The notes beneath the pieces are model-generated. The model was not told the DNA's origin. It saw only the letters and a program-made list of their open reading frames with translations, and ran no database searches. Positions 1 through 64,000 of a stretch of 64,000 nt of DNA are shown one piece after another. This DNA is from Prosthecobacter sp. Lineage in GTDB: Bacteria > Verrucomicrobiota > Verrucomicrobiia > Verrucomicrobiales > Verrucomicrobiaceae. The stretch is from contig NZ_JACSRD010000123.1 in assembly GCF_014879935.1 (NCBI RefSeq), positions 62,001-126,000 on the forward strand. The letters are read 5' to 3'. Made by a program: the position numbers and the translations under genes. Within the stretch, counting starts at the first letter, position 1. Each line of letters opens with the position of its first letter.

Positions 1-3000
1 AGATCAGCCGACGATTCAAGCTGGAAGGTCACGCCAGCGATGCCGGACGACTGCACCAGATGGGCATCGACACGACCGGCGCTGTTGGCGGTCAGCCACC
101 AGCCGCCATCAAAGCGATCACCTGCCCCGAGCACCTGCTCGATGAGATCACTGACGCCATCTCCATCGAAATCGACGTCGATGAGAGCCTTGTCCGCGAC
201 CGAACCTTCCGCCGGAGCCGACGACAGCACGTTTGTCGCCGTGAACGAGCCTGCGGGAACCGCCGCAGCCTGCACGATCTGCACGTTGTCAAACGTGGCC
301 GTGGCGAGATCAAAGGGCGACGACGACGTGACCGCGAGGCCCATGTAAACCGAATTGGCGAGGCCGGAGATCGTCACCGTGTCGATCAAAGTCCACGCGT
401 TGCCATTGGCCGAGGTGTAGGCGGTGATCGAATCGCCGCTGCGCACGAGTCGCACCCAGTTGTTCGGCGGCGTGCTCACCGCCGGTCCGCCGGCGTAGTT
501 CGTGGCTGCATTGGCGGTGGCACGCCAGACCAGGCCGAAACCGTTGTTCTCACCGGCCGGGGTGGTGAAGACCGTCGCGTGACGTGCGCCTCCTGCGAGT
601 GTCTCACGAATCATCACGCCCGTTTTGGCCCACGGATTGGTGTTGGTCTGGCTGGTGACACGCGCGCGGATTTCGCCATCGCCTGTGAGCTGCATGTGGG
701 CAAAGCGGAAGCCGTCGGCACTGAAAAAGATGTCATCACCGGAGCCTTGGAGCGTGTAAACGCCCGACGCGCTGTTGAAGGCCATGCTGCCTGCGACCTG
801 CACGGTGCCGACGTCCTGCGACTGCAGCGTGACCGTCGCCGGTGGTGCGTAAGTGACCGAAACTGTGTTCGAGGCCGTGCTGCCGACCGCGCCCGCGTTT
901 TGGGCCGCACTGGCAGGAAGCTGGATCGTGACGGCACCGGCGACGGTGGGCGTGATGGTGACCCCGTAGCTCGTGCCGGAGCCGGTCACATTCGAGGCAG
1001 CGCCGTTCGTCACGACAAAATCACTGGCGGTCAAGCCGGTCACCGACTGGCTGAACTGCGCCTGCACGGTGAACGCGCCGGTTTCAATGGCCGAAGCGGC
1101 GCTGAGCGTCACGGAAGGTGCCACGACGGCCTGCGAGCCGACAATTTGAACGTTGTCGAAGGTCGAAGTCGCCAGCGCCGCGGGTGAAGACGCGGTAACA
1201 GCCAGTCCGACATACACGGTGCCGGGCAAACCGCTGAGTGTGGCCGTGCCGACGAGCGTCCAGGCGCTGCCGTTGGCGGAGGCGTAGGCATTGATGGCAG
1301 TGCCTGAGCGGACGAGGCGCACCCAGTTGTTCGGCGCGGCGTTCAAAGCCGGTCCAGGAGCATAACTGGTGGCAGTATTGACCGTGGGACGCCAGACCAT
1401 GCCGAAGCCGTTGTTCTCGCCCGCCGGCGTGGTGAACATCATCGCGTGGCGAGCGCCAGCGGTGAGTGATTCACGGATCATCACGCCCGTTTTGGCCCAC
1501 GGATTGGTGTTCGACTGGCTGGTGATGCGTGCGCGGATTTCGCCGTCCCCGGTGAGTTGGGTGAGGGCGAACTGGAAGCCGTCGGTCGTGGAGAAAATGT
1601 CGCTGCCGGAACCTTTGACCGTGTAAACGCCGCCGCTGAAAACGGTGCTGCCCGCGACCAGTGGAGCGCCGACATCCTGCCCCACCAGCGAAACCGCCAC
1701 GGGGGGCGTGTAAGTGACTGAAACCGTGTTGGAAGCCAAGCTGGCCGTGTTGGCGGCATTTTGCGCCGCCGCCGCAGGCAAACTGGCGGTGACGAGGCCT
1801 GGACTGACCGGCGTGAGAGTCACGCTGTAGCTGGTGCCGCTGCCGGTGAGATTGCTGGCGGTGGCATTGGTCAAAACGAAGTCGCTCGCGGTCAATCCGG
1901 TCACGGACTGGCTGAACTGCGCCTGAATCGTGAACGGGCCGGTTTCGATCGCTGACGCCGCCGTCAGAGAGACCGTCGGAGCCACCACGGCCTGCGTTCC
2001 GATGACCTGCACGTTGTCGAACTCGGCGGCTGTTGTCACAAAGCTGTCCGCAGCCGTCGCGGCGAGCCCCACATACAGTTGGGAGGTCAATCCGGTGAGG
2101 GTGACGCTGTCCACCAGCGTCCACGTGCTGCCGTTCGCGGATGCATAGCCGGTCAGGACATTGCCTTGACGCACGAGACGCACCCAGTTGTTGGGAACCG
2201 CGTTCAGCGCCGGTCCGGCAGCGTAACTCGTGGCCGAATTCGCCACCAGACGAGACACAAGGCCGAATCCATTGCCTGCTGCGGGCGGCGTGATGAACAT
2301 CGTGGCGTGCCGGGAACCCGCCGCGAGCGACTCGCGCATCATCACACCGGCCTTGGCCCATGGATTGGTGTTGCCAAAGCTGCGCACGCGGGCGCGCACT
2401 TCACCATCGCCATTGAGCACGACCTGCACAAAGCGGAAGCCATCCTGCGTGAAGTAAATGTCCTGGCCGGAGGCGTTGACCGTGTAGATCCCCGTTCCAG
2501 CGTCGAAACTGGTCGATCCGGCGACGAAGCCGGTGCCCACATCCTGGCTCACAAACGCAGGCGCGTTGTTCGGAGCGGTGTAGGAGCGTGAAAGCCCATT
2601 GGACACGAGATTCGTCACGCCAGCGGCATCCTGCGCACCGCCCGCAGGCACGGAAATCGTCACATTGGCCGTCGGTGTGACAGTGAACGTGTAGGTGGTG
2701 CCTGAACCGCTGAACGCGCTCGCCGTTCCGCCGCTGACAGTAATGTCCGCCAGCGCAAAGCCGGTCACGGCATGGCTGAAGGTGGCCGTGACGACAAATG
2801 GATCGCTCACGCTGGCAGGTGCGGTGGTCGTGAGTTCCACCGTGACAGGCAGCGGTGCGGAAGCGGGCGCGTTGTCGATCTGTTCCAAATAGGCGACGAG
2901 GTTGGCGAGATCCGTGGCATTCAGCGTCACGCCCTGATGGGCGGTGACCGCATCGGCAAGCGTGGAGGCGGAGCCATCGTGCAGATACGGCGCGGTGGCC

Positions 3001-6000
3001 CACACACCACGCAAAGTGGGCACATCGAAGCCCGTGAGCGTGCCATTGAGGCGCTTGCCACTGGTGGGCTGTTTGATCGTGCCGACATCGCGGAAGACGT
3101 TCAACGCGCTGTTGGTGAACGATGTGCCGCCGTGACAGGCCGCGCAGTTTTGCTGTCGGAAGACGCGCTCGCCCGCGACGGCGGCTGCGGAGGCCGAGCC
3201 ATCGCTGTTGCGGTGCGGGCTGTTTGATTCGGTGGTGAGGGAGGTGACGTAAGCCGCGAGCGCGTCGAGATCACTGCTCACACCCGTTTTGGGATCGCCA
3301 AGAGGCTGGTTGCGCGTGCCCGTGTTGAACTGGGCGTCGCTCATCAGGCCCGTTCCGCCCGAGAAGGCGCGGATCTGGCCTTCGAAGTCGTGAACCTCGT
3401 CAAAATTGCCCGTCCAATGGAGCGCCCCATGAGCACCGTGGCCGCGAAGCGTGATGGTGTTGCGCAGGCCTTCCCCCACGCCGGTGAAATCCCACGTGCG
3501 GCCGTCGTGGCCGCCGTCATTGTGGCAGGAGGCGCAGGAAATGTACTCCTGCAGGGCCAGCCGTGAATCAGCGGCGTCGTAGAAGAACTGTTTTCCGCGC
3601 AACACGGCGGCGCTGAGTTTTTCGACATTGATCGCGTTCACGACGCCGAGTGTCAGCGGCGCGGCGCTGCCGCCCTGAACCAGACTGCTGACGTCATGCA
3701 CGCTCACCGTACGGGCCATGAAGTTGTGGACGAACAACGTGCGGCCGTCCGGCGAGATGGCGAGGCCCTGCGGGGCGAGCCCGGCATCAAACCGCGTGAT
3801 GACCGTCTTGTTCCAGGCATCGACGACAGCCACGGCGCGGCTGCTTTCGAGCGCCACGAAAACACAGATGCCCCATGGGTCGAAGATCGCGGCGCTGGGC
3901 ATGCCGGAGTTGTCGAAATCGACACGTCCCGCGTAATCCTCGGCCTGCGTGGTCAGATTGATGCGGCTGGCGATGGCGCGAAGCGATTGATCATGATTGA
4001 GGCCGACGCCGTTGCGCAACGTGCCGCGTTTGATGTTGTCCTGTTTTGACGGCACCCAGGCGGAGAGACCATCGGGAGACAGGGCCGTGGCGCCGAGGTA
4101 GTTTGGCAGGCCGTGCGCGGAGCTGGGTGAATCGTCCTTCTCGCTGTGCTGGAGCAGAATCGTGCGCTCGAGCGCCAGCGTCGATGCGGTGACGACGAGA
4201 ACCTCGCCACCACGGCCCGTGGTGACCGGCGAGGCGGTGTTTTCGCCAGGAACCGGCGGCGTGATGAAGCGGCTGACATAAACACGCGCTCCATCGGCGC
4301 TGACGGACACGTGACGTGCCTGGCGTCCGGCATTCAAGCTGCCGATCTGCGCTCCCGTGCTCGGATTCAGTTTCAAAAGCTGCCCGCTGCCCTCCAGCGC
4401 CACATAAGCCGCCGTGCCATTCGGATCGAAGGCGATGCCAAACGGCCGCGAACCGCGTGGAAGGGCCAGAGTGGAGGCCACAGCGTAGGTGCTGCCGTTC
4501 AAAATCGAGATCGTGGCGCTTTCCGCATTCGTGACCCACACCCGACCATCCGGCGCGAGCGCAAGACTGCGGGGCGCGAGGCCGACACTGGTCTCCGCGA
4601 GCTTCGCACGCGTGACGGCATCGATCACGGTGACGCTGTCGGTGTCTGGATTGACCAGCCACACGCGGTCATTGCCTGTGGCACGGTCTTCAAACACGAT
4701 GCTGGAGGAAACCGACGGCTTTTTCGTGGTGAGCGGCGCAAACACGGCCTGGAAAAAGGTGCTGGTGACGACCAAGCCCGTGTCATCGGTGGCTGTGATG
4801 ACGACCGTGTAGCGGCCTGGGCTGACGAAGGTGTGATTGATCGTGGCGCTGCTGCTGTAGGCGGTTTCAGGCGTGCCATCGCCAAAGTTCCACTTGAAGC
4901 GTGGATTGGCGCCGCCCGTGCTCGAAGCGGTGAGGGCGATGGAAGCGCCGGAGGCTCCTGGCGCCGATAGCGGCGGCTGCACGACGAGGTTGGCATTGAT
5001 CGTCCAGTTGAAGGAAACACTGACCGGGCTGGTGTTGCCATCACTCACCGTCACAACCACGGGAAAGGTGCCTGCCACGGTGGGCGTGCCATTGATGATG
5101 CCGCTGCCGGGATTGATCGCGAGACCTGTGGGCAGTCCCGTGGCGCTGAATGCCAGCGTGTCGTCATTGATGTCACTGGCCTGAATGGCGAGCGAAGCAG
5201 CCTGATTGATGACACCGCTGCGCGATCCGGGATTCGTCACGACGGGAGGTGTGGGGGGCGCAAAGGCGTTCACATTGATCTCCCAGGCGAGCACCTCGTG
5301 CGTGTTCGTGGAGCCGCCTGTGGCACCGGTGAAGCCGATCCAGGCGCTGGGGCCGGTCAAATTGGCCAGCTTCAGCGCTGTCTGGGTGAGCAGTGGCGTC
5401 GCCGGCTTTGTGGTGCTCACGCCTTGCACCAGATACACGCGCAGAGTGTCTGCCGGGCCATCGTAATCGACCCACAAGGTGTGGCTGGCTCCATTCTCGA
5501 GGTCAAACGGTGCCGTCGCGGTGCCGAGGTGGGGTGAAACGACACCATTGCTCAACACGCCGATGTGGTTCGCGTTCGGATCGGTGCCACCTGCATAGGT
5601 GTCGAGCTCAATCGCGAGGCTCTTTTGAATGCCTTCATACGCCAGACCACCGCCAGCGGCCCCGAGTGCGGTTGCGGCGCTGCCTTGCACCACGAATGTC
5701 ATGCCATCCGCACCGTCGCCCGTGCCATTCATGCGGAAAACAAAGCGGCTGGTGAATGAGGTGCCTTCGGAGACAGGAACCGGATCACTCAGAAACGCGG
5801 AACCGGCCTGAGTGCCCGCGTTTGGCGTCAAAACGAGCACTCCGCCCGTCATCGCGGCATTGCCATTGATCTGCCAGCCGGTGGTGAAGGTGAAGCTCGT
5901 GAATTGGCGGCTCACATTCGGCGGGGTGACGGTCCATGTGAAGGTGGCGCCCGCGCTGGTGATGCCATCGGTCACGGTGACACGTGCGTTGCTGAAGGTG

Positions 6001-7835
6001 CCCGTGCTCGTCGGCGTGCCGCTGATGACCCCGGTGGATGGATGAATCACGAGGCCGGTGGGAAGCCCCGTGGCACTGTAGGTCAGCGCTCCATTGCCGG
6101 GTGCCGTGCCGTAAACAGCCAGCGTTGTGGGCGCGTTCACGGCGCTGACCTGGCTGCCCGGATTGACCACGGAGACCGACGTCGTGGGATCGACCTGAAC
6201 GACCGCAGCGACGGAGTGCGCCCCGTTTGCGCCGATGGCAAAGAGCATCCAGTAGCCCGGCGTCATCACGCTGAGGTTCGAATGACCCGTCACGCTGTAA
6301 ACGCCGGGAGACGCCTCGGTGAACGGCAGGCTGAGGTAGCGCAGGTCCGTGTTCATCGCGTGGGTCTGCGACGACATCTTGATGAAGCTGAACCTAGTGA
6401 CGCCGGGCGTGGCCTGAACGGCAAACGTCGTGCCCACGCCGATGTAGGACGGCGCCTGCGTGATGACAGGACGCGTGGCGAGGCTGCCATCCAGATTGTA
6501 AAGCGTGGGCGGCGTGAAGACCTGCGCGTCGCGATGGTCGGCGCTGTTGCCGCCCAGACCGCCTCCGCCTGACCACACACGACCATCCGGCAGCAGCAGC
6601 GCCACGGAGTGGTAATTGCGCGGCACGCTCATCGGTGCGAGCTGGCGCCACTGGCGTGTGGCGGGATTCCAGATCTCCGGTGTGAGGACGGACCCCGTGT
6701 CATTGAATTTCAGACCGGAGGTGTTGCCACCGATCACCATCACCTCGCCATTGGGCAGGATGACCGAGTTCGCAAACTGGCGTGCGAAACTCATGGAGGG
6801 GGCGCTTTGCACCACCGGAGTGCCCGTGCGGATGTCGATGGTGAAGGCGGCAGTCGAACTGGTGCCGGTGGAGCTGTCGCTGGGGTTTGGATTGGTGTTT
6901 GTGGAGCCGCCTGCGACCAGGATGCGCCCCTCGTCATACACGGCGAAGCAGCCTTCCTTCGGATACAAGGTGCCGGGGACATTCACGCCGCTGTAAGTCA
7001 GGGTGCCCGTGCCGGTGGTCGTGACCCAGTTCATCTGGCGTGTCGGACCGCCGTGAAACAGGCGGCCATCCGGCGCCACCACGACCAGCGGGTGCCATCG
7101 GGTCACATAACCAGGCTGGCCGACCACCGTGGACCAGTTGATGCCGCTCAGGCGGGACCAGCCGCCAGCGGAGGTCCAGCGCTCGGCCGTGTTCGTGCCG
7201 CCGTCACCCGTGACGGTGAAAATGCTGCCGTCGGTGAGGGCCACGCTCGTGTTGTACCAGCGGCCATCGTTCATGTTTGGCACCGCCACCCATTGGCTCG
7301 TGCGCCAGTCGAACAAGCTGCTCAATCGGGTCGTGTTTCGCCCGCCATTGATCATCACCCGCCCGTCTGGCAGCATCGCCGTGCCGCCGCAGAACATGTC
7401 GTGACGCGTGTTGTTGATCTCGGTGAAAACGCCTGTGGCCGGATTCCACACCGCCGCATAGGTGAACTCGGGTCCTACCGGGAACGTGGTGCGCTGGTTC
7501 GAGGCAAAGGTCAGCAGACGACCGTCTGGAAGCGTCGCCGCAGTGACGGGAATGTGTGGCGTCCAGGAGATGATGTTTCCCCATTCACCCAACGAAATGC
7601 GGGCGGTCGCCACGGTGGCCGCAGGGGCCATGATGGGAAAAGCCGGGGCCAAAATCTGTGCTTCCGCTGCCAGTTGGTCGGAAAGGCCGTGATCGTCTTC
7701 GCCAGCATGAGCCAACCCACCCAGTCCCAACATCGCGATCAGGCCAAACGATCCCAAGAGGCGGCGGTCCTTGAATGAGCCTGTCTGGACGCTGTTGAGG
7801 GCAGTTCTGGGAATCTTCACAAGGTCGAGTCGCAT
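1..7835 (-). CDS. Giant secreted multidomain protein: copper radical oxidase + lectin + propeller + cytochrome c (C-terminus beyond window)
   Basis: The reading frame is open from the ATG at 7835 to the window edge (2,611 codons, no stop seen). A long signal peptide ends near residue 44 (AHA). Residues ~70-545 resemble galactose/glyoxal oxidase plus its C-terminal early-set domain. All copper-radical residues can be placed: Cys149 (HDMFCGG), Tyr194 (GRWYNTS), Tyr408-His409 (NYHSV) and His492 (THAMNTD). Then follow an Ig-like domain (~551-645), an L-type lectin-like domain (~645-855), a second Ig-like domain, a PKD domain (~948-1028), a YVTN-type propeller (~1038-1385) and a cytochrome c peroxidase-like module with heme motifs CASCH (1434-1438) and CAACH (1564-1568). 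Three Ig plus LamG/DUF1349-like repeats end the visible part. It is probably exported and oxidises sugars or aldehydes, making H2O2 that the heme module could use; that link is inference. Confidence 0.85.
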   Translation of the reverse strand, partial: MRLDLVKIPRTALNSVQTGSFKDRRLLGSFGLIAMLGLGGLAHAGEDDHGLSDQLAAEAQILAPAFPIMAPAATVATARISLGEWGNIISWTPHIPVTAATLPDGRLLTFASNQRTTFPVGPEFTYAAVWNPATGVFTEINNTRHDMFCGGTAMLPDGRVMINGGRNTTRLSSLFDWRTSQWVAVPNMNDGRWYNTSVALTDGSIFTVTGDGGTNTAERWTSAGGWSRLSGINWSTVVGQPGYVTRWHPLVVVAPDGRLFHGGPTRQMNWVTTTGTGTLTYSGVNVPGTLYPKEGCFAVYDEGRILVAGGSTNTNPNPSDSSTGTSSTAAFTIDIRTGTPVVQSAPSMSFARQFANSVILPNGEVMVIGGNTSGLKFNDTGSVLTPEIWNPATRQWRQLAPMSVPRNYHSVALLLPDGRVWSGGGGLGGNSADHRDAQVFTPPTLYNLDGSLATRPVITQAPSYIGVGTTFAVQATPGVTRFSFIKMSSQTHAMNTDLRYLSLPFTEASPGVYSVTGHSNLSVMTPGYWMLFAIGANGAHSVAAVVQVDPTTSVSVVNPGSQVSAVNAPTTLAVYGTAPGNGALTYSATGLPTGLVIHPSTGVISGTPTSTGTFSNARVTVTDGITSAGATFTWTVTPPNVSRQFTSFTFTTGWQINGNAAMTGGVLVLTPNAGTQAGSAFLSDPVPVSEGTSFTSRFVFRMNGTGDGADGMTFVVQGSAATALGAAGGGLAYEGIQKSLAIELDTYAGGTDPNANHIGVLSNGVVSPHLGTATAPFDLENGASHTLWVDYDGPADTLRVYLVQGVSTTKPATPLLTQTALKLANLTGPSAWIGFTGATGGSTNTHEVLAWEINVNAFAPPTPPVVTNPGSRSGVINQAASLAIQASDINDDTLAFSATGLPTGLAINPGSGIINGTPTVAGTFPVVVTVSDGNTSPVSVSFNWTINANLVVQPPLSAPGASGASIALTASSTGGANPRFKWNFGDGTPETAYSSSATINHTFVSPGRYTVVITATDDTGLVVTSTFFQAVFAPLTTKKPSVSSSIVFEDRATGNDRVWLVNPDTDSVTVIDAVTRAKLAETSVGLAPRSLALAPDGRVWVTNAESATISILNGSTYAVASTLALPRGSRPFGIAFDPNGTAAYVALEGSGQLLKLNPSTGAQIGSLNAGRQARHVSVSADGARVYVSRFITPPVPGENTASPVTTGRGGEVLVVTASTLALERTILLQHSEKDDSPSSAHGLPNYLGATALSPDGLSAWVPSKQDNIKRGTLRNGVGLNHDQSLRAIASRINLTTQAEDYAGRVDFDNSGMPSAAIFDPWGICVFVALESSRAVAVVDAWNKTVITRFDAGLAPQGLAISPDGRTLFVHNFMARTVSVHDVSSLVQGGSAAPLTLGVVNAINVEKLSAAVLRGKQFFYDAADSRLALQEYISCASCHNDGGHDGRTWDFTGVGEGLRNTITLRGHGAHGALHWTGNFDEVHDFEGQIRAFSGGTGLMSDAQFNTGTRNQPLGDPKTGVSSDLDALAAYVTSLTTESNSPHRNSDGSASAAAVAGERVFRQQNCAACHGGTSFTNSALNVFRDVGTIKQPTSGKRLNGTLTGFDVPTLRGVWATAPYLHDGSASTLADAVTAHQGVTLNATDLANLVAYLEQIDNAPASAPLPVTVELTTTAPASVSDPFVVTATFSHAVTGFALADITVSGGTASAFSGSGTTYTFTVTPTANVTISVPAGGAQDAAGVTNLVSNGLSRSYTAPNNAPAFVSQDVGTGFVAGSTSFDAGTGIYTVNASGQDIYFTQDGFRFVQVVLNGDGEVRARVRSFGNTNPWAKAGVMMRESLAAGSRHATMFITPPAAGNGFGLVSRLVANSATSYAAGPALNAVPNNWVRLVRQGNVLTGYASANGSTWTLVDSVTLTGLTSQLYVGLAATAADSFVTTAAEFDNVQVIGTQAVVAPTVSLTAASAIETGPFTIQAQFSQSVTGLTASDFVLTNATASNLTGSGTSYSVTLTPVSPGLVTASLPAAAAQNAANTASLASNTVSVTYTPPVAVSLVGQDVGAPLVAGSTVFSGGVYTVKGSGSDIFSTTDGFQFALTQLTGDGEIRARITSQSNTNPWAKTGVMIRESLTAGARHAMMFTTPAGENNGFGMVWRPTVNTATSYAPGPALNAAPNNWVRLVRSGTAINAYASANGSAWTLVGTATLSGLPGTVYVGLAVTASSPAALATSTFDNVQIVGSQAVVAPSVTLSAASAIETGAFTVQAQFSQSVTGLTASDFVVTNGAASNVTGSGTSYGVTITPTVAGAVTIQLPASAAQNAGAVGSTASNTVSVTYAPPATVTLQSQDVGTVQVAGSMAFNSASGVYTLQGSGDDIFFSADGFRFAHMQLTGDGEIRARVTSQTNTNPWAKTGVMIRETLAGGARHATVFTTPAGENNGFGLVWRATANAATNYAGGPAVSTPPNNWVRLVRSGDSITAYTSANGNAWTLIDTVTISGLANSVYMGLAVTSSSPFDLATATFDNVQIVQAAAVPAGSFTATNVLSSAPAEGSVADKALIDVDFDGDGVSDLIEQVLGAGDRFDGGWWLTANSAGRVDAHLVQSSGIAGVTFQLESSAD
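270..2850 (-). repeat. Three tandem ~860-bp coding repeats
   Basis: Within the giant gene three units of about 285 residues follow one another. Each has an Ig-like stretch (for example SAIETGPFTIQAQFSQSVTG) and then a jelly-roll-like stretch with NPWAKTGVMIRE and FDNVQ motifs. Similarity is visible in the DNA itself: the segment near 655-780 matches those near 1522-1640 and 2378-2500. The two units nearer the C-terminus (270-1130 and 1135-1990) are closest to each other. They look like surface stalk or binding modules that could expand or contract by recombination. Confidence 0.75.
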
Positions 7836-8031
7836 AAATGCCGATAATTGCGGTCATTATGGTTTGGCGGAAGTAAGATTTATGTGAACTGCAATTTCTA
7901 GACAACCGTCCTCGCGTTCGGCGCGAGCGATCTTGGTTCGGCGGCATGCGGAATTCGCCCGCTGTGGTTCCGCCCGCCACTTGCCATCCCACGCATCCTC
8001 ATCCACTGAACAGGCCGCTTTCCCCACCCTC
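7836..8031. promoter_or_regulatory. Divergent intergenic region (giant gene / leuB)
   Basis: These 196 bases separate the start of the giant minus-strand gene from leuB and must carry promoters in both directions. The centre is AT-rich. On the minus strand a weak -35/-10-like pair can be drawn (TTGTCT, 17 bases, TAAATC, near 7880-7908). No operator palindrome was recognised. The leuB frame stays open upstream to 7933, but the encoded stretch does not look like LeuB. Confidence 0.3.
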
Positions 8032-9138
8032 ATGTCCCGCACGTTCAATCTCGCAGTCCTCCCCGGCGACGGCATCGGCCCTGAAGTCATGGCCGAGGCC
8101 CTTCGCGTCCTCGACACCGTCGCCAGCCGTTCCGGCCTCACGTTCCACTACCACCACGAACTCGTCGGTGGTGCCGCCATCGACGCCGTGGGCAAGGCGC
8201 TGCCCGAAAAAACCATCAAAACCTGCGAAGCCAGCGACGCCATCCTCTTCGGCTCCGTCGGCGGCCCGAAGTGGGAAAAGCTCCCGCCTAATGAGCAGCC
8301 CGAGCGCGGCGCTTTGCTGCCCATCCGCAAGCACTTCGGCCTCTTCGCCAATCTGCGCCCCGGCATCTGCTATCCCGCGCTCACCAGCTCCTCGCCCATC
8401 CGTCCCGACCTCGTCGAGGGCGGCTTCGACGTGCTCTGCGTGCGTGAATTGACCGGCGGCATGTACTTCGGCCAGCCGAAGAGCCGCACCACGCTGCCCG
8501 ATGGCGACATCGAGGTCATCGACACCATGGTTTACAAAAAGAGCGAGATCGTGCGCATCGCCCACGTCGCCTTCAAGGCCGCGCAGCTCCGCCGCAAGCA
8601 TGTGACGAGCGTGGACAAGGCCAACGTGCTCACCAACTCCGTGCTCTGGCGCGAGACGATGGTCGAAGTCGCCAAAGAATACCCGGACGTGACCCTCGCC
8701 CACCTCTACGTGGACAATGCCGCCATGCAGCTCATCAAAGCCCCGCGCAGCTTCGACGTCCTCGTCACCGAAAACCTCTTCGGCGACATCCTCAGCGATG
8801 AAATGGCCATGATCGCCGGCTCGCTCGGCATGCTCGCCAGCGCCAGCCTCGGCAAGCCGAAGGGCGACGGCCTCTACTTCGGCCTCTTCGAGCCCAGCGG
8901 CGGCACCGCCCCCGACATCGCCGGCATGGGCATCGCCAATCCCATCGCGCAGATCCTCTCCGCCGCGCTGCTGCTTCGTTTTGCCCTCGGCCTCGAAAAA
9001 GAAGCCGTGCAGATCGAATCCGCCGTCAAGAAGGTCATCGACCAAGGCCTCCGCACCGGCGACATCTTCAGCAACGCCCCCGGTACCCGAAAGGTGAACA
9101 CCAAGGAGATCGGCGACGCAGTCATCGCGGCGCTTTGA
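8032..9138 (+). CDS. leuB: 3-isopropylmalate dehydrogenase
   Basis: A 368-residue protein, the usual size for LeuB. It catalyses NAD-dependent oxidative decarboxylation of 3-isopropylmalate in leucine synthesis in the cytoplasm. The start [19 protein letters not shown], the GSVGGPKW segment, the [10 protein letters not shown] substrate loop and the [11 protein letters not shown] metal/NAD region are all typical of the family. The start at 8032 was chosen because family homology begins there; the frame is open upstream to a TTG at 7933, but that extension looks non-coding. The stop overlaps the start of the next gene (TGATG), so the HipA-like gene behind it is probably translationally coupled to leuB. 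Confidence 0.93.
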
Positions 9139-9965
9139 TGACCACAGACCATGCCATGAATCCGCACGTCACCATCACCGAAGTGCTGGGGCGTGCGGAG
9201 CAGGGCATGACACGGCCATTCATCTGTTCGGCAGATCATTGGGTGACCTGCTACGTCAAAGGAGCCCATGCAGGTCAGCGTTCGCTTTGCTGTGAGCTGT
9301 TGTCTGGCCGGCTGGCGGGTCTCCTCTTGCAGGGCCTGCCAATCAGCGTGCCGGCATTTGCGCTGGCAGAGGTTCCGCAAGGATTGATCGCTGGAAGCAC
9401 GCGCAAAGACATCAAGGAACTGGGCACGGGCACGGTGTTTGCGTCCATGCGGGTCGAGAGTGGTCAGGAGCTTTCGTGGACGTCCGCCCAAGGCTGGCCT
9501 GAGGAGACCATGGCTGCGCTGCTTCTTCTGGATCTATGGCTTCAGAATGAGGATCGGAGCCTTTCGCCGAAGGGAGGAAATCCCAACCTCATGGTGACGC
9601 AGATACCCTCTTTGCCGGATTCGGATGAAGAAGGAGCGCTTTGGAAGGACCAATCACGCCGGGAGATGCTGTGGGCTTATGATTTCAATCTGGCTTTCGA
9701 TGACGACTTCGATCGTGCGCGATTCTTTGATGCCCATGTGTTCGCAGGCCAGCTCAAACAATGGCCGCCTGGATTCAGAGCGAGGATGGAACCACGCTTG
9801 CGTGAAGCACTGAGCCTTTTGCCCGAGCTGTATGAAGAACTGCCGCTGGAGTGGCTCCATCTCGATGCAGATGAGAGTATGCCCGTGCAACTGGACAGGA
9901 AGCATGTAGAATCCGTCCTGAGCCTGCCGTTCACCGATCCAGACACGTTTTGGAAACTGCCATGA
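9138..9965 (+). CDS. HipA-like kinase domain protein (HipA_2 type)
   Basis: 275 residues. Family-like features are the early CYVKG segment, ELLSGRLAGLLLQGLPISVP (helical lobe), the catalytic-loop-like LWLQNEDRSLSP with NPNLM, and AYDFNLAF in place of the DxG metal segment. HipA_2 proteins are compact relatives of the HipA serine kinase and are commonly paired with DUF3037 proteins, as here. The ATG at 9138 overlaps the leuB stop; an internal ATG at 9156 is an alternative. Its own stop overlaps the DUF3037 start (ATGA). A kinase role in a toxin, persistence or defence pair is inferred from the family. Confidence 0.75.
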   Translation: MTTDHAMNPHVTITEVLGRAEQGMTRPFICSADHWVTCYVKGAHAGQRSLCCELLSGRLAGLLLQGLPISVPAFALAEVPQGLIAGSTRKDIKELGTGTVFASMRVESGQELSWTSAQGWPEETMAALLLLDLWLQNEDRSLSPKGGNPNLMVTQIPSLPDSDEEGALWKDQSRREMLWAYDFNLAFDDDFDRARFFDAHVFAGQLKQWPPGFRARMEPRLREALSLLPELYEELPLEWLHLDADESMPVQLDRKHVESVLSLPFTDPDTFWKLP

Positions 9966-10390
9966 AAACTGCCCAAGCCGTCTGCAACTACGCCCTCCTG
10001 CAATTCCTGCCCTACCCGGTCACCGGAGAGTTTGTGAATGTGGGCGTGCTCGTGGCATGTCAGGATCCTTGCCTGCTGAACTTCGCAGGCGAGGTCGAAA
10101 TGCCGCAACGCGTGAAAGCCATGTTTCCCCGACAGGAAGAGCAGGCTTATGCCGCCGCGATGCAGGCATTCGTCCAGGAGATGAAGCGCGTTCAAGGCAT
10201 GGCCAGCGGGCCAAAGGCCTGCCTGTTGGCGTTTAACGAGACTGTGCGTCGGCGGGAATCCTTGTTCCGCTTTGGCGAGGTGCGCACGATCCTTTCAGAC
10301 GATCCTTCGCATCTCGCCGCCGAATTGTTGACGCGTTTTGCCCGCCCTGAGGCAGCGAAACGGCGTGAACCAGCGATCCTCGCAGCGTGA
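9962..10390 (+). CDS. DUF3037 family protein
   Basis: 142 residues. The start CNYALLQFLPYPVTGEFVNVGVLV is the characteristic DUF3037 opening. The function is unknown. The family is usually found directly after a HipA_2 kinase, and this copy overlaps that gene by four bases (ATGA), so the two are made together. The C-terminal half is Arg/Glu-rich and helical. The ATG at 9962 was preferred over the upstream in-frame TTG at 9950 because of the overlap and the protein start. Confidence 0.8.
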   Translation: MKTAQAVCNYALLQFLPYPVTGEFVNVGVLVACQDPCLLNFAGEVEMPQRVKAMFPRQEEQAYAAAMQAFVQEMKRVQGMASGPKACLLAFNETVRRRESLFRFGEVRTILSDDPSHLAAELLTRFARPEAAKRREPAILAA

Positions 10391-10411
10391 AAAGCCGTGG
10401 CAAGACGGGGT

Positions 10412-10450
10412 GATGGAGTGATGGATGGTCGGAGTGATTGAGTCGTGGAT
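10412..10450. repeat. GGAGTGATGGATGG-type intergenic repeat
   Basis: This short GT-rich stretch repeats the unit GGAGTGAT(GG)ATGG between the convergent DUF3037 and NACHT genes. The same motif, in reverse complement, lies at 16996-17018. It looks like a dispersed non-coding repeat family rather than a terminator. Confidence 0.45.
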
Positions 10451-10512
10451 GACAATTCAGCAAGACTTTTTATAATCTTGCCAGCCGCCTGTTTGAGACC
10501 CGTGGCAGTTTC

Positions 10513-13500
10513 CTAAAGCCGCTCACCATGCGGTCCTAAAATCACGCAATCTGTGGGGAGTTGTCGTCTCACCTCGTCGAGATTCTTCAGTTTTCGACAG
10601 CCTGTCAAATTGAGGAGCCGCAAGGCACGCAGGGATCGGAGGTCGGGCAGGTTCTCGATGCTGGTGCAGTTCGACAGGTAAAGTTCTTTGAGAGCCGATA
10701 GGTTTTCGAGTCCATGAAGTGCGTCTGTCCCATGTAGGCCAGTGCAGAGACCCAAGTCCAACATTTCGAGTTCGCTCAGCTCCGCAAGCGGTGCCGTGTC
10801 AATCAGACCTGGGCAATTGAATAAGTTCAAGGTCTTTAGCTTTTTCATTCCTGCCAGCCCCTGAAAAGCTTGGCTGCCCTTCAGGCAGGAACAGTGACCT
10901 AAGTCTAGAATTTCGAGCTGCCGCAATGAGACCAACCATGCTGTGTCCTTGAGCCCGGTGCAGTGTGCCAGACTGAGATGAAGCAAACCATCGACTCCAG
11001 CAAAGCATCGCAAATCTTCCGAAGTGAGTGTGGTGCATTCATACAGAATAAGCAGTTTTCCAGAGTATTCCGGGAGCACAGCGATCAGGGCGTCGAGGAC
11101 CTCTTGACGGTGTTCTGTTCTCTCCAGCAAAAGTGAGGCAACAGGCCAGTTCTTTTCATCGCGACTTTCCCATGCCAGGTGTGGCCAGCTCAGATAGGCG
11201 TCCCATAGGATGAGCCACCAAGTCTGACGCTTGTCGGATGAGATAGGGATTTCCGGGTCGGCGGTGAGTTTGACGAGGAGGCGCACGGCATCGAGCGGGA
11301 GGAGCGGCTTCGCCGGCTCCTGCTTTTCGGTTCGCTGTTCTCTGTTGGTGGTGTGCAGCGCGGGGAAGAGCCAGCGGAGGAGGGTGGGGGCATCGGCTTT
11401 GCGCGTCTCCAGCAGGAAGATGAGGGGCTCGTGCCAAGCAGGCAGGGCGGGCAAGTTTTTGAAGGACTCACGCGAGTGCTGGATGGGACCGGGAGGAGGG
11501 AATATCTGCTCCAGCTCCATAGCGGTGAGCTGCATGTCTTCCAAAAGTGCCTCCGAGTGCCGAGCGAGCTGGCGCTGGCGCCGGTCGAACTCCATGCCCA
11601 GCCACTCGGCGGCGAAGAACTCCATGAACGACAGGTGGGTGAAGCTATAGACGGTGTTTCCGTCTGCATCACTGCTGCGCGGGATGAGTAGGCCACTGCG
11701 GCTGGCGATGTGGTGCAGCAGCTCGTCGAGCAAGGCGGTGGCACTGTGATCCCTTGTCACCTTCCCAGCCTGTTGCATCGACTCGATGGCCGGGAGGAGC
11801 AACTGAGCCAACTCGGGCATGGCGATGAGTATATTGCCGTCCTTGTCTCCTTTCTCGCTTCCAAGCCGGATCTTCTGCATCAGAGCCCCGAGGAGGGAGA
11901 GAAGAAAGCGGCGCTCCGCTGGCTCGAAGGGGCAGGTGTTGCCGAGGATGGGCTGCATTTTGTAGGCGGCATCGATTCCGCCGAGGTAGGCCTTGACGAT
12001 CTCGTCATACAAAGCAGCGCGGCCATCGGGGAGCGGTTTGCCGCTACGTTTGAGCATGTTCATCATGCACAGCAGGTTCGGCACGCGGGAGATGATGCGC
12101 ACGCCATCGTGGTGATGGGCGCGGACCTCACGCATTAGCTCCTTGGAGAAGTCCGTGCTGTGCCGGTGCCGGAACCAGCGGCTGGTGAAGGCGTCCTGAC
12201 GTTGGTTGTCGAAGGGAGATAGATGGAGACGCTGGGCAACACGCTGTTCTCGGTAAAAAATAAAGTTGCGATTGCTTGGAAATGCCTCGCTTACCAATGC
12301 CTTTGCTAGGCTGGCGCTCAAAGCGGCTTCGATAAAGGTCGGAGGATGCCCTGAATGCGGCGGATCATAAAGGTAGCCTGACCACTGCAAAAAACTACGA
12401 GTCCAGTCTTCAAGGCATTGGATTAGTTTGTCTTCCGTCACTCCACCTGCCGCCTGGATATTCGTGAAACTAAAACCAGATGCGAGATCCACGATGTCCA
12501 CAGGAGCGGCATCATACCCAATCACCCGCGACGTGATCAACCACCGCGCCTCTTTGCTCACCGCCTTGATGCCGTCCTGAATGCACTCGACGATTTTCCG
12601 CCTCTTCGCGAGGTCGCCGATCTCGTCGAGGCCGTCGATGAGGAAGAAGAGTTTCGGGTCGGAGTGGAGGAGTTGGTAGAATTCCTCGCGGTGGTCTTTG
12701 TAGGCATCACAAAGCAGCGGGGCGGTCTCTTCGCGCTGGTAGTGCTCGATGAGGACGGTGATGAGGCGGTCCCAGGTCCAGCTTTCGACCTCATTCTGAG
12801 GTAGCAGCGGTACGAGGTCCCGCAAGATGAGCGGGACGGGCAGCAGGCCGGTGAGCACGGGCGCTCCGGGCAGCGGACGCCGGCTGGCAAGGTGGGCGAT
12901 GAGGGCTTGGATGATCGTGCTCTTGCCCATGCCGGGATCGGCCAACAACACGGTGCGGCGGTAGTCGTCGTGGGCGAGCAGCGGCAACAAGTCCTGTGTG
13001 GGCAGGCGCGGCGGTGTCTCCCGCTGGGCGGCATCCATATCCTCCGGGCGGAGGTGCTCCGCCGAGCAAGCGGGATGGACAAAGATGTCCCAAATGTCCG
13101 GGCAGGCCTGATCGGCGGCGGCGTAGTTGTCGATGGCAAGCTCTTGATAGGCTGAGAACGCAGCAACGAGGGCACGCTTGTAAGCCGCAAGGCGACCTGG
13201 TGCTGTTTGCTCGACAAGCATCGCTTCCACTTTGCTGATGCCTGACGTGAGTTCCTTGTGTCGTCGGGTCGATTTGCGTCCTTCGCTCTTCTGCTTCTTC
13301 GCGATCTCCTTCGTGCGCTTGTCGATGTCTCCCAGCTTCACTGAACGCTCTGTTTGGAATCGCAGCATGCTTTCACGAAATGCCGTCAGCGCCACCGGGT
13401 GGTCAGTAATCAAGGTATCCGCCAAAGCGGCCGTCAGCCACGGACAGACGACTTCGGCTAATTTCTGCTGCCAGCCTTGTTTCCACAGCACATCGCTGAC

Positions 13501-14109
13501 TCCATGCTGGAACCACTGAGTAAAGAACGTGGAGAGCAAGGCTGGTTCGACCGTGGGACTCGTTCCAGAGCCATCATGCGCGGCCTGCAAAGCGAGCAGA
13601 AAGTCCTTTTCGATCAACGGTTGCATGCCGGGAATACCCTGTGCCACAAACATGCCCCAGCAGCGCGGCAATTCCGGCAATCCTGCGGTGAGCTTGTCCT
13701 TTACCTCCGTAAACTCGGACTGCGTGAGCGCTTCCTTCACGAGGCTCTGCAAGACCAAGCCGGTAAAGCGAACGAGCGCGTCATCCGTGGCTTCGAGCTG
13801 CTTTGCCGACAAGGATGCTAATTTTCCGTCCACCAGCGTCTTGATGCGCTCTCCAAGTATGTCCTGGACGGCCGATTCGACCTCACCCGGCTCTTTGGAG
13901 TCAGCAATTTGGGCTCGGACCATCTTGTAGCCTGCTCGCAAAAGCGGGAGCGCTATTTTGCCAGTCTGATAGATGCCGAGAGCGGTAATCGTGAGGCCCA
14001 TGATGACCAGTTTGTGAGAGAGGCGTTGGTTTTGCCAAAGGAATTTCCCAAACACCACACCGTTCCGAATCACCGCTTGAGACTCGAATCTTGCCGAAAG
14101 GCGGGGCAT
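10513..14109 (-). CDS. NACHT-type STAND NTPase with leucine-rich repeats
   Basis: 1,198 residues. The N-terminal ~380 residues are helical with one hydrophobic stretch (about 33-60) and no recognised effector domain. The NTPase core follows: Walker A DPGMGKST (391-398) and Walker B LFFLIDGLDEIG (487-498), where the acidic DGLDE is typical of NACHT proteins. The end (1042-1185) has about six leucine-rich repeats of the form LxxLxLxxCxxL. Bacterial NACHT proteins of this shape include antiphage sensors, and the neighbouring HipA and toxin-antitoxin genes fit a defence island. The ATG at 14109 faces the ATG of the antitoxin on the other strand, so Met37 (ATG at 14001) may be the true start. Confidence 0.82.
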   Translation of the reverse strand: MPRLSARFESQAVIRNGVVFGKFLWQNQRLSHKLVIMGLTITALGIYQTGKIALPLLRAGYKMVRAQIADSKEPGEVESAVQDILGERIKTLVDGKLASLSAKQLEATDDALVRFTGLVLQSLVKEALTQSEFTEVKDKLTAGLPELPRCWGMFVAQGIPGMQPLIEKDFLLALQAAHDGSGTSPTVEPALLSTFFTQWFQHGVSDVLWKQGWQQKLAEVVCPWLTAALADTLITDHPVALTAFRESMLRFQTERSVKLGDIDKRTKEIAKKQKSEGRKSTRRHKELTSGISKVEAMLVEQTAPGRLAAYKRALVAAFSAYQELAIDNYAAADQACPDIWDIFVHPACSAEHLRPEDMDAAQRETPPRLPTQDLLPLLAHDDYRRTVLLADPGMGKSTIIQALIAHLASRRPLPGAPVLTGLLPVPLILRDLVPLLPQNEVESWTWDRLITVLIEHYQREETAPLLCDAYKDHREEFYQLLHSDPKLFFLIDGLDEIGDLAKRRKIVECIQDGIKAVSKEARWLITSRVIGYDAAPVDIVDLASGFSFTNIQAAGGVTEDKLIQCLEDWTRSFLQWSGYLYDPPHSGHPPTFIEAALSASLAKALVSEAFPSNRNFIFYREQRVAQRLHLSPFDNQRQDAFTSRWFRHRHSTDFSKELMREVRAHHHDGVRIISRVPNLLCMMNMLKRSGKPLPDGRAALYDEIVKAYLGGIDAAYKMQPILGNTCPFEPAERRFLLSLLGALMQKIRLGSEKGDKDGNILIAMPELAQLLLPAIESMQQAGKVTRDHSATALLDELLHHIASRSGLLIPRSSDADGNTVYSFTHLSFMEFFAAEWLGMEFDRRQRQLARHSEALLEDMQLTAMELEQIFPPPGPIQHSRESFKNLPALPAWHEPLIFLLETRKADAPTLLRWLFPALHTTNREQRTEKQEPAKPLLPLDAVRLLVKLTADPEIPISSDKRQTWWLILWDAYLSWPHLAWESRDEKNWPVASLLLERTEHRQEVLDALIAVLPEYSGKLLILYECTTLTSEDLRCFAGVDGLLHLSLAHCTGLKDTAWLVSLRQLEILDLGHCSCLKGSQAFQGLAGMKKLKTLNLFNCPGLIDTAPLAELSELEMLDLGLCTGLHGTDALHGLENLSALKELYLSNCTSIENLPDLRSLRALRLLNLTGCRKLKNLDEVRRQLPTDCVILGPHGERL

Positions 14110-14392
14110 GCGTTACCCAATGCACATGATCATGACCCTCGACATCCCGGAGGCGCTCGCTGCGCCGCTGAAGCGGGCGGAGGCATCGCTGCCGCGTGTG
14201 TTGCTGGAAGGTTTTGCGGTGGAGGCTTACCGGCAGGGCATTCTTTCAGCCGCCCAGGTGCGGGTGCTGATGGGGCATGAGTCACGCTGGGAGACAGAGG
14301 ATTTTCTTTCCGCGCATGATGCCTGGCCGGGAACTACGGTAAAGCAGGTGACGGAGGACGGCCGGCAACTCAGCGCTTTGTTGAACGCATGA
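14108..14392 (+). CDS. UPF0175 family protein (probable antitoxin)
   Basis: Up to 94 residues. The core MTLDIPEALAAPLKRAEASL, followed by LLEGFAVEAYRQGILSAAQVRVLMGHESRWETEDFL, is the small helical UPF0175 fold, commonly the antitoxin to a DUF3368 PIN toxin. The gene overlaps the toxin start by four bases (ATGA), as expected for such a pair. Starts at 14108, 14120, 14126 and 14132 are all in frame. The first is preceded by a weak GGCGG ribosome-binding sequence but overlaps the start codon of the NACHT gene on the other strand. Confidence 0.8.
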   Translation: MRYPMHMIMTLDIPEALAAPLKRAEASLPRVLLEGFAVEAYRQGILSAAQVRVLMGHESRWETEDFLSAHDAWPGTTVKQVTEDGRQLSALLNA

Positions 14393-14871
14393 TCGTCGTG
14401 AGTGACACGACGCCGCTGCGCTATCTGGCGGTGCTGGGTTTGCTCGATGTGCTGCCGCGTCTGTTTGGAAAGGTTCACTGCCCGGCGACGGTGATGAAGG
14501 AATGTCTTCATCCGCGTGCTCCGGCGGTTTTGCGGGAGTGGGCAGCGGAGCCGCCAGACTGGCTGGTGTGTCATTCCGCTCAACAGGTTCCGCCAGAGCT
14601 GGCCAGCCTCCTCGACGCCGGTGAGGCGGAGGCGATCACGCTCGCCCTCGAATGGAATGCTGATGTGATCTTGATCGATGAAATGGACGGCCGGCGTGCG
14701 GCTCGTGAGCGAGGCCTGATCACCGCAGGCACGCTGAACATTCTGGCACAGGCAGCCGAGCGTGGCTGGCTCGACTACGATGACGTGGTGAGCCGCCTGA
14801 GGTCGGAAACCAACTTCCGCACGACTTTGGCAGTGATCGAGGCGGCGCGGGCTGCTGCCCGGCCCCAGTGA
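14389..14871 (+). CDS. DUF3368 PIN-domain toxin
   Basis: 160 residues. A PIN-like nuclease fold is indicated by VVSDTTPLRYL at the start (first acidic residue), an internal Glu near VMKECLH, the DAGEAEAITLALE motif and LIDEMDGRRAARERGL near the C-terminal acidic site. PIN toxins of this family are thought to cleave RNA and to be neutralised by the preceding UPF0175 protein. The two genes share ATGA and are surely co-translated. Confidence 0.83.
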   Translation: MIVVSDTTPLRYLAVLGLLDVLPRLFGKVHCPATVMKECLHPRAPAVLREWAAEPPDWLVCHSAQQVPPELASLLDAGEAEAITLALEWNADVILIDEMDGRRAARERGLITAGTLNILAQAAERGWLDYDDVVSRLRSETNFRTTLAVIEAARAAARPQ

Positions 14872-14924
14872 TGGGGCCGCTATTACGTTTCCCCCCTCGG
14901 CTAATCGTGAAAAACCGCGGAACC

Positions 14925-15018
14925 TCACCCACTAACCACGTTCACCGGCTTCCCCGCCAGGAACGCCTTCAAGTTCGCAGCAGTGATGTCGATGAGGCGG
15001 GAGCGTGATTCGCGGCTG
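14925..15018 (-). pseudogene. Duplicated 3' end of the D-2-hydroxyacid dehydrogenase gene
   Basis: Read on the minus strand, this 94-base piece encodes about 28 residues, SRESRSRLIDITAANLKAFL followed by AGKPVNVVSG, and a TGA stop. It is the C-terminus of the intact dehydrogenase whose own end is at 15939-16032. DNA identity is high with scattered, mostly silent changes. Upstream of it the similarity stops abruptly. The DUF4058 gene lies between the two copies. This is a gene fragment, not a functional gene. Confidence 0.8.
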
Positions 15019-15041
15019 CTCGGAGAGTTTGCCCTGGTCAT

Positions 15042-15842
15042 TCATGCCACAAAGCCGCTCTTGCTCAACTGCTCCGCCACCCAGCTTTGCTCCGCCTCTG
15101 GCAGCGCAGGTTCCAGCGGCTCCTGGTAGTTGAGCTTCCAGTAGCGCCCGCTTTCATAGACTCGATCCAGCATTTTCTGGAGATCCAGTGGCACATCGGG
15201 ATCAGGCGGACGGAGTGGAATGCGGATCACCGGCAGCCGCTGGCGCAGCGGGCAGATGTAAATCTCACGCCGGTCCGGCATGCCGGCGCGGATGGCACAG
15301 ACTGTGTAATGCTCGCCAGCATTCGGGAAGCGCCGTTGGTAGTCCCTGGCGTCCATATCGATCAATCGCCGTCCCTGGCGCAGAAGGTCAATCTCCACCA
15401 CGTTCACACCGGCCGCGATGTAGTCATGGCGTTTGGTGAGAAAGGCGAGCCGGCCTGAGTCGCGGTTCGTGGGACTGATCACTTCAATGACAGTGACGAG
15501 CGTGCCGTCATCATGCCGCACCTCGACCCAGCGTTCCGGCGGCGTCTCCACATTCACGATTTCCGGCTCGGCCACCACCCTCTCCACACCGGACTCATGC
15601 TCAGGCGTCCAAACCGGAGGCAGCCCCCGCTTCCACGGCTCATCCACGATGCTGATGTCCGGATAATACACCCCGGCATCACCACCGAAGACATTCACCT
15701 GCTCCTCCGCCAGCGCCGAGTAGCTCTCCGGCAGCTCAACCCCAAGTTCGTTGCTGATGAAAGCGATCAGCTTGAGATGCACATCACGCCAGCGCCGCTC
15801 CATGAACGGATTCATGCCTGGAAATGGATTACGATGTTCCAT
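15042..15842 (-). CDS. DUF4058 family protein
   Basis: 266 residues from the ATG at 15842. The start HRNPFPGMNPFMERRWRDVH and the YYPDISIVDEP segment are diagnostic of DUF4058, a family of unknown function common in Verrucomicrobia, Planctomycetes and cyanobacteria and sometimes amplified. The middle (VTVIEVISPTNRDSG, VVEIDLLRQGRR) resembles a nuclease-like alpha/beta core with E and D/E residues, but no activity can be assigned from this. The frame is open for 31 codons upstream, without family similarity. The gene lies between an intact and a fragmentary copy of the dehydrogenase 3' end, which suggests it arrived by insertion. Confidence 0.85.
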   Translation of the reverse strand: MEHRNPFPGMNPFMERRWRDVHLKLIAFISNELGVELPESYSALAEEQVNVFGGDAGVYYPDISIVDEPWKRGLPPVWTPEHESGVERVVAEPEIVNVETPPERWVEVRHDDGTLVTVIEVISPTNRDSGRLAFLTKRHDYIAAGVNVVEIDLLRQGRRLIDMDARDYQRRFPNAGEHYTVCAIRAGMPDRREIYICPLRQRLPVIRIPLRPPDPDVPLDLQKMLDRVYESGRYWKLNYQEPLEPALPEAEQSWVAEQLSKSGFVA

Positions 15843-15938
15843 GGCATTGACCATGCACCGTGACCCCGAATCACGCAAGGACGTCTCCAGCGTGGACAAG
15901 GCCCTCGTGCCCACTGACTCGCTTACCGCAGGCAAGGC

Positions 15939-16895
15939 TCACCCGTTCACCACATTCACCGGTTTGCCCGCCAGGAACGCCTTCAAATTTGCGGCAGTGA
16001 TGTCGATGAGGCGTGAACGCGATTCGCGGCTGGCCCAGGCGATGTGCGGAGTGATGAGGCAGTTCTTCGCGCCGATGAGCGGATTGCCGTCCTTCGGCGG
16101 TTCGACGGAAAGCACGTCGAGTCCGGCTCCGGCGATGCGTCCTTCGTTGAGTGCTTTCGCCAGCGCGGATTCATCCACCAGCGGTCCGCGGCCTGTGTTG
16201 ATCAAAAACGCCTCACGTTTCATCAAACCGAGCGTGCGTTCGCCAACCAGATGCTTCGTGGCATCGGTCAGTGGGCAATGCAGGCTGATGACATCGGACT
16301 GACGGAAGATGTCGTCGATCACGGCGGCCTCGACACCTGCGGGCGGCGGTTCCTTCCACGTGCGCTTCGAGGCGAGAACCTTCATGCCAAAGGCGACGCC
16401 GATACGCGCCACGGCGCTGCCGATCTCGCCATAACCAATGATTCCCAGCGTGCGGCCGGCCAGTTCGATGATCGGATGGTCCCAGTAAGCAAAATCGGGG
16501 CACTTCGTCCATCCGCCCTCCTCCACGCTCTTCGCCGCATGGCCGACGTGGTTCGTCAGTTCCAGCATCAGCGCGATCACATGCTGCGCGACCGCCGGCG
16601 TGCTGTAGCCCGGCACATTCGTCACCACGATGCCGCGTTCCTTCGCCGCGACGACATCCACGATGTTGAATCCCGTGGCCGTGACGCCGATGTATTTCAA
16701 ATCCGGCAGCGCGGCGATGATTTCACGCGTCAGCGGAGCTTTGTTCGTGATCACCACCTCGGCGCCGGCACAACGTGCCACCGTTTGATCCAGCGGCGTG
16801 CGTGGGTGCACCTCGCAGGGCGCGATGGCTTCGAGCGGCTGCCAGGAAAGATCACCAGGATTCGCGGTGTGGGCGTCGAGAAGAACGATTTTCAT
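15939..16895 (-). CDS. D-2-hydroxyacid dehydrogenase (glycerate/hydroxypyruvate type)
   Basis: 318 residues from MKIVLLDAHTANPGD at 16895; the frame is open upstream without homology. The NAD-binding motif is GIIGYGEIGSAVARI. The active-site Arg is in NTGRGPLVDE, the Glu in AGLDVLSVEPP and the His in ITPHIAWASRESR. It would reduce or oxidise a 2-keto/2-hydroxy acid with NAD(H) in the cytoplasm. Sequence style is closest to glycerate dehydrogenase/hydroxypyruvate reductase, but the substrate is not certain. Its last ~30 codons are duplicated at 14925-15018. Confidence 0.88.
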   Translation of the reverse strand: MKIVLLDAHTANPGDLSWQPLEAIAPCEVHPRTPLDQTVARCAGAEVVITNKAPLTREIIAALPDLKYIGVTATGFNIVDVVAAKERGIVVTNVPGYSTPAVAQHVIALMLELTNHVGHAAKSVEEGGWTKCPDFAYWDHPIIELAGRTLGIIGYGEIGSAVARIGVAFGMKVLASKRTWKEPPPAGVEAAVIDDIFRQSDVISLHCPLTDATKHLVGERTLGLMKREAFLINTGRGPLVDESALAKALNEGRIAGAGLDVLSVEPPKDGNPLIGAKNCLITPHIAWASRESRSRLIDITAANLKAFLAGKPVNVVNG

Positions 16896-16995
16896 GCGCA
16901 GGTGATATGCAGCGCCGCGTAGCATCAGCAACCGCGAAAACAGTGGGCTGGGGATTGATGGCGCAGCCCCATGCTGCTCTGGAGCATTCATCCAA

Positions 16996-17018
16996 TAATC
17001 CACCACTCCAACCATCCA
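16996..17018. repeat. GGAGTGGTGGAT-type intergenic repeat (reverse orientation)
   Basis: The sequence between the dehydrogenase and the double-VWA gene reads, on the minus strand, as GATGGATGGTTGGAGTGGTGG. It is the same GT-rich repeat family as at 10412-10450. Confidence 0.4.
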
Positions 17019-19526
17019 TCAAATCCGTCGCAGCAACACCCCGCCGAGCAGCGCCAGCAGCGCGCTCCATGCGAACCAGTGGCCGACGGGCTTCAATTGG
17101 GCCACGGGAGCGAGACCGGTGACGATGGCCGCTGGCTCGTAGCGTGACAGGGCCAGCATCGTTTCGGGTGTCTTGCCGTTGAGCCGATACTCCGCCGGAT
17201 AAGGCGCGTGGTAGTGCTTCACTTCGAGTTTGTCATGGTCACGGTCATGCAGGCGCAGGCTGAGATGCTTGCGCGTGCCGAGCGACAGGCGCGCTTCGTA
17301 GCGGCCGAGGCCCGTTTCGCGAATGACGACGTCCTGGGTGTTGCCGTTTTCATCCAGCGCCTGCGCATTCCAGCCGATGCCGCTCACTGGCGCGCCATCC
17401 TCGCCACGGCGTTCGATTTTCATCACCCAGGTGCCGTCACGCACCTCGCCACGGGCTTCGAGGCCTTCGACATCGGCCTTCCGCAGCGCTCCGCGCAGCA
17501 CCTGCGCCCAGAAACGTCCGCAGCCGTCCCACGCGAGCCATTCTCCGCCCCAAATCTCTGTGAGATCACCCGTATAGGCCAGACCGATGCCGAGACCAAA
17601 ACGACCGACCGCGAGCAGCGGATCGCCGCTCTCCGCGCCGAGCAGCACCTGCGCGGCCGGTTTCGCCTCCGTCATCACGTAGCCGAGCACGACAGGCAGT
17701 CCTTCCGCTTCGTAACCGCTGATCATCGGATGCTCGGTGATCCCGATGTGTGTGAAAACACCTTCCTGCACCGCGCTCTTCGAGGCCTGCGTGGTCTCCT
17801 TCGTGAAAATCTGCGGCAGCGTCGCGGGATCGTTGCTCTCGTAGTAGCGGCCTTTGCCTGCTTCGGCGATCTGCTGAAGCAATTCGCGCGCCGCACCTTC
17901 ACCGAGGCCCACTGACGACACCGTGACGCCGCCATCGACGAGTTGCTGCACGAGGCCCATGTGATCCGCGTCGTTGGTCTGGCCGTCGGTGAGACAGATC
18001 ATGTGCTTCACCTTCGCCGTGGTGCGCTCCAGCATGTCTTTCGCAGCCACCATGCCCTGATACATGAACGTGCCGCCGCCTTCCGCGATGGAGTCGATCG
18101 CCGCCTGGATCGTCCCCTGCTGCGAGGCGGGCGTCATCTCGCAGATGATCTGCGCCTGGTCATCAAACGCCACCACCGCGATCTGATCCTGCGGTCCGAG
18201 CAACTCCGCCGCGCTCTTGGCTGCCTGACGTGCCATTTGCAGCGGCAGGCCGCTCATCGAACCGCTCTTGTCGATGACGAGCGCCATCGCGAGCGACGGT
18301 TTTTCCTTTTCCTTCTCAAAACGCGACACCAGCGGCAGCACTTCCTCAACCGGCGACTTGTAGTAGCCGCCGAGACCGAAGCTGTTCTCGCTCCCGGTCA
18401 TCATGAGGCCGCCGCCGAAGTCGGAAACGTAGCTGCGCAGCAGGCTCATCTGCCGCGGCGTCATGTCGGTGGCGGCGAAATTGGCCAGGATGACCGCGTC
18501 GAAGGCCAGCAGGTCCTCCATGCTCTCCGGCAGGCCGCGTTTGCCGCGCAGATCGACGTCGAAGTCCTGCTCCTTCAGCGCGCGAGCAAACGGCCGCATC
18601 TTTTTCTCGTCCTGATGCAGCACCAGCACACGCGGCTTGCCGCGCACGGTGATCGTGGTCGTCGCCTGGTTGTTGATCGGGAAATGATCGCGCTCCGGCA
18701 CGATCTCCGCGCTCCACACGCTCGGTCCCGGCGTGGTCATCTCGGTGTCGAACCACACCTTCGCGTCCTCGCCGGGCTTGAGTGCCACCGTTTTCTCCTG
18801 CACGGCCACGCCTTTGTTCAGGAGGCGCACACGGGAGTTCATCGGCTGGTTGGCCGTCACACGTGCGGTCAGGCGCAGCACCTCGCCGTGGAAGGCGAAG
18901 GGGGAGGCGCTCTCCAGCGCCACTAGCGCGGCCTCCGGTTCGCTGAGTGTCTTCAATGGCATGAAGCGCACATCGACGTTCTCACGCTTCAACTGCTCCA
19001 GCGCCGCGTCCGCACCGCTCTCGGTGTCGATGCCATCGCTGAAGACGATCAAGCGCTTCGCCTTGCCGGCCGGGAACGCCAACCTTGCCGCGAGCAGCGA
19101 GTCGCCGAGTCGCGTGTGGGCACGGAAAGCGTCATCGGCGACGCCTTTCGTCCAATCCTCGAGCATCTTCGTGAAGTCCGGCAGTTTCTTGTCGCGCAGA
19201 CCGTTCGCCATCGCGAACAGCGAGTGCGTGTCCTGCGAGCGCAGGGCCTTCACGCCTGCATCCACCTGCTTGAGCGCCTGTTTGGCCGATTCGAGGTCCA
19301 CGGACTGCGAAACGTCCACCAGAAACACCACATGCGCCTCGTCCGACTCTTCGCCCACATACGGCTGGCACAGCGCAAGCGCGAGCAGCACGACGCCGAG
19401 CAGTCGCAGCGCAAACGACGCAATCTTCAAGCCTGACGGCCGGTCCACCAGCGACTGCCAGTAGCCCCACGCCGCAGCGAGAAGCACCACGAGCCAGAAC
19501 AGCGGTGTGAAGGTGGTGAAACTCAT
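17019..19526 (-). CDS. Membrane protein with two von Willebrand A domains and a glutamine-amidotransferase-like region
   Basis: 835 residues. Two N-terminal membrane helices (about 8-24 and 34-54) are followed by a VWA domain with MIDAS D71VSQS75, a beta-rich region (~205-295), a class-I amidotransferase-like region (~298-398, with GGGLMMTGSENSFGLGGY), a second VWA domain with a full MIDAS D419KSGS423 and TDGQTND, and a C-terminal helix (~815-832). Such proteins are membrane partners of MoxR/DUF58 systems. The ATG at 19526 overlaps the stop of the kinase gene (ATGA), making this the last gene of the long minus-strand run. Function is probably in cell-envelope assembly or stress, by inference. 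Confidence 0.85.
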   Translation of the reverse strand: MSFTTFTPLFWLVVLLAAAWGYWQSLVDRPSGLKIASFALRLLGVVLLALALCQPYVGEESDEAHVVFLVDVSQSVDLESAKQALKQVDAGVKALRSQDTHSLFAMANGLRDKKLPDFTKMLEDWTKGVADDAFRAHTRLGDSLLAARLAFPAGKAKRLIVFSDGIDTESGADAALEQLKRENVDVRFMPLKTLSEPEAALVALESASPFAFHGEVLRLTARVTANQPMNSRVRLLNKGVAVQEKTVALKPGEDAKVWFDTEMTTPGPSVWSAEIVPERDHFPINNQATTTITVRGKPRVLVLHQDEKKMRPFARALKEQDFDVDLRGKRGLPESMEDLLAFDAVILANFAATDMTPRQMSLLRSYVSDFGGGLMMTGSENSFGLGGYYKSPVEEVLPLVSRFEKEKEKPSLAMALVIDKSGSMSGLPLQMARQAAKSAAELLGPQDQIAVVAFDDQAQIICEMTPASQQGTIQAAIDSIAEGGGTFMYQGMVAAKDMLERTTAKVKHMICLTDGQTNDADHMGLVQQLVDGGVTVSSVGLGEGAARELLQQIAEAGKGRYYESNDPATLPQIFTKETTQASKSAVQEGVFTHIGITEHPMISGYEAEGLPVVLGYVMTEAKPAAQVLLGAESGDPLLAVGRFGLGIGLAYTGDLTEIWGGEWLAWDGCGRFWAQVLRGALRKADVEGLEARGEVRDGTWVMKIERRGEDGAPVSGIGWNAQALDENGNTQDVVIRETGLGRYEARLSLGTRKHLSLRLHDRDHDKLEVKHYHAPYPAEYRLNGKTPETMLALSRYEPAAIVTGLAPVAQLKPVGHWFAWSALLALLGGVLLRRI

Positions 19527-20275
19527 GATTTCGGCACCCCCAGCATAAAAAGATGGTCCGCGTCGGGATGACGGATCGGCACGAGGTCGATGGGCACCAC
19601 GTTGCCATCTGGCGTGTGGATGAAGTTTCCCGGATGACCATCAAATGCCGCGATGTCATCAGTCGCACGATACCAGTCTCCCGAACGCGTCTTCACAAAT
19701 CTCTCCGCCGTCATGTATTCGTCGATGTGGGCCTGCGAAGGATGATCTCCCTCAATGAAGCTCTGCGAGATGACCGTGACCAGACGCCCCTGATCATCTT
19801 CCAGCGTGCATTCGATCACCACATCATCGCCGAAGATCTCGTTGTGAAGCGCCAGACGTGTCAGGTACTCAAACGGAAGGGCATCTGTGTTCCCCAGACC
19901 GCCGCTGCCATAGAATGCCGTGCGGCCGAATTGATTTGGATAGGTGGACTTGTAGATGCGACCTGCATCTTCCTGCCTCCAGGTGCGATGCTCGCGACCG
20001 AACGCCGCCTGCGCTGAGTTCAGCCGCGTGAGCCAATCGCCAGCATCTCGGAAAAGGAGATGGTGCCCGGCTTGTCGAGAGGATTCAGCGAATGCCTGCG
20101 CCTGAACTCGGCGTAGAGCTTCGCGTTCTGGGGATGATTCCGCTCCATCTGGGCGAGGAATTCCAGATAGGAGAGCTTGCGCTGATTCAAGCGCACTTTG
20201 CGGAGAGCGTCCGGACCAGTGACCATGGGACGGAGTGTGCATGGCTGCGCTCGGGATGTCAATCGGCGCGCTCAT
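19523..20275 (-). CDS. Polyvalent-type protein kinase-like protein
   Basis: 250 residues if read from the ATG at 20275, which overlaps the stop of the BatA-like gene (ATGA). Residues ~105-245 resemble the Ser/Thr/Tyr kinase-like domain first described in phage polyvalent proteins: IYKSTYPNQFGRTAFYG, EYLTRLALHNEIFGDD, VISQSFIEGDHPS, WYRATDDIAAFDGHPGNF with catalytic-type Asp212, and VVPIDLVP with Asp230. The first ~84 residues overlap a different frame with better coding character (20020-20226), so the N-terminus may be wrong or expressed by frameshift. A kinase of this type inside a MoxR/VWA operon is unexpected. Confidence 0.65.
   Translation of the reverse strand: MSAPIDIPSAAMHTPSHGHWSGRSPQSALESAQALLSGIPRPDGAESSPEREALRRVQAQAFAESSRQAGHHLLFRDAGDWLTRLNSAQAAFGREHRTWRQEDAGRIYKSTYPNQFGRTAFYGSGGLGNTDALPFEYLTRLALHNEIFGDDVVIECTLEDDQGRLVTVISQSFIEGDHPSQAHIDEYMTAERFVKTRSGDWYRATDDIAAFDGHPGNFIHTPDGNVVPIDLVPIRHPDADHLFMLGVPKS
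20020..20226 (-). CDS. Small hypothetical protein overlapping the kinase gene in another frame
   Basis: 68 residues starting MVTGPDALRKVRLNQRKLSY. Composition is natural (Leu, Arg, Lys, Glu and aromatic residues), and most codons end in G or C, as in the neighbours. The kinase frame over the same bases does not show this. It ends where the recognisable kinase sequence begins. Either this is a real small gene overlapping the kinase, or it is the true N-terminus of the kinase reached by a -1/+1 frameshift. The frame is open to 20262. Confidence 0.5.
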   Translation of the reverse strand: MVTGPDALRKVRLNQRKLSYLEFLAQMERNHPQNAKLYAEFRRRHSLNPLDKPGTISFSEMLAIGSRG

Positions 20276-21981
20276 CCAACCTTCCTCCTGTGGTAAAGGA
20301 TCGACTCGCCGGCGAGCACGAGGATGGCGAGCACGAGCAGCCAGTAGCTCGGCGCCTCACCGCTGGCGATGGGCTTGAGGCTTTCTTTGAGCGTCTCGTT
20401 GCGCAGCAGGCTCTCCTCGGGCGAGACGAGCGAGGCAGCGAGCGTCCATTCACCCGTTTCGTGAAAGCCGCTGGTCAAAATTGGGCCGTAGGGCGTCTCG
20501 TCGGCGCGTCCGGGCACGCGGGCGCTGCTGCCGGTGGCGAGTGTGGCGGGCGGGAGATCTTCGCGATGCGTGAGATGCGCGGCGGCGTTGTGAATCAGAA
20601 CCGGGAACCAAGCGCTGAGATAAAACTGGGCCGCAAGGGGATCGAGATTCACCACGCAGACGGTCTGCGCGCCAATGCGCGTGAGATAAATGAGCGGCGG
20701 CCCGGATTCATCGGCCACAAGCACCACGGATCCAGCGGGCGCGGTGATTTGACGTGCACCGGCGAAACTCATCGTCTCCGCGTCGAGGTAGCGCAGCAGC
20801 GCGTGGTCCTTGATGAACACCTTGGGCACCGGCGTGCCGATTTCGTCGCCGACCTTCGCCCATGCGGTCGATTCACCCGCTGGATGAAACACGATGGCGC
20901 TGACATCGGTGGGCACCTTGCTCTTGCTGAGCATGAGCCTGGCGGATTTGGCATCGGGCGCGAGCGCGAGCAGTTGATCGCTGCGCTCGAAGGCGCTGAC
21001 GGCGTTCTGGAAGAAAAACGGATCATCCGCCACCACGCCAACAGGCACGGGTTGACGCGGCGGCACGTGCAGGAAGGCCGTGTTGTCAGCTTCCAGCGCG
21101 TCCTCAAGCCCGAGTGTGGCCTTCCAGCGGCCGGTGGGCGCGTCATCGAGTGTCAGCGTGACCGCTGGATTCTCACCGGGCTTCAATTCGATCGGAATCA
21201 GCTTCACCAGCGTGTTGGAATCGACGTGCGTGAGCGTGATGTCGGTCTTCACCGGCGCGGGGAATGAGGAAACCGGCAGCAGAAACAAACCGAGCCGTTG
21301 CGGACCACCCGGCACGCTGCGCAGGTCCGCACGCGCGATGCCGGCGTTTTTCGCTCCGTCGTCAAGGCGCAGGATTTCGACACCAGGAAGGCGATCCGGC
21401 TCGTCGAGGCAGCCGTCAGTGATCAGCAGCACGCGCGTGTCCTTCATCCACTCGTCGCCAGGTTGCAGCGCGCGCAGCGATTCGACGCGGGAGGGCAGTT
21501 CGGTGGGCTGAATGCCATCCACCGCCTCCAGCAAGGCCTTCCGATGCCGCGTGGGATGCGCGAGCATGCGCGTGACTTCGGCAAAAGAGGCCACAGCAGC
21601 GCGCTGCGTGCCGTTCATGCCTGCAATGAGGTCGCGCGCGCGCTTTTTGGCTTTTTCGAGCCGCGTGGTCGTGCCGTCTTTGGCGGACATCGACGCGGAA
21701 TGATCAACAACGATCAGCAAATCCTTCCGTTCATCGCCCGCAAGGTCCGGCTCCGCCAAAGCGAGCGCGATCGCCGCAAATGCCGCCGCCATGAGCAGCA
21801 GCGAGAACACATCGCGCAGCCGTTTGAAGAGCGCGGAGGCTTTCTTCTCGGAAAAGATCTTCTGCCACAGGAAGAAGGCCGTCACCGGCTTCTTGCGTGG
21901 CCGCACTTTGAGAAAGTAGATCGCCGCCAGCGGCGCAAGCGCCACGAACGTCCACAGAAAGGCTGGAGCGAGGAAACTCAT
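20272..21981 (-). CDS. BatA-like membrane protein with VWA domain
   Basis: 569 residues. The start FLAPAFLWTFVALAPLAAIYFLKVR plus a second helix (~60-78) form the BatA N-terminal domain. A VWA domain with MIDAS D93HSAS97 and ITDGCLDEP follows, then a long beta-rich periplasmic region and a C-terminal helix (YWLLVLAILVLAGESILY). It is the membrane VWA partner of the upstream DUF58 and MoxR proteins. The ATG overlaps the DUF58 stop (ATGA). BatA-type proteins were first linked to aerotolerance; the role here is inferred only. Confidence 0.85.
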   Translation of the reverse strand: MSFLAPAFLWTFVALAPLAAIYFLKVRPRKKPVTAFFLWQKIFSEKKASALFKRLRDVFSLLLMAAAFAAIALALAEPDLAGDERKDLLIVVDHSASMSAKDGTTTRLEKAKKRARDLIAGMNGTQRAAVASFAEVTRMLAHPTRHRKALLEAVDGIQPTELPSRVESLRALQPGDEWMKDTRVLLITDGCLDEPDRLPGVEILRLDDGAKNAGIARADLRSVPGGPQRLGLFLLPVSSFPAPVKTDITLTHVDSNTLVKLIPIELKPGENPAVTLTLDDAPTGRWKATLGLEDALEADNTAFLHVPPRQPVPVGVVADDPFFFQNAVSAFERSDQLLALAPDAKSARLMLSKSKVPTDVSAIVFHPAGESTAWAKVGDEIGTPVPKVFIKDHALLRYLDAETMSFAGARQITAPAGSVVLVADESGPPLIYLTRIGAQTVCVVNLDPLAAQFYLSAWFPVLIHNAAAHLTHREDLPPATLATGSSARVPGRADETPYGPILTSGFHETGEWTLAASLVSPEESLLRNETLKESLKPIASGEAPSYWLLVLAILVLAGESILYHRRKVG

Positions 21982-22844
21982 GTCACCAGCCCTCCGCGAC
22001 GCAGCAGGTCGGTGATGACGTGTTCAAAGGAGATGTCCGTGGTCGTGGACATGAGGCCGAGGCCGCGTTTGGCGCAGGTCTGCTTCAAGCCGTCGTTCCA
22101 TTCGGCCACGGCCTGCTCATACAGGCGCGCCTCATGCGGCGAGATGGTCACGCGCTCGCTTTGGCCCGTTTCGACGCATTCGAGCGTCACATCGCCCTTC
22201 CACTCACAGCGCAGGTCGTTGTCGTCGAGGGTTTGCAGGCAGAAGACGTCGTGCTTGTGCCATTGCAGGCGGCTGAGGCCTTCCTCGAAGCCGCCGGGCA
22301 ACAGGAAGTCGGAAATGACGCACACGAGGCCCTTGCGGCGATGACGCGCTTCGAACTCGCGCGCACAGGTGCTCAGGTCCGTGTTGCCGCCGAAGGCCGG
22401 CGCGGCGTCCAGCGAGCGCAGAAAGGGAATCACCTGGTTTCGGCCGCGACAGGGATCAAACAGCGGCTTCAAGTGATCGGCGAGGCCATAAACCGCGAGA
22501 CGATCGAGCGTGTTGAGCGCGATGTAGCCGAGCGCGGCGGCGAGTTGCTTCGCGTAGTGCTGCTTGGAGGCCATCGACGGGCTGCAATCGACCAGCAGGT
22601 AGATTGTGGCGTCTTCTTCGAGCTCGAACAGCTTGATGAGCAGCGACTCAAACTTCGCGTAAACGCGCCAGTCGATGCTGCGGTAGTCGTCACCGAGCGA
22701 GTACTGCGCGTAATCGGCAAAGGTGATGCCCGCGCCCTTTTTGGTGCTCCTGCGGTCGGATTGGAGCGAACCCCCGAGAATTTTTCTCGCGAGAAGATAC
22801 AGCGACTCAAGCCGGCGGATGAAAGCTGGATCGGTGAGAGTCAT
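21978..22844 (-). CDS. DUF58 domain protein
   Basis: 288 residues. The DUF58 signature is present: GGSLQSDRRSTKKGAGITFA (family usually has R-G-x-G-x-E-F), YSLGDDYRSIDWRVYAK, then a degenerate VWA-like fold with D86CSPS90. DUF58 proteins accompany MoxR ATPases and membrane VWA proteins; the molecular task is unknown. It is coupled to the next gene by ATGA. The 136 bases before it hold a large imperfect palindrome (22878-22967). Confidence 0.9.
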   Translation of the reverse strand: MTLTDPAFIRRLESLYLLARKILGGSLQSDRRSTKKGAGITFADYAQYSLGDDYRSIDWRVYAKFESLLIKLFELEEDATIYLLVDCSPSMASKQHYAKQLAAALGYIALNTLDRLAVYGLADHLKPLFDPCRGRNQVIPFLRSLDAAPAFGGNTDLSTCAREFEARHRRKGLVCVISDFLLPGGFEEGLSRLQWHKHDVFCLQTLDDNDLRCEWKGDVTLECVETGQSERVTISPHEARLYEQAVAEWNDGLKQTCAKRGLGLMSTTTDISFEHVITDLLRRGGLVT

Positions 22845-22877
22845 GCGGTGGCGGAGACGGAGTATGGATCGTCGCGG

Positions 22878-22967
22878 CAGCGTCTTGGAGTGCGCCAGTC
22901 CTCTGGCGCTTTCGCTGCACTGGGGACGCTCGAAAAGCTCCAGAGGGCTGGAGCACTCCAGGACGCT
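22878..22967. repeat. Large inverted repeat between moxR and the DUF58 gene
   Basis: Arms 22878-22914 and 22931-22967 (about 37 bases each) pair with only a few mismatches around a 16-base loop; each arm contains GGAGTG(C/G)...CCAG(T/C)CCTCTGG. The element fills most of the space between two co-directional genes of one operon. In RNA it would form a very strong stem that could set the ratio of MoxR to the downstream proteins. Confidence 0.75.
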
Positions 22968-22980
22968 GTCGCGTTGTTGG

Positions 22981-23961
22981 TCATGCCTTCACCTTCTCGA
23001 TCACGTCTGCGATGACTTCGTCGGTTTTGACGCCCTCGGCTTCGCCTTCAAAGGAGAGCAGGATGCGATGGCGGAGGGCGGGGGTGGCCGCTTTGGCGAT
23101 GTCTTCGCGCGCGACGTGGTAGCGGCCATCAAGCAGCGCACGCACGCGGGCGGCGGCGAGGATGGTTTGCGCGCCGCGCGGCGAGGAACCGTGGCGGACG
23201 TATTTCTTCACGCGATCGGTCGCGTTCGTGTCGGCGGGATGCGTGGCACGCACGATCTGCACGAGGTAATCCTGCACGCTGGCCTCCAGCGGCACCTCAC
23301 GCACGAGCTGGCCCATTTGCAGGATGTCCTCGCCCGTGGCGACGGCGTTGATGTCGGGTGTCGATTTGCCGCCGGTGCGGTTGAGGATCTCGATGAAGTC
23401 GCTGTGGCTGGGCACCGGCACGAAGAGTTTGAAGAAGAAGCGGTCGAGCTGTGCTTCAGGCAGTGGGTAGGTGCCGTCCTGCTCGATGGGGTTCTGCGTG
23501 GCGAGCACGAAGAAGGGCGAGCCGAGGTCGTGCGACTTGCCGGCGACGGTGACGCGCTTCTCCTGCATCGTTTCGAGCAGCGCGGACTGCGTCTTCGGCG
23601 TGGCGCGGTTGATTTCATCCGCGAGCAGCACGTTGCAGAACACCGGGCCAGGCTGGAACTCGAACACCTTCTGTCCGGCGCGTTCGACGAGGATTTGCGT
23701 GCCCACGATGTCCGCAGGCAGCAAATCGGGCGTGAACTGAATGCGCTGGAACTTCAAATGCAGCGCCTTGGCCAGCGTGTTCACCAATGCCGTCTTGCCT
23801 AGGCCGGGAACGCCCTCCAGCAGCACATGCCCGCCGCAGATGACCGCAGTGAGCACTTGCTCGATGATGTCGTGCTGGCCGACGATGAATTTGGAGACTT
23901 CGGATCGGAGTTTTTCAAAGGTGTCTTTGAAGTGGGTGACTGAGGTGGGAGTGGTGGACAT
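22981..23961 (-). CDS. MoxR-family AAA+ ATPase
   Basis: 326 residues. Walker A G50VPGLGKT57, Walker B NVLLADEINRATPKTQSALLE, sensor I region VLATQNPIEQDGTYPLPEAQLDRF and the C-terminal ARHGSSPRGAQTILAAARVRAL are all standard MoxR. MoxR proteins act as chaperone-like ATPases for VWA-domain partners, which are encoded directly downstream. The start codon lies three bases from the left inverted repeat of the four-helix-bundle element, so promoter or ribosome-binding signals must lie within that repeat or farther upstream. Confidence 0.92.
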   Translation of the reverse strand: MSTTPTSVTHFKDTFEKLRSEVSKFIVGQHDIIEQVLTAVICGGHVLLEGVPGLGKTALVNTLAKALHLKFQRIQFTPDLLPADIVGTQILVERAGQKVFEFQPGPVFCNVLLADEINRATPKTQSALLETMQEKRVTVAGKSHDLGSPFFVLATQNPIEQDGTYPLPEAQLDRFFFKLFVPVPSHSDFIEILNRTGGKSTPDINAVATGEDILQMGQLVREVPLEASVQDYLVQIVRATHPADTNATDRVKKYVRHGSSPRGAQTILAAARVRALLDGRYHVAREDIAKAATPALRHRILLSFEGEAEGVKTDEVIADVIEKVKA

Positions 23962-23964
23962 GGT

Positions 23965-24488
23965 GAATGACGAATGTCGAATGCAGAATGACGAATGAGT
24001 CAGAGGCAGCGGGATGGCTGTGCGGTCTCGGCTTTGAGGTTTTCCTGGGCGGTGCGGCGGATGCGGGAGAAGATGAGGTGTAGTTCCCGGGCCTCTCGCC
24101 AGACGGGGACGGCGGTGTCCCGGAGTTCAGGGCAGGCTCGAACGATCATGCGGGCGAAGAACATGCTTTCGCGAGCCTCTTTGCGACAGGTGCCGATGAT
24201 CTTGATGAACTCCTTCTTGGAGACGGCATCATCAGCTTCGACATAATTGGCTCCAACACTGGTTCCGGCACCCGTGAGCTGGTCAACAAGCCGGTTCGTG
24301 CGCGGATTCAGTGGAACCTGTTTCAAAAAGTCGATGACGGACTCTCCAAAGCGCGCCGTGCGCTCCTCGAGATCGTAACTCATGCCTTTGGTGGCCTCAG
24401 CGCCTTCGCACACCACAAAAGCCGCGCCTTCCTCCTCCCACGGCATCCGCGTCAGACCATTCGTCATTCGACATTCGTCATTCGACAT
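23965..24488. mobile_element. Possible small mobile element: four-helix-bundle gene between ATGACGAATG inverted repeats
   Basis: Left end 23965-23997 reads GAATGACGAATGTCGAATG then CAGAATGACGAATG. Right end 24458-24488, read in reverse complement, contains the same 19 bases GAATGACGAATGTCGAATG followed by ACGAATG. The ends therefore form a terminal inverted repeat around one gene (24000-24383). The left end abuts the moxR start and the right end supplies the stop codon of the neighbouring membrane protein. A similar pair of ends without a gene lies at 43568-43702. No transposase is visible. Confidence 0.55.
24000..24383 (-). CDS. Four-helix-bundle protein (S23/Avd-like family)
   Basis: 127 residues from MSYDLEERTARFGES at 24383. 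The helical pattern and motifs FLKQVPLNPRTNRLVDQLTGAGTSVGANYVEAD, SKKEFIKIIGTCRKEARES and the final ELHLIFSRIRRTA fit the four-helix-bundle family that includes proteins encoded in 23S rRNA intervening sequences and the Avd accessory protein of diversity-generating retroelements. The basic surface of these proteins suggests nucleic-acid binding. The frame extends upstream into repeat sequence, which is not part of the family. The gene interrupts an otherwise functional run of MoxR-system genes. Confidence 0.85.
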   Translation of the reverse strand: MSYDLEERTARFGESVIDFLKQVPLNPRTNRLVDQLTGAGTSVGANYVEADDAVSKKEFIKIIGTCRKEARESMFFARMIVRACPELRDTAVPVWREARELHLIFSRIRRTAQENLKAETAQPSRCL

Positions 24489-26154
24489 TTTTCTTCTCCT
24501 CCCCGACCTGCTGGATGCCCTTGAAGTACTCTTTGACGCCTTCCTTGACCTCGGCGGGCACGTCTTCGCGTTGGATGAAGCTTTCTACCTGACGCTGGAA
24601 GACTTTTTCTTGAAGCGTGGCGGTGCGGGTGGCCTTGCCGCTGCCGCTGTCGGCGGATTCGATGCTGGTGTTGCTGGGGCCGGCGCCTTTCTGGCCGGTG
24701 AGCTGGTCGCGGTTGCCGTTGTCGCGGGTGGGATCGCTTTCGGCGCGGCGGTCTTCGGAGCTGCCCCATCCGGCTTTTTTGCCGCCGGGTTTCTGGCCGA
24801 GGCATTGGCCCAGGCTCTGGCATTCTTTGTTGCCGAGGTAGCCCTGGCACTGGCCGGCGCACTGGCTGAGCTTTTGCAGCTTCTTCATCATGTCACGCTG
24901 CCCGGCGGACTGGCACATGCTCTGACAGAGGCTCTGCAGCTGCTGGTTGGCTTGGTTCTGGCATTGCTGGCACTGGCTTTGATTCTGCTGCGACTGGTTT
25001 TGCTGCTGAAGCTGCTGTTCGAGGTTCTGCACGGCCTGTTCGAGCGCGGCCATCTGCTGGTCCATGCTCTGCTGGCCCTGGCTGCCTTGCTGTCCCTGCG
25101 CCTGCTGCTGGTTGTTGCCGTTCTGTTGGGAGTTTTGATTCTGGCTGGACTGGGACTGGTTGCCCTGGTTCTGATTGCCCTGCTTGCCGGTGCGCTGCTG
25201 GAAGTTGCGCGCGGCGGCGGCCATGCGTTGGGAGGCGGACTTGAGTTTTGCCAGTTCCTTCTGCGCCTCGTCGGGTTTTCGCACATCGGCCTGCAGCTTC
25301 ATCTGGCGGAGCTGCTCGGCGGCGTTGCGGTAGTTCTGCTCTTCGAGCGATTTGGCGATGGGTTTGAGCTCGGCGACCTGCTGCATTTCCTGCGCGGCCT
25401 TGGAAAGCAATTGCTCGGTGTCGCGCTGGCTGAGCTTCTGCGCGGCTTCGGTCAATTTGCGCTCGAGTTCGGCGTACTGGCGCATCGCGGCCTTTTGATC
25501 CTTCGTTTCGCGCAGTTCCTTCACCCACTGACGCCATTCGTCGGGACGCAGCAGCTCCTTCTCATCCTCGCTGGCGGTTTTGAGCAGGTCCTCAATCTGC
25601 TTTTCGAGTTCCTCGTTGATCTCGTCGGTCTTGCGGGTCGTCTCTTCTTCCAAAGCGATGCGTTCCAGCACGATGGGCGAGGCTTTTTTGAAGCCCATGA
25701 CGAAACAGGCCATCAACAGCACGCCGGCGATCGTCAGCACGCGCCGCGGCCAGGTGATCGGCAGGCTGTGCGGCGAGAGCGCCTGCACGCGTACGGCGGT
25801 GGCTTCTGCCTGAAGCGCGATGAATTCGCCCTCGCGCTTGGCTTCGCTGAAGCCGAGATGCGAACTGATGGCGTCCTTGAGATCAAAGTGCTCATCGGCG
25901 ACGCGTGCGGCCTTGCGCGCTGAGACGCGGCCTGCGAGCCACAGTGCCAGCGCGAGCAGCGGCAGGAGCACAGCGGCGGCGATGTAGCCGATACGCGGCA
26001 CGGCGTAACCTTGCGCCACCCACCACACGCACCAGATGCAAAGTGCGACTCCGATGGCGAGCAGCGAGCCGCAGAGAACTCGCACGAGCCATGCGAGATC
26101 GAGACGGGATTTCACTGCGGTGACAAACGCGAGGATGCGATCATGAGCAGGCAT
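24478..26154 (-). CDS. Membrane protein with long Gln/Asn- and Cys-rich tail
   Basis: 558 residues. Three hydrophobic segments (about 21-47, 55-74 and 147-165) are followed by a Glu/Lys/Gln-rich coiled coil (~170-310), a Gln/Asn/Ser low-complexity stretch (~315-400), a segment with eight cysteines in about 60 residues (CQQCQNQ, LCQSMCQ, CAGQCQG, KECQSLGQC), and a helical C-terminus. No family was recognised with confidence; similar proteins occur beside MoxR/VWA clusters. The last codons and stop (KNVE, TGA) are read from the ATGACGAATG repeat, so the original C-terminus may have been altered by that insertion. Confidence 0.75.
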   Translation of the reverse strand: MPAHDRILAFVTAVKSRLDLAWLVRVLCGSLLAIGVALCIWCVWWVAQGYAVPRIGYIAAAVLLPLLALALWLAGRVSARKAARVADEHFDLKDAISSHLGFSEAKREGEFIALQAEATAVRVQALSPHSLPITWPRRVLTIAGVLLMACFVMGFKKASPIVLERIALEEETTRKTDEINEELEKQIEDLLKTASEDEKELLRPDEWRQWVKELRETKDQKAAMRQYAELERKLTEAAQKLSQRDTEQLLSKAAQEMQQVAELKPIAKSLEEQNYRNAAEQLRQMKLQADVRKPDEAQKELAKLKSASQRMAAAARNFQQRTGKQGNQNQGNQSQSSQNQNSQQNGNNQQQAQGQQGSQGQQSMDQQMAALEQAVQNLEQQLQQQNQSQQNQSQCQQCQNQANQQLQSLCQSMCQSAGQRDMMKKLQKLSQCAGQCQGYLGNKECQSLGQCLGQKPGGKKAGWGSSEDRRAESDPTRDNGNRDQLTGQKGAGPSNTSIESADSGSGKATRTATLQEKVFQRQVESFIQREDVPAEVKEGVKEYFKGIQQVGEEKKNVE

Positions 26155-26238
26155 GGTGTGAGCGGATTGTTTGGGGTTTTATCAGAGCGGAACGTCAGCG
26201 ACAAGATTTGCTTGGGAAGATCGTGCGCGCCGTTTTGG

Positions 26239-29200
26239 CTATCCGGCAGGTTGGAGGCGTTTGAGGGCGGCTTCGCGGGTTTTCTTGATGCCAGCGCCGA
26301 GGCGCTTTTCGTCGAGCTGGGCGAGGACTTGGGCCGCTTCGGCCTTTTTGCCGGTGCGTTCGAGGACTTCGGCCTGTTTGACCGCGTAACCGGCGGCAAG
26401 GTTGTAGTCTTTCTCATTGCCCTTCCGCGCGTGCTGGAAGGCGAGGGCGTAAAGGCCGGCGGCAGCGTCCGTTTTGCCGTTGGCGGCGAGGAGATCGGCC
26501 GCTTCGCTGGCGGTGCGGCCCATGCGCGGCAGGGCCTCGGCGATCGGGGTGGCGGCGGCGGCAAACTCCTCCGGTTTGAACACGCGGCTCTTCTGCACGA
26601 GGTCGTTGGCGAGATTCGGGATGCCGGGGCCGGTGGCTGGATACTTGGTGGCACACCATTCGTCTTTGGCGACAGCGGCGACGAGCTGGCCGCGCTGCTC
26701 GGGCGAGAGGCGCATGTGCTTCTGCGTGCCGGCGAACTGCCGGATGTAGTCCCACATTTCCCAGCGGCCCTGGATGCGCTTCTTGAAGTCACGTTTGTCG
26801 GCGTCGCTCAGCCCTTGGCGCCATTTCTCAAAGACGGGCTGCTCATTGCTAGCCACATGGATGAGCCACTTCTGCGAGATGCAGTCGGCCACGTGCAGGT
26901 CACGCAAGTCCTCGGGTGTTTTCGCGATCACGTGTTCGAGGAAAGGCAGCACCGTGCGGATGTTTGGCTCGCGGCCGGCTTCGGATTCGTGCGACCAGTG
27001 CCAGTTTGCCACCCAGGTCGGCCCCCAACCGGTTTCTTTGACAGCGGAGCGCTGGTAGTAGCTCTGGCTGTAGCGGGCCTTCAAAGCGACATCGTAGGCC
27101 GCGATGTTGGGCTGCACGTCACCCTGCACCGCCTTCCAGCCGAGGGAGAATTGCAGCGGCTTCAGCTGGCGCCAGTGCTCCCACGTTTCCTCGATGGCGG
27201 CCAGTGCGTTGAGGTCCGTCTTCGCAGCAATGGCATCGACATCGGTGTGGATCATCTTCGCGGCGTCGTAGAACTGGCTGAGGATCTCCACGCTGTCCTT
27301 GCGCATCTCATCGTTGCTGAACCTGGTCTCCTTGAAACGTCGCGCGAGGTCCTTGAAGCGTTCGTCGCGGCTCTTGAAGCCAGGAATGGCCGCCTGCTCG
27401 TGTTTGGCGGGATCTTTGAGGTAGGAGAGGTAAATCTCGCCCAGGAAGGCAAGTCCGGGGTCACCGCAGGCTTCTTTGAAGACGGGGAGGTTTTCGACGA
27501 GTTCCTTGCTCCACAGCAGTTCCTTCTGCGGATCCATCAAGAAGCCGCGCCACTCGGCGGTGAAGTGCTCCGCCGCCAGTTTCGGCTGGCCGCCAGACAT
27601 GAGACTGGCGATGCCAGAGGGCTCGTTGCTGAGCGTGTGATGGAAGCGGCGCAGCATCTCACGCATCCAGTCGTCGTTGCCGGCGCGTGCGGTCATGCGC
27701 AGCACGCTGTTGATGACCCAGTCACAGGGATTGTAGGCCGAGAGGCCGCCGCTGTTGCAGCGGGCCAGCCACGCGTCCCAGTGCTCCTGCGCGGCCGCTT
27801 TCCACGCGTCATCGACCGGCAGGCGATTGAAGCCGCGCATGATCCAGGCGTATTGATAGCCGTGCAGGCAGTGCTTCTGCTTCTGTGACTCCAAAGCGGC
27901 CGCTGCGCCGAGTTTCGCGCATTCCGCGTCCATGCCATCGACCGCCTTGTAGGCCAGGTGATGCGCCAGCGCCTGCCGCACGCGCGCATTGACGCTCTTG
28001 TTGCTCAAATGGCCGCGATAGTGCTCCCAGGCCGGTTGCAGGCCGCCAGCAGCCTCGATGGCCTTCTTGGTGCCTTCGTTCTGCGCCGTCTGCGGTTCGA
28101 AAGCGAGGAAGACGCGGCCGGCGAAGTCGAGTTCCTTAACCAGCGCGGCCTGCGGATGATCCTTGGGCGCTTTGACCGCCCAATTCAGCGCGGCGACGCG
28201 TTGGGCGGCCGGCAGCTTGGTGAAAAAGTCGTGGAAGGCGATGCCGACGAGCGTGTGCGGCGTGTCACCGAGCTGCGTGGACAGCGCTTTGAGCATCGCA
28301 TCGAGTCCGCGGCCCATGGCACCGCCGCCGCCGTTGTTGCGCCATACTTCCATCAGCGCCTGACCGTAGCCGGAGCTCTGCGACCAGCCGTTCATCGCCA
28401 AGTAACCCGTCGTGTCCGTGTGGTACAGCCGCATCACAAAGCCGATGGCCTCGATCTTCGGCATTTTGCGGAGCAGATCGTCGAAGGTCTCTGAGCGCGC
28501 GGTCCAGCCATTGCCGCTGCTGTAGCCATCCCAGCCGCCGGAGCGTTCCTTCGCCTCGACCAAAGCGCAGGCGGCGAGGAAGAGCTTCTCAGCCTTGTCG
28601 CGATCGGTCGGAATCAAGGTGCGCAGCGCCTCGACGAGCTTGGCGTCGTAGGCCTCGTGGTCGGTGGTGATGTCGTCGGTGCGTGTCGCAGCGATCCACC
28701 GGTCGATTTCATCGAGTGACTTCTTCTGTTCAGCGCCGAGGAAGGGCTCCAGCACCTTCACGAGCGCGGGGTCGGCGTTCGCCGGCTGGTGGAGTGCGGG
28801 AATCTGCGATTTGATCAGCGTCATGATGGCAGGGCCGCTGTTCACCGGGATCATTGCCACGTCGGCGGCACGGCGTTTCAGCAGGGCGGTCAATGCGGGT
28901 GCCGGTGCCTCTTGCAAGAAGGCCTCGCAGAACTCCACGCCGAAGGTGCGGGTCTTCAGCGCCGCCAGACGGCTGCCCAGGTCATTCGCGGTGTCGCGAT
29001 TCTCACGGATCTTCTTCAAGAGCGTCACCTGGAGGCAGTTCGGCTCCTCCGGCAGGCGAAGCTGGGCGGCTTCACCCGCCCATCCGAGCGAATGAAGCGC
29101 GGAGACCAGGTTGTCCGGCGATTTGAGCACGGCGGCCATGTTGTACTCGCTGTTGCGCACCCAGTTCGCGTTGTCAGTGGCACCGACCAGGCTGGCCATG

Positions 29201-32200
29201 TGGAAACCGGCACCGAAGGTGGCGGGATTGCGCACGAGGTTGCTGATCGTCTGCAGCAGGCTGTAGGCGGCCTGGTTGTTCATGGAGCCGCCACGACCAT
29301 AATACGACAGGATCGTGGGCTGCATGGTCTTCACCCAGGTGTCGCGTTTGTCGCCGAGAGCTGCGGAAATGACGCGGATCAGGAAGGGCTCCATCGGCTC
29401 CTCCGGTTTCAGCCGCGCACGGATGCTGATGTAATGCTGCACGGCGTAGGCGCTGCTGAAGGATCTGTTTTGCTTCAGTGTGTCGGCCACCAGGTCGTCC
29501 AGCAACAGGTCCTTGAGACCGCGTTCCTCCCAGCGGTCCACCACCCATACGGCGAAGGGGTCCTGGCCGTAGCTCGAGCGGCCGCGTGCCGACGCCGTGG
29601 TCAGGTAGGCACGCGCTGTGGTGACGAAGGTCTCAGGCTGACACGTCCAGAGCTTCACCTCGGCCTGGAGCAGCGTGTATTGCGCTGGATCAAGCGCCGC
29701 CTTCGCCAGCGGCATCACCTCCAGCTCGATCTTTTCTGGCTGCTTGTCCTTCCAGGCACGCCAGACGAGGAACTCGGCTGGAGCGGGAGCCCAGAAGCCC
29801 GCCACTTCCTGATAGAAACCGTAGCGGCGGGTCACATTCGTCGAGCGAGAGTTCCGCGGTGCCTGCTTCGCCTCTTCCAGCACCTTGCGAGCAAGGTTTG
29901 ACAGTTCATCGAGCCTGCCGCTGTCCTGAAGCGTCACACAGGCGAAGCGGCGAAAACCCTCCTCCGCCAGCACCGGGTGTTTCATGAAGGCAAGGCAGAG
30001 CTGGTCATGCACCTCGCGACGGCGCCTGCCCTGCGGACTGTCGGCGGGGAGGTAGCGCTCCGACGAATCGTTGCCCGAGTGTCCGGGGCGGGCATATAAA
30101 TGAGGCAGACGTGGCTCACGATAGGTCTGGTTGGCGATGATGGCGGGCAGGTCCACCATCCATTCGAGGCCCTTCACGCCCGCTCCCGGCGGTGCGGCGT
30201 CCAGCATGGCGGCAAAGGAGGCGGTGATGCTCATGCGGCCCTCAAAAGGCAGCGAGCTGTCGCGATTCAGCAGCTCGATGATCTGGTTGCCGAGATTGGA
30301 CTTTTGAAACGCGGCCATGGGCACCTCGGCCATCAGTTTGACAGCCCGCTGCGGATCGGTCTGGGCGATGAGGGCGCAGAGGCGCAGGCGGGCGTCGTAA
30401 TGCTGCGGATTCACCGCCACGATCTTCTCCAGCGTCTTCTGCGCGGCCGCCTGGTCGGCAATCAGCTCAAGGAACTGCGCATGCTCGAAGAGCTTCGTCG
30501 GCGTGGCCGACTCGCCGGGATCAAAGGCGGCCTTCACCTTTGCCTGGACGGCGGGCCGGCTGGCGATGCGCATGATCTCCTTCGCACGGCTGATCGCGTA
30601 GCTCTGGTTGTTGTTGTTCATGTAGGAAATGGCGTTGTGCAGCTGCTTCACCGCCTCCTTCACCAGTGCCTCCTCGTCTTTGCCGCCCGCCAGTTGCTGT
30701 AGCTTCTTCGTGTCGATGTTCGAGCTGCTGTAGCTGTAGGACGAACGTTGCGTGACGGTCGGGGCGGCCACGATGGCCACGCGAGACCACTGATCGGCCT
30801 CATCGGCCAGGCCGAGGTATTTCATCGCGGCGATCAGCTCCTCCTTCTGCTCAGAGGTCACACGGGCGCTGCGCAGGCGGCGCACGGCCATCTGCGCCGG
30901 TTCCAGCCCAGGACTTCCGGCCGGCTGTTTCAATTTGAGCGCCGCATGAGCCAGCGCGGCGTCGAAGGACGACCGCACCTCCGCCGGAATGGCCATGCCT
31001 GAGGCGCGGACGAGCAGCTCGATGACGCGGTCGTATTGATCCTCGATGCTGAGCCAGGATGCCGCGAGCAGGAGGTCATCCACGGAGGGATTCGGCGCAT
31101 CCAGCAGCTTCTGCACCTCCGCTTTCACGCGGTCGCGATCTCCGGCCTTGTAGGCCAGCAGCATGCGCAGCGGAGCTGACTTCACGCCGTCGAGCAGCGG
31201 CTTCACCCCGGCGTAGTCCTCCGGCTCGGGCTCCATTTTGTCGCCGGGGTCGGGATTGTAGAGGTCCTTGCGGCTGAAGTAGAGCGTCAGCATCGGCGGC
31301 AGCGCCATTCCGCCGGGAAAGGGCAGTCGCTTGATCATTTCCGTGCTGGTGCTCTGCGACCGGCGATTGAACTGGCTCACCGATTTTGTCCATGATTGCC
31401 GGGTCGGTTCATGCTCCCGCCAGATGCGCACCTCACGCTCCAGGAGATCGACAAACTCCCGCCACGCCTGCTGCGTGCGGCAGGCGTTCGCGGCATTCGG
31501 AAGGCCGGTGTTCATGATCGGATTCGGCCCCGCGTCGGGACTGACGCGGTCGAGGTTCTTCAGCATGAGCGCCAGGATGCGTTTGCGCACAGGTTCAGAC
31601 AGGAAAGTGGACGAGGAATTGTCCCGCATGCTTTGGGAGCCACCGATGGCGGACCCCAAATAGTAAAAGGCCGTTCCCACGTTCAGCATCTCCTCCGCCG
31701 GCACTTTCTCCAAGGCGTCCAGGGCCGCGACGATCATCGGCGCTCCTTTTTCACTGTCGGCCTGGACCGCCTGCAGGGCCGCCTGGGCCGCCAGCTCAGG
31801 ATGTGTTGTCTTGAAGGCCTCAAACGCCTTCGTGGCCGTGTCGAGGCTGACGTTGTCCCAATTGCTCGTCAGTTGGGCCAGGATGACGAGATCGCCAGGA
31901 TGCTTCTCCAGCGCATCCGGGGACATCTGCAGACGGTGGTATTGGTCCAGGTCAAAGATGTCCAGGTAGCGGGCCGCCGGGACGCCCAGACGTCCGGCCT
32001 CAGCGATCAGCGCGGCCTGCTTTTCCGTCGTCTCCAGCTTCAACAACGCGACCAGATGCGCCAGCCCCATGGAACGCAAGTTGCCCAGGCTCGCGGGTGC
32101 CATGACCGCGCGACTGGCGGTCTGGCCCGAAAAGCGAATCGCATTGTTGCGGTAGTTGTAGGCCTGGTAACCGCTGCCGTAATCCGTGAGGCGGATCAGA

Positions 32201-35073
32201 TCGACAAAGCCCTCCGGCACGCGCTTCTCCAGCTTTGCCAGGTAGGCGCTGCGCGTGTCGGGCGTCTTCCGGGCGGCCGCGATTGAAGGCAGCTCCTCCT
32301 GTTGCGCCATGAGACGCATGAAAAGGGCGGTGGCCTCCGCCGTGCGGCTTTCCTCCTCCAGCGACACGGCCAGCAGGTAGCCGAGGCGATAATCCTGCGC
32401 ATGCTGCCGGACGAGCGGCTCCAGGAAGCTGGCGGCCCGTTTCCAGTCCTGCTGCGCGGTCATGCCTTTGGCGAGCGCCAGCGCATCATCAGCCGCCATC
32501 TGCGCCCCACCGGCGATCTCGTAGAGCAGGCGGTAGCCTTTGTTGGCGTCGCCATACTCGATCTGGATCGAGGCGATCATCTGCTCCACGCGTGATCCTT
32601 TGTCGCGGACGGCGACCCGCTCCAGCCCCTCGACCGCCTGCTTCCAGCGGCCCATGTCCAGATCGGCACGAGCGATCTGCAAAGCGAGAGTCACATCATC
32701 CGGCCGCAGCCGCATCGCCTCGCGCAGCGACCGTTCCTGCTCGGTGGTGTTGCCTGCCACCCGATGAATCTCCGCCAGCGCCAGCCAGGACGAGGCATCG
32801 CCACGATTGGTGCGCTGACGCTCGACGAACTTGTCGATCAGCGGCTTCAACTGGCCGCGATCACTCGCCAGACGTGCCAGGGTGGCCACCCAGCGCATTT
32901 TGTCCTCCGGCTTCTCCTCTTTCTCGAACAAACCGAGGTAAATCCGCTCCGCGTCGCTCATCTGGCCGAGATCCGCATACGCGGAGGCCAGGGCGTCTGC
33001 CACGGACTCGTCGTCCTCGAATTTCCGGGCTGCGGCGGTGAGCACCGGCAGAGCATCGCGTGCCTTGCCGGACTGCTGCAGCAGCCGTGCCTCACGCAAC
33101 CAGGGCGTGGTGGAGCCCGGCGAAAGCTTCTTCCACTCCGCCACCCACTTCAGCGCCTCTTCAGGCTTTCCGGCACGCTCCACGAGATCGACCAACTGCT
33201 GAACGTGGGTCGAATTGCGTCCCTGAGGCAGGCTGACGAGCTTTTCCGCCTCCTGCGCGGCCCGCAGCCAGTCCTGGCGCGACTCCAGCAGCTTCACCAA
33301 GCGTGTCTGCGCGGCCAGCGCATGCTCCGGCGGCATTTCCCGCAGCACCTTTTCAGCACCGAGGCGGTCCTGCGCTTCCTCCAGCAGCGTAGCGAGCAAA
33401 ATGCGCTCCTGGACGCTGCCGGGCTTCGCTCGCAGTTCGTTCAGCGTGGCCGTCATCTTTTCCTCGGACGACTTCAAAGCGGTCACTGCCTGACGCAGCG
33501 CATCATCGAGCGATGAAGCATCCGAAGTCGCCCGAACCCGGGCCAGCGCCCATGGAACGGCATCCGTTTCCTTCTTCGAGCCGAGCGCCGCGTTCACCAG
33601 CAGGCCGAGGAAACGTTCGTCACGCTCGAATTCGGCAAGACGTGCCTGCAAAACCTCCATCGCCGCCTGCGATTCCAGCCGCGCCATCAGAGCCTGGCCG
33701 ACGGCCATGAGCTGGCCCAAGTCGCCGTTCTTGGCGAGGTCACGCCAGATCGCCAGCGCGGCATCGCGTTTGCCGCTGCGATGCAAGTAATGCGCCTGCG
33801 CCTCCTTCGCGGCGGTGCTGGCAGGAAACGCCGCCACCATGCGCTCGTAAGCCGCCGTGGCGTCATCGCCGCGTTCCCAGCTCTCATACAACCGGGCCAC
33901 GCGCAGGTGATCGAACTCCGTGGTGGCCTTCGCGGCCAGAAACTTCTCCAGCGTGGCTTTCGAGGCCGCTTTGTCCTTCGCCCGCTCCTGCAAGGTCGCG
34001 AGGCGGATCAGCAGCTCGCGATCGTCCGGCGATTGCTCCAGCAGCACGTTGGTTTGCGCGATCGCTTCTTTGAACTGCTCAAAACGGTCGAGCAGATCGA
34101 GGTAGCTCTCGCGCAGATCCCGCTGTCCCGGCGTTTTTTGCAGCAGCGTGGCGTAGATCGCCAGCGCCTTGTCCTTTTCACCGAGTTCGGCCAGCACCCG
34201 TGCCCGCTGGCGGTCCAGCGCCGTGCGCTGCGGATGCGTGGCCTGCAGTTCCTCCAGTTTCTTCGCCAGTCCGCTCACGTTTTCGTCGCGTCGGAAGGTC
34301 GCCTCGATCTGCGCCAGCACCTCGCCCTCGATCCAGGTGCCCTGGCCGGTGTCCGCGAGCGTGTCGGACATGAGCTTCAGCGCGTCGTCTTTCTTCGACG
34401 CACGGAGGTGGATGTCCGCGAGGCGCAGTTTGCGCACGGTCTTCGTGTAGGCGTCCGTGGTGCGGCTGATCAGCGCCTGCATCTGCGCCTCGGCCTCGGC
34501 GAAAAGACCTTCATCGAGCTGCAATTCGACGATCTCCTCGACCAAGTCCTCGTCATCGGCGTTCGCCTTCAGCAGATCCCGCCACGCCTGCAAAGCGGTG
34601 TCCGGTTTGCCCGTGCGCAGCAGCCAGCGGCCTCGCAGTTGGCCGATCTCCCGTTCAATCGAGGCCTCAGCGCCGGCTTTTTCCGATTCGGCCAGTGATT
34701 TGAGCGCCTTCTCGAACTCCATCGTCCGCGCTTCGAGTTTCGCGCGCTGCAACCAGCCGCGAGCGTTCTTCGCATCCTTCTCCAAAGCCGCCGCATAGGC
34801 CTTCAGCGCCTCGGTTTCATCGCCACGTTGCTCGTGGAAGATCGCCAGCACGAGCAGATCAGCGGCAGATTCGGTCCGTGTGCTCAGATAGGCCGCCAGG
34901 CTCTCCGCCGTGCCCGTTTCCATCCACGCGGCGTAGAAGCGATCATAAACCAGCCCGGGCTGCGGCCGCTTCAGCAGCATCTGGTGATATTTCTCCGCCT
35001 CAGGGCCCGGAGGGGTCACTGATTGCCCAAAACAGACGACAGCCAGCAGGAAGGGTAGAATCCGAGCGCGCAT
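26239..35073 (-). CDS. Giant secreted TPR-repeat protein (2,944 residues)
   Basis: A signal peptide (MRARILPFLLAVVCFGQS) is followed by a very long helical-repeat protein. The first ~980 residues are dense in tetratricopeptide-like pairs (for example GDETEALKAYAAALEKDAKN, GWLQRAKLEARTMEFEKALK, GKPDTALQAWRDLLKANADD). The rest is still helical but with fewer clear repeats, and includes aromatic, Gly/Ser-rich parts (GGWDGYSSGNGW, SQSSGYGQALMEVWRNNGGG). No enzyme motif was found. It probably acts as an extracytoplasmic scaffold. It stands first in the minus-strand run that continues into the MoxR/VWA genes, 84 bases before the next start, so a shared transcript is plausible. Confidence 0.85.
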   Translation of the reverse strand: MRARILPFLLAVVCFGQSVTPPGPEAEKYHQMLLKRPQPGLVYDRFYAAWMETGTAESLAAYLSTRTESAADLLVLAIFHEQRGDETEALKAYAAALEKDAKNARGWLQRAKLEARTMEFEKALKSLAESEKAGAEASIEREIGQLRGRWLLRTGKPDTALQAWRDLLKANADDEDLVEEIVELQLDEGLFAEAEAQMQALISRTTDAYTKTVRKLRLADIHLRASKKDDALKLMSDTLADTGQGTWIEGEVLAQIEATFRRDENVSGLAKKLEELQATHPQRTALDRQRARVLAELGEKDKALAIYATLLQKTPGQRDLRESYLDLLDRFEQFKEAIAQTNVLLEQSPDDRELLIRLATLQERAKDKAASKATLEKFLAAKATTEFDHLRVARLYESWERGDDATAAYERMVAAFPASTAAKEAQAHYLHRSGKRDAALAIWRDLAKNGDLGQLMAVGQALMARLESQAAMEVLQARLAEFERDERFLGLLVNAALGSKKETDAVPWALARVRATSDASSLDDALRQAVTALKSSEEKMTATLNELRAKPGSVQERILLATLLEEAQDRLGAEKVLREMPPEHALAAQTRLVKLLESRQDWLRAAQEAEKLVSLPQGRNSTHVQQLVDLVERAGKPEEALKWVAEWKKLSPGSTTPWLREARLLQQSGKARDALPVLTAAARKFEDDESVADALASAYADLGQMSDAERIYLGLFEKEEKPEDKMRWVATLARLASDRGQLKPLIDKFVERQRTNRGDASSWLALAEIHRVAGNTTEQERSLREAMRLRPDDVTLALQIARADLDMGRWKQAVEGLERVAVRDKGSRVEQMIASIQIEYGDANKGYRLLYEIAGGAQMAADDALALAKGMTAQQDWKRAASFLEPLVRQHAQDYRLGYLLAVSLEEESRTAEATALFMRLMAQQEELPSIAAARKTPDTRSAYLAKLEKRVPEGFVDLIRLTDYGSGYQAYNYRNNAIRFSGQTASRAVMAPASLGNLRSMGLAHLVALLKLETTEKQAALIAEAGRLGVPAARYLDIFDLDQYHRLQMSPDALEKHPGDLVILAQLTSNWDNVSLDTATKAFEAFKTTHPELAAQAALQAVQADSEKGAPMIVAALDALEKVPAEEMLNVGTAFYYLGSAIGGSQSMRDNSSSTFLSEPVRKRILALMLKNLDRVSPDAGPNPIMNTGLPNAANACRTQQAWREFVDLLEREVRIWREHEPTRQSWTKSVSQFNRRSQSTSTEMIKRLPFPGGMALPPMLTLYFSRKDLYNPDPGDKMEPEPEDYAGVKPLLDGVKSAPLRMLLAYKAGDRDRVKAEVQKLLDAPNPSVDDLLLAASWLSIEDQYDRVIELLVRASGMAIPAEVRSSFDAALAHAALKLKQPAGSPGLEPAQMAVRRLRSARVTSEQKEELIAAMKYLGLADEADQWSRVAIVAAPTVTQRSSYSYSSSNIDTKKLQQLAGGKDEEALVKEAVKQLHNAISYMNNNNQSYAISRAKEIMRIASRPAVQAKVKAAFDPGESATPTKLFEHAQFLELIADQAAAQKTLEKIVAVNPQHYDARLRLCALIAQTDPQRAVKLMAEVPMAAFQKSNLGNQIIELLNRDSSLPFEGRMSITASFAAMLDAAPPGAGVKGLEWMVDLPAIIANQTYREPRLPHLYARPGHSGNDSSERYLPADSPQGRRRREVHDQLCLAFMKHPVLAEEGFRRFACVTLQDSGRLDELSNLARKVLEEAKQAPRNSRSTNVTRRYGFYQEVAGFWAPAPAEFLVWRAWKDKQPEKIELEVMPLAKAALDPAQYTLLQAEVKLWTCQPETFVTTARAYLTTASARGRSSYGQDPFAVWVVDRWEERGLKDLLLDDLVADTLKQNRSFSSAYAVQHYISIRARLKPEEPMEPFLIRVISAALGDKRDTWVKTMQPTILSYYGRGGSMNNQAAYSLLQTISNLVRNPATFGAGFHMASLVGATDNANWVRNSEYNMAAVLKSPDNLVSALHSLGWAGEAAQLRLPEEPNCLQVTLLKKIRENRDTANDLGSRLAALKTRTFGVEFCEAFLQEAPAPALTALLKRRAADVAMIPVNSGPAIMTLIKSQIPALHQPANADPALVKVLEPFLGAEQKKSLDEIDRWIAATRTDDITTDHEAYDAKLVEALRTLIPTDRDKAEKLFLAACALVEAKERSGGWDGYSSGNGWTARSETFDDLLRKMPKIEAIGFVMRLYHTDTTGYLAMNGWSQSSGYGQALMEVWRNNGGGGAMGRGLDAMLKALSTQLGDTPHTLVGIAFHDFFTKLPAAQRVAALNWAVKAPKDHPQAALVKELDFAGRVFLAFEPQTAQNEGTKKAIEAAGGLQPAWEHYRGHLSNKSVNARVRQALAHHLAYKAVDGMDAECAKLGAAAALESQKQKHCLHGYQYAWIMRGFNRLPVDDAWKAAAQEHWDAWLARCNSGGLSAYNPCDWVINSVLRMTARAGNDDWMREMLRRFHHTLSNEPSGIASLMSGGQPKLAAEHFTAEWRGFLMDPQKELLWSKELVENLPVFKEACGDPGLAFLGEIYLSYLKDPAKHEQAAIPGFKSRDERFKDLARRFKETRFSNDEMRKDSVEILSQFYDAAKMIHTDVDAIAAKTDLNALAAIEETWEHWRQLKPLQFSLGWKAVQGDVQPNIAAYDVALKARYSQSYYQRSAVKETGWGPTWVANWHWSHESEAGREPNIRTVLPFLEHVIAKTPEDLRDLHVADCISQKWLIHVASNEQPVFEKWRQGLSDADKRDFKKRIQGRWEMWDYIRQFAGTQKHMRLSPEQRGQLVAAVAKDEWCATKYPATGPGIPNLANDLVQKSRVFKPEEFAAAATPIAEALPRMGRTASEAADLLAANGKTDAAAGLYALAFQHARKGNEKDYNLAAGYAVKQAEVLERTGKKAEAAQVLAQLDEKRLGAGIKKTREAALKRLQPAG

Positions 35074-35207
35074 AAACGAATTTTGCGGAGCCTTTTACCA
35101 AAAAATCCGGGGCGGCGGCAATGCTGAAGCCGCATGGACAGATAATCGTGAAAGACAGGCGGGGCTTTCCGCGCATTATCGCCCCCTCTCAATCCAGCCA
35201 TCCTGCC

Positions 35208-35999
35208 ATGCGCCGTATTCTCTCGCTCTCCCTCGCCCTGCTCGCCTTCTCCTTCGCCCAGGCGGAGGACGTGAAGCCCCTCAAAGTCCTCATGGTATGC
35301 GGCGGCTGCTGTCACGATTACGAGAACCAGAAGCTGATCTTGAGCGAAGGCATCAGCGCCCGTGCGAACGTCGAATTCACCATCGTGCATGAGGAGGCCC
35401 GCGTGAAGGACGACCGCACGCATCAGGTCAGCATCTACAAACAGCCGGGCTGGGCCAAAGGCTACGACGTGGTGCTGCACAACGAGTGCTTTGGAGCGGT
35501 GACGGACGTCGCCTTCGTCGAAGGCATCGCCAAGCCGCACTTTGAAGGCGTTCCTGCCGTGATGCTGCACTGCTCCACGCACAGCTATCGTGCCGCGAAG
35601 ACCGATGAATGGCGCAAATGCATCGGCCAGACCTCCATGAGCCACGAAAAGAACCGCGACCTGAAGGTGCGCAACGTCGCCGAGGATCATCCGATCATGA
35701 AAGGCTTCCCGAAGGAGTGGCTGGACCCGAAGGACGAGCTCTACAAGAACGAGAAGCTGTGGGAGAACTTCAAGCCGCTGGCCACCGCCTACGGTGAAGA
35801 CACGAAGAAAGACCACCACTGCATCTGGACGAACCAGTATGGCGCGGGCCGCGTGTTCGGCACCACGCTCGGCCACAACAACAGCACCATGCAGGACCCG
35901 GTTTACCTCGATCTCGTCACCCGCGGCCTGCTCTGGGCCTGCGGAAAGCTGGGTGAAGACGGCAAACCGCTTCCCGGTTACGCGGCGAAGCAGAAGTGA
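35208..35999 (+). CDS. ThuA-like domain protein, secreted
   Basis: 263 residues from MRRILSLSLALLAFSFAQA at 35208, which is a signal peptide. The mature part is a class-I amidotransferase-like ThuA fold: VLMVCGGCCHDYENQKLIL, YDVVLHNECFG, VPAVMLHCSTHSYR, EDHPIMKGFPKEW and a C-terminal RVFGTTLGHNNSTMQDP. ThuA-like proteins are abundant in Verrucomicrobia and Planctomycetes and are linked to sugar metabolism, but the reaction is unresolved. Transcribed away from the giant TPR gene; the 134 bases between them must hold both promoters. Confidence 0.88.
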   Translation: MRRILSLSLALLAFSFAQAEDVKPLKVLMVCGGCCHDYENQKLILSEGISARANVEFTIVHEEARVKDDRTHQVSIYKQPGWAKGYDVVLHNECFGAVTDVAFVEGIAKPHFEGVPAVMLHCSTHSYRAAKTDEWRKCIGQTSMSHEKNRDLKVRNVAEDHPIMKGFPKEWLDPKDELYKNEKLWENFKPLATAYGEDTKKDHHCIWTNQYGAGRVFGTTLGHNNSTMQDPVYLDLVTRGLLWACGKLGEDGKPLPGYAAKQK

Positions 36000-36006
36000 C
36001 GCGTCG

Positions 36007-36210
36007 TTACTGCGAAAGGTCGAATTCGGCCATCTCCCGCTCGGTCATCTTCTCGGACGGCTCATCCCGGTATCTCTGCGGGTTGAAGACCTTGCTGTGA
36101 GTGTGTTTGTAGCCGGCAGGGTCGAGCGTCTGCCACCAACGGTGGCGGGTTTCGACCGAACAGGCCGCGAGGACGGTCACGGATAGAAGAGAAAGGGCAA
36201 ACAGTCGCAT
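36007..36210 (-). CDS. Small lipoprotein, function unknown
   Basis: 67 residues starting MRLFALSLLSVTVLAACS. The lipobox LAAC predicts lipidation at Cys17 and attachment to a membrane. The mature part is short and charged, with HRWWQTLDPAGYKHTHSKVF. It lies just downstream of araD on the same strand (26 bases) and converges on the ThuA gene. The longer frame upstream to 36360 overlaps araD and was not used. Confidence 0.65.
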   Translation of the reverse strand: MRLFALSLLSVTVLAACSVETRHRWWQTLDPAGYKHTHSKVFNPQRYRDEPSEKMTEREMAEFDLSQ

Positions 36211-36236
36211 GGGAGGCTGTGGAATCGTGTGGCGGA

Positions 36237-36935
36237 TCATTTCTGTCCGTAATAGGCACCCGGACCGTGTTTGCGCAGGTGATGTTTCTCCAGGATGTGG
36301 CCTGGAATCGCCGTCATCGCCGGATTGAGCGAAAACGAGCCGAGCGCCATCTGCGCGCACATTTCCAGCGCGATGCTGTTGTTGAGGGAATCCATCGCGT
36401 TTTTGCCGAAGGTGAAGGGCGCGTGGTGAAGTTGCAGCACGGCGGGCATCTCCAGCGGATCGAGTTTCAGCTCCCGCAGGCGCTCCACGATGGCGACGCC
36501 GGTGAAGCGCTCGTAATCCTGTGCCACTTCGTCCGGAGTGAGGGCCCGCACGACCGGAACGGTGCCGTGGAAATGATCCGCGTGCGTCGTGCCGTAGCAG
36601 GGCAGCTCACGACCGGCCTGGGAGAACATCGTGGCATGCAGGCTGTGTGTGTGCGTGATGCCGCCGATGTTCGGAAACTCGCGGTACAGCACCAGGTGGG
36701 TCTTGGTGTCCGAGGAGGGTCGCAGTCTGCCCTCGACGACTTTTCCTTCGAGATCCAGCACCACGATGTCGGACGGCTGGAGCACGGAATAATCGACGCC
36801 GCTCGGTTTGATCGCCCACAGGCCGGATTCGCGGTCGATGCCGCTCACATTGCCCCAGGTCAGGCGCACGAGGCCGCTGGGTTCGAGGGCACGGTTGGCG
36901 GCACAGACTTGTTCACGGAGTTCCTGGAGGGTCAT
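36237..36935 (-). CDS. araD: L-ribulose-5-phosphate 4-epimerase
   Basis: 232 residues, the size of E. coli AraD (231). Class-II aldolase/epimerase fold with zinc ligands in ITHTHSLHAT and in LQLHHAPFTFG. WGNVSGIDRESG and IKPSGVDY form the phosphate-binding N-terminal part, and FPNIGGITHTH precedes the metal site. It interconverts L-ribulose 5-phosphate and D-xylulose 5-phosphate in pentose use. The start at MTLQELREQV (36935) matches the family; the frame extends 14 codons further without homology. No other arabinose genes are nearby. Confidence 0.9.
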   Translation of the reverse strand: MTLQELREQVCAANRALEPSGLVRLTWGNVSGIDRESGLWAIKPSGVDYSVLQPSDIVVLDLEGKVVEGRLRPSSDTKTHLVLYREFPNIGGITHTHSLHATMFSQAGRELPCYGTTHADHFHGTVPVVRALTPDEVAQDYERFTGVAIVERLRELKLDPLEMPAVLQLHHAPFTFGKNAMDSLNNSIALEMCAQMALGSFSLNPAMTAIPGHILEKHHLRKHGPGAYYGQK

Positions 36936-37060
36936 CGTGGCGATCAAAGGCGGAATCAGGGGAAATTCCAGCAACATAAAGAGGCACGGCCGGCGTTATT
37001 CCCCTGAGCCTTGAAGGTTGACGGGAGAAGCCGCCCCGTTGACCAGTACTCACTTTTAAC

Positions 37061-38062
37061 ATGCCTGACTCCGCCGTCCCCACCGCCGTTCCTGACCAGG
37101 AAGCCATCGCCAAAGCCTCCGCCTGGGTGGCTCCGCTCCGAACTGAGATCTCCCGTGTGCTGGTGGGCCAGACCATGCTGGTGGACCGCCTGCTGGTGGC
37201 CTTGCTGACGAACGGCCACGTGCTGCTCGAAGGCGTGCCGGGCATCGCGAAGACCCTCGCCGTCCGCACGCTGGCAGGAACGCTGCGCGCGAAGTTCCAG
37301 CGCATCCAGTTCACGCCTGACCTCCTCCCCGCCGACGTCATCGGCACGATGGTTTACCATCCGAAGGACGGCACCTTCACGCCGCGACTGGGCCCCGTGT
37401 TCGCGAATCTCGTGCTGGCGGACGAAATCAACCGCGCCCCGGCCAAAGTGCAGAGCGCCCTGCTCGAAGCGATGCAGGAACGGCAGGTGACCATCGGCGA
37501 GAACACACACAAGCTGCCGGATCCCTTCATGGTGCTCGCCACACAGAATCCGATCGATCAAGAGGGCACCTACACGCTGCCGGAAGCCCAGCTCGACCGC
37601 TTTTTGCTCAAGGTGCGCGTCACTTACCCGACGCCCGCCGAGGAACGCCTCGTGCTCGACGCCATGGCCACCTCCGCGCCGAAGCTCGATGTGAACCAGA
37701 TCACCGACGTGGAGACGATCAGCGCCAGCCGCGTGGTGGTGAACCAGTTGTTTATGGACGAGAAGATCCGCGACTACATCGTGGCCCTGATCAATGCCAC
37801 CCGTCATCCCGAAACGCTGGCGCCGCACCTGAAGCTGCTGATCCGCTGCGGATCGTCGCCCCGTGGCACCATCAATCTGGCCCTCGCCGCCAAGGCGCTG
37901 GCCTTCCTGCAAGGCCGCAACTACGTCATCCCGCAGGACATCAAGGACCTCGCCCCCGACATCCTGCGCCACCGCGTTCTGCTCTCCTATGAGGCCGAGG
38001 CGGAAGGTGTGACGAGCGAGGACGTGGTGAAGACGTTGCTCGACAAGCTCCCGGTGCCCTGA
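37061..38062 (+). CDS. MoxR-family AAA+ ATPase (second cluster)
   Basis: 333 residues. Walker A G58VPGIAKT65 (the GxAKT variant frequent in MoxR proteins), Walker B NLVLADEINRAPAKVQSALLEAMQ, sensor region VLATQNPIDQEGTYTLPEAQLDRF, and C-terminal LIRCGSSPRGTINLALAAKALAF. It heads a cluster of DUF58, DUF4381 and VWA proteins on the plus strand, and is a clear paralogue of the ATPase at 22981-23961. It presumably remodels or activates the VWA partners encoded downstream. Confidence 0.93.
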   Translation: MPDSAVPTAVPDQEAIAKASAWVAPLRTEISRVLVGQTMLVDRLLVALLTNGHVLLEGVPGIAKTLAVRTLAGTLRAKFQRIQFTPDLLPADVIGTMVYHPKDGTFTPRLGPVFANLVLADEINRAPAKVQSALLEAMQERQVTIGENTHKLPDPFMVLATQNPIDQEGTYTLPEAQLDRFLLKVRVTYPTPAEERLVLDAMATSAPKLDVNQITDVETISASRVVVNQLFMDEKIRDYIVALINATRHPETLAPHLKLLIRCGSSPRGTINLALAAKALAFLQGRNYVIPQDIKDLAPDILRHRVLLSYEAEAEGVTSEDVVKTLLDKLPVP

Positions 38063-38070
38063 TGGCGGGC

Positions 38071-38098
38071 TTGCGGCACGCCAGCCGTCCCTTATGAT
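38071..38098 (+). promoter_or_regulatory. Candidate internal promoter before the zeta-toxin module
   Basis: TTGCGG and TATGAT are separated by 16 bases just after the moxR stop codon and before the 69-residue gene. The -10 box matches TATAAT at five of six positions. If used, it would let the inserted module be expressed independently of moxR. Confidence 0.35.
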
Positions 38099-38128
38099 AA
38101 AACCGCGTCACAATACCCTTCCATTGCC

Positions 38129-38338
38129 ATGAATCCGCCCACCCTCGAAAACGCGAACGCCGCAGTCGAAACTTCGACCGCGCAGGGTCGCCATCGAGTG
38201 GACCCGCGGAGTCCGGAATTCACCCACCTGCTGATGCGGTGCTTCAACGAAGCCCGGCAGAAGGCCATCGAGAAGTATCTTGATGAGCAAGACGGCAAGG
38301 CGAGTGCCCAGCAAACCGACGCCCATGCCCAAGCCTGA
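38129..38338 (+). CDS. Small hypothetical protein, possible antitoxin partner of the zeta-like gene
   Basis: 69 residues, with a Pro/Ala/Thr-rich start and a helical middle (EFTHLLMRCFNEARQKAIEKYL). No family recognised. It lies 66 bases after moxR and its end overlaps the start of the zeta-toxin-like gene (ATG at 38325, or earlier at 38283). This is the usual arrangement of an antitoxin before its toxin; the role is inferred from position only. Confidence 0.55.
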   Translation: MNPPTLENANAAVETSTAQGRHRVDPRSPEFTHLLMRCFNEARQKAIEKYLDEQDGKASAQQTDAHAQA

Positions 38339-39026
38339 ACTCTGGATCATTGCCGGGCCAAACGGTGCGGGCAAAACCACGACGGTCAGCCATCCGGTGT
38401 TTCGCGACGCACTCGCCGGATGCGAGTTCATCAATCCTGACGCGGTGACCCTCGGCTTTCTCAATGAGCTTGGCTACCCGTCGTGGGAAAATGTGCCGCC
38501 GGACCTGCTCAAGAAGACATTCATCCGCGCCGCCAACCACTGTGAGGAGCTGATCGTGCAAAGAGTCGAGTCCGGTGCCGCGATCGTGGTGGAGACGGTT
38601 CTCAGCACAAAAAAATACTGCGCGCTGGTTGAACGCGTCCGCGAACTCGGCGGCGACCTCTTTCTGATTTACATCGCGCTGAATTCGCCCGAGCTCTCAG
38701 CCCTGCGTGTTGAGCACAGAGTGGCTCAGGGCGGGCACGGAGTGCCTCTCGAAAAGCTGGTTTCCCGCTGGAACGCCTCACTGGAGCTGCTGCCGTGGTT
38801 CGCCGTGAGGTCCACCAGTTTCTGGTTGTTGGACAACTCCGTCACGAAGCTCGGGGAGCGCGGGGATCTGATGGTCTCCGGACTGCGACAGCGCGTGGTT
38901 CTGCATGGTGTTCCCTCAGGCCCGATGCGCGGCATCGTCGGCCGGTTTATCAAAGACTTTGATTCACTCGACGTGGAACGCCGCTGGCGTCTTGATATCG
39001 AAGATCACCACACATCGCCTTCCTGA
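38325..39026 (+). CDS. Zeta-toxin-like P-loop kinase
   Basis: 233 residues from the ATG at 38325 (an in-frame ATG at 38283 would add 14). The N-terminus PELWIIAGPNGAGKTTT carries Walker A G11PNGAGKT18. INPDAVTLGFLNELG supplies the Asp of the sugar-nucleotide-binding site, and IVVETVLSTKKY plus FLIYIALNSPELSALRVEHRV match the zeta-toxin/UDP-GlcNAc kinase-like family. Such proteins can poison cell-wall synthesis by phosphorylating UDP-sugars. The stop overlaps the DUF58 start (TGATG), so the gene is locked into the MoxR operon by translational coupling, in exactly the space where MoxR and DUF58 genes normally abut. Confidence 0.78.
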   Translation: MPKPELWIIAGPNGAGKTTTVSHPVFRDALAGCEFINPDAVTLGFLNELGYPSWENVPPDLLKKTFIRAANHCEELIVQRVESGAAIVVETVLSTKKYCALVERVRELGGDLFLIYIALNSPELSALRVEHRVAQGGHGVPLEKLVSRWNASLELLPWFAVRSTSFWLLDNSVTKLGERGDLMVSGLRQRVVLHGVPSGPMRGIVGRFIKDFDSLDVERRWRLDIEDHHTSPS

Positions 39027-39943
39027 TGTCCGCACCTTCCGCCACCGACAACGACGCCAGGCTCACGCGCATCTTGAAGCGCGTGCGGCGCATCGAGCTG
39101 CTGACGCGTGGCATGGTGAAGGAGATGCTCGGCGGGCAGTATCACTCCCGGTTCAAGGGCCAGGGCATCGAGTTCGATGACTTCCGCGAATACCAGCCGG
39201 GCGATGACGTGCGTTTCATCGACTGGAACGTCACTGCACGCATGAGCGACCCTTTTGTACGCAAATACGTCGAGGAACGCGAGCTCACAGTCATGCTCTG
39301 CGTCGATGTGAGCGGTTCCGGCGACTACGGCAGCCAGGAGGACTCGAAACGCGAGCGTGCGGCCGAGATCGCGGCTGTGTTTGCCTTCAGCGCCGTGCAA
39401 AACCAGGACAAGGTGGGCCTGACGCTGTTTTCCAACGGCATTGAGCAATATCTGCCCTCCCGCAAAGGCGCACCGCACGCGCTGCGCATCCTGCGTGACA
39501 TCCTGAACATCCAGCCGAAGCAACGCGGCACCGACATCAAGCCCGCGCTTGATCTGGCGCTGGAACGCATCGCCCATCGGGCCCTGGTCGTGATCGTCTC
39601 CGACTTCATCACACCGAATCACGACTGGGAAAAGAGCCTGCGGGCCGTGGCGGCCAAGCATGACGTCGTGGTGGCGCAGATCGTGGACCCGCGCGAGCTG
39701 GAACTGCCCGATGCAGGCCGCGTCTGCCTCGAAGATCCGGAAACAGGTGAGCAATTCCTCGTGAACACCTCGCATCCGGCCGTGCGCGAGCAGTATGCGC
39801 GTCGTGTGGCCGAACGGCAGGACGCATTGACGCATCTGCTGCGCCGCAGCGGCGTGGAGCGCATCATGGTAAGGACGGATGACGACTACGTGCCCGCCTT
39901 GAAATCGTATTTTCGTTCACGCAAACGCAGGAGGCGCGGATGA
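39026..39943 (+). CDS. DUF58 domain protein (second cluster)
   Basis: 305 residues. The classic DUF58 core is intact: YHSRFKGQGIEFDDFREYQPGDDVRFIDWNVTAR, followed by a VWA-like fold with D94VSGS98 and IVSDFITP. Compared with the DUF58 protein of the first cluster it keeps the canonical R-x-x-G-x-E-F motif. It overlaps the zeta-like gene before it (TGATG) and the DUF4381 gene after it (ATGA). Confidence 0.93.
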   Translation: MSAPSATDNDARLTRILKRVRRIELLTRGMVKEMLGGQYHSRFKGQGIEFDDFREYQPGDDVRFIDWNVTARMSDPFVRKYVEERELTVMLCVDVSGSGDYGSQEDSKRERAAEIAAVFAFSAVQNQDKVGLTLFSNGIEQYLPSRKGAPHALRILRDILNIQPKQRGTDIKPALDLALERIAHRALVVIVSDFITPNHDWEKSLRAVAAKHDVVVAQIVDPRELELPDAGRVCLEDPETGEQFLVNTSHPAVREQYARRVAERQDALTHLLRRSGVERIMVRTDDDYVPALKSYFRSRKRRRRG

Positions 39944-40500
39944 AGGAGGCATTTTCGATCCTCAACATGGTCCTGGCGCAGTTCCCAGGCCCAGCCCCGC
40001 TGCCACATCCCGGACTGCCGCTGCCGGACAAGGTGGACTTGCCGCCCCCGTGGTGGATTCCGTGGGCCGCCAGCCTGGCGCTGGTGCTGCTGATTGCGTT
40101 CGTGGTGTTTCTGCTGACGCGGCCAAAACAGACGCCGGCCGCGCCACAACGCCAGCCATGGAGTTCCGCCTTCAAGGCCCTGAACGATCTCAAGGCGCGC
40201 GCACAGTCGATCCCGCCACAGGACATCAGCCACCGCGTGTCGCAGGTCCTGCGCCGCTACCTGCAGGAGCGCTACGCGGTGCCCGCGCCGGCCCGCACCA
40301 CGAACGAAATCTTTGAGGGGACACCGGACCGCCTGCCCGGTGTGCCGATCCCACGCTCCCAGGGCATCTGGCGCGAGCGTTTCGAGCCCGTGGCACGGCT
40401 TTGCGATGACATCTCCTTCATGCCCGCACCGCGCACGCATGAGGAGTCCGTCGTGCTCATCGATCAGGCACTGGAACGCATGCAGGAGGAGCGGCCATGA
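39940..40500 (+). CDS. DUF4381 family membrane protein
   Basis: 186 residues. A Pro-rich N-terminus (PGPAPLPHPGLPLPDKVDLP) precedes one membrane helix (WIPWAASLALVLLIAFVVFLL, about 43-63). A cytoplasmic helical domain follows, with HRVSQVLRRYLQERYAVPAPARTTNEIF. This is the standard layout of DUF4381, a regular member of MoxR-DUF58-Bat operons. It overlaps both neighbours by four bases. Function unknown. Confidence 0.85.
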   Translation: MKEAFSILNMVLAQFPGPAPLPHPGLPLPDKVDLPPPWWIPWAASLALVLLIAFVVFLLTRPKQTPAAPQRQPWSSAFKALNDLKARAQSIPPQDISHRVSQVLRRYLQERYAVPAPARTTNEIFEGTPDRLPGVPIPRSQGIWRERFEPVARLCDDISFMPAPRTHEESVVLIDQALERMQEERP

Positions 40501-41525
40501 CGATCCCGGGCATCCCAGACTTCCAGATCCTGCATCCGCTGTGGCTTCTGCTGCTGCCGCTGGCGCCGCTGTTCGCGCTGCTGCATGGCGGCCGTGGCAA
40601 ACGCGCGGCGATCCAGTTCCCGACGACCTCGCTGCTGCGTGATCTCGGCCGTCCCGCACGCAATCGCGCCGGTGGCTTCATCTTCGGCCTCGTTTTGATC
40701 AGCTTCGTGTTCGGCATCCTGGCGCTTTCGCGTCCGCAAAAGGTGCTGTCGTATGACGAGGAGAAGGCGGAGGGCATCTCGATCATGCTGACCTTCGATG
40801 TGTCGCTCTCGATGCTGATTGAGGACATGTACATCGGCGGCCAGCCGGTGAACCGCCTCACGGCGGCCAAACGTGTCGTGGCGGACTTCATCAAGGGCCG
40901 CAAGAGCGACAAGATCGGCATCGTGGCGTTTGCGGGCGAAACCTACCTGCCCTGCCCTCTCACGCTGGATCGCGACTGGCTCATCAACAACCTCGACCGC
41001 GTGCAGACCCAGCGCGTCGGCGATGGCACGGCCATCGGCTCCGGCATCGCCTCCGCCGCGAACCGGCTGCGTCGTGAGAACACCAAGAGCAAGGTGATCG
41101 TGCTGCTCACTGACGGTGCGAACAACTCCGGCCGTCTGGCGCCCACGGATGCCGCGAAACTGGCGGCGACGCTCGGAATCAAGATTTACGCCATCGCCTT
41201 CGGCACGCCGGGCGTCCACAGCATTCCTGACCCGCGCCGCGGCACGTTCACGCCGGTGGGGCAGCAGTTGTTCGACGAAAAAACGCTGCAGGAGGTCGCA
41301 CGCATCGGCAGCGGCCAGTTCTACATGGCGCAGAGCCTCAGCACGCTGCAGGAGGTGTTTGAAACGATCAACCAACTCGAAAAAACCAAGATCGAGCGGC
41401 GCAAGATCACCGAGACGGACGAACTGTTCCCCTGGCCGCTCGCGGTTTCCGCCATCGCCTTGTTCCTGGCCCTGCTGCTGTCCCTGACCTTCCTGCATTC
41501 GGCCCCCGAACCGGCCGCCACTTGA
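40497..41525 (+). CDS. BatA-like VWA membrane protein
   Basis: 342 residues. Two N-terminal helices (about 11-30 and 60-77), a VWA domain with complete MIDAS (D101VSLS105 and TDGANNSG) and a C-terminal helix (FPWPLAVSAIALFLALLLSL). Length and layout match BatA of the Bacteroides aerotolerance operon. The start overlaps the preceding gene (ATGA). It is probably a membrane-bound metal-dependent adhesion module acted on by MoxR. Confidence 0.9.
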   Translation: MTIPGIPDFQILHPLWLLLLPLAPLFALLHGGRGKRAAIQFPTTSLLRDLGRPARNRAGGFIFGLVLISFVFGILALSRPQKVLSYDEEKAEGISIMLTFDVSLSMLIEDMYIGGQPVNRLTAAKRVVADFIKGRKSDKIGIVAFAGETYLPCPLTLDRDWLINNLDRVQTQRVGDGTAIGSGIASAANRLRRENTKSKVIVLLTDGANNSGRLAPTDAAKLAATLGIKIYAIAFGTPGVHSIPDPRRGTFTPVGQQLFDEKTLQEVARIGSGQFYMAQSLSTLQEVFETINQLEKTKIERRKITETDELFPWPLAVSAIALFLALLLSLTFLHSAPEPAAT

Positions 41526-41533
41526 GAAACGTC

Positions 41534-43561
41534 ATGACCTTCGCCCATTCGCATCTGCTCTGGTTCCTGCTGATCGTCCCCGTGCTTGTGGGATTGAAGC
41601 TGTGGGTGGACGCGCACGGCTCGCACGCGGAACGCCTCTTCACCGCAGCCCGCCTGCGCCCGGCGTTGGTGATCGGCCGTTCGCTGGGCCGCTCCTGGCT
41701 GGTTTACGCGCTCTACACCCTCGCGATGGCCTGCCTGGTGCTCGCGGTGGCCCAGCCACGCTGGGGAGAGGAGCAGCTCGAAGTGCCGGACAAGGGGCGC
41801 AACGTCTTCGTCGCGATCGACACCTCGCGATCGATGCTTTCACGCGATGTGGCTCCTGATCGTCTCACGCGTGCACGGCTGGCCGCTCACGATCTGATCA
41901 CGGAGCTGCGGGGCGAACGCGTGGGTCTGCTGGCCTTCGCCGGACGCGCGTATCTCCAAGCGCCGCTCACCACCGATCACGACGCCATCATGGAGTCGCT
42001 GCAGTATTTCGATCACACGATCATCGAATGGGGCGGCAGCAACATCGGCGACCTGCTCGATGTGACGCTGCGGGCGATCAAAAACCTGCCGAAGAGCAAC
42101 TACGCGCTCGTTTTGTTCAGCGACGGCGGCGATGCCGACCAGAACCTCGTTCCTTACATCCAGCGCCTCACCAGCGCCGGCGTGATCATCATCACCGTCG
42201 GCGTCGGCACGGAGGAAGGCACGCTCATCCCGAATCCCGAGATCGAAGGCGACTACGTGCGCGATGAGGCGAACAACGTGGTGCGCTCCAAGCTGGAAAG
42301 CGGCGTGCTGCAGCAGCTCTCGTCCGCGACTGGCGGCCGTTTCCTGAAACTCGGCACCCAGCCGCTGACGCGCAACGCGATCCAGCCCGTGCTCGACCGC
42401 CTGACCGAGCAGCAGTCGGCCAACCGCCAGACCTCCCGGCCGATTGAGCGTTTTGCATGGCCGCTGGGTCTGGGTATGGTCTTTCTCATGCTCGCCTGGA
42501 TCATCAGCTCCCTGCCACGCCCGGCCGCACGTCCCGTTGTGCTGGCGTCGGCCGTCATCGCCTTCCTCCCTGGACCGTCCGCCGAGGCCAGAGGCCTGGA
42601 GGAGACCTTGTTCTCCCTCATTCAACGCAACGATCCGACGCCTGCGGACGCACGCGAGGCGTTGGAACGGGGTGACTACGCCAACGCGCGGGACCTGTAT
42701 CGCAAACTGCTCGATGAAAAGGCCTACAACGACGCGGCGCGGCAGGAGCTGCTGTATGGCCTGGCCTCCGCCGAGCATGCGATGACGAACTACGACGGCA
42801 GCGTGAAGAATTTCAGCGAGGTGCTGCACACGGAGGACACCACCCTGCGCGCACGGGCCCACCGCGGCATCGGCCACACGCTCTACGACCAGGGGGCACG
42901 CGGCCTGCAGCAGCAGCCGAAGATCACCATCCAGCGCTGGACGGATGCCTTGCGTCATCTCGATGCGGCGGTCGAGATCGATCCCGGCAACAAGGAACTG
43001 CGTGAGAATCGCGACCATGTGGCCGCCGCGCTGGACGAATTGCGCAAGGTGATGAAGCAGATGGAGCAACAGCAGCAGAACGGCCAGGGCCAGAAAGGGC
43101 AGAAGGGCCAGAAGTCGCAAAAAGGACAGAAGGGACAGGAAGGCCAGTCCGGCGAGGAAGGAGACGAGGGCGATGAATCCCCTGGCGACGAAGGCAGCGA
43201 CCCGAACAGCGACGGCCAGAAGAAGGAAGATGAAGGCAAGGGCGAGAAGAAGGAAGCGGACGACGGCATCGGCGGCAAAGACGCCAAAGAACTGCCCGAA
43301 GGCCGCATCCAGGCCGCCGACAGTGGCAAGGAAGGCGAAGAAGAGGGCAAAAAGGGCCAGCAGGGCCAACAACCCGGCGAAGGTGGCGGCGACGAGGAGA
43401 AGAAATCCGACAAAAAAGGCGCCGCCTCCAACGATCGCAATCCGCGCACCGGCTTCACCCCGGGCGAGGCCGAGGGCATCATCCGTCAATACATGGACGA
43501 GATCACAGCGCCTCTCACCAACCGCTACCATACCCCGCCACCCAACAAGAAAGACTGGTGA
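41534..43561 (+). CDS. BatB/BatC fusion: VWA domain, TPR and low-complexity linker
   Basis: 675 residues. BatB part: two N-terminal helices, VWA domain with D96TSRS100 and LFSDGGDADQ, then a helix near 310-330. BatC part: a signal-like segment (VVLASAVIAFLPGPSAEA), TPR repeats (EALERGDYANARDLYRKLLDEK and following), then about 130 residues made mostly of Gly, Gln, Lys, Glu and Asp (QKGQKGQKSQKGQKGQ onwards), and a conserved-looking end RTGFTPGEAEGIIRQYMDEI. In many bacteria these are two proteins; here they are one. An in-frame TTG at 41522 overlaps the previous stop, but the ATG at 41534 is preferred. Confidence 0.88.
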   Translation: MTFAHSHLLWFLLIVPVLVGLKLWVDAHGSHAERLFTAARLRPALVIGRSLGRSWLVYALYTLAMACLVLAVAQPRWGEEQLEVPDKGRNVFVAIDTSRSMLSRDVAPDRLTRARLAAHDLITELRGERVGLLAFAGRAYLQAPLTTDHDAIMESLQYFDHTIIEWGGSNIGDLLDVTLRAIKNLPKSNYALVLFSDGGDADQNLVPYIQRLTSAGVIIITVGVGTEEGTLIPNPEIEGDYVRDEANNVVRSKLESGVLQQLSSATGGRFLKLGTQPLTRNAIQPVLDRLTEQQSANRQTSRPIERFAWPLGLGMVFLMLAWIISSLPRPAARPVVLASAVIAFLPGPSAEARGLEETLFSLIQRNDPTPADAREALERGDYANARDLYRKLLDEKAYNDAARQELLYGLASAEHAMTNYDGSVKNFSEVLHTEDTTLRARAHRGIGHTLYDQGARGLQQQPKITIQRWTDALRHLDAAVEIDPGNKELRENRDHVAAALDELRKVMKQMEQQQQNGQGQKGQKGQKSQKGQKGQEGQSGEEGDEGDESPGDEGSDPNSDGQKKEDEGKGEKKEADDGIGGKDAKELPEGRIQAADSGKEGEEEGKKGQQGQQPGEGGGDEEKKSDKKGAASNDRNPRTGFTPGEAEGIIRQYMDEITAPLTNRYHTPPPNKKDW

Positions 43562-43567
43562 TGCGGC

Positions 43568-43702
43568 AATGACGAATGACGAAACCAGAATGACGAATGA
43601 AATCCCAAGCCCGAATGATTCAAAGCCCCCGACGGCACGCTGAAAGGTCCTGGCTTTCTGACATGAAAAAATTTCCAGGCATTCGTCATTCGTCATTCGG
43701 AT
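43568..43702. repeat. ATGACGAATG inverted-repeat element without a gene
   Basis: Left copies at 43568-43600 (AATGACGAATGACGAAACC, then AGAATGACGAATGA) and inverted copies at 43680-43700 (CATTCGTCATTCGTCATTCG) enclose about 80 bases. The arms are of the same family as the ends of the four-helix-bundle element at 23965-24488. The right arm lies inside the BatD reading frame and encodes IRHSSFG of its signal peptide. It may be a short, gene-less relative of that element. Confidence 0.65.
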
Positions 43703-46212
43703 TTCTTCATTTCGCCGCCCTTTTCCTAGCGTTCACGGCGACGTGCGTGACTGCGGCGACCGTCCGTGCCTACATCCAGCCGGACCGCGCCCAGGTCGGC
43801 CAGGTGGTCACCTATGTGATCGCGGTGAGCAATGGCACGATCAACGCCCCGCCGCAGTTGCGCCTGCCCGTGCAGATCGGGATGAACTCGGGCATCTCCA
43901 GCTCCCAGAACATCGAGATCCGCGGCAACGAGCGGGTCTTCTCCACCCAACTGGCCTGGGGAGTCGCCGGCACGGAGCCGGGGGAGTTCGTGATCCCGCC
44001 GCAGGACGTGCAGGTGAATGGCGAGACGATGAAGACGAACGAAGTGCGGCTCATCGTCACTGAACCGCCTTCCACGCCCGGCGGAACAGGCGCGGACGCC
44101 AACGCTCCGCTGCTTCAGATCGAGGTGGGAAAGACGGAGGTCTATCAAGGCGAGGTGGTGCCGATCAGCGCCACTTTTTTTGTCCCGCGCAGCGTGATGC
44201 TGCGTCGTGTCGGTCTGATCGATGTGAACAAGAGCGACTTCGCCATCGCACGTTTCCCGCAGCAGGCGGACCAGTCTGAAACCGTGATCAACGGCGTCGG
44301 CTACAGTGTGATCACCTACCGCAGCACGCTTTCCGCCCTCCACGCGGGCGAATTGAAGGTCGGCCCCGCCAGCAGCGAGCTGCTGTTCGAGGTTTATCCA
44401 GAGGATCCGCGCCAGATCCGCCGTGGGATGCCCTTTGGCATGTTCATGGGCAACGGCGAGACGCGCAAACAGGTGGTCAAAAGCCAGGAGGTGAAGCTCA
44501 AGGTATTGCCGCTGCCGGAGGGCAAGCCCGCCAACTTCACCGGCGCAGTCGGCGACTTCAGCATCATCGCCTCGGCCACGCCGAACGAGCTGGCGGTGGG
44601 TGATCCGCTGGCCGTGGACATCACGATCGAGGGTTCGGGGAATTTCGACGCGCTGAATCCGCCCACCTTGATGCCGCCGGACGGCTGGAAGGCCTATCCG
44701 CCACGTCGCTACAACGTGGATGGCCCGATCGATCCAAACCTCACGCCCACCGCCCACCGCCGCATCGGTTACTCGATGGTTTTCGTGCCGGAAAAACAGC
44801 ACAAGGAGCTGCCGCCGTTTGAACTGAGCTACTTCAGTCCCACGCAGAAGAAATTTGTCTCCGCCCGCACGGAACCCATCGCCCTGCGGATCAATCCGGG
44901 CACCATCGCGGCCAGTGCGGATGCCACGACGGGCGCTGCTGGTGCTCCGCCGACGCCGCCAGCCGTGCAGCAGCCGAAGCCGAACATCAGCGACATCCTC
45001 ATGACTGTGCCTGCCCAGGCGACGTGGCTGAACACGGCTGCCGCCAGCGTGCCTCTGACGAACAGCATGCGATTCTGGGCCATCCAGTCGATTCCTGCCG
45101 GCCTCCTGATCCTCTCGGCACTGGTGGCGTGGTTCCGCCGCCGTCGCGAGGAGGCCACCAGCGGCCTGCGGGGTGAATTGCAGCAGTTGTGGCGTGGTTT
45201 GGAGGAACCGGGGCTCAGCGACCGCGATTTCCTGCAACGAGCGGCTCATTTCATCCATCGCAGCCAGCCGGGCGATGTGCAGGCTCCGGAATTGCAGCAG
45301 ATCATCCAGCGTTATGAGACGCAGAGCTTCACCGCGGCTCCTGCGGCGGATCAAAAGCTCGATTCTTCTGAACGCAGCCGCGTGCTGGGCGTGCTGGCCC
45401 CGCTTCTGAAGCGCGTGTCGGCCATGATCGCGGTCATGGCGCTGCTGACGACCATTTCGGCATCGGCGGCGGACGAATCACCCGACGCCATCTACAAGCA
45501 GGCGCGTGAGGCGCTGGCGGCGGGCAAGTTCACCCAGGCGCAGTATCTTGGCGAATCCCTCACCCGCCGCGATCCGCCAGCCCTCAGCGCCGCCGTGTTC
45601 GCGATCATCGGACATGCACGTTACCGGCAGGAGGATTTCGGCCGTGCGGCGCTCTGGTATCAGCGGGCGGAGTTGCTGGAGCCACGCAATCCCGAGACAC
45701 GGCAGAACCTGCGTCATCTCGACGAAAAACTGCGCTTCTTCCGTTTCGACGAAGGTTCTCCGCTGGAGGAGTGGAGTCTGTTGCTCAGCAAGAACACCTG
45801 GATCATCGCTGCGTCAGCCGGCGCGTGGATGATCCTGCTGGCGCTGATGCGCTGCATCCTGTGCGCTTCGCGGCGCGTCTCGGCCGGGGCCTGTGCGCTG
45901 GTGATCAGCATCCTCGGCCTGCTTGTCCTCGTTCCTTCCGCCGCCTTCGCCGCGATCCGGCCGGGGCCAGGCCAGCGGGTGAATGACATCGTGGTGATTA
46001 CCGCCAAGGAAACCGTCAGCGCCTTCACCGCCGCCACGCTCACCTCCGGCAGCGTGATCGATCTGCCGCCAGGCAGCCAGGTGCGCCTGCTGGAGAAACG
46101 GGGTGCCTGGAGCTATGTCGAGGTCCCCAGTGGCAGCGAACCGGTGCGCGGCTGGGTGGAAACGGCGACATTCACGCCGCTGTGGCCGTGGGATCAAGCC
46201 TTGCTGCCCTGA
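43663..46212 (+). CDS. BatD/BatE fusion protein with SH3-like C-terminus
   Basis: 849 residues. Signal peptide MKKFPGIRHSSFGFLHFAAL with a following hydrophobic core, cut after CVTA. BatD part: repeated beta-sandwich domains (VRAYIQPDRAQVGQVVTYVI; LLQIEVGKTEVYQGEVVPIS; FSIIASATPNELAVGDPLAV), then a helix near 475-495. BatE part: TPR (YKQAREALAAGKFTQAQYLG, ARYRQEDFGRAALWYQRAEL), two helices and a bacterial SH3 domain (about 775-840) of the kind that binds peptidoglycan. It ends the second MoxR cluster. Part of the signal peptide is encoded by an ATGACGAATG repeat, so the N-terminus has been rebuilt after insertion. Confidence 0.9.
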   Translation: MKKFPGIRHSSFGFLHFAALFLAFTATCVTAATVRAYIQPDRAQVGQVVTYVIAVSNGTINAPPQLRLPVQIGMNSGISSSQNIEIRGNERVFSTQLAWGVAGTEPGEFVIPPQDVQVNGETMKTNEVRLIVTEPPSTPGGTGADANAPLLQIEVGKTEVYQGEVVPISATFFVPRSVMLRRVGLIDVNKSDFAIARFPQQADQSETVINGVGYSVITYRSTLSALHAGELKVGPASSELLFEVYPEDPRQIRRGMPFGMFMGNGETRKQVVKSQEVKLKVLPLPEGKPANFTGAVGDFSIIASATPNELAVGDPLAVDITIEGSGNFDALNPPTLMPPDGWKAYPPRRYNVDGPIDPNLTPTAHRRIGYSMVFVPEKQHKELPPFELSYFSPTQKKFVSARTEPIALRINPGTIAASADATTGAAGAPPTPPAVQQPKPNISDILMTVPAQATWLNTAAASVPLTNSMRFWAIQSIPAGLLILSALVAWFRRRREEATSGLRGELQQLWRGLEEPGLSDRDFLQRAAHFIHRSQPGDVQAPELQQIIQRYETQSFTAAPAADQKLDSSERSRVLGVLAPLLKRVSAMIAVMALLTTISASAADESPDAIYKQAREALAAGKFTQAQYLGESLTRRDPPALSAAVFAIIGHARYRQEDFGRAALWYQRAELLEPRNPETRQNLRHLDEKLRFFRFDEGSPLEEWSLLLSKNTWIIAASAGAWMILLALMRCILCASRRVSAGACALVISILGLLVLVPSAAFAAIRPGPGQRVNDIVVITAKETVSAFTAATLTSGSVIDLPPGSQVRLLEKRGAWSYVEVPSGSEPVRGWVETATFTPLWPWDQALLP

Positions 46213-46262
46213 CGTTGCAGGATGCATCCCCAGTGCCGCCAAAACAGGCGTTTTGCACACCC

Positions 46263-46282
46263 GTCACGTGTTTCGCCGTGAC
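46263..46282. promoter_or_regulatory. Palindrome upstream of the sigma-54-like promoter
   Basis: GTCACG, eight bases, CGTGAC. It is centred about 68 bases before the -24 element. The decamer TGACGTTGCA occurs at 46279-46288 and also at 46210-46219. These could be binding sites for a sigma-54 activator; inferred from position and symmetry only. Confidence 0.35.
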
Positions 46283-46338
46283 GTTGCAACCCCCGTGAAA
46301 CGCTGATTTCCAGCGAGAAGCAGCGGCATGGGCGGGGT

Positions 46339-46354
46339 TGGCACGCGCCTTGCA
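46339..46354 (+). promoter_or_regulatory. Sigma-54 (-24/-12) promoter candidate
   Basis: TGGCAC, five bases, TTGCA is a full match to the RpoN consensus, with GG at 46340-46341 and GC at 46352-46353 separated by ten bases. It points rightwards into a gene-free interval that ends at a strong terminator, so its product would be a short untranslated RNA. Confidence 0.6.
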
Positions 46355-46364
46355 CCCTGACAAG

Positions 46365-46506
46365 GCACGACAGGCAGTCCGGTGAAACGGAACTGCCTCC
46401 CACCATCGAATTTTTACCCCAGAACCGTTGCGATGCCGGCTTCCGCATGCCGTCAGCGCAAAAAAACAGAAGCCCCGTGAGGTCTTGAACCTCACGGGGC
46501 TTTTTC
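46365..46506 (+). ncRNA. Candidate small RNA from the sigma-54-like promoter
   Basis: From the predicted start ~12 bases after the -12 element to the terminator is about 140 bases. The transcript would fold into a hairpin at 46372-46398 (AGGCAGT-CCG paired with CGG-A-ACTGCCT, loop GTGAAA), a weaker GC hairpin near 46437-46453 and the terminator stem. No convincing gene lies in it; a 15-codon frame from the ATG at 46433 ends inside the terminator and is probably chance. Not recognised as a known RNA family. Confidence 0.45.
46471..46505. terminator. Rho-independent terminator, probably bidirectional
   Basis: A perfect 13-bp stem (AGCCCCGTGAGGT / ACCTCACGGGGCT) with the loop CTTGA. It is followed by TTTTT on the plus strand and, on the minus strand, by TCTGTTTTTTT. 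It can end the proposed small RNA (and read-through from the Bat cluster) and the ferritin transcript from the other side. Confidence 0.85.
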
Positions 46507-46519
46507 CATCGAAAACGCT

Positions 46520-47053
46520 TCACCTGTCGCCGCCGAAGTCTGTCTTCCCTCCGCCACCGCCAGCAGGCCGGCTGCCGGCTTCGCGATCCAGCACCAGCAG
46601 GCTGGCAGGGTCGTTGCCGGCGAGTTTCAGGCGGTCGAGCATGTCCCGGACGGTCTTTTCCTCCTCCATCTGCTCGTTGAGGAACCACAGCAGCAGGTTC
46701 TTCGAGGCGTGATCCTTCACCTGTTCGGCAACTTCGAACAGGTCGTTGATCTGCTGCGTCACCTTTTCCTCCTGCTTGAGGCTGTGCTCGAACACATCGA
46801 TCGGGGACTGGAAATCGCTTTTGGGCGTGGCGATGGACTGCAGCTCCACCTTGGCATCGCGATCGACGACGTACTGGTAGAACTTCAGCGCATGCATGGT
46901 CTCCTCCCGGCTTTGGGCGAACATCCACTTGGCAAAGCCGGCATACGGCGTGCCCTCGAACCATGCGGCCATGGCGAGGTAAACGTAGCTGGAGGACATC
47001 TCGTTGTTGATCTGCTCGTTGAGCAGCTTGGTGAGTTTGGGATTCAGAGTCAT
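46520..47053 (-). CDS. Non-heme ferritin
   Basis: 177 residues. The ferritin four-helix core is clear: LLNEQINNEMSSSYVYLAMAAWFE with the first Glu of the ferroxidase site, SREETMHALKFYQYV (ExxH), and LWFLNEQMEEEKT for the remaining ligands. It stores iron as a mineral in the cytoplasm; the length and helix pattern fit bacterial FtnA-like proteins. The C-terminal tail is unusual, with a Gly run and DFGGDR. It is divergent from the MFS gene and ends at the shared terminator. Confidence 0.93.
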   Translation of the reverse strand: MTLNPKLTKLLNEQINNEMSSSYVYLAMAAWFEGTPYAGFAKWMFAQSREETMHALKFYQYVVDRDAKVELQSIATPKSDFQSPIDVFEHSLKQEEKVTQQINDLFEVAEQVKDHASKNLLLWFLNEQMEEEKTVRDMLDRLKLAGNDPASLLVLDREAGSRPAGGGGGKTDFGGDR

Positions 47054-47208
47054 GGCGCGTCAGGTGTTGGGTTGTGGTGTGATTGAACCAGCAATCGAAA
47101 CGCGGCGCAAGGTTGCGCGGATGGATTTTTACGAGGGAAAAGGTGATAATGAGACGCGGAGTCACCGGTGCCGATGAATCGCTTTTCTTTGGGCCTGTTT
47201 GCGCCACC

Positions 47209-48495
47209 ATGGCGGCCTCCTGGATGCCTGAAGATTCCGCCTTACCCCCTCACGCGCATCATCCGCCCATCGTGCGGCGGAATTTCGTCTGCCACTGCTT
47301 TGAAGGCGGTCTCTACATGGGCGGACTGGCCTTCCTGCAACCGGAGACGGTGATGCCGAAGATGGTGGAGCAGCTCGGCGGCAGGTCGAGCATCGTGGCG
47401 ATCATGCCGGCGCTGCTGCCGGCGGCGTTCGCGCTGGCCGGTTTGTTCGTGTCGCCGGTGGTGGAGAAGCTCACGCACTTCAAGCCCTGGGTGATGTCGT
47501 TCGGCCTGTTGCAGCGGCTGCCTTACCTGGTGACGGGCCTGCTGCTGTGGAATGCGCAGGATGCCGGGCCCTGGCTGCTGCCGGTGGTGGTGCTCACGCC
47601 TGTGGCCTCCGGCCTCGTGGGTGGTGTGGGCGTGGTGGCGTGGATGGAAATGGTCACGCGCATGGTTCCGGAGCGCATCCGGGCCGCTGGCTGGGCCTCC
47701 CGCTACATCATCCAGGCGTGCATCGGCATGGGGGCTGGAGCGGTGATCCACCAGGTGCTCACGCACCTGCCAGGACAGCGCGGTTATGCGCTGCTGCATT
47801 TGATCGCCTTCGGTTTTCTGTTCCTGTCGTGGCTGGCGCAGGTCTTCATGCGGGAGCTGCCCTGCACGCATCATCATGCGCCCCACCACACCGGCAGTTA
47901 CTGGCGTTACCTGCGCGGCCTGCCTTCCCTGCTCCGTTCGCAGCCGCAGTTGCTGAAGATGATCGCCGCCCGTTTCACCGGCACGGGTTATTTGATGCTG
48001 GTCTCGTTTCTCACGCTGCACGCGCTGCACACCACCGGCAGACCGGAGGCGGATGAAGGCCATTTCGTGTCGTTTCAAAACATCGGCACCATTCTGGGCA
48101 GCATGCTGGCGGCCTGGCTGGGTTATCACAGCGGCGGGAAGGTGCTGCTCATCCTTTCACGGATCATCTGCGTGATTCTTTGCGCCTGGGTCAGCGTGAC
48201 GGAGAGCTTCAGCGGCTTCACGGCGGCCTATTTCGTGTTTGGTTTCGGCCTGTTCCTGGATCGCGTGGGTGATCTCACGCTCACGGCCGAGCTCTGCCCG
48301 CCGGACCGCCGCTCCACGCTCCAGGCTGTGCTCAGTTTCTGCAATGTGTGGTCGCTGTTGCTGGCCACAAGCCTGGGGGGCCTCATTTACACCTTCAGCG
48401 GTTCGTTTTACTTCGTCGCAATGGCCGCCGCGGCTTTCTCGCTGGTTTCCATCGTGGTTTTGAGCCGCATTCCAGAACCGCGCGAACGACGCTGA
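47209..48495 (+). CDS. MFS-type transporter
   Basis: 428 residues from MAASWMPEDSALPP at 47209; the frame is open to 47083 but the extra sequence is arginine-rich and unconvincing. There are about eleven or twelve hydrophobic segments, beginning with FEGGLYMGGLAFL, and a major-facilitator pattern with a central cytoplasmic loop containing a His cluster (THHHAPHHTGSY). The substrate cannot be told. The His-rich loop and the ferritin gene next door make a metal link conceivable, but nothing more. Confidence 0.75.
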   Translation: MAASWMPEDSALPPHAHHPPIVRRNFVCHCFEGGLYMGGLAFLQPETVMPKMVEQLGGRSSIVAIMPALLPAAFALAGLFVSPVVEKLTHFKPWVMSFGLLQRLPYLVTGLLLWNAQDAGPWLLPVVVLTPVASGLVGGVGVVAWMEMVTRMVPERIRAAGWASRYIIQACIGMGAGAVIHQVLTHLPGQRGYALLHLIAFGFLFLSWLAQVFMRELPCTHHHAPHHTGSYWRYLRGLPSLLRSQPQLLKMIAARFTGTGYLMLVSFLTLHALHTTGRPEADEGHFVSFQNIGTILGSMLAAWLGYHSGGKVLLILSRIICVILCAWVSVTESFSGFTAAYFVFGFGLFLDRVGDLTLTAELCPPDRRSTLQAVLSFCNVWSLLLATSLGGLIYTFSGSFYFVAMAAAAFSLVSIVVLSRIPEPRERR

Positions 48496-48504
48496 AAACG
48501 TTCA

Positions 48505-48876
48505 TCACTCCGAGCACTCGATGATCGCTCCCATCGACCCGCGGCACTCCGGGACGCGTTTGTCCGGACCGTACTCCTCGATCTGCTGCTGCCGCAGCTC
48601 GGCCAGTTCCTTGTGAACGGTCGCCACGATCACGCGTCCGCAGGCGTTCACCTCGCGCGCCATCCTCAGTGCCAGCTCGTGACCGTGGCCAAAGATCGCA
48701 CCCAGCATCTCAATCACATACTCATGCGTGTGGACGTCGTCATCGAGCAGGATCACGTGCCAGGGCGGCTCCAGCGCAGGCGGCGAGGCACGTGGCAGTG
48801 CCAGCGGCTTGTGCGGCGCCACGCGCGGCCTGGGCGGCACCGTGCCAGCGTCACAGACTTCGATGGGAAAAGACAT
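48505..48876 (-). CDS. ClpS-like adaptor of the Clp protease
   Basis: 123 residues. The core PPWHVILLDDDVHTHEYVIEML has the ClpS substrate-binding segment (LLDDDVHT, family N-D-D-x-T-x-x-x-V), and GRVIVATVHKELAELRQQQIEEYG matches its C-terminal half. ClpS delivers N-degron proteins to ClpA/ClpC. A Pro/Ala-rich N-terminal extension of ~38 residues precedes the fold. The first residue of the usual NDD motif is Leu-Asp here, so specificity may differ. Confidence 0.82.
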   Translation of the reverse strand: MSFPIEVCDAGTVPPRPRVAPHKPLALPRASPPALEPPWHVILLDDDVHTHEYVIEMLGAIFGHGHELALRMAREVNACGRVIVATVHKELAELRQQQIEEYGPDKRVPECRGSMGAIIECSE

Positions 48877-49011
48877 GCCGGCACTATGCTCTCACCCGCG
48901 CCGCTCTCAAGCGTCCTCATGCCCGCCTCAGGCTGCCATTTGATGTGCGGTGATTGCGATGGCGGAATTCCTGGCTTGCCGGAACGCGGCCCTTCATGGC
49001 AGTTTGTTTTC

Positions 49012-49269
49012 ATGAATCCGTCCATCTGCCGCACCCTCAGCACGATTTGTTTCCAGGCTGGCGTCCTCTCCATCCTGCTTTCCATCTGGATCTGGTGGTT
49101 TCTCAATGGAGATGCGCCCGAGGAACAGGCCCATGCCGAGCGTTTCGGCATTTTCGTCGGCTTGTGGGCACCCACGCTGCTGATTCTCTCGAACCGCTTC
49201 GACCGCTACGCTGACAAGGCGAAAGACGTGCCCGGTTTGAAGGAAAATGGTGAATCAGGCGCCTCCTGA
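49012..49269 (+). CDS. Small two-helix membrane protein
   Basis: 85 residues from MNPSICRTLSTICFQ at 49012. Two hydrophobic segments (about 10-30 and 44-60) are separated by a charged stretch GDAPEEQAHAERFG, and the C-terminal tail is polar. No family recognised. The frame is open far upstream but that part is antisense to clpS and was not included. Confidence 0.6.
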   Translation: MNPSICRTLSTICFQAGVLSILLSIWIWWFLNGDAPEEQAHAERFGIFVGLWAPTLLILSNRFDRYADKAKDVPGLKENGESGAS

Positions 49270-49275
49270 ACCGCC

Positions 49276-49827
49276 TCAGAGCGGCTCGCGGCCCACCATT
49301 TCGACGTATTGCTGCTTCAGGCTGTTGTAGGCCTGCTGCCACTCGTCCACCACGCGCTGCAATTCCATCACCTGCCGCTCCAGCGTGCCGATCCGCGACT
49401 GCTGGGAGGCGTCGCCGGGCAGTTTCTTGTCATCCGGCCACTGCGTGCCCAGAAGCGTGGTGGCGGCGCTGCGGACGTGGTGCGGGCTGGCTTTGAACCA
49501 GGCGAGTTCGGAGAGCCGCGACTCGCTGTTGTCCACGCAATTGATGATGGTGACGTTTTCGTCGATCTCCCCCGTGGCGAGGAATTCCTGGATCGTCGCC
49601 ACGTTCGTGGGGCCGTAGAGGTAGTTGTCCGGCATCTGCACCAGCAGATCCATCTGCAGCTCCGGCACCATCGGCGCGCGCATCCAGCTCATGCGTCCGT
49701 CATTGGAGAGCTTGTCCAGCGGGGACACCTTGGCATCAGCCGCCCAGCCACGCAGCGTTTCGAGATCGATCGGTCCATAGACTTCTTTGTCCGAGGCTTT
49801 CAGCAGGTGCCAGATGCGTTCATTCAT
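49276..49827 (-). CDS. GYF_2-like domain protein with coiled-coil end
   Basis: 183 residues. Two copies of a small domain resembling GYF_2/DUF4339 are visible: WHLLKASDKEVYGPIDLETL with GWAADAKVSPLDKLS, and MPDNYLYGPTNVATIQEFLA with GEIDENVTII. The C-terminus is a coiled coil (RIGTLERQVMELQRVVDEWQ onwards). GYF_2 domains bind Pro-rich or peptide ligands. No signal peptide. The partner is unknown, and neighbours are unrelated. Confidence 0.7.
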   Translation of the reverse strand: MNERIWHLLKASDKEVYGPIDLETLRGWAADAKVSPLDKLSNDGRMSWMRAPMVPELQMDLLVQMPDNYLYGPTNVATIQEFLATGEIDENVTIINCVDNSESRLSELAWFKASPHHVRSAATTLLGTQWPDDKKLPGDASQQSRIGTLERQVMELQRVVDEWQQAYNSLKQQYVEMVGREPL

Positions 49828-49944
49828 GCGGTTAGATAACCAAAATCACGAACCGCAGCCAAGCCCAAAGTGGACTGACACATGCAATCGTTCCGTTTTT
49901 CGACGCAAGACGGCCGGAGGCACCTTCGTAAACCCGCGCCCGTG

Positions 49945-51504
49945 ATGATCCGCCCCCTTTCTGCCCTCCTCCTCGCCACGGCCTGCGCCTCCGCGGTCGA
50001 ACCTGCCGCCTTCACCATCAAGACGATGACGGCGCAGATGAAATACGACACCACGGAGCTGCTGGTGCAGCCCGGCCAGCCGGTGAAGCTCGTCTTTGAG
50101 AATGGCGACGACCTGCCGCACAACCTCGTCTTCTGCAAACCCGGCACCGACACGGCCGCCATGGCACTGAAGCAGATGGAAAAGCCGGACGTGGCGCTGA
50201 AACGCAACTGGCTGCCCGACGACCCGCGCATCTGGCTGCACTCGAAGATGCTCAACCCGCATGAAAAGGAGGAGCTCAGCTTCACCGCGCCCGAGAAAGC
50301 CGGAACCTATCCCTACGTCTGCACCTTTCCTGGCCACGCGCTGACCATGCGCGGGGAATTGAAGGTCGCCCCCATGGGCGGCGGCCTCAAAGACCTGCGG
50401 TTCGCGCTTTATCTCGGGGATTGGACGGTGCTCCCCGATTTCTCCAAGCTGAAACCGCATCGCGAAGGCCAGGTGGAGGACAACCTGCTCCAGGTGAAGC
50501 TCGACGACTACAAGAACGAGTTCGGCGTCGTCTTCACCGGCACGCTGGACGCGCCCAAGAAGGGCTCCTACCGGTTCTATCTCTCCAGCGACGACGGATC
50601 CCGCCTGTTCATCGATGGCAACGAAATCATCAGCTACGACGGCATTCATCCGGCGGGCGACATCAAGGAAAAGGGCCTCACGCTCAACCAGGGGCCGCAC
50701 GAATTCCGCCTCGAATACTTCCAAGGTGCCGGACAGATCGAGCTCTACGCCGCCTGGAAAGGAGCGGATTTCCAGATCACCCCGCTTTCAAGGTGGCTGC
50801 ACCCGAACTGGAAGGGCGGCGCCAAAAAGCAGAAGGACTACGCGCCCATTCCGATCACCGTGAAGGAAGAGCCGGTGATCTACCGCAACTTCATCCAGGG
50901 CGCCGGCAATCGTGCCATCGCCGTCGGCTATCCGGGTGGCATCAACATCGCCTGGAGCGCGGAGAGCATGAATCTGGCTGAATTCTGGCGCGGGGCCTTC
51001 ATCGATGCCTCCCGTCACTGGAACTCACGCGGCGGCGGCCACGAGAAACCGCTGGGATACGATGTGATCCTGCCGACAGGCGAGGCGACGCCCGCGCTGT
51101 TCGTTGCTGACAAGCCCGACGCCGAGTGGCCGCGGTGGGAAAAGGGGAAGCGCCATGACGGTTTCGCGTGGAAAGGCTACACGCTCGATGCACGTCGCAA
51201 TCCGACCTTCCGCTACACTTGGAACAACGCCGAGATCGAGGAAAGCTTCACGGCGCAAGGCGATGGCAACAAGCCCGATGGCAAGCCAACGCTCATCCGC
51301 AGCGTCAAGATCACCGGCGAACTGCCTGCGAATGCCTGGTATCGCGTCGGAGCCGGTCGTTTTGAGGCCAAGGACGGCTCCTTTGCCCTGGTGAGTCCGA
51401 AATCCTTCCGCATCACCGCCCCCGGCGCGCAAATCGCCGGCACCAATCTCGTGATCCCGGCCAAAGCGGGCACGATGACCATCACTTATCAGTGGGCGCA
51501 GTAA
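49945..51504 (+). CDS. Secreted cupredoxin-PA14 protein
   Basis: 519 residues from MIRPLSALLLATACASAVEP, a signal peptide. Residues ~20-145 are an azurin-like blue-copper domain with a complete type-1 site: His59 (LPHNLVF), Cys126, His131 and Met135 (CTFPGHALTM). Residues ~155-290 are a PA14-like domain (YRFYLSSDDGSRLFIDGNEI, HPAGDIKEKGLTLNQGPHEF). The remainder is beta-rich, ending in a fold with AIAVGYPGGINIAWSAE. Probably an extracytoplasmic electron carrier with carbohydrate affinity. It is 19 bases before the propeller protein and likely in one operon with it. Confidence 0.85.
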   Translation: MIRPLSALLLATACASAVEPAAFTIKTMTAQMKYDTTELLVQPGQPVKLVFENGDDLPHNLVFCKPGTDTAAMALKQMEKPDVALKRNWLPDDPRIWLHSKMLNPHEKEELSFTAPEKAGTYPYVCTFPGHALTMRGELKVAPMGGGLKDLRFALYLGDWTVLPDFSKLKPHREGQVEDNLLQVKLDDYKNEFGVVFTGTLDAPKKGSYRFYLSSDDGSRLFIDGNEIISYDGIHPAGDIKEKGLTLNQGPHEFRLEYFQGAGQIELYAAWKGADFQITPLSRWLHPNWKGGAKKQKDYAPIPITVKEEPVIYRNFIQGAGNRAIAVGYPGGINIAWSAESMNLAEFWRGAFIDASRHWNSRGGGHEKPLGYDVILPTGEATPALFVADKPDAEWPRWEKGKRHDGFAWKGYTLDARRNPTFRYTWNNAEIEESFTAQGDGNKPDGKPTLIRSVKITGELPANAWYRVGAGRFEAKDGSFALVSPKSFRITAPGAQIAGTNLVIPAKAGTMTITYQWAQ

Positions 51505-51523
51505 ACTCTCACGCGACGCCGTC

Positions 51524-53062
51524 ATGAAACGCACCTTCTTTTTGCCCCTCGCTCTCAGCACTTCACTGCTTCTGCCCTCCGTAGCCTTGGCGAAGGATGG
51601 GGCTGATCCGGTCGAGGCCGACTACTACAAGATCACCACCTTCCAGACGCCGAAGGAGACCGCCCTGGAGGTCGGATCGATCGACTTGCTGCCGGACGGC
51701 AGGCTGGCGCTCGGCACACGCCGTGGCGAGATCTGGATCGTCAGCGGCGCCAGCAGCAACGACCCTTCACAGGTGAGCTACCAGCTTTTCGCCTCCGGTT
51801 TGCACGAGGTGCTCGGCATCGCCTACAATCCGAAGGACAAGAACCTCTACGCCACCACACGTTACGAGATCACGCGGCTCAAAGACGTCGATGGCGACGG
51901 CCGCGCCGACGTTTTTGACAACGTGAATGACAGTTGGGGCGTCTCCGGCGACTACCACGAATACGCCATCGGCAGCCGATTCGACAAAGCGGGTGATCTT
52001 TGGGTCACGCTCTGCCTGACCGGCTCGTTCAGCAGCCAGGTGCCCTTCCGCGGCTGGGCGCTGCGGGTGAAACCAGACGGCACCATGGTCCCGACCTGCT
52101 CCGGCATCCGCAGCCCCGGCGGCGTCGGATTCGATGCGGATGGCGAGGTCTATTACTGCGACAACCAGGGGCCATGGCACGGCTCATGCACGCTGCAGCA
52201 CCTCGTTCCGGGCTCATTCCAGGGACATCCGGGCGGCAACGTCTGGTATGATCTGGCGCCCAACATGGGACCGAGGCCGGTCGATCCGGTCCCCGAGGCC
52301 TTCCAGGGGGATCGTGGCCGCAAAGAAGACCGTCCCGGCGGCGATCCCGACCGCATGGTGAAGGAACGTGAGCGCATCAAGCAACTGCTGCCGCCTGCCG
52401 TGTATCTCGTGCACGGAAAGATCGGCAACAGCGCCAGCGCGATCATTTGCGATACCAGCGGCGGCAAATTCGGCCCGTTCGCGAAGCAGCTCTTCGTCGC
52501 CGACCAGTCGCACAGCAATCTGAGCCGCGTCTTCCTCGAAACGATCAACGGCATCAAACAGGGCGTCGTCTTCCCCTTCCGCGGCGGCTTCAACAGCGGG
52601 CTGATCGGCGGCCGCATGGATGAGGAAGGCCGCGTGTTCGTCGGCGGCAGCGACCGTGGCTGGGGCGCACGCGGTGGAAAGCCGTATTGCTTCGAAAAGT
52701 GCGAATGGACCGGCAAGACGCCCTTCGAGGTGCACGAGATGCGCGCGAAGGACGACGGCTTTGAGCTCACCTTCACCCAGCCCGTCGATCCTGCGACCGC
52801 GGGCGATGTGAAGAGCTACTCCATGCGCGAGTTCACCTATGCCTACCGTGAACAATACGGCGGCGACGAGATCGATGAGATCCTGCCCAAGATCACCGCC
52901 GCCCAAGTCGCTGCGGATGGCAAATCGGTGCGTCTGACGCTCTCACCGCTCACCAAAGGCCACATTCACGAACTCCACCTCGACGGCGTCCGCAACACGG
53001 AGAAGCAGCCGCTGCTGCACACCGTGGGCTACTACACGCTGAACGAGATTCCGGCGAAGTGA
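51524..53062 (+). CDS. Secreted beta-propeller protein (sugar/PQQ-dehydrogenase-like fold)
   Basis: 512 residues with signal peptide MKRTFFLPLALSTSLLLPSV. Propeller blades recur (DLLPDGRLALGTRRGEIWIV, LHEVLGIAYNPKDKNLYATT, KDVDGDGRADVFDNVNDS, GGVGFDADGEVYYCDNQGPW). The pattern resembles soluble glucose/sorbosone dehydrogenase-like proteins that accompany cytochromes in Planctomycetes and Verrucomicrobia. A C-terminal beta domain begins near residue 405. Cofactor residues cannot be fixed by eye. Its neighbour is a blue-copper protein, a plausible electron acceptor. Confidence 0.75.
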   Translation: MKRTFFLPLALSTSLLLPSVALAKDGADPVEADYYKITTFQTPKETALEVGSIDLLPDGRLALGTRRGEIWIVSGASSNDPSQVSYQLFASGLHEVLGIAYNPKDKNLYATTRYEITRLKDVDGDGRADVFDNVNDSWGVSGDYHEYAIGSRFDKAGDLWVTLCLTGSFSSQVPFRGWALRVKPDGTMVPTCSGIRSPGGVGFDADGEVYYCDNQGPWHGSCTLQHLVPGSFQGHPGGNVWYDLAPNMGPRPVDPVPEAFQGDRGRKEDRPGGDPDRMVKERERIKQLLPPAVYLVHGKIGNSASAIICDTSGGKFGPFAKQLFVADQSHSNLSRVFLETINGIKQGVVFPFRGGFNSGLIGGRMDEEGRVFVGGSDRGWGARGGKPYCFEKCEWTGKTPFEVHEMRAKDDGFELTFTQPVDPATAGDVKSYSMREFTYAYREQYGGDEIDEILPKITAAQVAADGKSVRLTLSPLTKGHIHELHLDGVRNTEKQPLLHTVGYYTLNEIPAK

Positions 53063-53146
53063 GCGGCTTCGGAGGCATGGAAGCGTCGCTGTGGCCGATG
53101 CGGGCGTTCCTTGACGTTCGTTCGTCGCTCGGCCTAATCCGGCCGC

Positions 53147-53869
53147 ATGCACATCGAGCTCAGCGACCTGTCGAAACGCTTCGGCCACACCATCGCGCTC
53201 GACCAGGTCAGCCTCAATGTGCCGCCCAGTTCGATCATTTCTGTGATTGGTGAAAATGGCGCAGGCAAATCCACGCTGCTGGCGCTGCTCGGCGGCATTC
53301 TGGCGCCAGACGAAGGCCTGATTCGTTTCGACGGCCAGACTTTCAGCCGGGAAGTGCTCGAACTGCGCCGGCGGCTGCTCTTCACCCCCGACACGCCCCT
53401 CATGTTCATGGACCGCACGGTGGCGTCGAACATCGCCACTCTCGCGGATTTGTATGACGCACGGGTTGAAAATCACGAGGCAGAGCTGGTTTCGCTGCTG
53501 GAGGAGACCGGGATCGCCGCCTTGATGGATCGAAGCGCGGGCTCGTTGTCACGAGGGCAGTTGTGGAAGGCCTTTATGGCCTGCGTGTGCGTCATCCAGC
53601 CGGAATTGTGGCTGGTGGATGAACCCTTCGCCTCCGGCATGGATGCGATCGGCATGGGCGTGTTCCGCAGGCTCGTGCGCCGCATGACGGAAGCCGGTGC
53701 CACCGTGATCTACACCACCCAGATGGTGGATCTGGCAGCGGATTTCTCCGATCACGTCTGTGTGCTGCGGCATGGCCGCGTCGCGCTGTGGGAAACGGGT
53801 GAGCGGGTCCGTGAACTGATCGCCGCCGGCCCGGAAGGCCAGGAAAACGTGCTGCGCGGCCTGCGCTGA
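53147..53869 (+). CDS. ABC transporter ATP-binding protein
   Basis: 240 residues. Walker A GENGAGKST (35-43), signature-like SLSRGQLWKAF, Walker B LWLVDEPFASGMDA. The H-loop position reads VIYTTQMVDLA, with Gln where a His is nearly universal, and the D-loop is also altered. It is followed ten bases later by a large membrane protein, its likely permease. The cargo is unknown; the pair resembles ABC-2-type exporters. Confidence 0.85.
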   Translation: MHIELSDLSKRFGHTIALDQVSLNVPPSSIISVIGENGAGKSTLLALLGGILAPDEGLIRFDGQTFSREVLELRRRLLFTPDTPLMFMDRTVASNIATLADLYDARVENHEAELVSLLEETGIAALMDRSAGSLSRGQLWKAFMACVCVIQPELWLVDEPFASGMDAIGMGVFRRLVRRMTEAGATVIYTTQMVDLAADFSDHVCVLRHGRVALWETGERVRELIAAGPEGQENVLRGLR

Positions 53870-53879
53870 CTCTTTGACG

Positions 53880-55622
53880 ATGTTCTTCCACCATCCAGAA
53901 GCCGAGGCGGATCTCCGGCGCATGGCAGCCAAGGCCCTGCGCGGGGCGAAGATGCAACCCTCTGACCACCAATGGTGGCCGCGGGTGACGGCCGGCCTGA
54001 AGTTTGTCGGTTGGGAAACCTTGATCGGCTTCCTCATCTGCCTGCTGGCTGGGTGGAACGAGCCGCAACTGGGCCAGGAAGGCTGGCGGGACTTCATGCT
54101 GGCGGGCGTGGTGGTGGTCACCGTGCGCCTGTCCTCCCAGCGCTTCTACTGGCTGATGCAGTCGAGTCCGACGACGAATGTGCTGTGGCAACTGCCTGTC
54201 GCCGGACGTGACATCGTCCGCTGGGCACGTGGCGTGTATTTTGGCGGATTGTGGAAGCTGCTGCCACGAATGCTGGTCACCTCCTGGGCCTGGCTTGGTT
54301 TCCCGCTGCCTGCGCTGGCCTGGCCGCAGATCGTCTGGAACGGCCTCCTGCTCTGGCTGGTGATGATCGCCTGCGTGATGCATGACAGTCCCTTTTCCAC
54401 CCTGGGCCGGCTGATCGCAAAGGCCTGGACCGGGGCCTTGATCGTGTGGGGCAGCCTGCTGCTCTACGCGTGGTGGTGGGAGAAGAGCCACGCGTCCGGC
54501 CAGCCGATCGCTGAATGGGTGGTGGCGCTCTGCAGCACGCTTTCCTGGCTCCTGCCAGCCCGCTGGGCCATGCACGCGGCCGAAAGCGGCACCGAACTGG
54601 CTTTGACCCTGCTGACTCTCCTTTCGGGAGCCGTCCTTTGGTCGGTCTTTCCTCTCAGGGCGGCGATCACCTACGATCTGGTGTTTCCAGAGGACGGTGG
54701 CGGTCCTCCAGACACGACCGACGGCGAATCGCGTGCCCCGGAGGACGATACGGACGACGAACCCGGCGTTGTGCTCCCGGAAACGGCTGCCTCGACGACT
54801 GTGGACGTCCTCGCTGCCATCCAGCAGGCCCGGGCAGACGAACAGCCCGCACACAACCGCGGCTGGATCGAGAAACTGGCGCTGCGCTTGATGAATGACC
54901 GGGATCGCAAGCTGGCCGCCATCGTGGCCGGTGGAGTGGCTGGATGGACCAGCCTCTGGTGGAAGGCCATCCCCATTCTGACCCTGCTCCTGCTGGCATC
55001 GTTTCTCATCATGACCTTCAGTCCGCCCTGGGTCAGGGAGACGGCGGAAATGTGGGTCGTCGTCCTGCCACTCAGCGCCGTGGCCCTGCTTGCCTTCCCT
55101 CTGTCGAACGGCATTCCGTACGCCACGTTCTCGTGGCCGCTCGGTCATGGGTCCATGCCCTTCTTCGCAGGCCTGCCCTTGCGGATTCACGACCTGATGC
55201 GCCTTTCGCGGCGGATCACCCTTGCCCGCATGACAGGACTGGTGGTTCTGGTGCTGCCAGTGATCGCCGCGCAGGCACTCATTCTCGATCGGGCACGCGG
55301 GATTCCGGTGCTTTGCGGCATCGCCCTGTCACTCTCGGTGTTCTGGATTCTGATCAGGCCGCTGTTCATCTACTACCGGCTCCAGCAGATGTCGTCTCCT
55401 GCCCATGGTTTCCGATTCGGGCACTTCATGACGTGGTGGCTGATCTTCGCTCTGGGACTGGGAATCGTGATCTCAGGAATGCTGTGTGTCGCATTCGTGT
55501 TTTTCTCCCCGCTGTGGCTCCTGATCGCCGCCGGCTGCTCCCAAGGCATCTACGCGTTGTTTCACGCGCGGGCACGTTCACGCAAAGTCGATTGGGTCGT
55601 CAGTCCATTGCCTCCATCGTGA
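53880..55622 (+). CDS. Large multi-pass membrane protein, probable ABC permease
   Basis: 580 residues from the ATG at 53880. About twelve hydrophobic segments fall in two halves, separated by an acidic cytoplasmic loop (about 270-320, EDGGGPPDTTDGESRAPEDD). The halves both have a strong cluster of helices, as in exporters where one chain supplies the whole channel. No family name can be given with confidence; assignment as the partner of the preceding ATPase rests on position and topology. Confidence 0.7.
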   Translation: MFFHHPEAEADLRRMAAKALRGAKMQPSDHQWWPRVTAGLKFVGWETLIGFLICLLAGWNEPQLGQEGWRDFMLAGVVVVTVRLSSQRFYWLMQSSPTTNVLWQLPVAGRDIVRWARGVYFGGLWKLLPRMLVTSWAWLGFPLPALAWPQIVWNGLLLWLVMIACVMHDSPFSTLGRLIAKAWTGALIVWGSLLLYAWWWEKSHASGQPIAEWVVALCSTLSWLLPARWAMHAAESGTELALTLLTLLSGAVLWSVFPLRAAITYDLVFPEDGGGPPDTTDGESRAPEDDTDDEPGVVLPETAASTTVDVLAAIQQARADEQPAHNRGWIEKLALRLMNDRDRKLAAIVAGGVAGWTSLWWKAIPILTLLLLASFLIMTFSPPWVRETAEMWVVVLPLSAVALLAFPLSNGIPYATFSWPLGHGSMPFFAGLPLRIHDLMRLSRRITLARMTGLVVLVLPVIAAQALILDRARGIPVLCGIALSLSVFWILIRPLFIYYRLQQMSSPAHGFRFGHFMTWWLIFALGLGIVISGMLCVAFVFFSPLWLLIAAGCSQGIYALFHARARSRKVDWVVSPLPPS

Positions 55623-55649
55623 TGCTGCCTCCTCCCGGCAGCCCCGGCG

Positions 55650-56222
55650 CTACCGCAGCGGCCGTGCTTTGGGCACATCCGTCAGGTTCATGACACGTTC
55701 CTGCTCCAGGACGGCCATGGGAGTCGCAACGGCAGGTGACTCCGCCTTCCGAACTTCCACGATGGGGATGCTTTGCGTCACCAGCGGCAGTTCTGCCCGC
55801 CGCAATTCCTCGCCGGGCAGCACCTGGGGAGCCGAGGTGGCCGTGGCCGGCTCTGCCCGCCGCACCTCGACCAAGGGGGCCATCGCGACTGATGGCGCCT
55901 GATAATTCTTAACCGCCGTCGTGATCAGCGCTGCCTTCGCGGGTGCGATGTCCATCGCCGTGTTGACAATCTTCTGCACCAGCGCGGGATCAGCGTTCAC
56001 GGCGTCGATGGCGGCCGTCACGATCTCACTCGTGCAGCTCTCCCGGATGATGAGGGCCTCCTCCAGCCGCATTTCCAGTTTGGCCGGATTGGCCCGGATG
56101 GCGGCAAACAGCTCGGCGCTGAGCGATTCGCAGGTGATCTGTGCCGGCGTGGACTTCACCGGCTGCGCCAGCGCGGGCGAGCCCGTGACGGCCAGCAGAC
56201 AGATGAGACAGATCAAACGCAT
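55650..56222 (-). CDS. Secreted hypothetical protein
   Basis: 190 residues, signal peptide MRLICLICLLAVTGSPALAQ. A helical part follows (ITCESLSAELFAAIRANPAK, ALIIRESCTSEIVTAAIDAV), with two cysteines that could form a disulfide, then a Pro/Ala/Val-rich tail in which E(V/L)RRAE-like units recur (VEVRRAEPA, EELRRAELP, VEVRKAESP). No family recognised. The repeated tail units suggest an unstructured, wall-spanning or binding region. Confidence 0.65.
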   Translation of the reverse strand: MRLICLICLLAVTGSPALAQPVKSTPAQITCESLSAELFAAIRANPAKLEMRLEEALIIRESCTSEIVTAAIDAVNADPALVQKIVNTAMDIAPAKAALITTAVKNYQAPSVAMAPLVEVRRAEPATATSAPQVLPGEELRRAELPLVTQSIPIVEVRKAESPAVATPMAVLEQERVMNLTDVPKARPLR

Positions 56223-56285
56223 GAGACGGGGTGGGCGGAGAATGACGGGTTCAAATCGTCATCCTTCAAATCATCTTTTCCAGAT

Positions 56286-56951
56286 TCAGTCATTTTCTGG
56301 CGGCGGATTCAAGACATTCTCATCCGCGCCACGGTGCGCACGTATGAACACCTCTGGCGCAACGCGGTTCAAGGCGGTGTCAGCATATCCCTGGCCAGGA
56401 TTGATGTAGGGCCCGACGCGCACCTCGAAATGCAGGTGCGCCCAGTAGCGACCGGCCGCGGTCCCCACGGTGCCGATCACGTCCCCACGCTGCACCACCT
56501 GCCCCGCCCTCACCCGCATCGACTCGAGATGTGCATATACGGTCTGCACCACGGGGCCGAGTTCGTCTCCGTCCGGCAATCGATGCGCGATGAGGATCAT
56601 GTTTCCCCAGTCAGGGCTTGGAACGCCCGCATAGATCACCCGTCCTGCACCCGCCGCATGGACAGGGTCACCCAGATCGGAGTTTCCGCCGCCGATGCCG
56701 TTCAAATCATCGCCCAAGTGCCGCTGAATGCGAAACGCCCGCGCATTGTAGGTGAACGCGCCGTGCTCCGATCCCAGCGGCATGTCAAACCGCGTCGCCA
56801 GCGGCAGCGCGGCCATTTCCAGCGGCGTCAGCCGCACGAACGGCGGATCGAGCGGTTTCGCACGAACGCCCGACACCCTCAGCTCAGGCACGATCATCGC
56901 GACCATGGCGAGCGTCAGCAGCACGCAGATGATCCGCACGATTTTGTCCAT
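56286..56951 (-). CDS. M23 family metallopeptidase
   Basis: 221 residues with an N-terminal signal anchor (IVRIICVLLTLAMVAMIV). The LytM/M23 zinc site is visible: RHLGDDLNGIGG (HxxxD) and AHLHFEVRVG (HxH), with VHAAGAGRVIYAG and VVQRGDVIGTVG typical of the fold. It cuts or binds peptidoglycan cross-links in the periplasm. With all ligands present it is probably active. Confidence 0.88.
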   Translation of the reverse strand: MDKIVRIICVLLTLAMVAMIVPELRVSGVRAKPLDPPFVRLTPLEMAALPLATRFDMPLGSEHGAFTYNARAFRIQRHLGDDLNGIGGGNSDLGDPVHAAGAGRVIYAGVPSPDWGNMILIAHRLPDGDELGPVVQTVYAHLESMRVRAGQVVQRGDVIGTVGTAAGRYWAHLHFEVRVGPYINPGQGYADTALNRVAPEVFIRAHRGADENVLNPPPEND

Positions 56952-57019
56952 GGGCGGACGTTTGACAGCGCACGCGGCATTGCAAAGCCAACCTTCGGCC
57001 GGTAAATAGCCGCCCTCAC

Positions 57020-58444
57020 GTGAACACGCTCGATCCCTCCCAGTTTGGCTCTCCGAAAGTCGCCGTCATGCACGGCCAGGGCTCGTATGATGATCCAATC
57101 GCCGTGCGAAAGCAGATCGAGGACACCATCGCCGCGCTGAACCTCCCCGACGATTTCATCCAGCCCGGCGAACGTGTCGTCATCAAGCCCAACTGGGTGA
57201 AGGAGCACAATGCCAGCAAGCCCGAGGACGAAAATGGCTGGCTCACCATCATCACGCATCCGCTCGTCGTGCGCGAAGTGGCCCGCTGGGCGGCGAAAAA
57301 GCTCCAGGGGCGCGGTTCTGTGACGCTGTGCGACGCGCCGCAGAGCGATTCATCCTTCGACACGATTCGCCGCCTGCATCAGCTCGACCAGATGGTCACC
57401 GATCTCACGCTCGAGTTCCCCGGCGTCGCGTTCCTGCTCTTCGACATGCGTTGTGAGGAATGGACGATCGATGACGGCGTCACCATCGCCAAACGTCAGC
57501 TCTCCAGCGACCCCTCCGGCGCGGTGGACATCCATCTCGACGCGGACAGCGAATTCATCGGCCATCCCGGCCTCGGGAAGCTCTACGGAGCTTCGTATGA
57601 CTTCGCCACGACAAACCGTCAGCACACCGACCCGCATCACGAATACCGCATCTGCCGCACACCGATGAATGCGGACGTGCTGATCAACGTGCCGAAGCTC
57701 AAGACGCACAAGAAAGTCGGCCTCACCGTCGCATTGAAGAATCTCGTCGGCACCACGCCGCGCACGAACTGGCTGCCACGCCACACCGAAGGCACACCCG
57801 CGGAAGGCGGCGACCAGTTTGCCGAATCGACGGCCAAACGTGCGCTCGAAGGCTCGCTGATGCGCAACGCCAAAAAGATCCTCTTTGGCCGCTTCTTCCT
57901 CTCGAAACTCTTCGTGCCGCTGAAGAAACTCGGCCGCTTCGTGTTTGGCGATACCAAAGAAGTCGTGCGCTCCGGCAACTGGCACGGCAACAACACCGCC
58001 TGGCGCATGATCATCGACCTGCACAAGTGCTTCTTCTACTTCGACGGCTGTGCCCGCCGCCGTGAGAAGCCGCTTCGCTACCTGACCGTCGTCGATGGCA
58101 TCATCGGCGGCGATGGCGACGGCCCCATGTCCTGCGATCCTGTCGAAAGCGGCGTCATCATGGCTGGAACGCATCCCGTGGCCGTCGATTGCGTCAGCGC
58201 CCAGCTCATGGGCTTCAACTGGCGCAAAACCCGCCTCCTCAACGACACCTTCACGCTCAAACGTCTTCCGATCACCGGATTCACGCCTTCCGCCATCACC
58301 GTGGCCTCCAACAAGCCCGAATGGACCGGCCCCTTCGAGCAAATGAAGAACTGCTACGAGTTCCGCTGCCACTTTGGCTGGGCGGGGCACTTGGAGAGCG
58401 ATGAACGGTTGGCTCGTAGCTCGGGCAATCCTGCCCGAGTGTGA
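57020..58444 (+). CDS. DUF362 domain protein
   Basis: 474 residues from a GTG at 57020; the first ATG in frame is 16 codons later and inside the conserved start. Features: GERVVIKPNWVKEHNA, SVTLCDAPQSDS, LINVPKLKTHKKVGLTVALK and DGIIGGDGDGPM, all typical of DUF362. The family has members with ferredoxin domains, but this one has none. Function unknown. The last codons are read through a perfect palindrome (58420-58439) that also supplies the stop, so the natural C-terminus was probably replaced when that repeat inserted. Confidence 0.82.
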   Translation: MNTLDPSQFGSPKVAVMHGQGSYDDPIAVRKQIEDTIAALNLPDDFIQPGERVVIKPNWVKEHNASKPEDENGWLTIITHPLVVREVARWAAKKLQGRGSVTLCDAPQSDSSFDTIRRLHQLDQMVTDLTLEFPGVAFLLFDMRCEEWTIDDGVTIAKRQLSSDPSGAVDIHLDADSEFIGHPGLGKLYGASYDFATTNRQHTDPHHEYRICRTPMNADVLINVPKLKTHKKVGLTVALKNLVGTTPRTNWLPRHTEGTPAEGGDQFAESTAKRALEGSLMRNAKKILFGRFFLSKLFVPLKKLGRFVFGDTKEVVRSGNWHGNNTAWRMIIDLHKCFFYFDGCARRREKPLRYLTVVDGIIGGDGDGPMSCDPVESGVIMAGTHPVAVDCVSAQLMGFNWRKTRLLNDTFTLKRLPITGFTPSAITVASNKPEWTGPFEQMKNCYEFRCHFGWAGHLESDERLARSSGNPARV

Positions 58445-58730
58445 ACGCTCTCTTCGCGGGCAGGCTTGCCCGCACCACGAAATCCGATCCCGAAGGGATC
58501 AAAGAAATTAGCCGGGGGTAAGTTCGCGAAGCGAACGCCACCCCCGGATCAAACGACACACCGATCCCTCCCAAGTTCGCATCCCGGCAGGGATGCAAGA
58601 AGCGCACAACGGCTCCTCGCTCCCTTCTCGCCTACCTTCAGCATGCGGCCTCCAACTGACAATGTTCTTTGGAGCGTACCCGGGGTCTTCGCCCCCGGGC
58701 TGATTTCTCCGATCCCTGCGGGATCAGGTC
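58420..58730. repeat. Palindrome-rich intergenic repeat array
   Basis: At least six short perfect or near-perfect palindromes follow one another: CTCGGGCA-ATCC-TGCCCGAG (58420-58439), GCGGGCAGGCTTGCCCGC, GATCCCGAAGGGATC (58486-58500), CCGGGGGT paired with ACCCCCGG, GCATCCCGGCAGGGATGC, CCCGGGGTCTTCGCCCCCGGG and GATCCCTGCGGGATC. The convergent DUF362 and purD genes end on either side. The array looks like several REP-type units and may also act as a transcription barrier. No gene is seen in it. Confidence 0.65.
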
Positions 58731-58732
58731 AC

Positions 58733-60007
58733 TCACTCAAAATGCATCTTCCCGATGTCCGAACGGCGCTGCAGGCCGTCAAACGTGACCTTCGCACTTT
58801 CCGCATAGGCTTTGTCGCGTGCTTCCACCCGCGTCTCGCCCTGCGCCACGACCGCGAGCACCCGTCCTCCGTTCGTTTCAAACTGACCGGCTGCATTCTT
58901 CTTCGTGCCGCAATGATACACGCGTGCGCCGCTCACATGCTCCAGACCGCTGATCACATCACCACTGTGCGATGACGCCGGATAACCAGCACTGGCCGAA
59001 ATCAGGCAGATGCTCCAGCCGGGCGCGAACTGGATCAGTTCCGGCTTCAAATTCCCCTTCGCCGCCTCAAACACATAGGTCGCAAAATCGCCGCGCACCA
59101 TCGGCAGCACGGCTTCGGCCTCCGGATCACCGAAACGGCAGTTGTATTCGATCACCTGCGGCCCGGTGGGCGTGAGCATCAGGCCGAAGTAGAGAAAGCC
59201 ACGGTAGCGCAGGCCGTCTTTGCGGATGCCTTCCACCGTTGGCTTCACGATTTCGCGCTCGATGCGCTGCATCAGCGCCGGTTCCGCCAGTTTCAGCGAC
59301 GCCACCGCACCCATGCCGCCGGTGTTCGGCCCCTGGTCATTGTCGCGGATGCGCTTGTAGTCCCGCGCTGGCATGAGGATTTGATACGAATCATCGCACA
59401 CCGACGCGAAGACCGAGATCTCCGGTCCGGTGAGGCATTTTTCGACCAGCAGATCGCCCGCGCCGAAGCAGCGCTTCTCCATCACATCCTCCACGAACTG
59501 CTCCGCCTCCTCTTTCGACGTGCAAACCGCCACGCCCTTGCCGGCCGCCAGTCCATCGAACTTCAGCACGATCGGCGTCTCCGTCAGCGCGGCCTTCGCC
59601 TCCTCGGCATTCGTGCAGATCGTGAAATCCGCCGTCGGAATGCCGTGACGCTTCAAAAACTTCTTCGCGAAACCTTTCGAGGCCTCCAGCTGCGCGATCT
59701 CCTTCAAGGGTCCCCAGCATGGGATGCCCGCCTCGGCACACAGATTCGCCAGACCGCGATCCTTCACCAGCAACGCCTCCTCGCCCGCCATGCACAGGTC
59801 GATGTGATTCTGCTTCATCCATTCGATGAGGTCCTGCAAATTCCACGAAATCGCCTGGGACAATCCAGCCACGCTCACACAGGTCGCCAGCGTCGCGATC
59901 GCATCGCTGCCAGGATACGCGAACAGCTCATGCTTCTCCGGCGATGCGCTGAGTGCCGTGATGAGCGCGTGCTCGCGCCCGCCTTTGCCTGTGACGAGGA
60001 TTTTCAT
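58733..60007 (-). CDS. purD: Phosphoribosylamine-glycine ligase
   Basis: 424 residues, normal for PurD. ATP-grasp enzyme of purine synthesis that joins glycine to phosphoribosylamine. The start MKILVTGKGGREHALITAL, the ATP-binding GLAAGKGVAVCTSKEEAEQF, MPARDYKRIRDNDQGPNTGG and the metal-binding EYNCRFGDPEAEAVLP motif are all present. The gene stands alone; the leader before it holds a strong hairpin. Confidence 0.95.
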   Translation of the reverse strand: MKILVTGKGGREHALITALSASPEKHELFAYPGSDAIATLATCVSVAGLSQAISWNLQDLIEWMKQNHIDLCMAGEEALLVKDRGLANLCAEAGIPCWGPLKEIAQLEASKGFAKKFLKRHGIPTADFTICTNAEEAKAALTETPIVLKFDGLAAGKGVAVCTSKEEAEQFVEDVMEKRCFGAGDLLVEKCLTGPEISVFASVCDDSYQILMPARDYKRIRDNDQGPNTGGMGAVASLKLAEPALMQRIEREIVKPTVEGIRKDGLRYRGFLYFGLMLTPTGPQVIEYNCRFGDPEAEAVLPMVRGDFATYVFEAAKGNLKPELIQFAPGWSICLISASAGYPASSHSGDVISGLEHVSGARVYHCGTKKNAAGQFETNGGRVLAVVAQGETRVEARDKAYAESAKVTFDGLQRRSDIGKMHFE

Positions 60008-60055
60008 GGGACGCGTTCCTTAGCGTGCCGAAACCGGAGCGCAAGCCTCCTGAAA

Positions 60056-60112
60056 GTTGCCCTGTTCCTGCGGAACAGGGCGGCTCTTGTGGCACAGCAA
60101 CAAGGCAACCCT
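60056..60112 (-). promoter_or_regulatory. Structured leader of purD
   Basis: A nine-base-pair stem CCCTGTTCC/GGAACAGGG with a three-base loop (60060-60080) sits inside a longer-range pairing GTTGCC (60056-60061) with GGCAAC (60107-60112). It lies about 50-100 bases before the purD start. No purine riboswitch consensus was recognised. It could be a leader hairpin or just another intergenic palindrome. Confidence 0.35.
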
Positions 60113-60145
60113 AACGAAACATGACATCTGCCCGTTGGATGGCGC

Positions 60146-61693
60146 ATGAAACGCGCTCTCGGACTTTGCGTCCTTCTTTCCGCCTGCTCTCCCGAAGCAG
60201 AAACCGCCCGGACACCCGCACCCGCACCAACCGACAGCGCCCAAGTCGCCGCCGCTCATCTCGACGCGGCACTGATGCACGACTACGAACTGCTCAAGGA
60301 ACAACGTCAGAAGTGGAAGAACACGCCTGCCCTTCCCAGTCTGCCTGACCTGGCGGACGACTCGGTTTTTCTACGCCGCGCCTGCATTGATCTGGCCGGA
60401 AGGCTGCCAAAGCCCGAGGAAGCTCGTGCCTTCCTGGCCGACAAATCGCCCGCGAAGCGCGTGAAGCTCACCGAAGCATTGGTGAGAGAGCCCGGGGCCG
60501 CCGATGTGCGCTTTCGCATGCTCGCGGAGGCGTTTCGGGTGAAGGACGACGATCCCAACATCGGCTGGCTTCGTACAGCGGCGGCGGAAGACCGGCCTTA
60601 TGCCGAAATCGTGACCCACATGATCGGCGGCGGCCACATGCGTCAGCGCGATCAGAATGACGCCATGCGCACCGGTGTGGAAACGGCCTACACCGTGCTG
60701 GGCGAGGATTTGTACTGCGCCATGTGCCACGATCACCCCTTCAATGATCACACCGAGCGGGAATGCCACGAGTTTGCTGCCTGTTTTGCCGGCAAAGACG
60801 TGGTCCGCCTTCCATCCGACTACCTTTACCGTGACGGCAAGCCCGGCGACGTTGTTCCGCCTGCCCTGCCTCGCATCCATCGAAGCTGGCGCCCCATGCT
60901 CAACGACGACGAGGACAAGCTCACGCAAGTCGCACGCTGGATCGTGGAGCAGCAAGACAGCCGCCGCTTCGCCCTCGTGACATCCTTGCGTGTCTGGAGC
61001 AGCTTGTTTGGCATGCCCGGCCAGATGGTGGACAAGACCATCGGAGGTGTGGACGACGCGCTGCCTTGGCATGGCATTCATCGCAAACCAATCCTCAATC
61101 GCACCAGTAACGACTGCTTCAGCGCCTCACCTCGCGGTGCTCCCACCTGGATCGGCCTGGAAGTCAACTCGCCCTCTGATTTCACACACGGTATCAAGGT
61201 GCTCATCGAGGAGTTCCTGCGCTGTGGCGGCCGCCTGGGCGAATTCCAGCGCATCCTCGCCCGCACCGATGCCTATCAACGATCCGGCATCGACTACACC
61301 ATGGATTGGGACGGATGCTACCTCACTCCAGCTCCGCAAATCCGCCGCCTGCCCTCCGAAGTCATCTGGAAGGCGATTTCAGGCGAGTTTGATCTTCAAA
61401 TCCCGCAGGTGCCAAAGCCTGGCCACCCGCTGCGGATGCTCGGACGCGGCACACGTGAATGGACCGATGAAAGCCTGACACCCGTCTCGCATGACCTGGC
61501 TCGATTCATGATGAATGATCCCCTTGTCGCAAAGGCCACCGAAAGGCGTGGCAACGCCGACGATCTCTTTCTCGAACTGCTGGGCCGCGAGGCTTCGAAA
61601 CGCGAGCGTGCAGCGATCTCCAGCCATGCAGCATCCAATCGAGACGTGGCCTGGTCATTGCTGAATACCACGGAGTTCATGTTCAGACCGTGA
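60146..61693 (+). CDS. DUF1549-type lipoprotein with CXXCH motif
   Basis: 515 residues. Lipobox LLSAC near residue 14 predicts a lipoprotein. The DUF1549 region has DSVFLRRACIDLAGRLPKPE and the family hallmark DLYCAMCHDHPF with a CXXCH. The second half matches a DUF1553-like part (RFALVTSLRVWSSLFGMPGQ, RRLPSEVIWKAISGEFDLQ). Such proteins are greatly expanded in Planctomycetes and Verrucomicrobia, usually 700-1,100 residues with a companion DUF1501 protein; this one is short and alone. Heme binding is not proven for the family. Confidence 0.82.
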   Translation: MKRALGLCVLLSACSPEAETARTPAPAPTDSAQVAAAHLDAALMHDYELLKEQRQKWKNTPALPSLPDLADDSVFLRRACIDLAGRLPKPEEARAFLADKSPAKRVKLTEALVREPGAADVRFRMLAEAFRVKDDDPNIGWLRTAAAEDRPYAEIVTHMIGGGHMRQRDQNDAMRTGVETAYTVLGEDLYCAMCHDHPFNDHTERECHEFAACFAGKDVVRLPSDYLYRDGKPGDVVPPALPRIHRSWRPMLNDDEDKLTQVARWIVEQQDSRRFALVTSLRVWSSLFGMPGQMVDKTIGGVDDALPWHGIHRKPILNRTSNDCFSASPRGAPTWIGLEVNSPSDFTHGIKVLIEEFLRCGGRLGEFQRILARTDAYQRSGIDYTMDWDGCYLTPAPQIRRLPSEVIWKAISGEFDLQIPQVPKPGHPLRMLGRGTREWTDESLTPVSHDLARFMMNDPLVAKATERRGNADDLFLELLGREASKRERAAISSHAASNRDVAWSLLNTTEFMFRP

Positions 61694-61840
61694 GGGAGCG
61701 CGGACCTCCGAGTCCGCAGCAGGTCGCCAGCGGTTGATGAGAACAGACCTCGAACCGCGCTATCGCAAGCTGGGTGGTTGTGGGTGTGGTGGAGGGCATC
61801 GATCAAGCGGAACGACAGTTTCCAGCGGAGACCCGCGCCG

Positions 61841-61892
61841 CAATCCCGCGAGCCGGGTGATCTTCATTTCCAAATCTTGCCTTCCCGCTGAC
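61841..61892 (-). pseudogene. Decayed copy of the M28 peptidase gene 3' end
   Basis: About 52 bases align with 62491-62546, the 3' end of the M28 peptidase gene, in the same orientation. They share the exact block GTGATCTTCATTTC and matching flanks (roughly 80% identity with small gaps). In reverse complement it preserves QREGK and a frameshifted EMKIT. The stop codon is lost. The small membrane-protein gene lies between the copies. Confidence 0.45.
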
Positions 61893-61931
61893 AGCCATTT
61901 CAGTGGCCAATCTTTTGCTCCTCTCACCGCC

Positions 61932-62489
61932 ATGACATCCGACCTTCCGAATGCCGATATCTTGACGAAAGTCCGTGGCGCCAATTGCCTGACGGAGTCA
62001 GAGCTTCAGTCGCTTTCCAGCGCAATCCTGGAGGTTCAACTGCGTCGGGAGCTGGATTCAGTCGATTCCCAATGGGAGAACGACATGCGGAAATATGTGT
62101 CCTTTCGTCGGAGCAAAGGCGGCAAGTCAGGACTTGTCCTGGTTTCGCGTGGAGAAGGTTTCGCAGGAGTCCTCGTCGGGCTGGGCATCGCCTCATACGG
62201 AGGCTACATGATCTGGCAGATTCTCCAGGACTCCAAAAAGGCAGATGATTCATTGGTCTCTCTACCATTCCTCTTTTTCGCCGTCCTTCTGGCGCTGGGA
62301 GCGTGGCTTGTCATCAATAGCTTCGGACAGTTTCATGTGGTGACTGAGTACGAACGGGAACGTGGGGAATACCTCGCTCGACGCAAACAGCTCACGGCTC
62401 AATTGCCCAAAGAATCACGCTTTCCTGCGCGCTACTGTCCCAATTGCTTGTCCTGGGACAGCAGGTATCTTGACTCGCCGCCGTGGTGA
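61932..62489 (+). CDS. Membrane protein with two helices and C-terminal CxxC
   Basis: 185 residues from MTSDLPNADILTKVRGANCL at 61932. A charged helical N-terminus precedes two hydrophobic segments (GEGFAGVLVGLGIASYGGYM and LPFLFFAVLLALGAWLVI). A cytoplasmic tail ends with ARYCPNCLSWDSRYLDSPPW, where CPNC could hold a metal or be redox active. No family recognised. Its stop is directly adjacent, with no spacing, to the stop of the convergent M28 gene. Confidence 0.65.
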   Translation: MTSDLPNADILTKVRGANCLTESELQSLSSAILEVQLRRELDSVDSQWENDMRKYVSFRRSKGGKSGLVLVSRGEGFAGVLVGLGIASYGGYMIWQILQDSKKADDSLVSLPFLFFAVLLALGAWLVINSFGQFHVVTEYERERGEYLARRKQLTAQLPKESRFPARYCPNCLSWDSRYLDSPPW

Positions 62490-64000
62490 TCAATCGCGCG
62501 ACCCTGGCGTGATCTTCATTTCGACCTCTTTGCCATCGCGCTGCACGGTGATCGTCGTCTCCTTGCCGATCTTCAAATCTCCCATCACATAGGTGTAGTC
62601 GTAGATGTTCGCGACGTCCTTGCCGCCGAGTTTGATGATGATGTCGCCGGCTTTGACGCCTGCCTTCGCCGCCGGTCCGACTGGTGACACGCCGCTGAGC
62701 TTCACGCCTTTGGTGTCGCCTTGGGCGTAATCGGGGATGGTGCCCAAATACGCACGCAGTCCCGTGCGCACGCCGGAGTTTTTCGGCGCTTCCATGGCGA
62801 TGTAATCCGGCGCGGCGTCGGCGGTGGCGATGCCGCGGGCGATGAGTCCCATGAGCTTGGTGATCTTCGCGGCGTTCGGGTAGTCGATCTTCTCCGCCGT
62901 ATCACTCGGCATGTGGTAATCGGCGTGCGAGCCGGTGAAGGCATTCAGCGTGGGGATGCCCTTCAAATAGAACGCGGTGCTGTCCGTCGGCAGATGCGCA
63001 TCGTTTTGCGTGGTGATGGGCAAGCCGATGGGCGCGTTGCGTTTTTCGATCTCCTTCGCCCACAGCGAGCTGCTGCCGAGGCCCTGGAGCACGAGCGCTT
63101 TCTGAAAACGGCCGATCATGTCCATGTTCAGGCACGCGGCGAACATGCCGGTGAGCTTCGCGTTGGCATCGCCCTTGATCATTTTCGCGTAAGCTTCGAC
63201 GAAGTGATTGCTACCGAGCAATCCGAGTTCTTCACCGCTCCATGCGGCGAAGATGATGTCGCGCTTGAGCGTGAGCTTGCCCTGTTTCTTCAAATCGGCC
63301 AGCCACTGGGCGATTTCGAGCACGCCACCGACACCGCTGGCATTGTCATCGGCTCCGTGATGGATCTTGTTCACTTCATCGCCCTTCGCACGCGAGTTCG
63401 AGCCGCCGCTGCTGCCGAGATGGTCGATATGGGCACCCACAATAAGCGGCGCGACGTGTGGATCAGGCTGCTGGCCGTAAGGCAGCACGGCGAGCACGTT
63501 GCGGCCCTTTTTCTTCTCCTGCTGGATCACGATGTTCGCCGCGAGCGTGCCTTTGCAGTCGATGCCGCCCATCAAATCGCCCGTGTCGAGCTTGTCCTGG
63601 AGTTCCTTGAGTGTCTTGCCGGTGCCCGCGAGCAATTTGTCGCCCACCGCATCGGTCACGCTGATGGCTGCGATGCCGCTGGAGGCCAACGAGGCATCAA
63701 ACGTCATCGGCGCGAGCTGTTGCACGACCTTCGAGTTCGGTCCGCTGACCACGATTAGGCCGCGTGCGCCCTTTTGACGGGCGGTGAGCGCTTTGTAGCG
63801 CAGGCTGGAGTAGCGGCTGAGTTCATTGCGCCGCTCCTGCGTGATGCCTTCCGGCAAATAGCGGAACACGAGCACCCATTTGTCCTTCACATCGAGATGC
63901 GCGTAGCTCGAATAGGTCTCGATGGAGGCCGATTCGGGCGTTTCGATGCCGTAACCGGCGAAGACGATCTTCGCGGCCTTCACTTCGCCGTTTTGGGAGA
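62490..64000 (-). CDS. M28 family metallopeptidase with PA and PDZ domains (N-terminus beyond window)
   Basis: 503 codons are visible; the frame is open across the right edge, so the start lies outside. Order: a PA-like domain (KIVFAGYGIETPE to ~residue 180), the M28 zinc aminopeptidase with ligands in VGAHIDHLG, HHGADDNASG, AWSGEELGLLG, NMDMIGR and HADYHMPSDT, and a PDZ domain at the end (LSGVSPVGPAAKAGVKAGDI). All metal ligands are present, so it should be an active, probably exported, peptidase. Its last bases are duplicated in decayed form at 61841-61892. Confidence 0.88.
   Translation of the reverse strand, partial: SQNGEVKAAKIVFAGYGIETPESASIETYSSYAHLDVKDKWVLVFRYLPEGITQERRNELSRYSSLRYKALTARQKGARGLIVVSGPNSKVVQQLAPMTFDASLASSGIAAISVTDAVGDKLLAGTGKTLKELQDKLDTGDLMGGIDCKGTLAANIVIQQEKKKGRNVLAVLPYGQQPDPHVAPLIVGAHIDHLGSSGGSNSRAKGDEVNKIHHGADDNASGVGGVLEIAQWLADLKKQGKLTLKRDIIFAAWSGEELGLLGSNHFVEAYAKMIKGDANAKLTGMFAACLNMDMIGRFQKALVLQGLGSSSLWAKEIEKRNAPIGLPITTQNDAHLPTDSTAFYLKGIPTLNAFTGSHADYHMPSDTAEKIDYPNAAKITKLMGLIARGIATADAAPDYIAMEAPKNSGVRTGLRAYLGTIPDYAQGDTKGVKLSGVSPVGPAAKAGVKAGDIIIKLGGKDVANIYDYTYVMGDLKIGKETTITVQRDGKEVEMKITPGSRD

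Follow-up and report, generated by a model that had tools for sequence, protein, structure and literature searches.

The recurrence of one protein architecture together with its neighbouring gene points to a copper/heme oxidase system, the chemistry of which is putative. The window, which here means the whole stretch of DNA analysed (64,000 nucleotides, G000:C182:62001-126000), begins with a gene for a giant secreted protein in which a predicted copper-radical oxidase, a propeller and a diheme cytochrome module are joined in a single chain. We recovered 66 distinct full fusions of this kind from independent assemblies, and many of them adjoin a partner gene that combines a copper domain with a second diheme enzyme. 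Taken as a whole, our reading of the system as an oxidase provided with built-in heme redox support and with a copper-loading or maturation partner is tentative, and our confidence in it stands slightly below even.

The reading frame at 3..7835 on the reverse strand is free of stops in the window sequence, and in the whole genome the gene is a single intact frame of 2,971 aa (G000:C182, L003:5921-14836:-), with a divergent leuB-type gene upstream. An earlier note on this DNA, made from the letters alone, had placed the protein at 1-7835; this extent holds for the N-terminal 2,611 aa, while the complete gene runs on past the window start. The features discussed below are the following, all on the reverse strand.

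1..7835 (ORF 3..7835), reverse strand: the part of the gene present in the window, coding for the first 2,611 of 2,971 aa; a further ~1,080 nt at its 3' end fall beyond the window start
7704..7835, reverse strand: signal-peptide-like N-terminus, aa 1-44 (...GLAHA/GED), judged by eye
6192..7601, reverse strand: predicted copper-radical oxidase module, aa 79-548, kelch propeller and galactose oxidase (GO)-like E-set (Pfam, phmmer, modelled homologue)
7389..7391, reverse strand: Cys149, equivalent to galactose oxidase Cys228, predicted Tyr-Cys cross-link partner; Cys in 62 of 64 resolvable fusions
7254..7256, reverse strand: Tyr194, equivalent to galactose oxidase Tyr272, predicted radical site; 66/66 fusions
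6609..6614, reverse strand: Tyr408-His409, equivalent to galactose oxidase Tyr495 and His496, predicted Cu ligands; 66/66
6360..6362, reverse strand: His492, equivalent to galactose oxidase His581, predicted Cu ligand; 66/66
5250..5915, reverse strand: legume-lectin-like domain, aa 641-862 (Pfam), optional in the family (12/66 fusions)
4752..5249, reverse strand: linker domains He_PIG (863-947) and PKD (950-1028) (Pfam)
3681..4712, reverse strand: seven-bladed YVTN-type propeller, aa 1042-1385, hydrazine synthase beta-like (5c2v_B, Z 36.1, rmsd 1.9 over 305)
2877..3650, reverse strand: diheme cytochrome module of the bCcP/MauG superfamily, aa 1396-1653 (sequence profiles)
3522..3536, reverse strand: heme 1 site CASCH, aa 1434-1438; 66/66
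3414..3416, reverse strand: Trp1474, aligned with the inter-heme Trp of CcP/MauG; 66/66
3132..3146, reverse strand: heme 2 site CAACH, aa 1564-1568; 66/66
2937..2939, reverse strand: His1633, predicted second axial ligand of heme 2; His in 62/66, Met in 3 (Met in CcP, Tyr294 in MauG)
192..2846, reverse strand: alternating Big_12/DUF1349-like repeats, aa 1664-2548, which differ among family members

From the signal-peptide-like start the chain runs through the kelch and GO-like E-set domains, a first He_PIG domain, the legume lectin, a second He_PIG, the PKD domain, the propeller, the diheme module and the alternating Big_12 and DUF1349 units to a conserved C-terminal region. Pfam recognises the kelch, GO-like E-set, He_PIG (twice), legume lectin, PKD, CCP_MauG, Big_12 and DUF1349 domains, the CCP_MauG match being accompanied by one to RoxA-like cytochrome c. 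The presence of the oxidase and the two-heme module in one frame, as the earlier note had it, is borne out: the residues C149, Y194, Y408, H409 and H492 and the two CXXCH sites (CASCH1434, CAACH1564) read at the positions given there, and no frameshift or stop, which it had named as grounds for refutation, separates the modules in the whole-genome frame. The lectin, which had been made part of a self-contained machine, was rejected as a core component, being found in the minority of the fusions given above and missing from the paralogue encoded in the same genome (P0002, 2,364 aa). The core of that paralogue is identical in kind, at 52-56% identity.

By its sequence and a modelled homologue, the N-terminal module is an AA5-fold copper-radical oxidase with a site like those of galactose oxidase and GlxA, the Tyr-Cys cofactor, the copper and the radical being predicted. 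The window protein scores 60.3 bits with PF09118 against a cut-off of 25, and phmmer aligns the oxidase module with the solved galactose oxidase of Pseudoarthrobacter siccitolerans (9g43) at E=4e-100 and with the Fusarium enzyme at about 1e-72. Both the Cys, Tyr, Tyr, His, His site and the fold of kelch plus GO-like E-set, which characterise AA5, are present and are common to the giant protein and these two enzymes. Modelling, which the earlier note had proposed, was done for this part on a compact homologue of 1,179 aa composed of oxidase, PKD, propeller and diheme (L174; pLDDT 84.5, pTM 0.78), the oxidase module of which superimposes on 9g43 with Z 54.1 and rmsd 1.7 over 452 residues and on the Fusarium structure 1gof with Z 50.5. 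Tyr194, Tyr408, His409 and His492 are invariant across all distinct full fusions. In two Thiotrichaceae proteins (L151:411-4934 and L161:1393-6393) Ala replaces the cross-link Cys, all Cu/Tyr ligands being kept.

The pair Trp290/Arg330 marks the galactose 6-oxidases (PMC11267884). It is absent from the 66 fusions, the 290 site being small or polar and the 330 site mostly Glu or Val, and since these determinants are not conserved the substrate is probably not galactose. The designation as a galactose-oxidase-type enzyme thus stands for the five active-site residues and for the fold, and does not extend to sugar or galactose specificity. The score with the GlxA equivalog (NF052501) was 151 bits, below its cut-off of 800. 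Unlike the galactose oxidases, moreover, the giant protein has a fused propeller-diheme region and a partner gene.

The model of aa 1042-1657 is a confident one (pLDDT 90.5, pTM 0.92). The propeller, already read from the letters, has seven blades and matches an archaeal surface-layer protein and the beta subunit of hydrazine synthase. Foldseek matches to the models were dominated by propellers, and the diheme assignment rests on sequence: PF03150 scores 36.8 against a cut-off of 25.6, which together with the two CXXCH sites places the module in the bCcP/MauG superfamily. Among the diheme profiles the top one is the hydrazine synthase beta-gamma fusion NF052342, at 86.8 bits far under its cut-off of 1250 bits, and hydrazine synthase gamma is a slightly better match to the diheme part (1.2e-15) than the CcPs are. 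The order of a seven-bladed propeller and then a diheme with a predicted bis-His heme 2 is common to both, whereas hydrazine synthase has no galactose-oxidase module and its key gamma-heme residues differ. The active heme of hydrazine synthase is gammaI, and heme gammaII has bis-His coordination (PMC12758564; PMC12607021); the latter has been proposed to swap electrons with a cytochrome (PMC12607021). By alignment, a His is conserved in our proteins at the ligand position of the bis-His heme gammaII, while gammaHis144 and gammaCys165 are not matched, Trp1474 occupying the His144-equivalent site and the region containing no Cys.

The distal Gln, Pro and Glu are conserved in bCcP, MauG and BthA (PMC6405878). 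In the giant protein they are missing at the aligned positions F1484, Q1487 and L1497, as judged from a sequence alignment, and the second ligand of heme 2 is a His in place of the Met of CcP or the Tyr of MauG, although the two CXXCH sites and the inter-heme Trp are common to all. In view of the missing distal residues and the His ligand, the module appears to combine an open heme and a bis-His relay heme, unlike a canonical peroxidase or MauG. The description of the module as cytochrome c peroxidase-like therefore survives at the level of the superfamily and fails at the distal residues and at the Met ligand. With the canonical distal set absent from the alignment, a reaction of the module with H2O2 cannot be taken for granted, although the diheme might possibly consume it. 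Replacement of Tyr by His in MauG and in BthA kills the bis-Fe(IV) signal, while the peroxidase activity of BthA stays (PMC6405878). This persistence, like the PF03150 score, the paired CXXCH motifs and the conserved Trp, agrees with a simple tandem in which H2O2 from the oxidase is broken down by a genuine bacterial CcP-type module that draws its electrons from an outside donor. We nevertheless regard such a tandem as unlikely, given the loss of the aligned distal residues, the His at heme 2 and profile and PDB scores nearer to hydrazine synthase beta-gamma.

Enzymes are commonly wired by fusion of an oxidoreductase to a cytochrome, and the giant protein might accordingly be a copper-radical dehydrogenase, in which the reduced Cu(I)/Tyr centre would pass its electrons directly to the diheme and on to an external acceptor and O2 would not be the main oxidant. 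The oxidase module, however, closely matches O2-using enzymes, and we know of no copper-radical oxidase that works in this way; we consider this arrangement improbable, even though a predicted bis-His relay heme beside an open heme, as in hydrazine synthase gamma (PMC12607021), would suit it. It is very improbable that heme 1 performs a separate chemistry, e.g., on NO or other small molecules in the manner of hydrazine synthase gamma, and is merely co-located with the oxidase. The best architectural match (NF052342; 5c2v) and the existence of oxidase-less siblings would fit this, but the match falls far short of the family cut-off, the gammaHis144 site holds Trp as in CcP/MauG, the counterpart of gammaCys165 is not a Cys, and the fusion with the oxidase is kept across phyla. 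Finally, an artefact of assembly or frameshift, or a set of decayed modules, has a virtually negligible probability as the origin of the fusion, since in spite of the split ORFs in L118, L121 and L140 it is refuted by the 66 full-length fusions from independent assemblies, with invariant catalytic residues and with the named strains Brevifollis gellanilyticus NBRC 108608 and Roseibacillus persicicus KCTC 12988 among their carriers.

A search for the whole architecture with HMMs, also proposed beforehand, showed that the fusion recurs well beyond Verrucomicrobiota. By a search of named genomes and local domain scans the full cases were found in at least six phyla: Verrucomicrobiota, Pseudomonadota (Woeseiaceae, Thiotrichaceae, Methylococcaceae and others), Myxococcota, Chloroflexota, Acidobacteriota and Deinococcota. 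A few MAG records are labelled 'Klebsiella pneumoniae' or 'Akkermansia muciniphila', probably in error. The GO E-set was present in 45 of the 190 sampled genomes of the order, mostly in ORFs over 2,000 aa. In the tree of the propeller-diheme region the oxidase fusions make up one clade (100/99) relative to their oxidase-less siblings, with L118 as the one exception. At that locus (L118:8953-15702) the oxidase and the propeller-diheme lie in adjacent ORFs 30 nt apart, which may be a natural split or a sequencing error. Since the fusions form one strongly supported group and the exception is a split ORF, the tree suggests a single fusion event with later spread as the simplest reading.

In most of the oxidase-less siblings the place of the oxidase is taken by an LVIVD-type propeller together with a Big_5 domain. 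Because such versions exist, the propeller-diheme did not evolve only for serving the oxidase. These sister giants (L084-L093, L095, L096, L098-L101) include one from the genome of the window itself (C130, L084:5787-12887:-), and the genome G118 holds four of them.

A same-strand partner gene adjoins 36 of the 66 fusions, often with a 4-nt overlap, and is a copper-handling element that the earlier account of the giant protein did not contain. Of these partners, 27 are of the MbnP-MbnH type and occur in Verrucomicrobiota, and the 9 others belong to Gamma- and Myxobacteria. In the window's own genome a protein composed of an MbnP domain and an MbnH/MauG-type diheme enzyme (P0003) is encoded with a 4-nt overlap to the paralogue P0002. 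Both domains are those of MbnP-MbnH, the methanobactin-associated copper protein and diheme enzyme; here, in contrast, they form a single protein, which is paired with a copper-radical oxidase. The MbnP domain of the partner scores 111.5 bits with PF20243 (cut-off 27), while the curated cut-offs of MbnH (TIGR04039; 255 of 363 bits) and MbnP_like_WxW (TIGR04052; 34 of 140 bits) were not reached. The N-termini of the gamma- and myxobacterial partners gave a YtkA match in 7 of 10 tested, two of them above the Pfam cut-off. Domains of the YtkA kind take part in the assembly of CuA, and in Bacillus subtilis YtkA is a copper-metallation domain (PMC13344008). Unlike the giant protein, the partner retains the MauG set of Trp, Gln, Pro, Glu and the Tyr ligand in at least 31 of 32 cases. 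In the set of oxidase-less siblings examined, none had a partner gene beside it.

Apart from adjacency, MbnP domains were found in 43 of 45 oxidase-bearing genomes of the order and in 44 of 145 others (Fisher 7e-16, a value that ignores relatedness). The two exceptions are G056, the oxidase of which is an unfused 538-aa protein, and G123, in which the gene lies at a contig edge. About 30 fusions, including that of the window, have no adjacent partner, and a contig end accounts for some of these. The clade of the window gene (L003, L104, L106, L107) has no adjacent partner at all and is nested in a clade having it, i.e., it has lost the adjacency; partner genes are present elsewhere in the window's genome. 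We tried the second MbnP-MbnH gene of this genome (C270) as the relocated partner of the window gene, which the identities do not support: it is ~50% identical to the partners of the close relatives of the window gene and 69% identical to the copy in a Cus-type locus. The latter is an MbnP-MbnH fusion in a copper-efflux locus (L188:6447-14001, G077:C34) with CusA-type (ACR_tran), CusB-type (HMBD/HlyD) and multicopper oxidase genes. Two further MbnP-MbnH genes of the oxidase-linked kind (L185:7794-9581 in G088 and L187:835-2601 in G045) have no neighbouring oxidase, the oxidase copies lying elsewhere in these genomes.

The genomes show the anatomy of the protein, the conservation of its residues, the grouping of the fusions in a single clade and the linkage to the partner; on these we would build a scheme every catalytic step of which we infer. 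The N-terminal module would oxidise an extracellular primary alcohol or aldehyde, reducing O2 to H2O2. The C-terminal diheme would be its built-in redox partner, the accessible heme 1 reacting with H2O2 or another oxidant and the bis-His heme 2 relaying single electrons, so that peroxide would be consumed and the Cu/Tyr-Cys centre held in, or restored to, its active radical form. The partner, with its MbnP- or YtkA-like domain and MauG/MbnH-type diheme, would load copper and/or drive cofactor maturation. The idea of built-in redox support and copper loading derives from precedents in trans and from the copper-binding N-terminus of the partner: maturation of the Streptomyces copper-radical oxidase GlxA needs the heme peroxidase DtpA in trans, Sco acting likewise (PMC4736821), and a peroxidase reactivates glyoxal oxidase (PMC10928124). 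In both systems a bacterial copper-radical oxidase would rely on a heme enzyme together with a copper carrier, but DtpA (a DyP) and Sco are separate proteins, whereas here one diheme sits in cis on the oxidase chain and an MbnP/YtkA-MauG-type fusion serves as the partner. In favour of this reading are the invariant oxidase and heme residues, the modelled match to galactose oxidase, the single clade, the adjacent partner, the co-occurrence of MbnP and the locus with CusA, CusB and multicopper oxidase; the missing distal Gln/Pro/Glu, the oxidase-less propeller-dihemes, the partnerless fusions and the two Cys-less Thiotrichaceae count against it.

The component parts were already known, and the earlier remark that no example had been described agrees with our search of the open-access literature, subscription journals being outside its coverage, in which neither the single-chain combination nor its pairing with a copper/heme partner was found described. 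Should electrons pass between the two centres, a new class could credibly be claimed. It is possible, though the balance leans against it, that a copper-tyrosyl radical centre and a diheme within one chain swap electrons directly, whether as a self-activating enzyme or as a dehydrogenase, with a dedicated copper-loading and oxidising partner, and so constitute a new class of copper-heme oxidoreductases in several phyla.

Copper-radical oxidases do not retain their radical, and their lasting activity requires, in practice, the addition of an oxidant or a peroxidase; to our knowledge their maturation and reactivation in bacteria are known in outline only for GlxA. If the proposed scheme is true, a natural heme-relay fusion with a copper-handling MauG-type partner would show the answer of evolution to both problems, the MbnP-MbnH-type fusions would gain a client enzyme outside the methanobactin loci, and a self-maintaining alcohol/aldehyde oxidase would become available for biocatalysis. 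The fusion is carried by deposited culture-collection strains and is hence amenable to testing.

Elsewhere in the window, positions 10513-14109 on the reverse strand encode a 1,198-aa protein with a NACHT domain and leucine-rich repeats, for which PADLOC gave no match. The gene at 14389-14871 on the forward strand encodes a 160-aa protein that has no Pfam match and matches the PADLOC candidate family PDC-S70.
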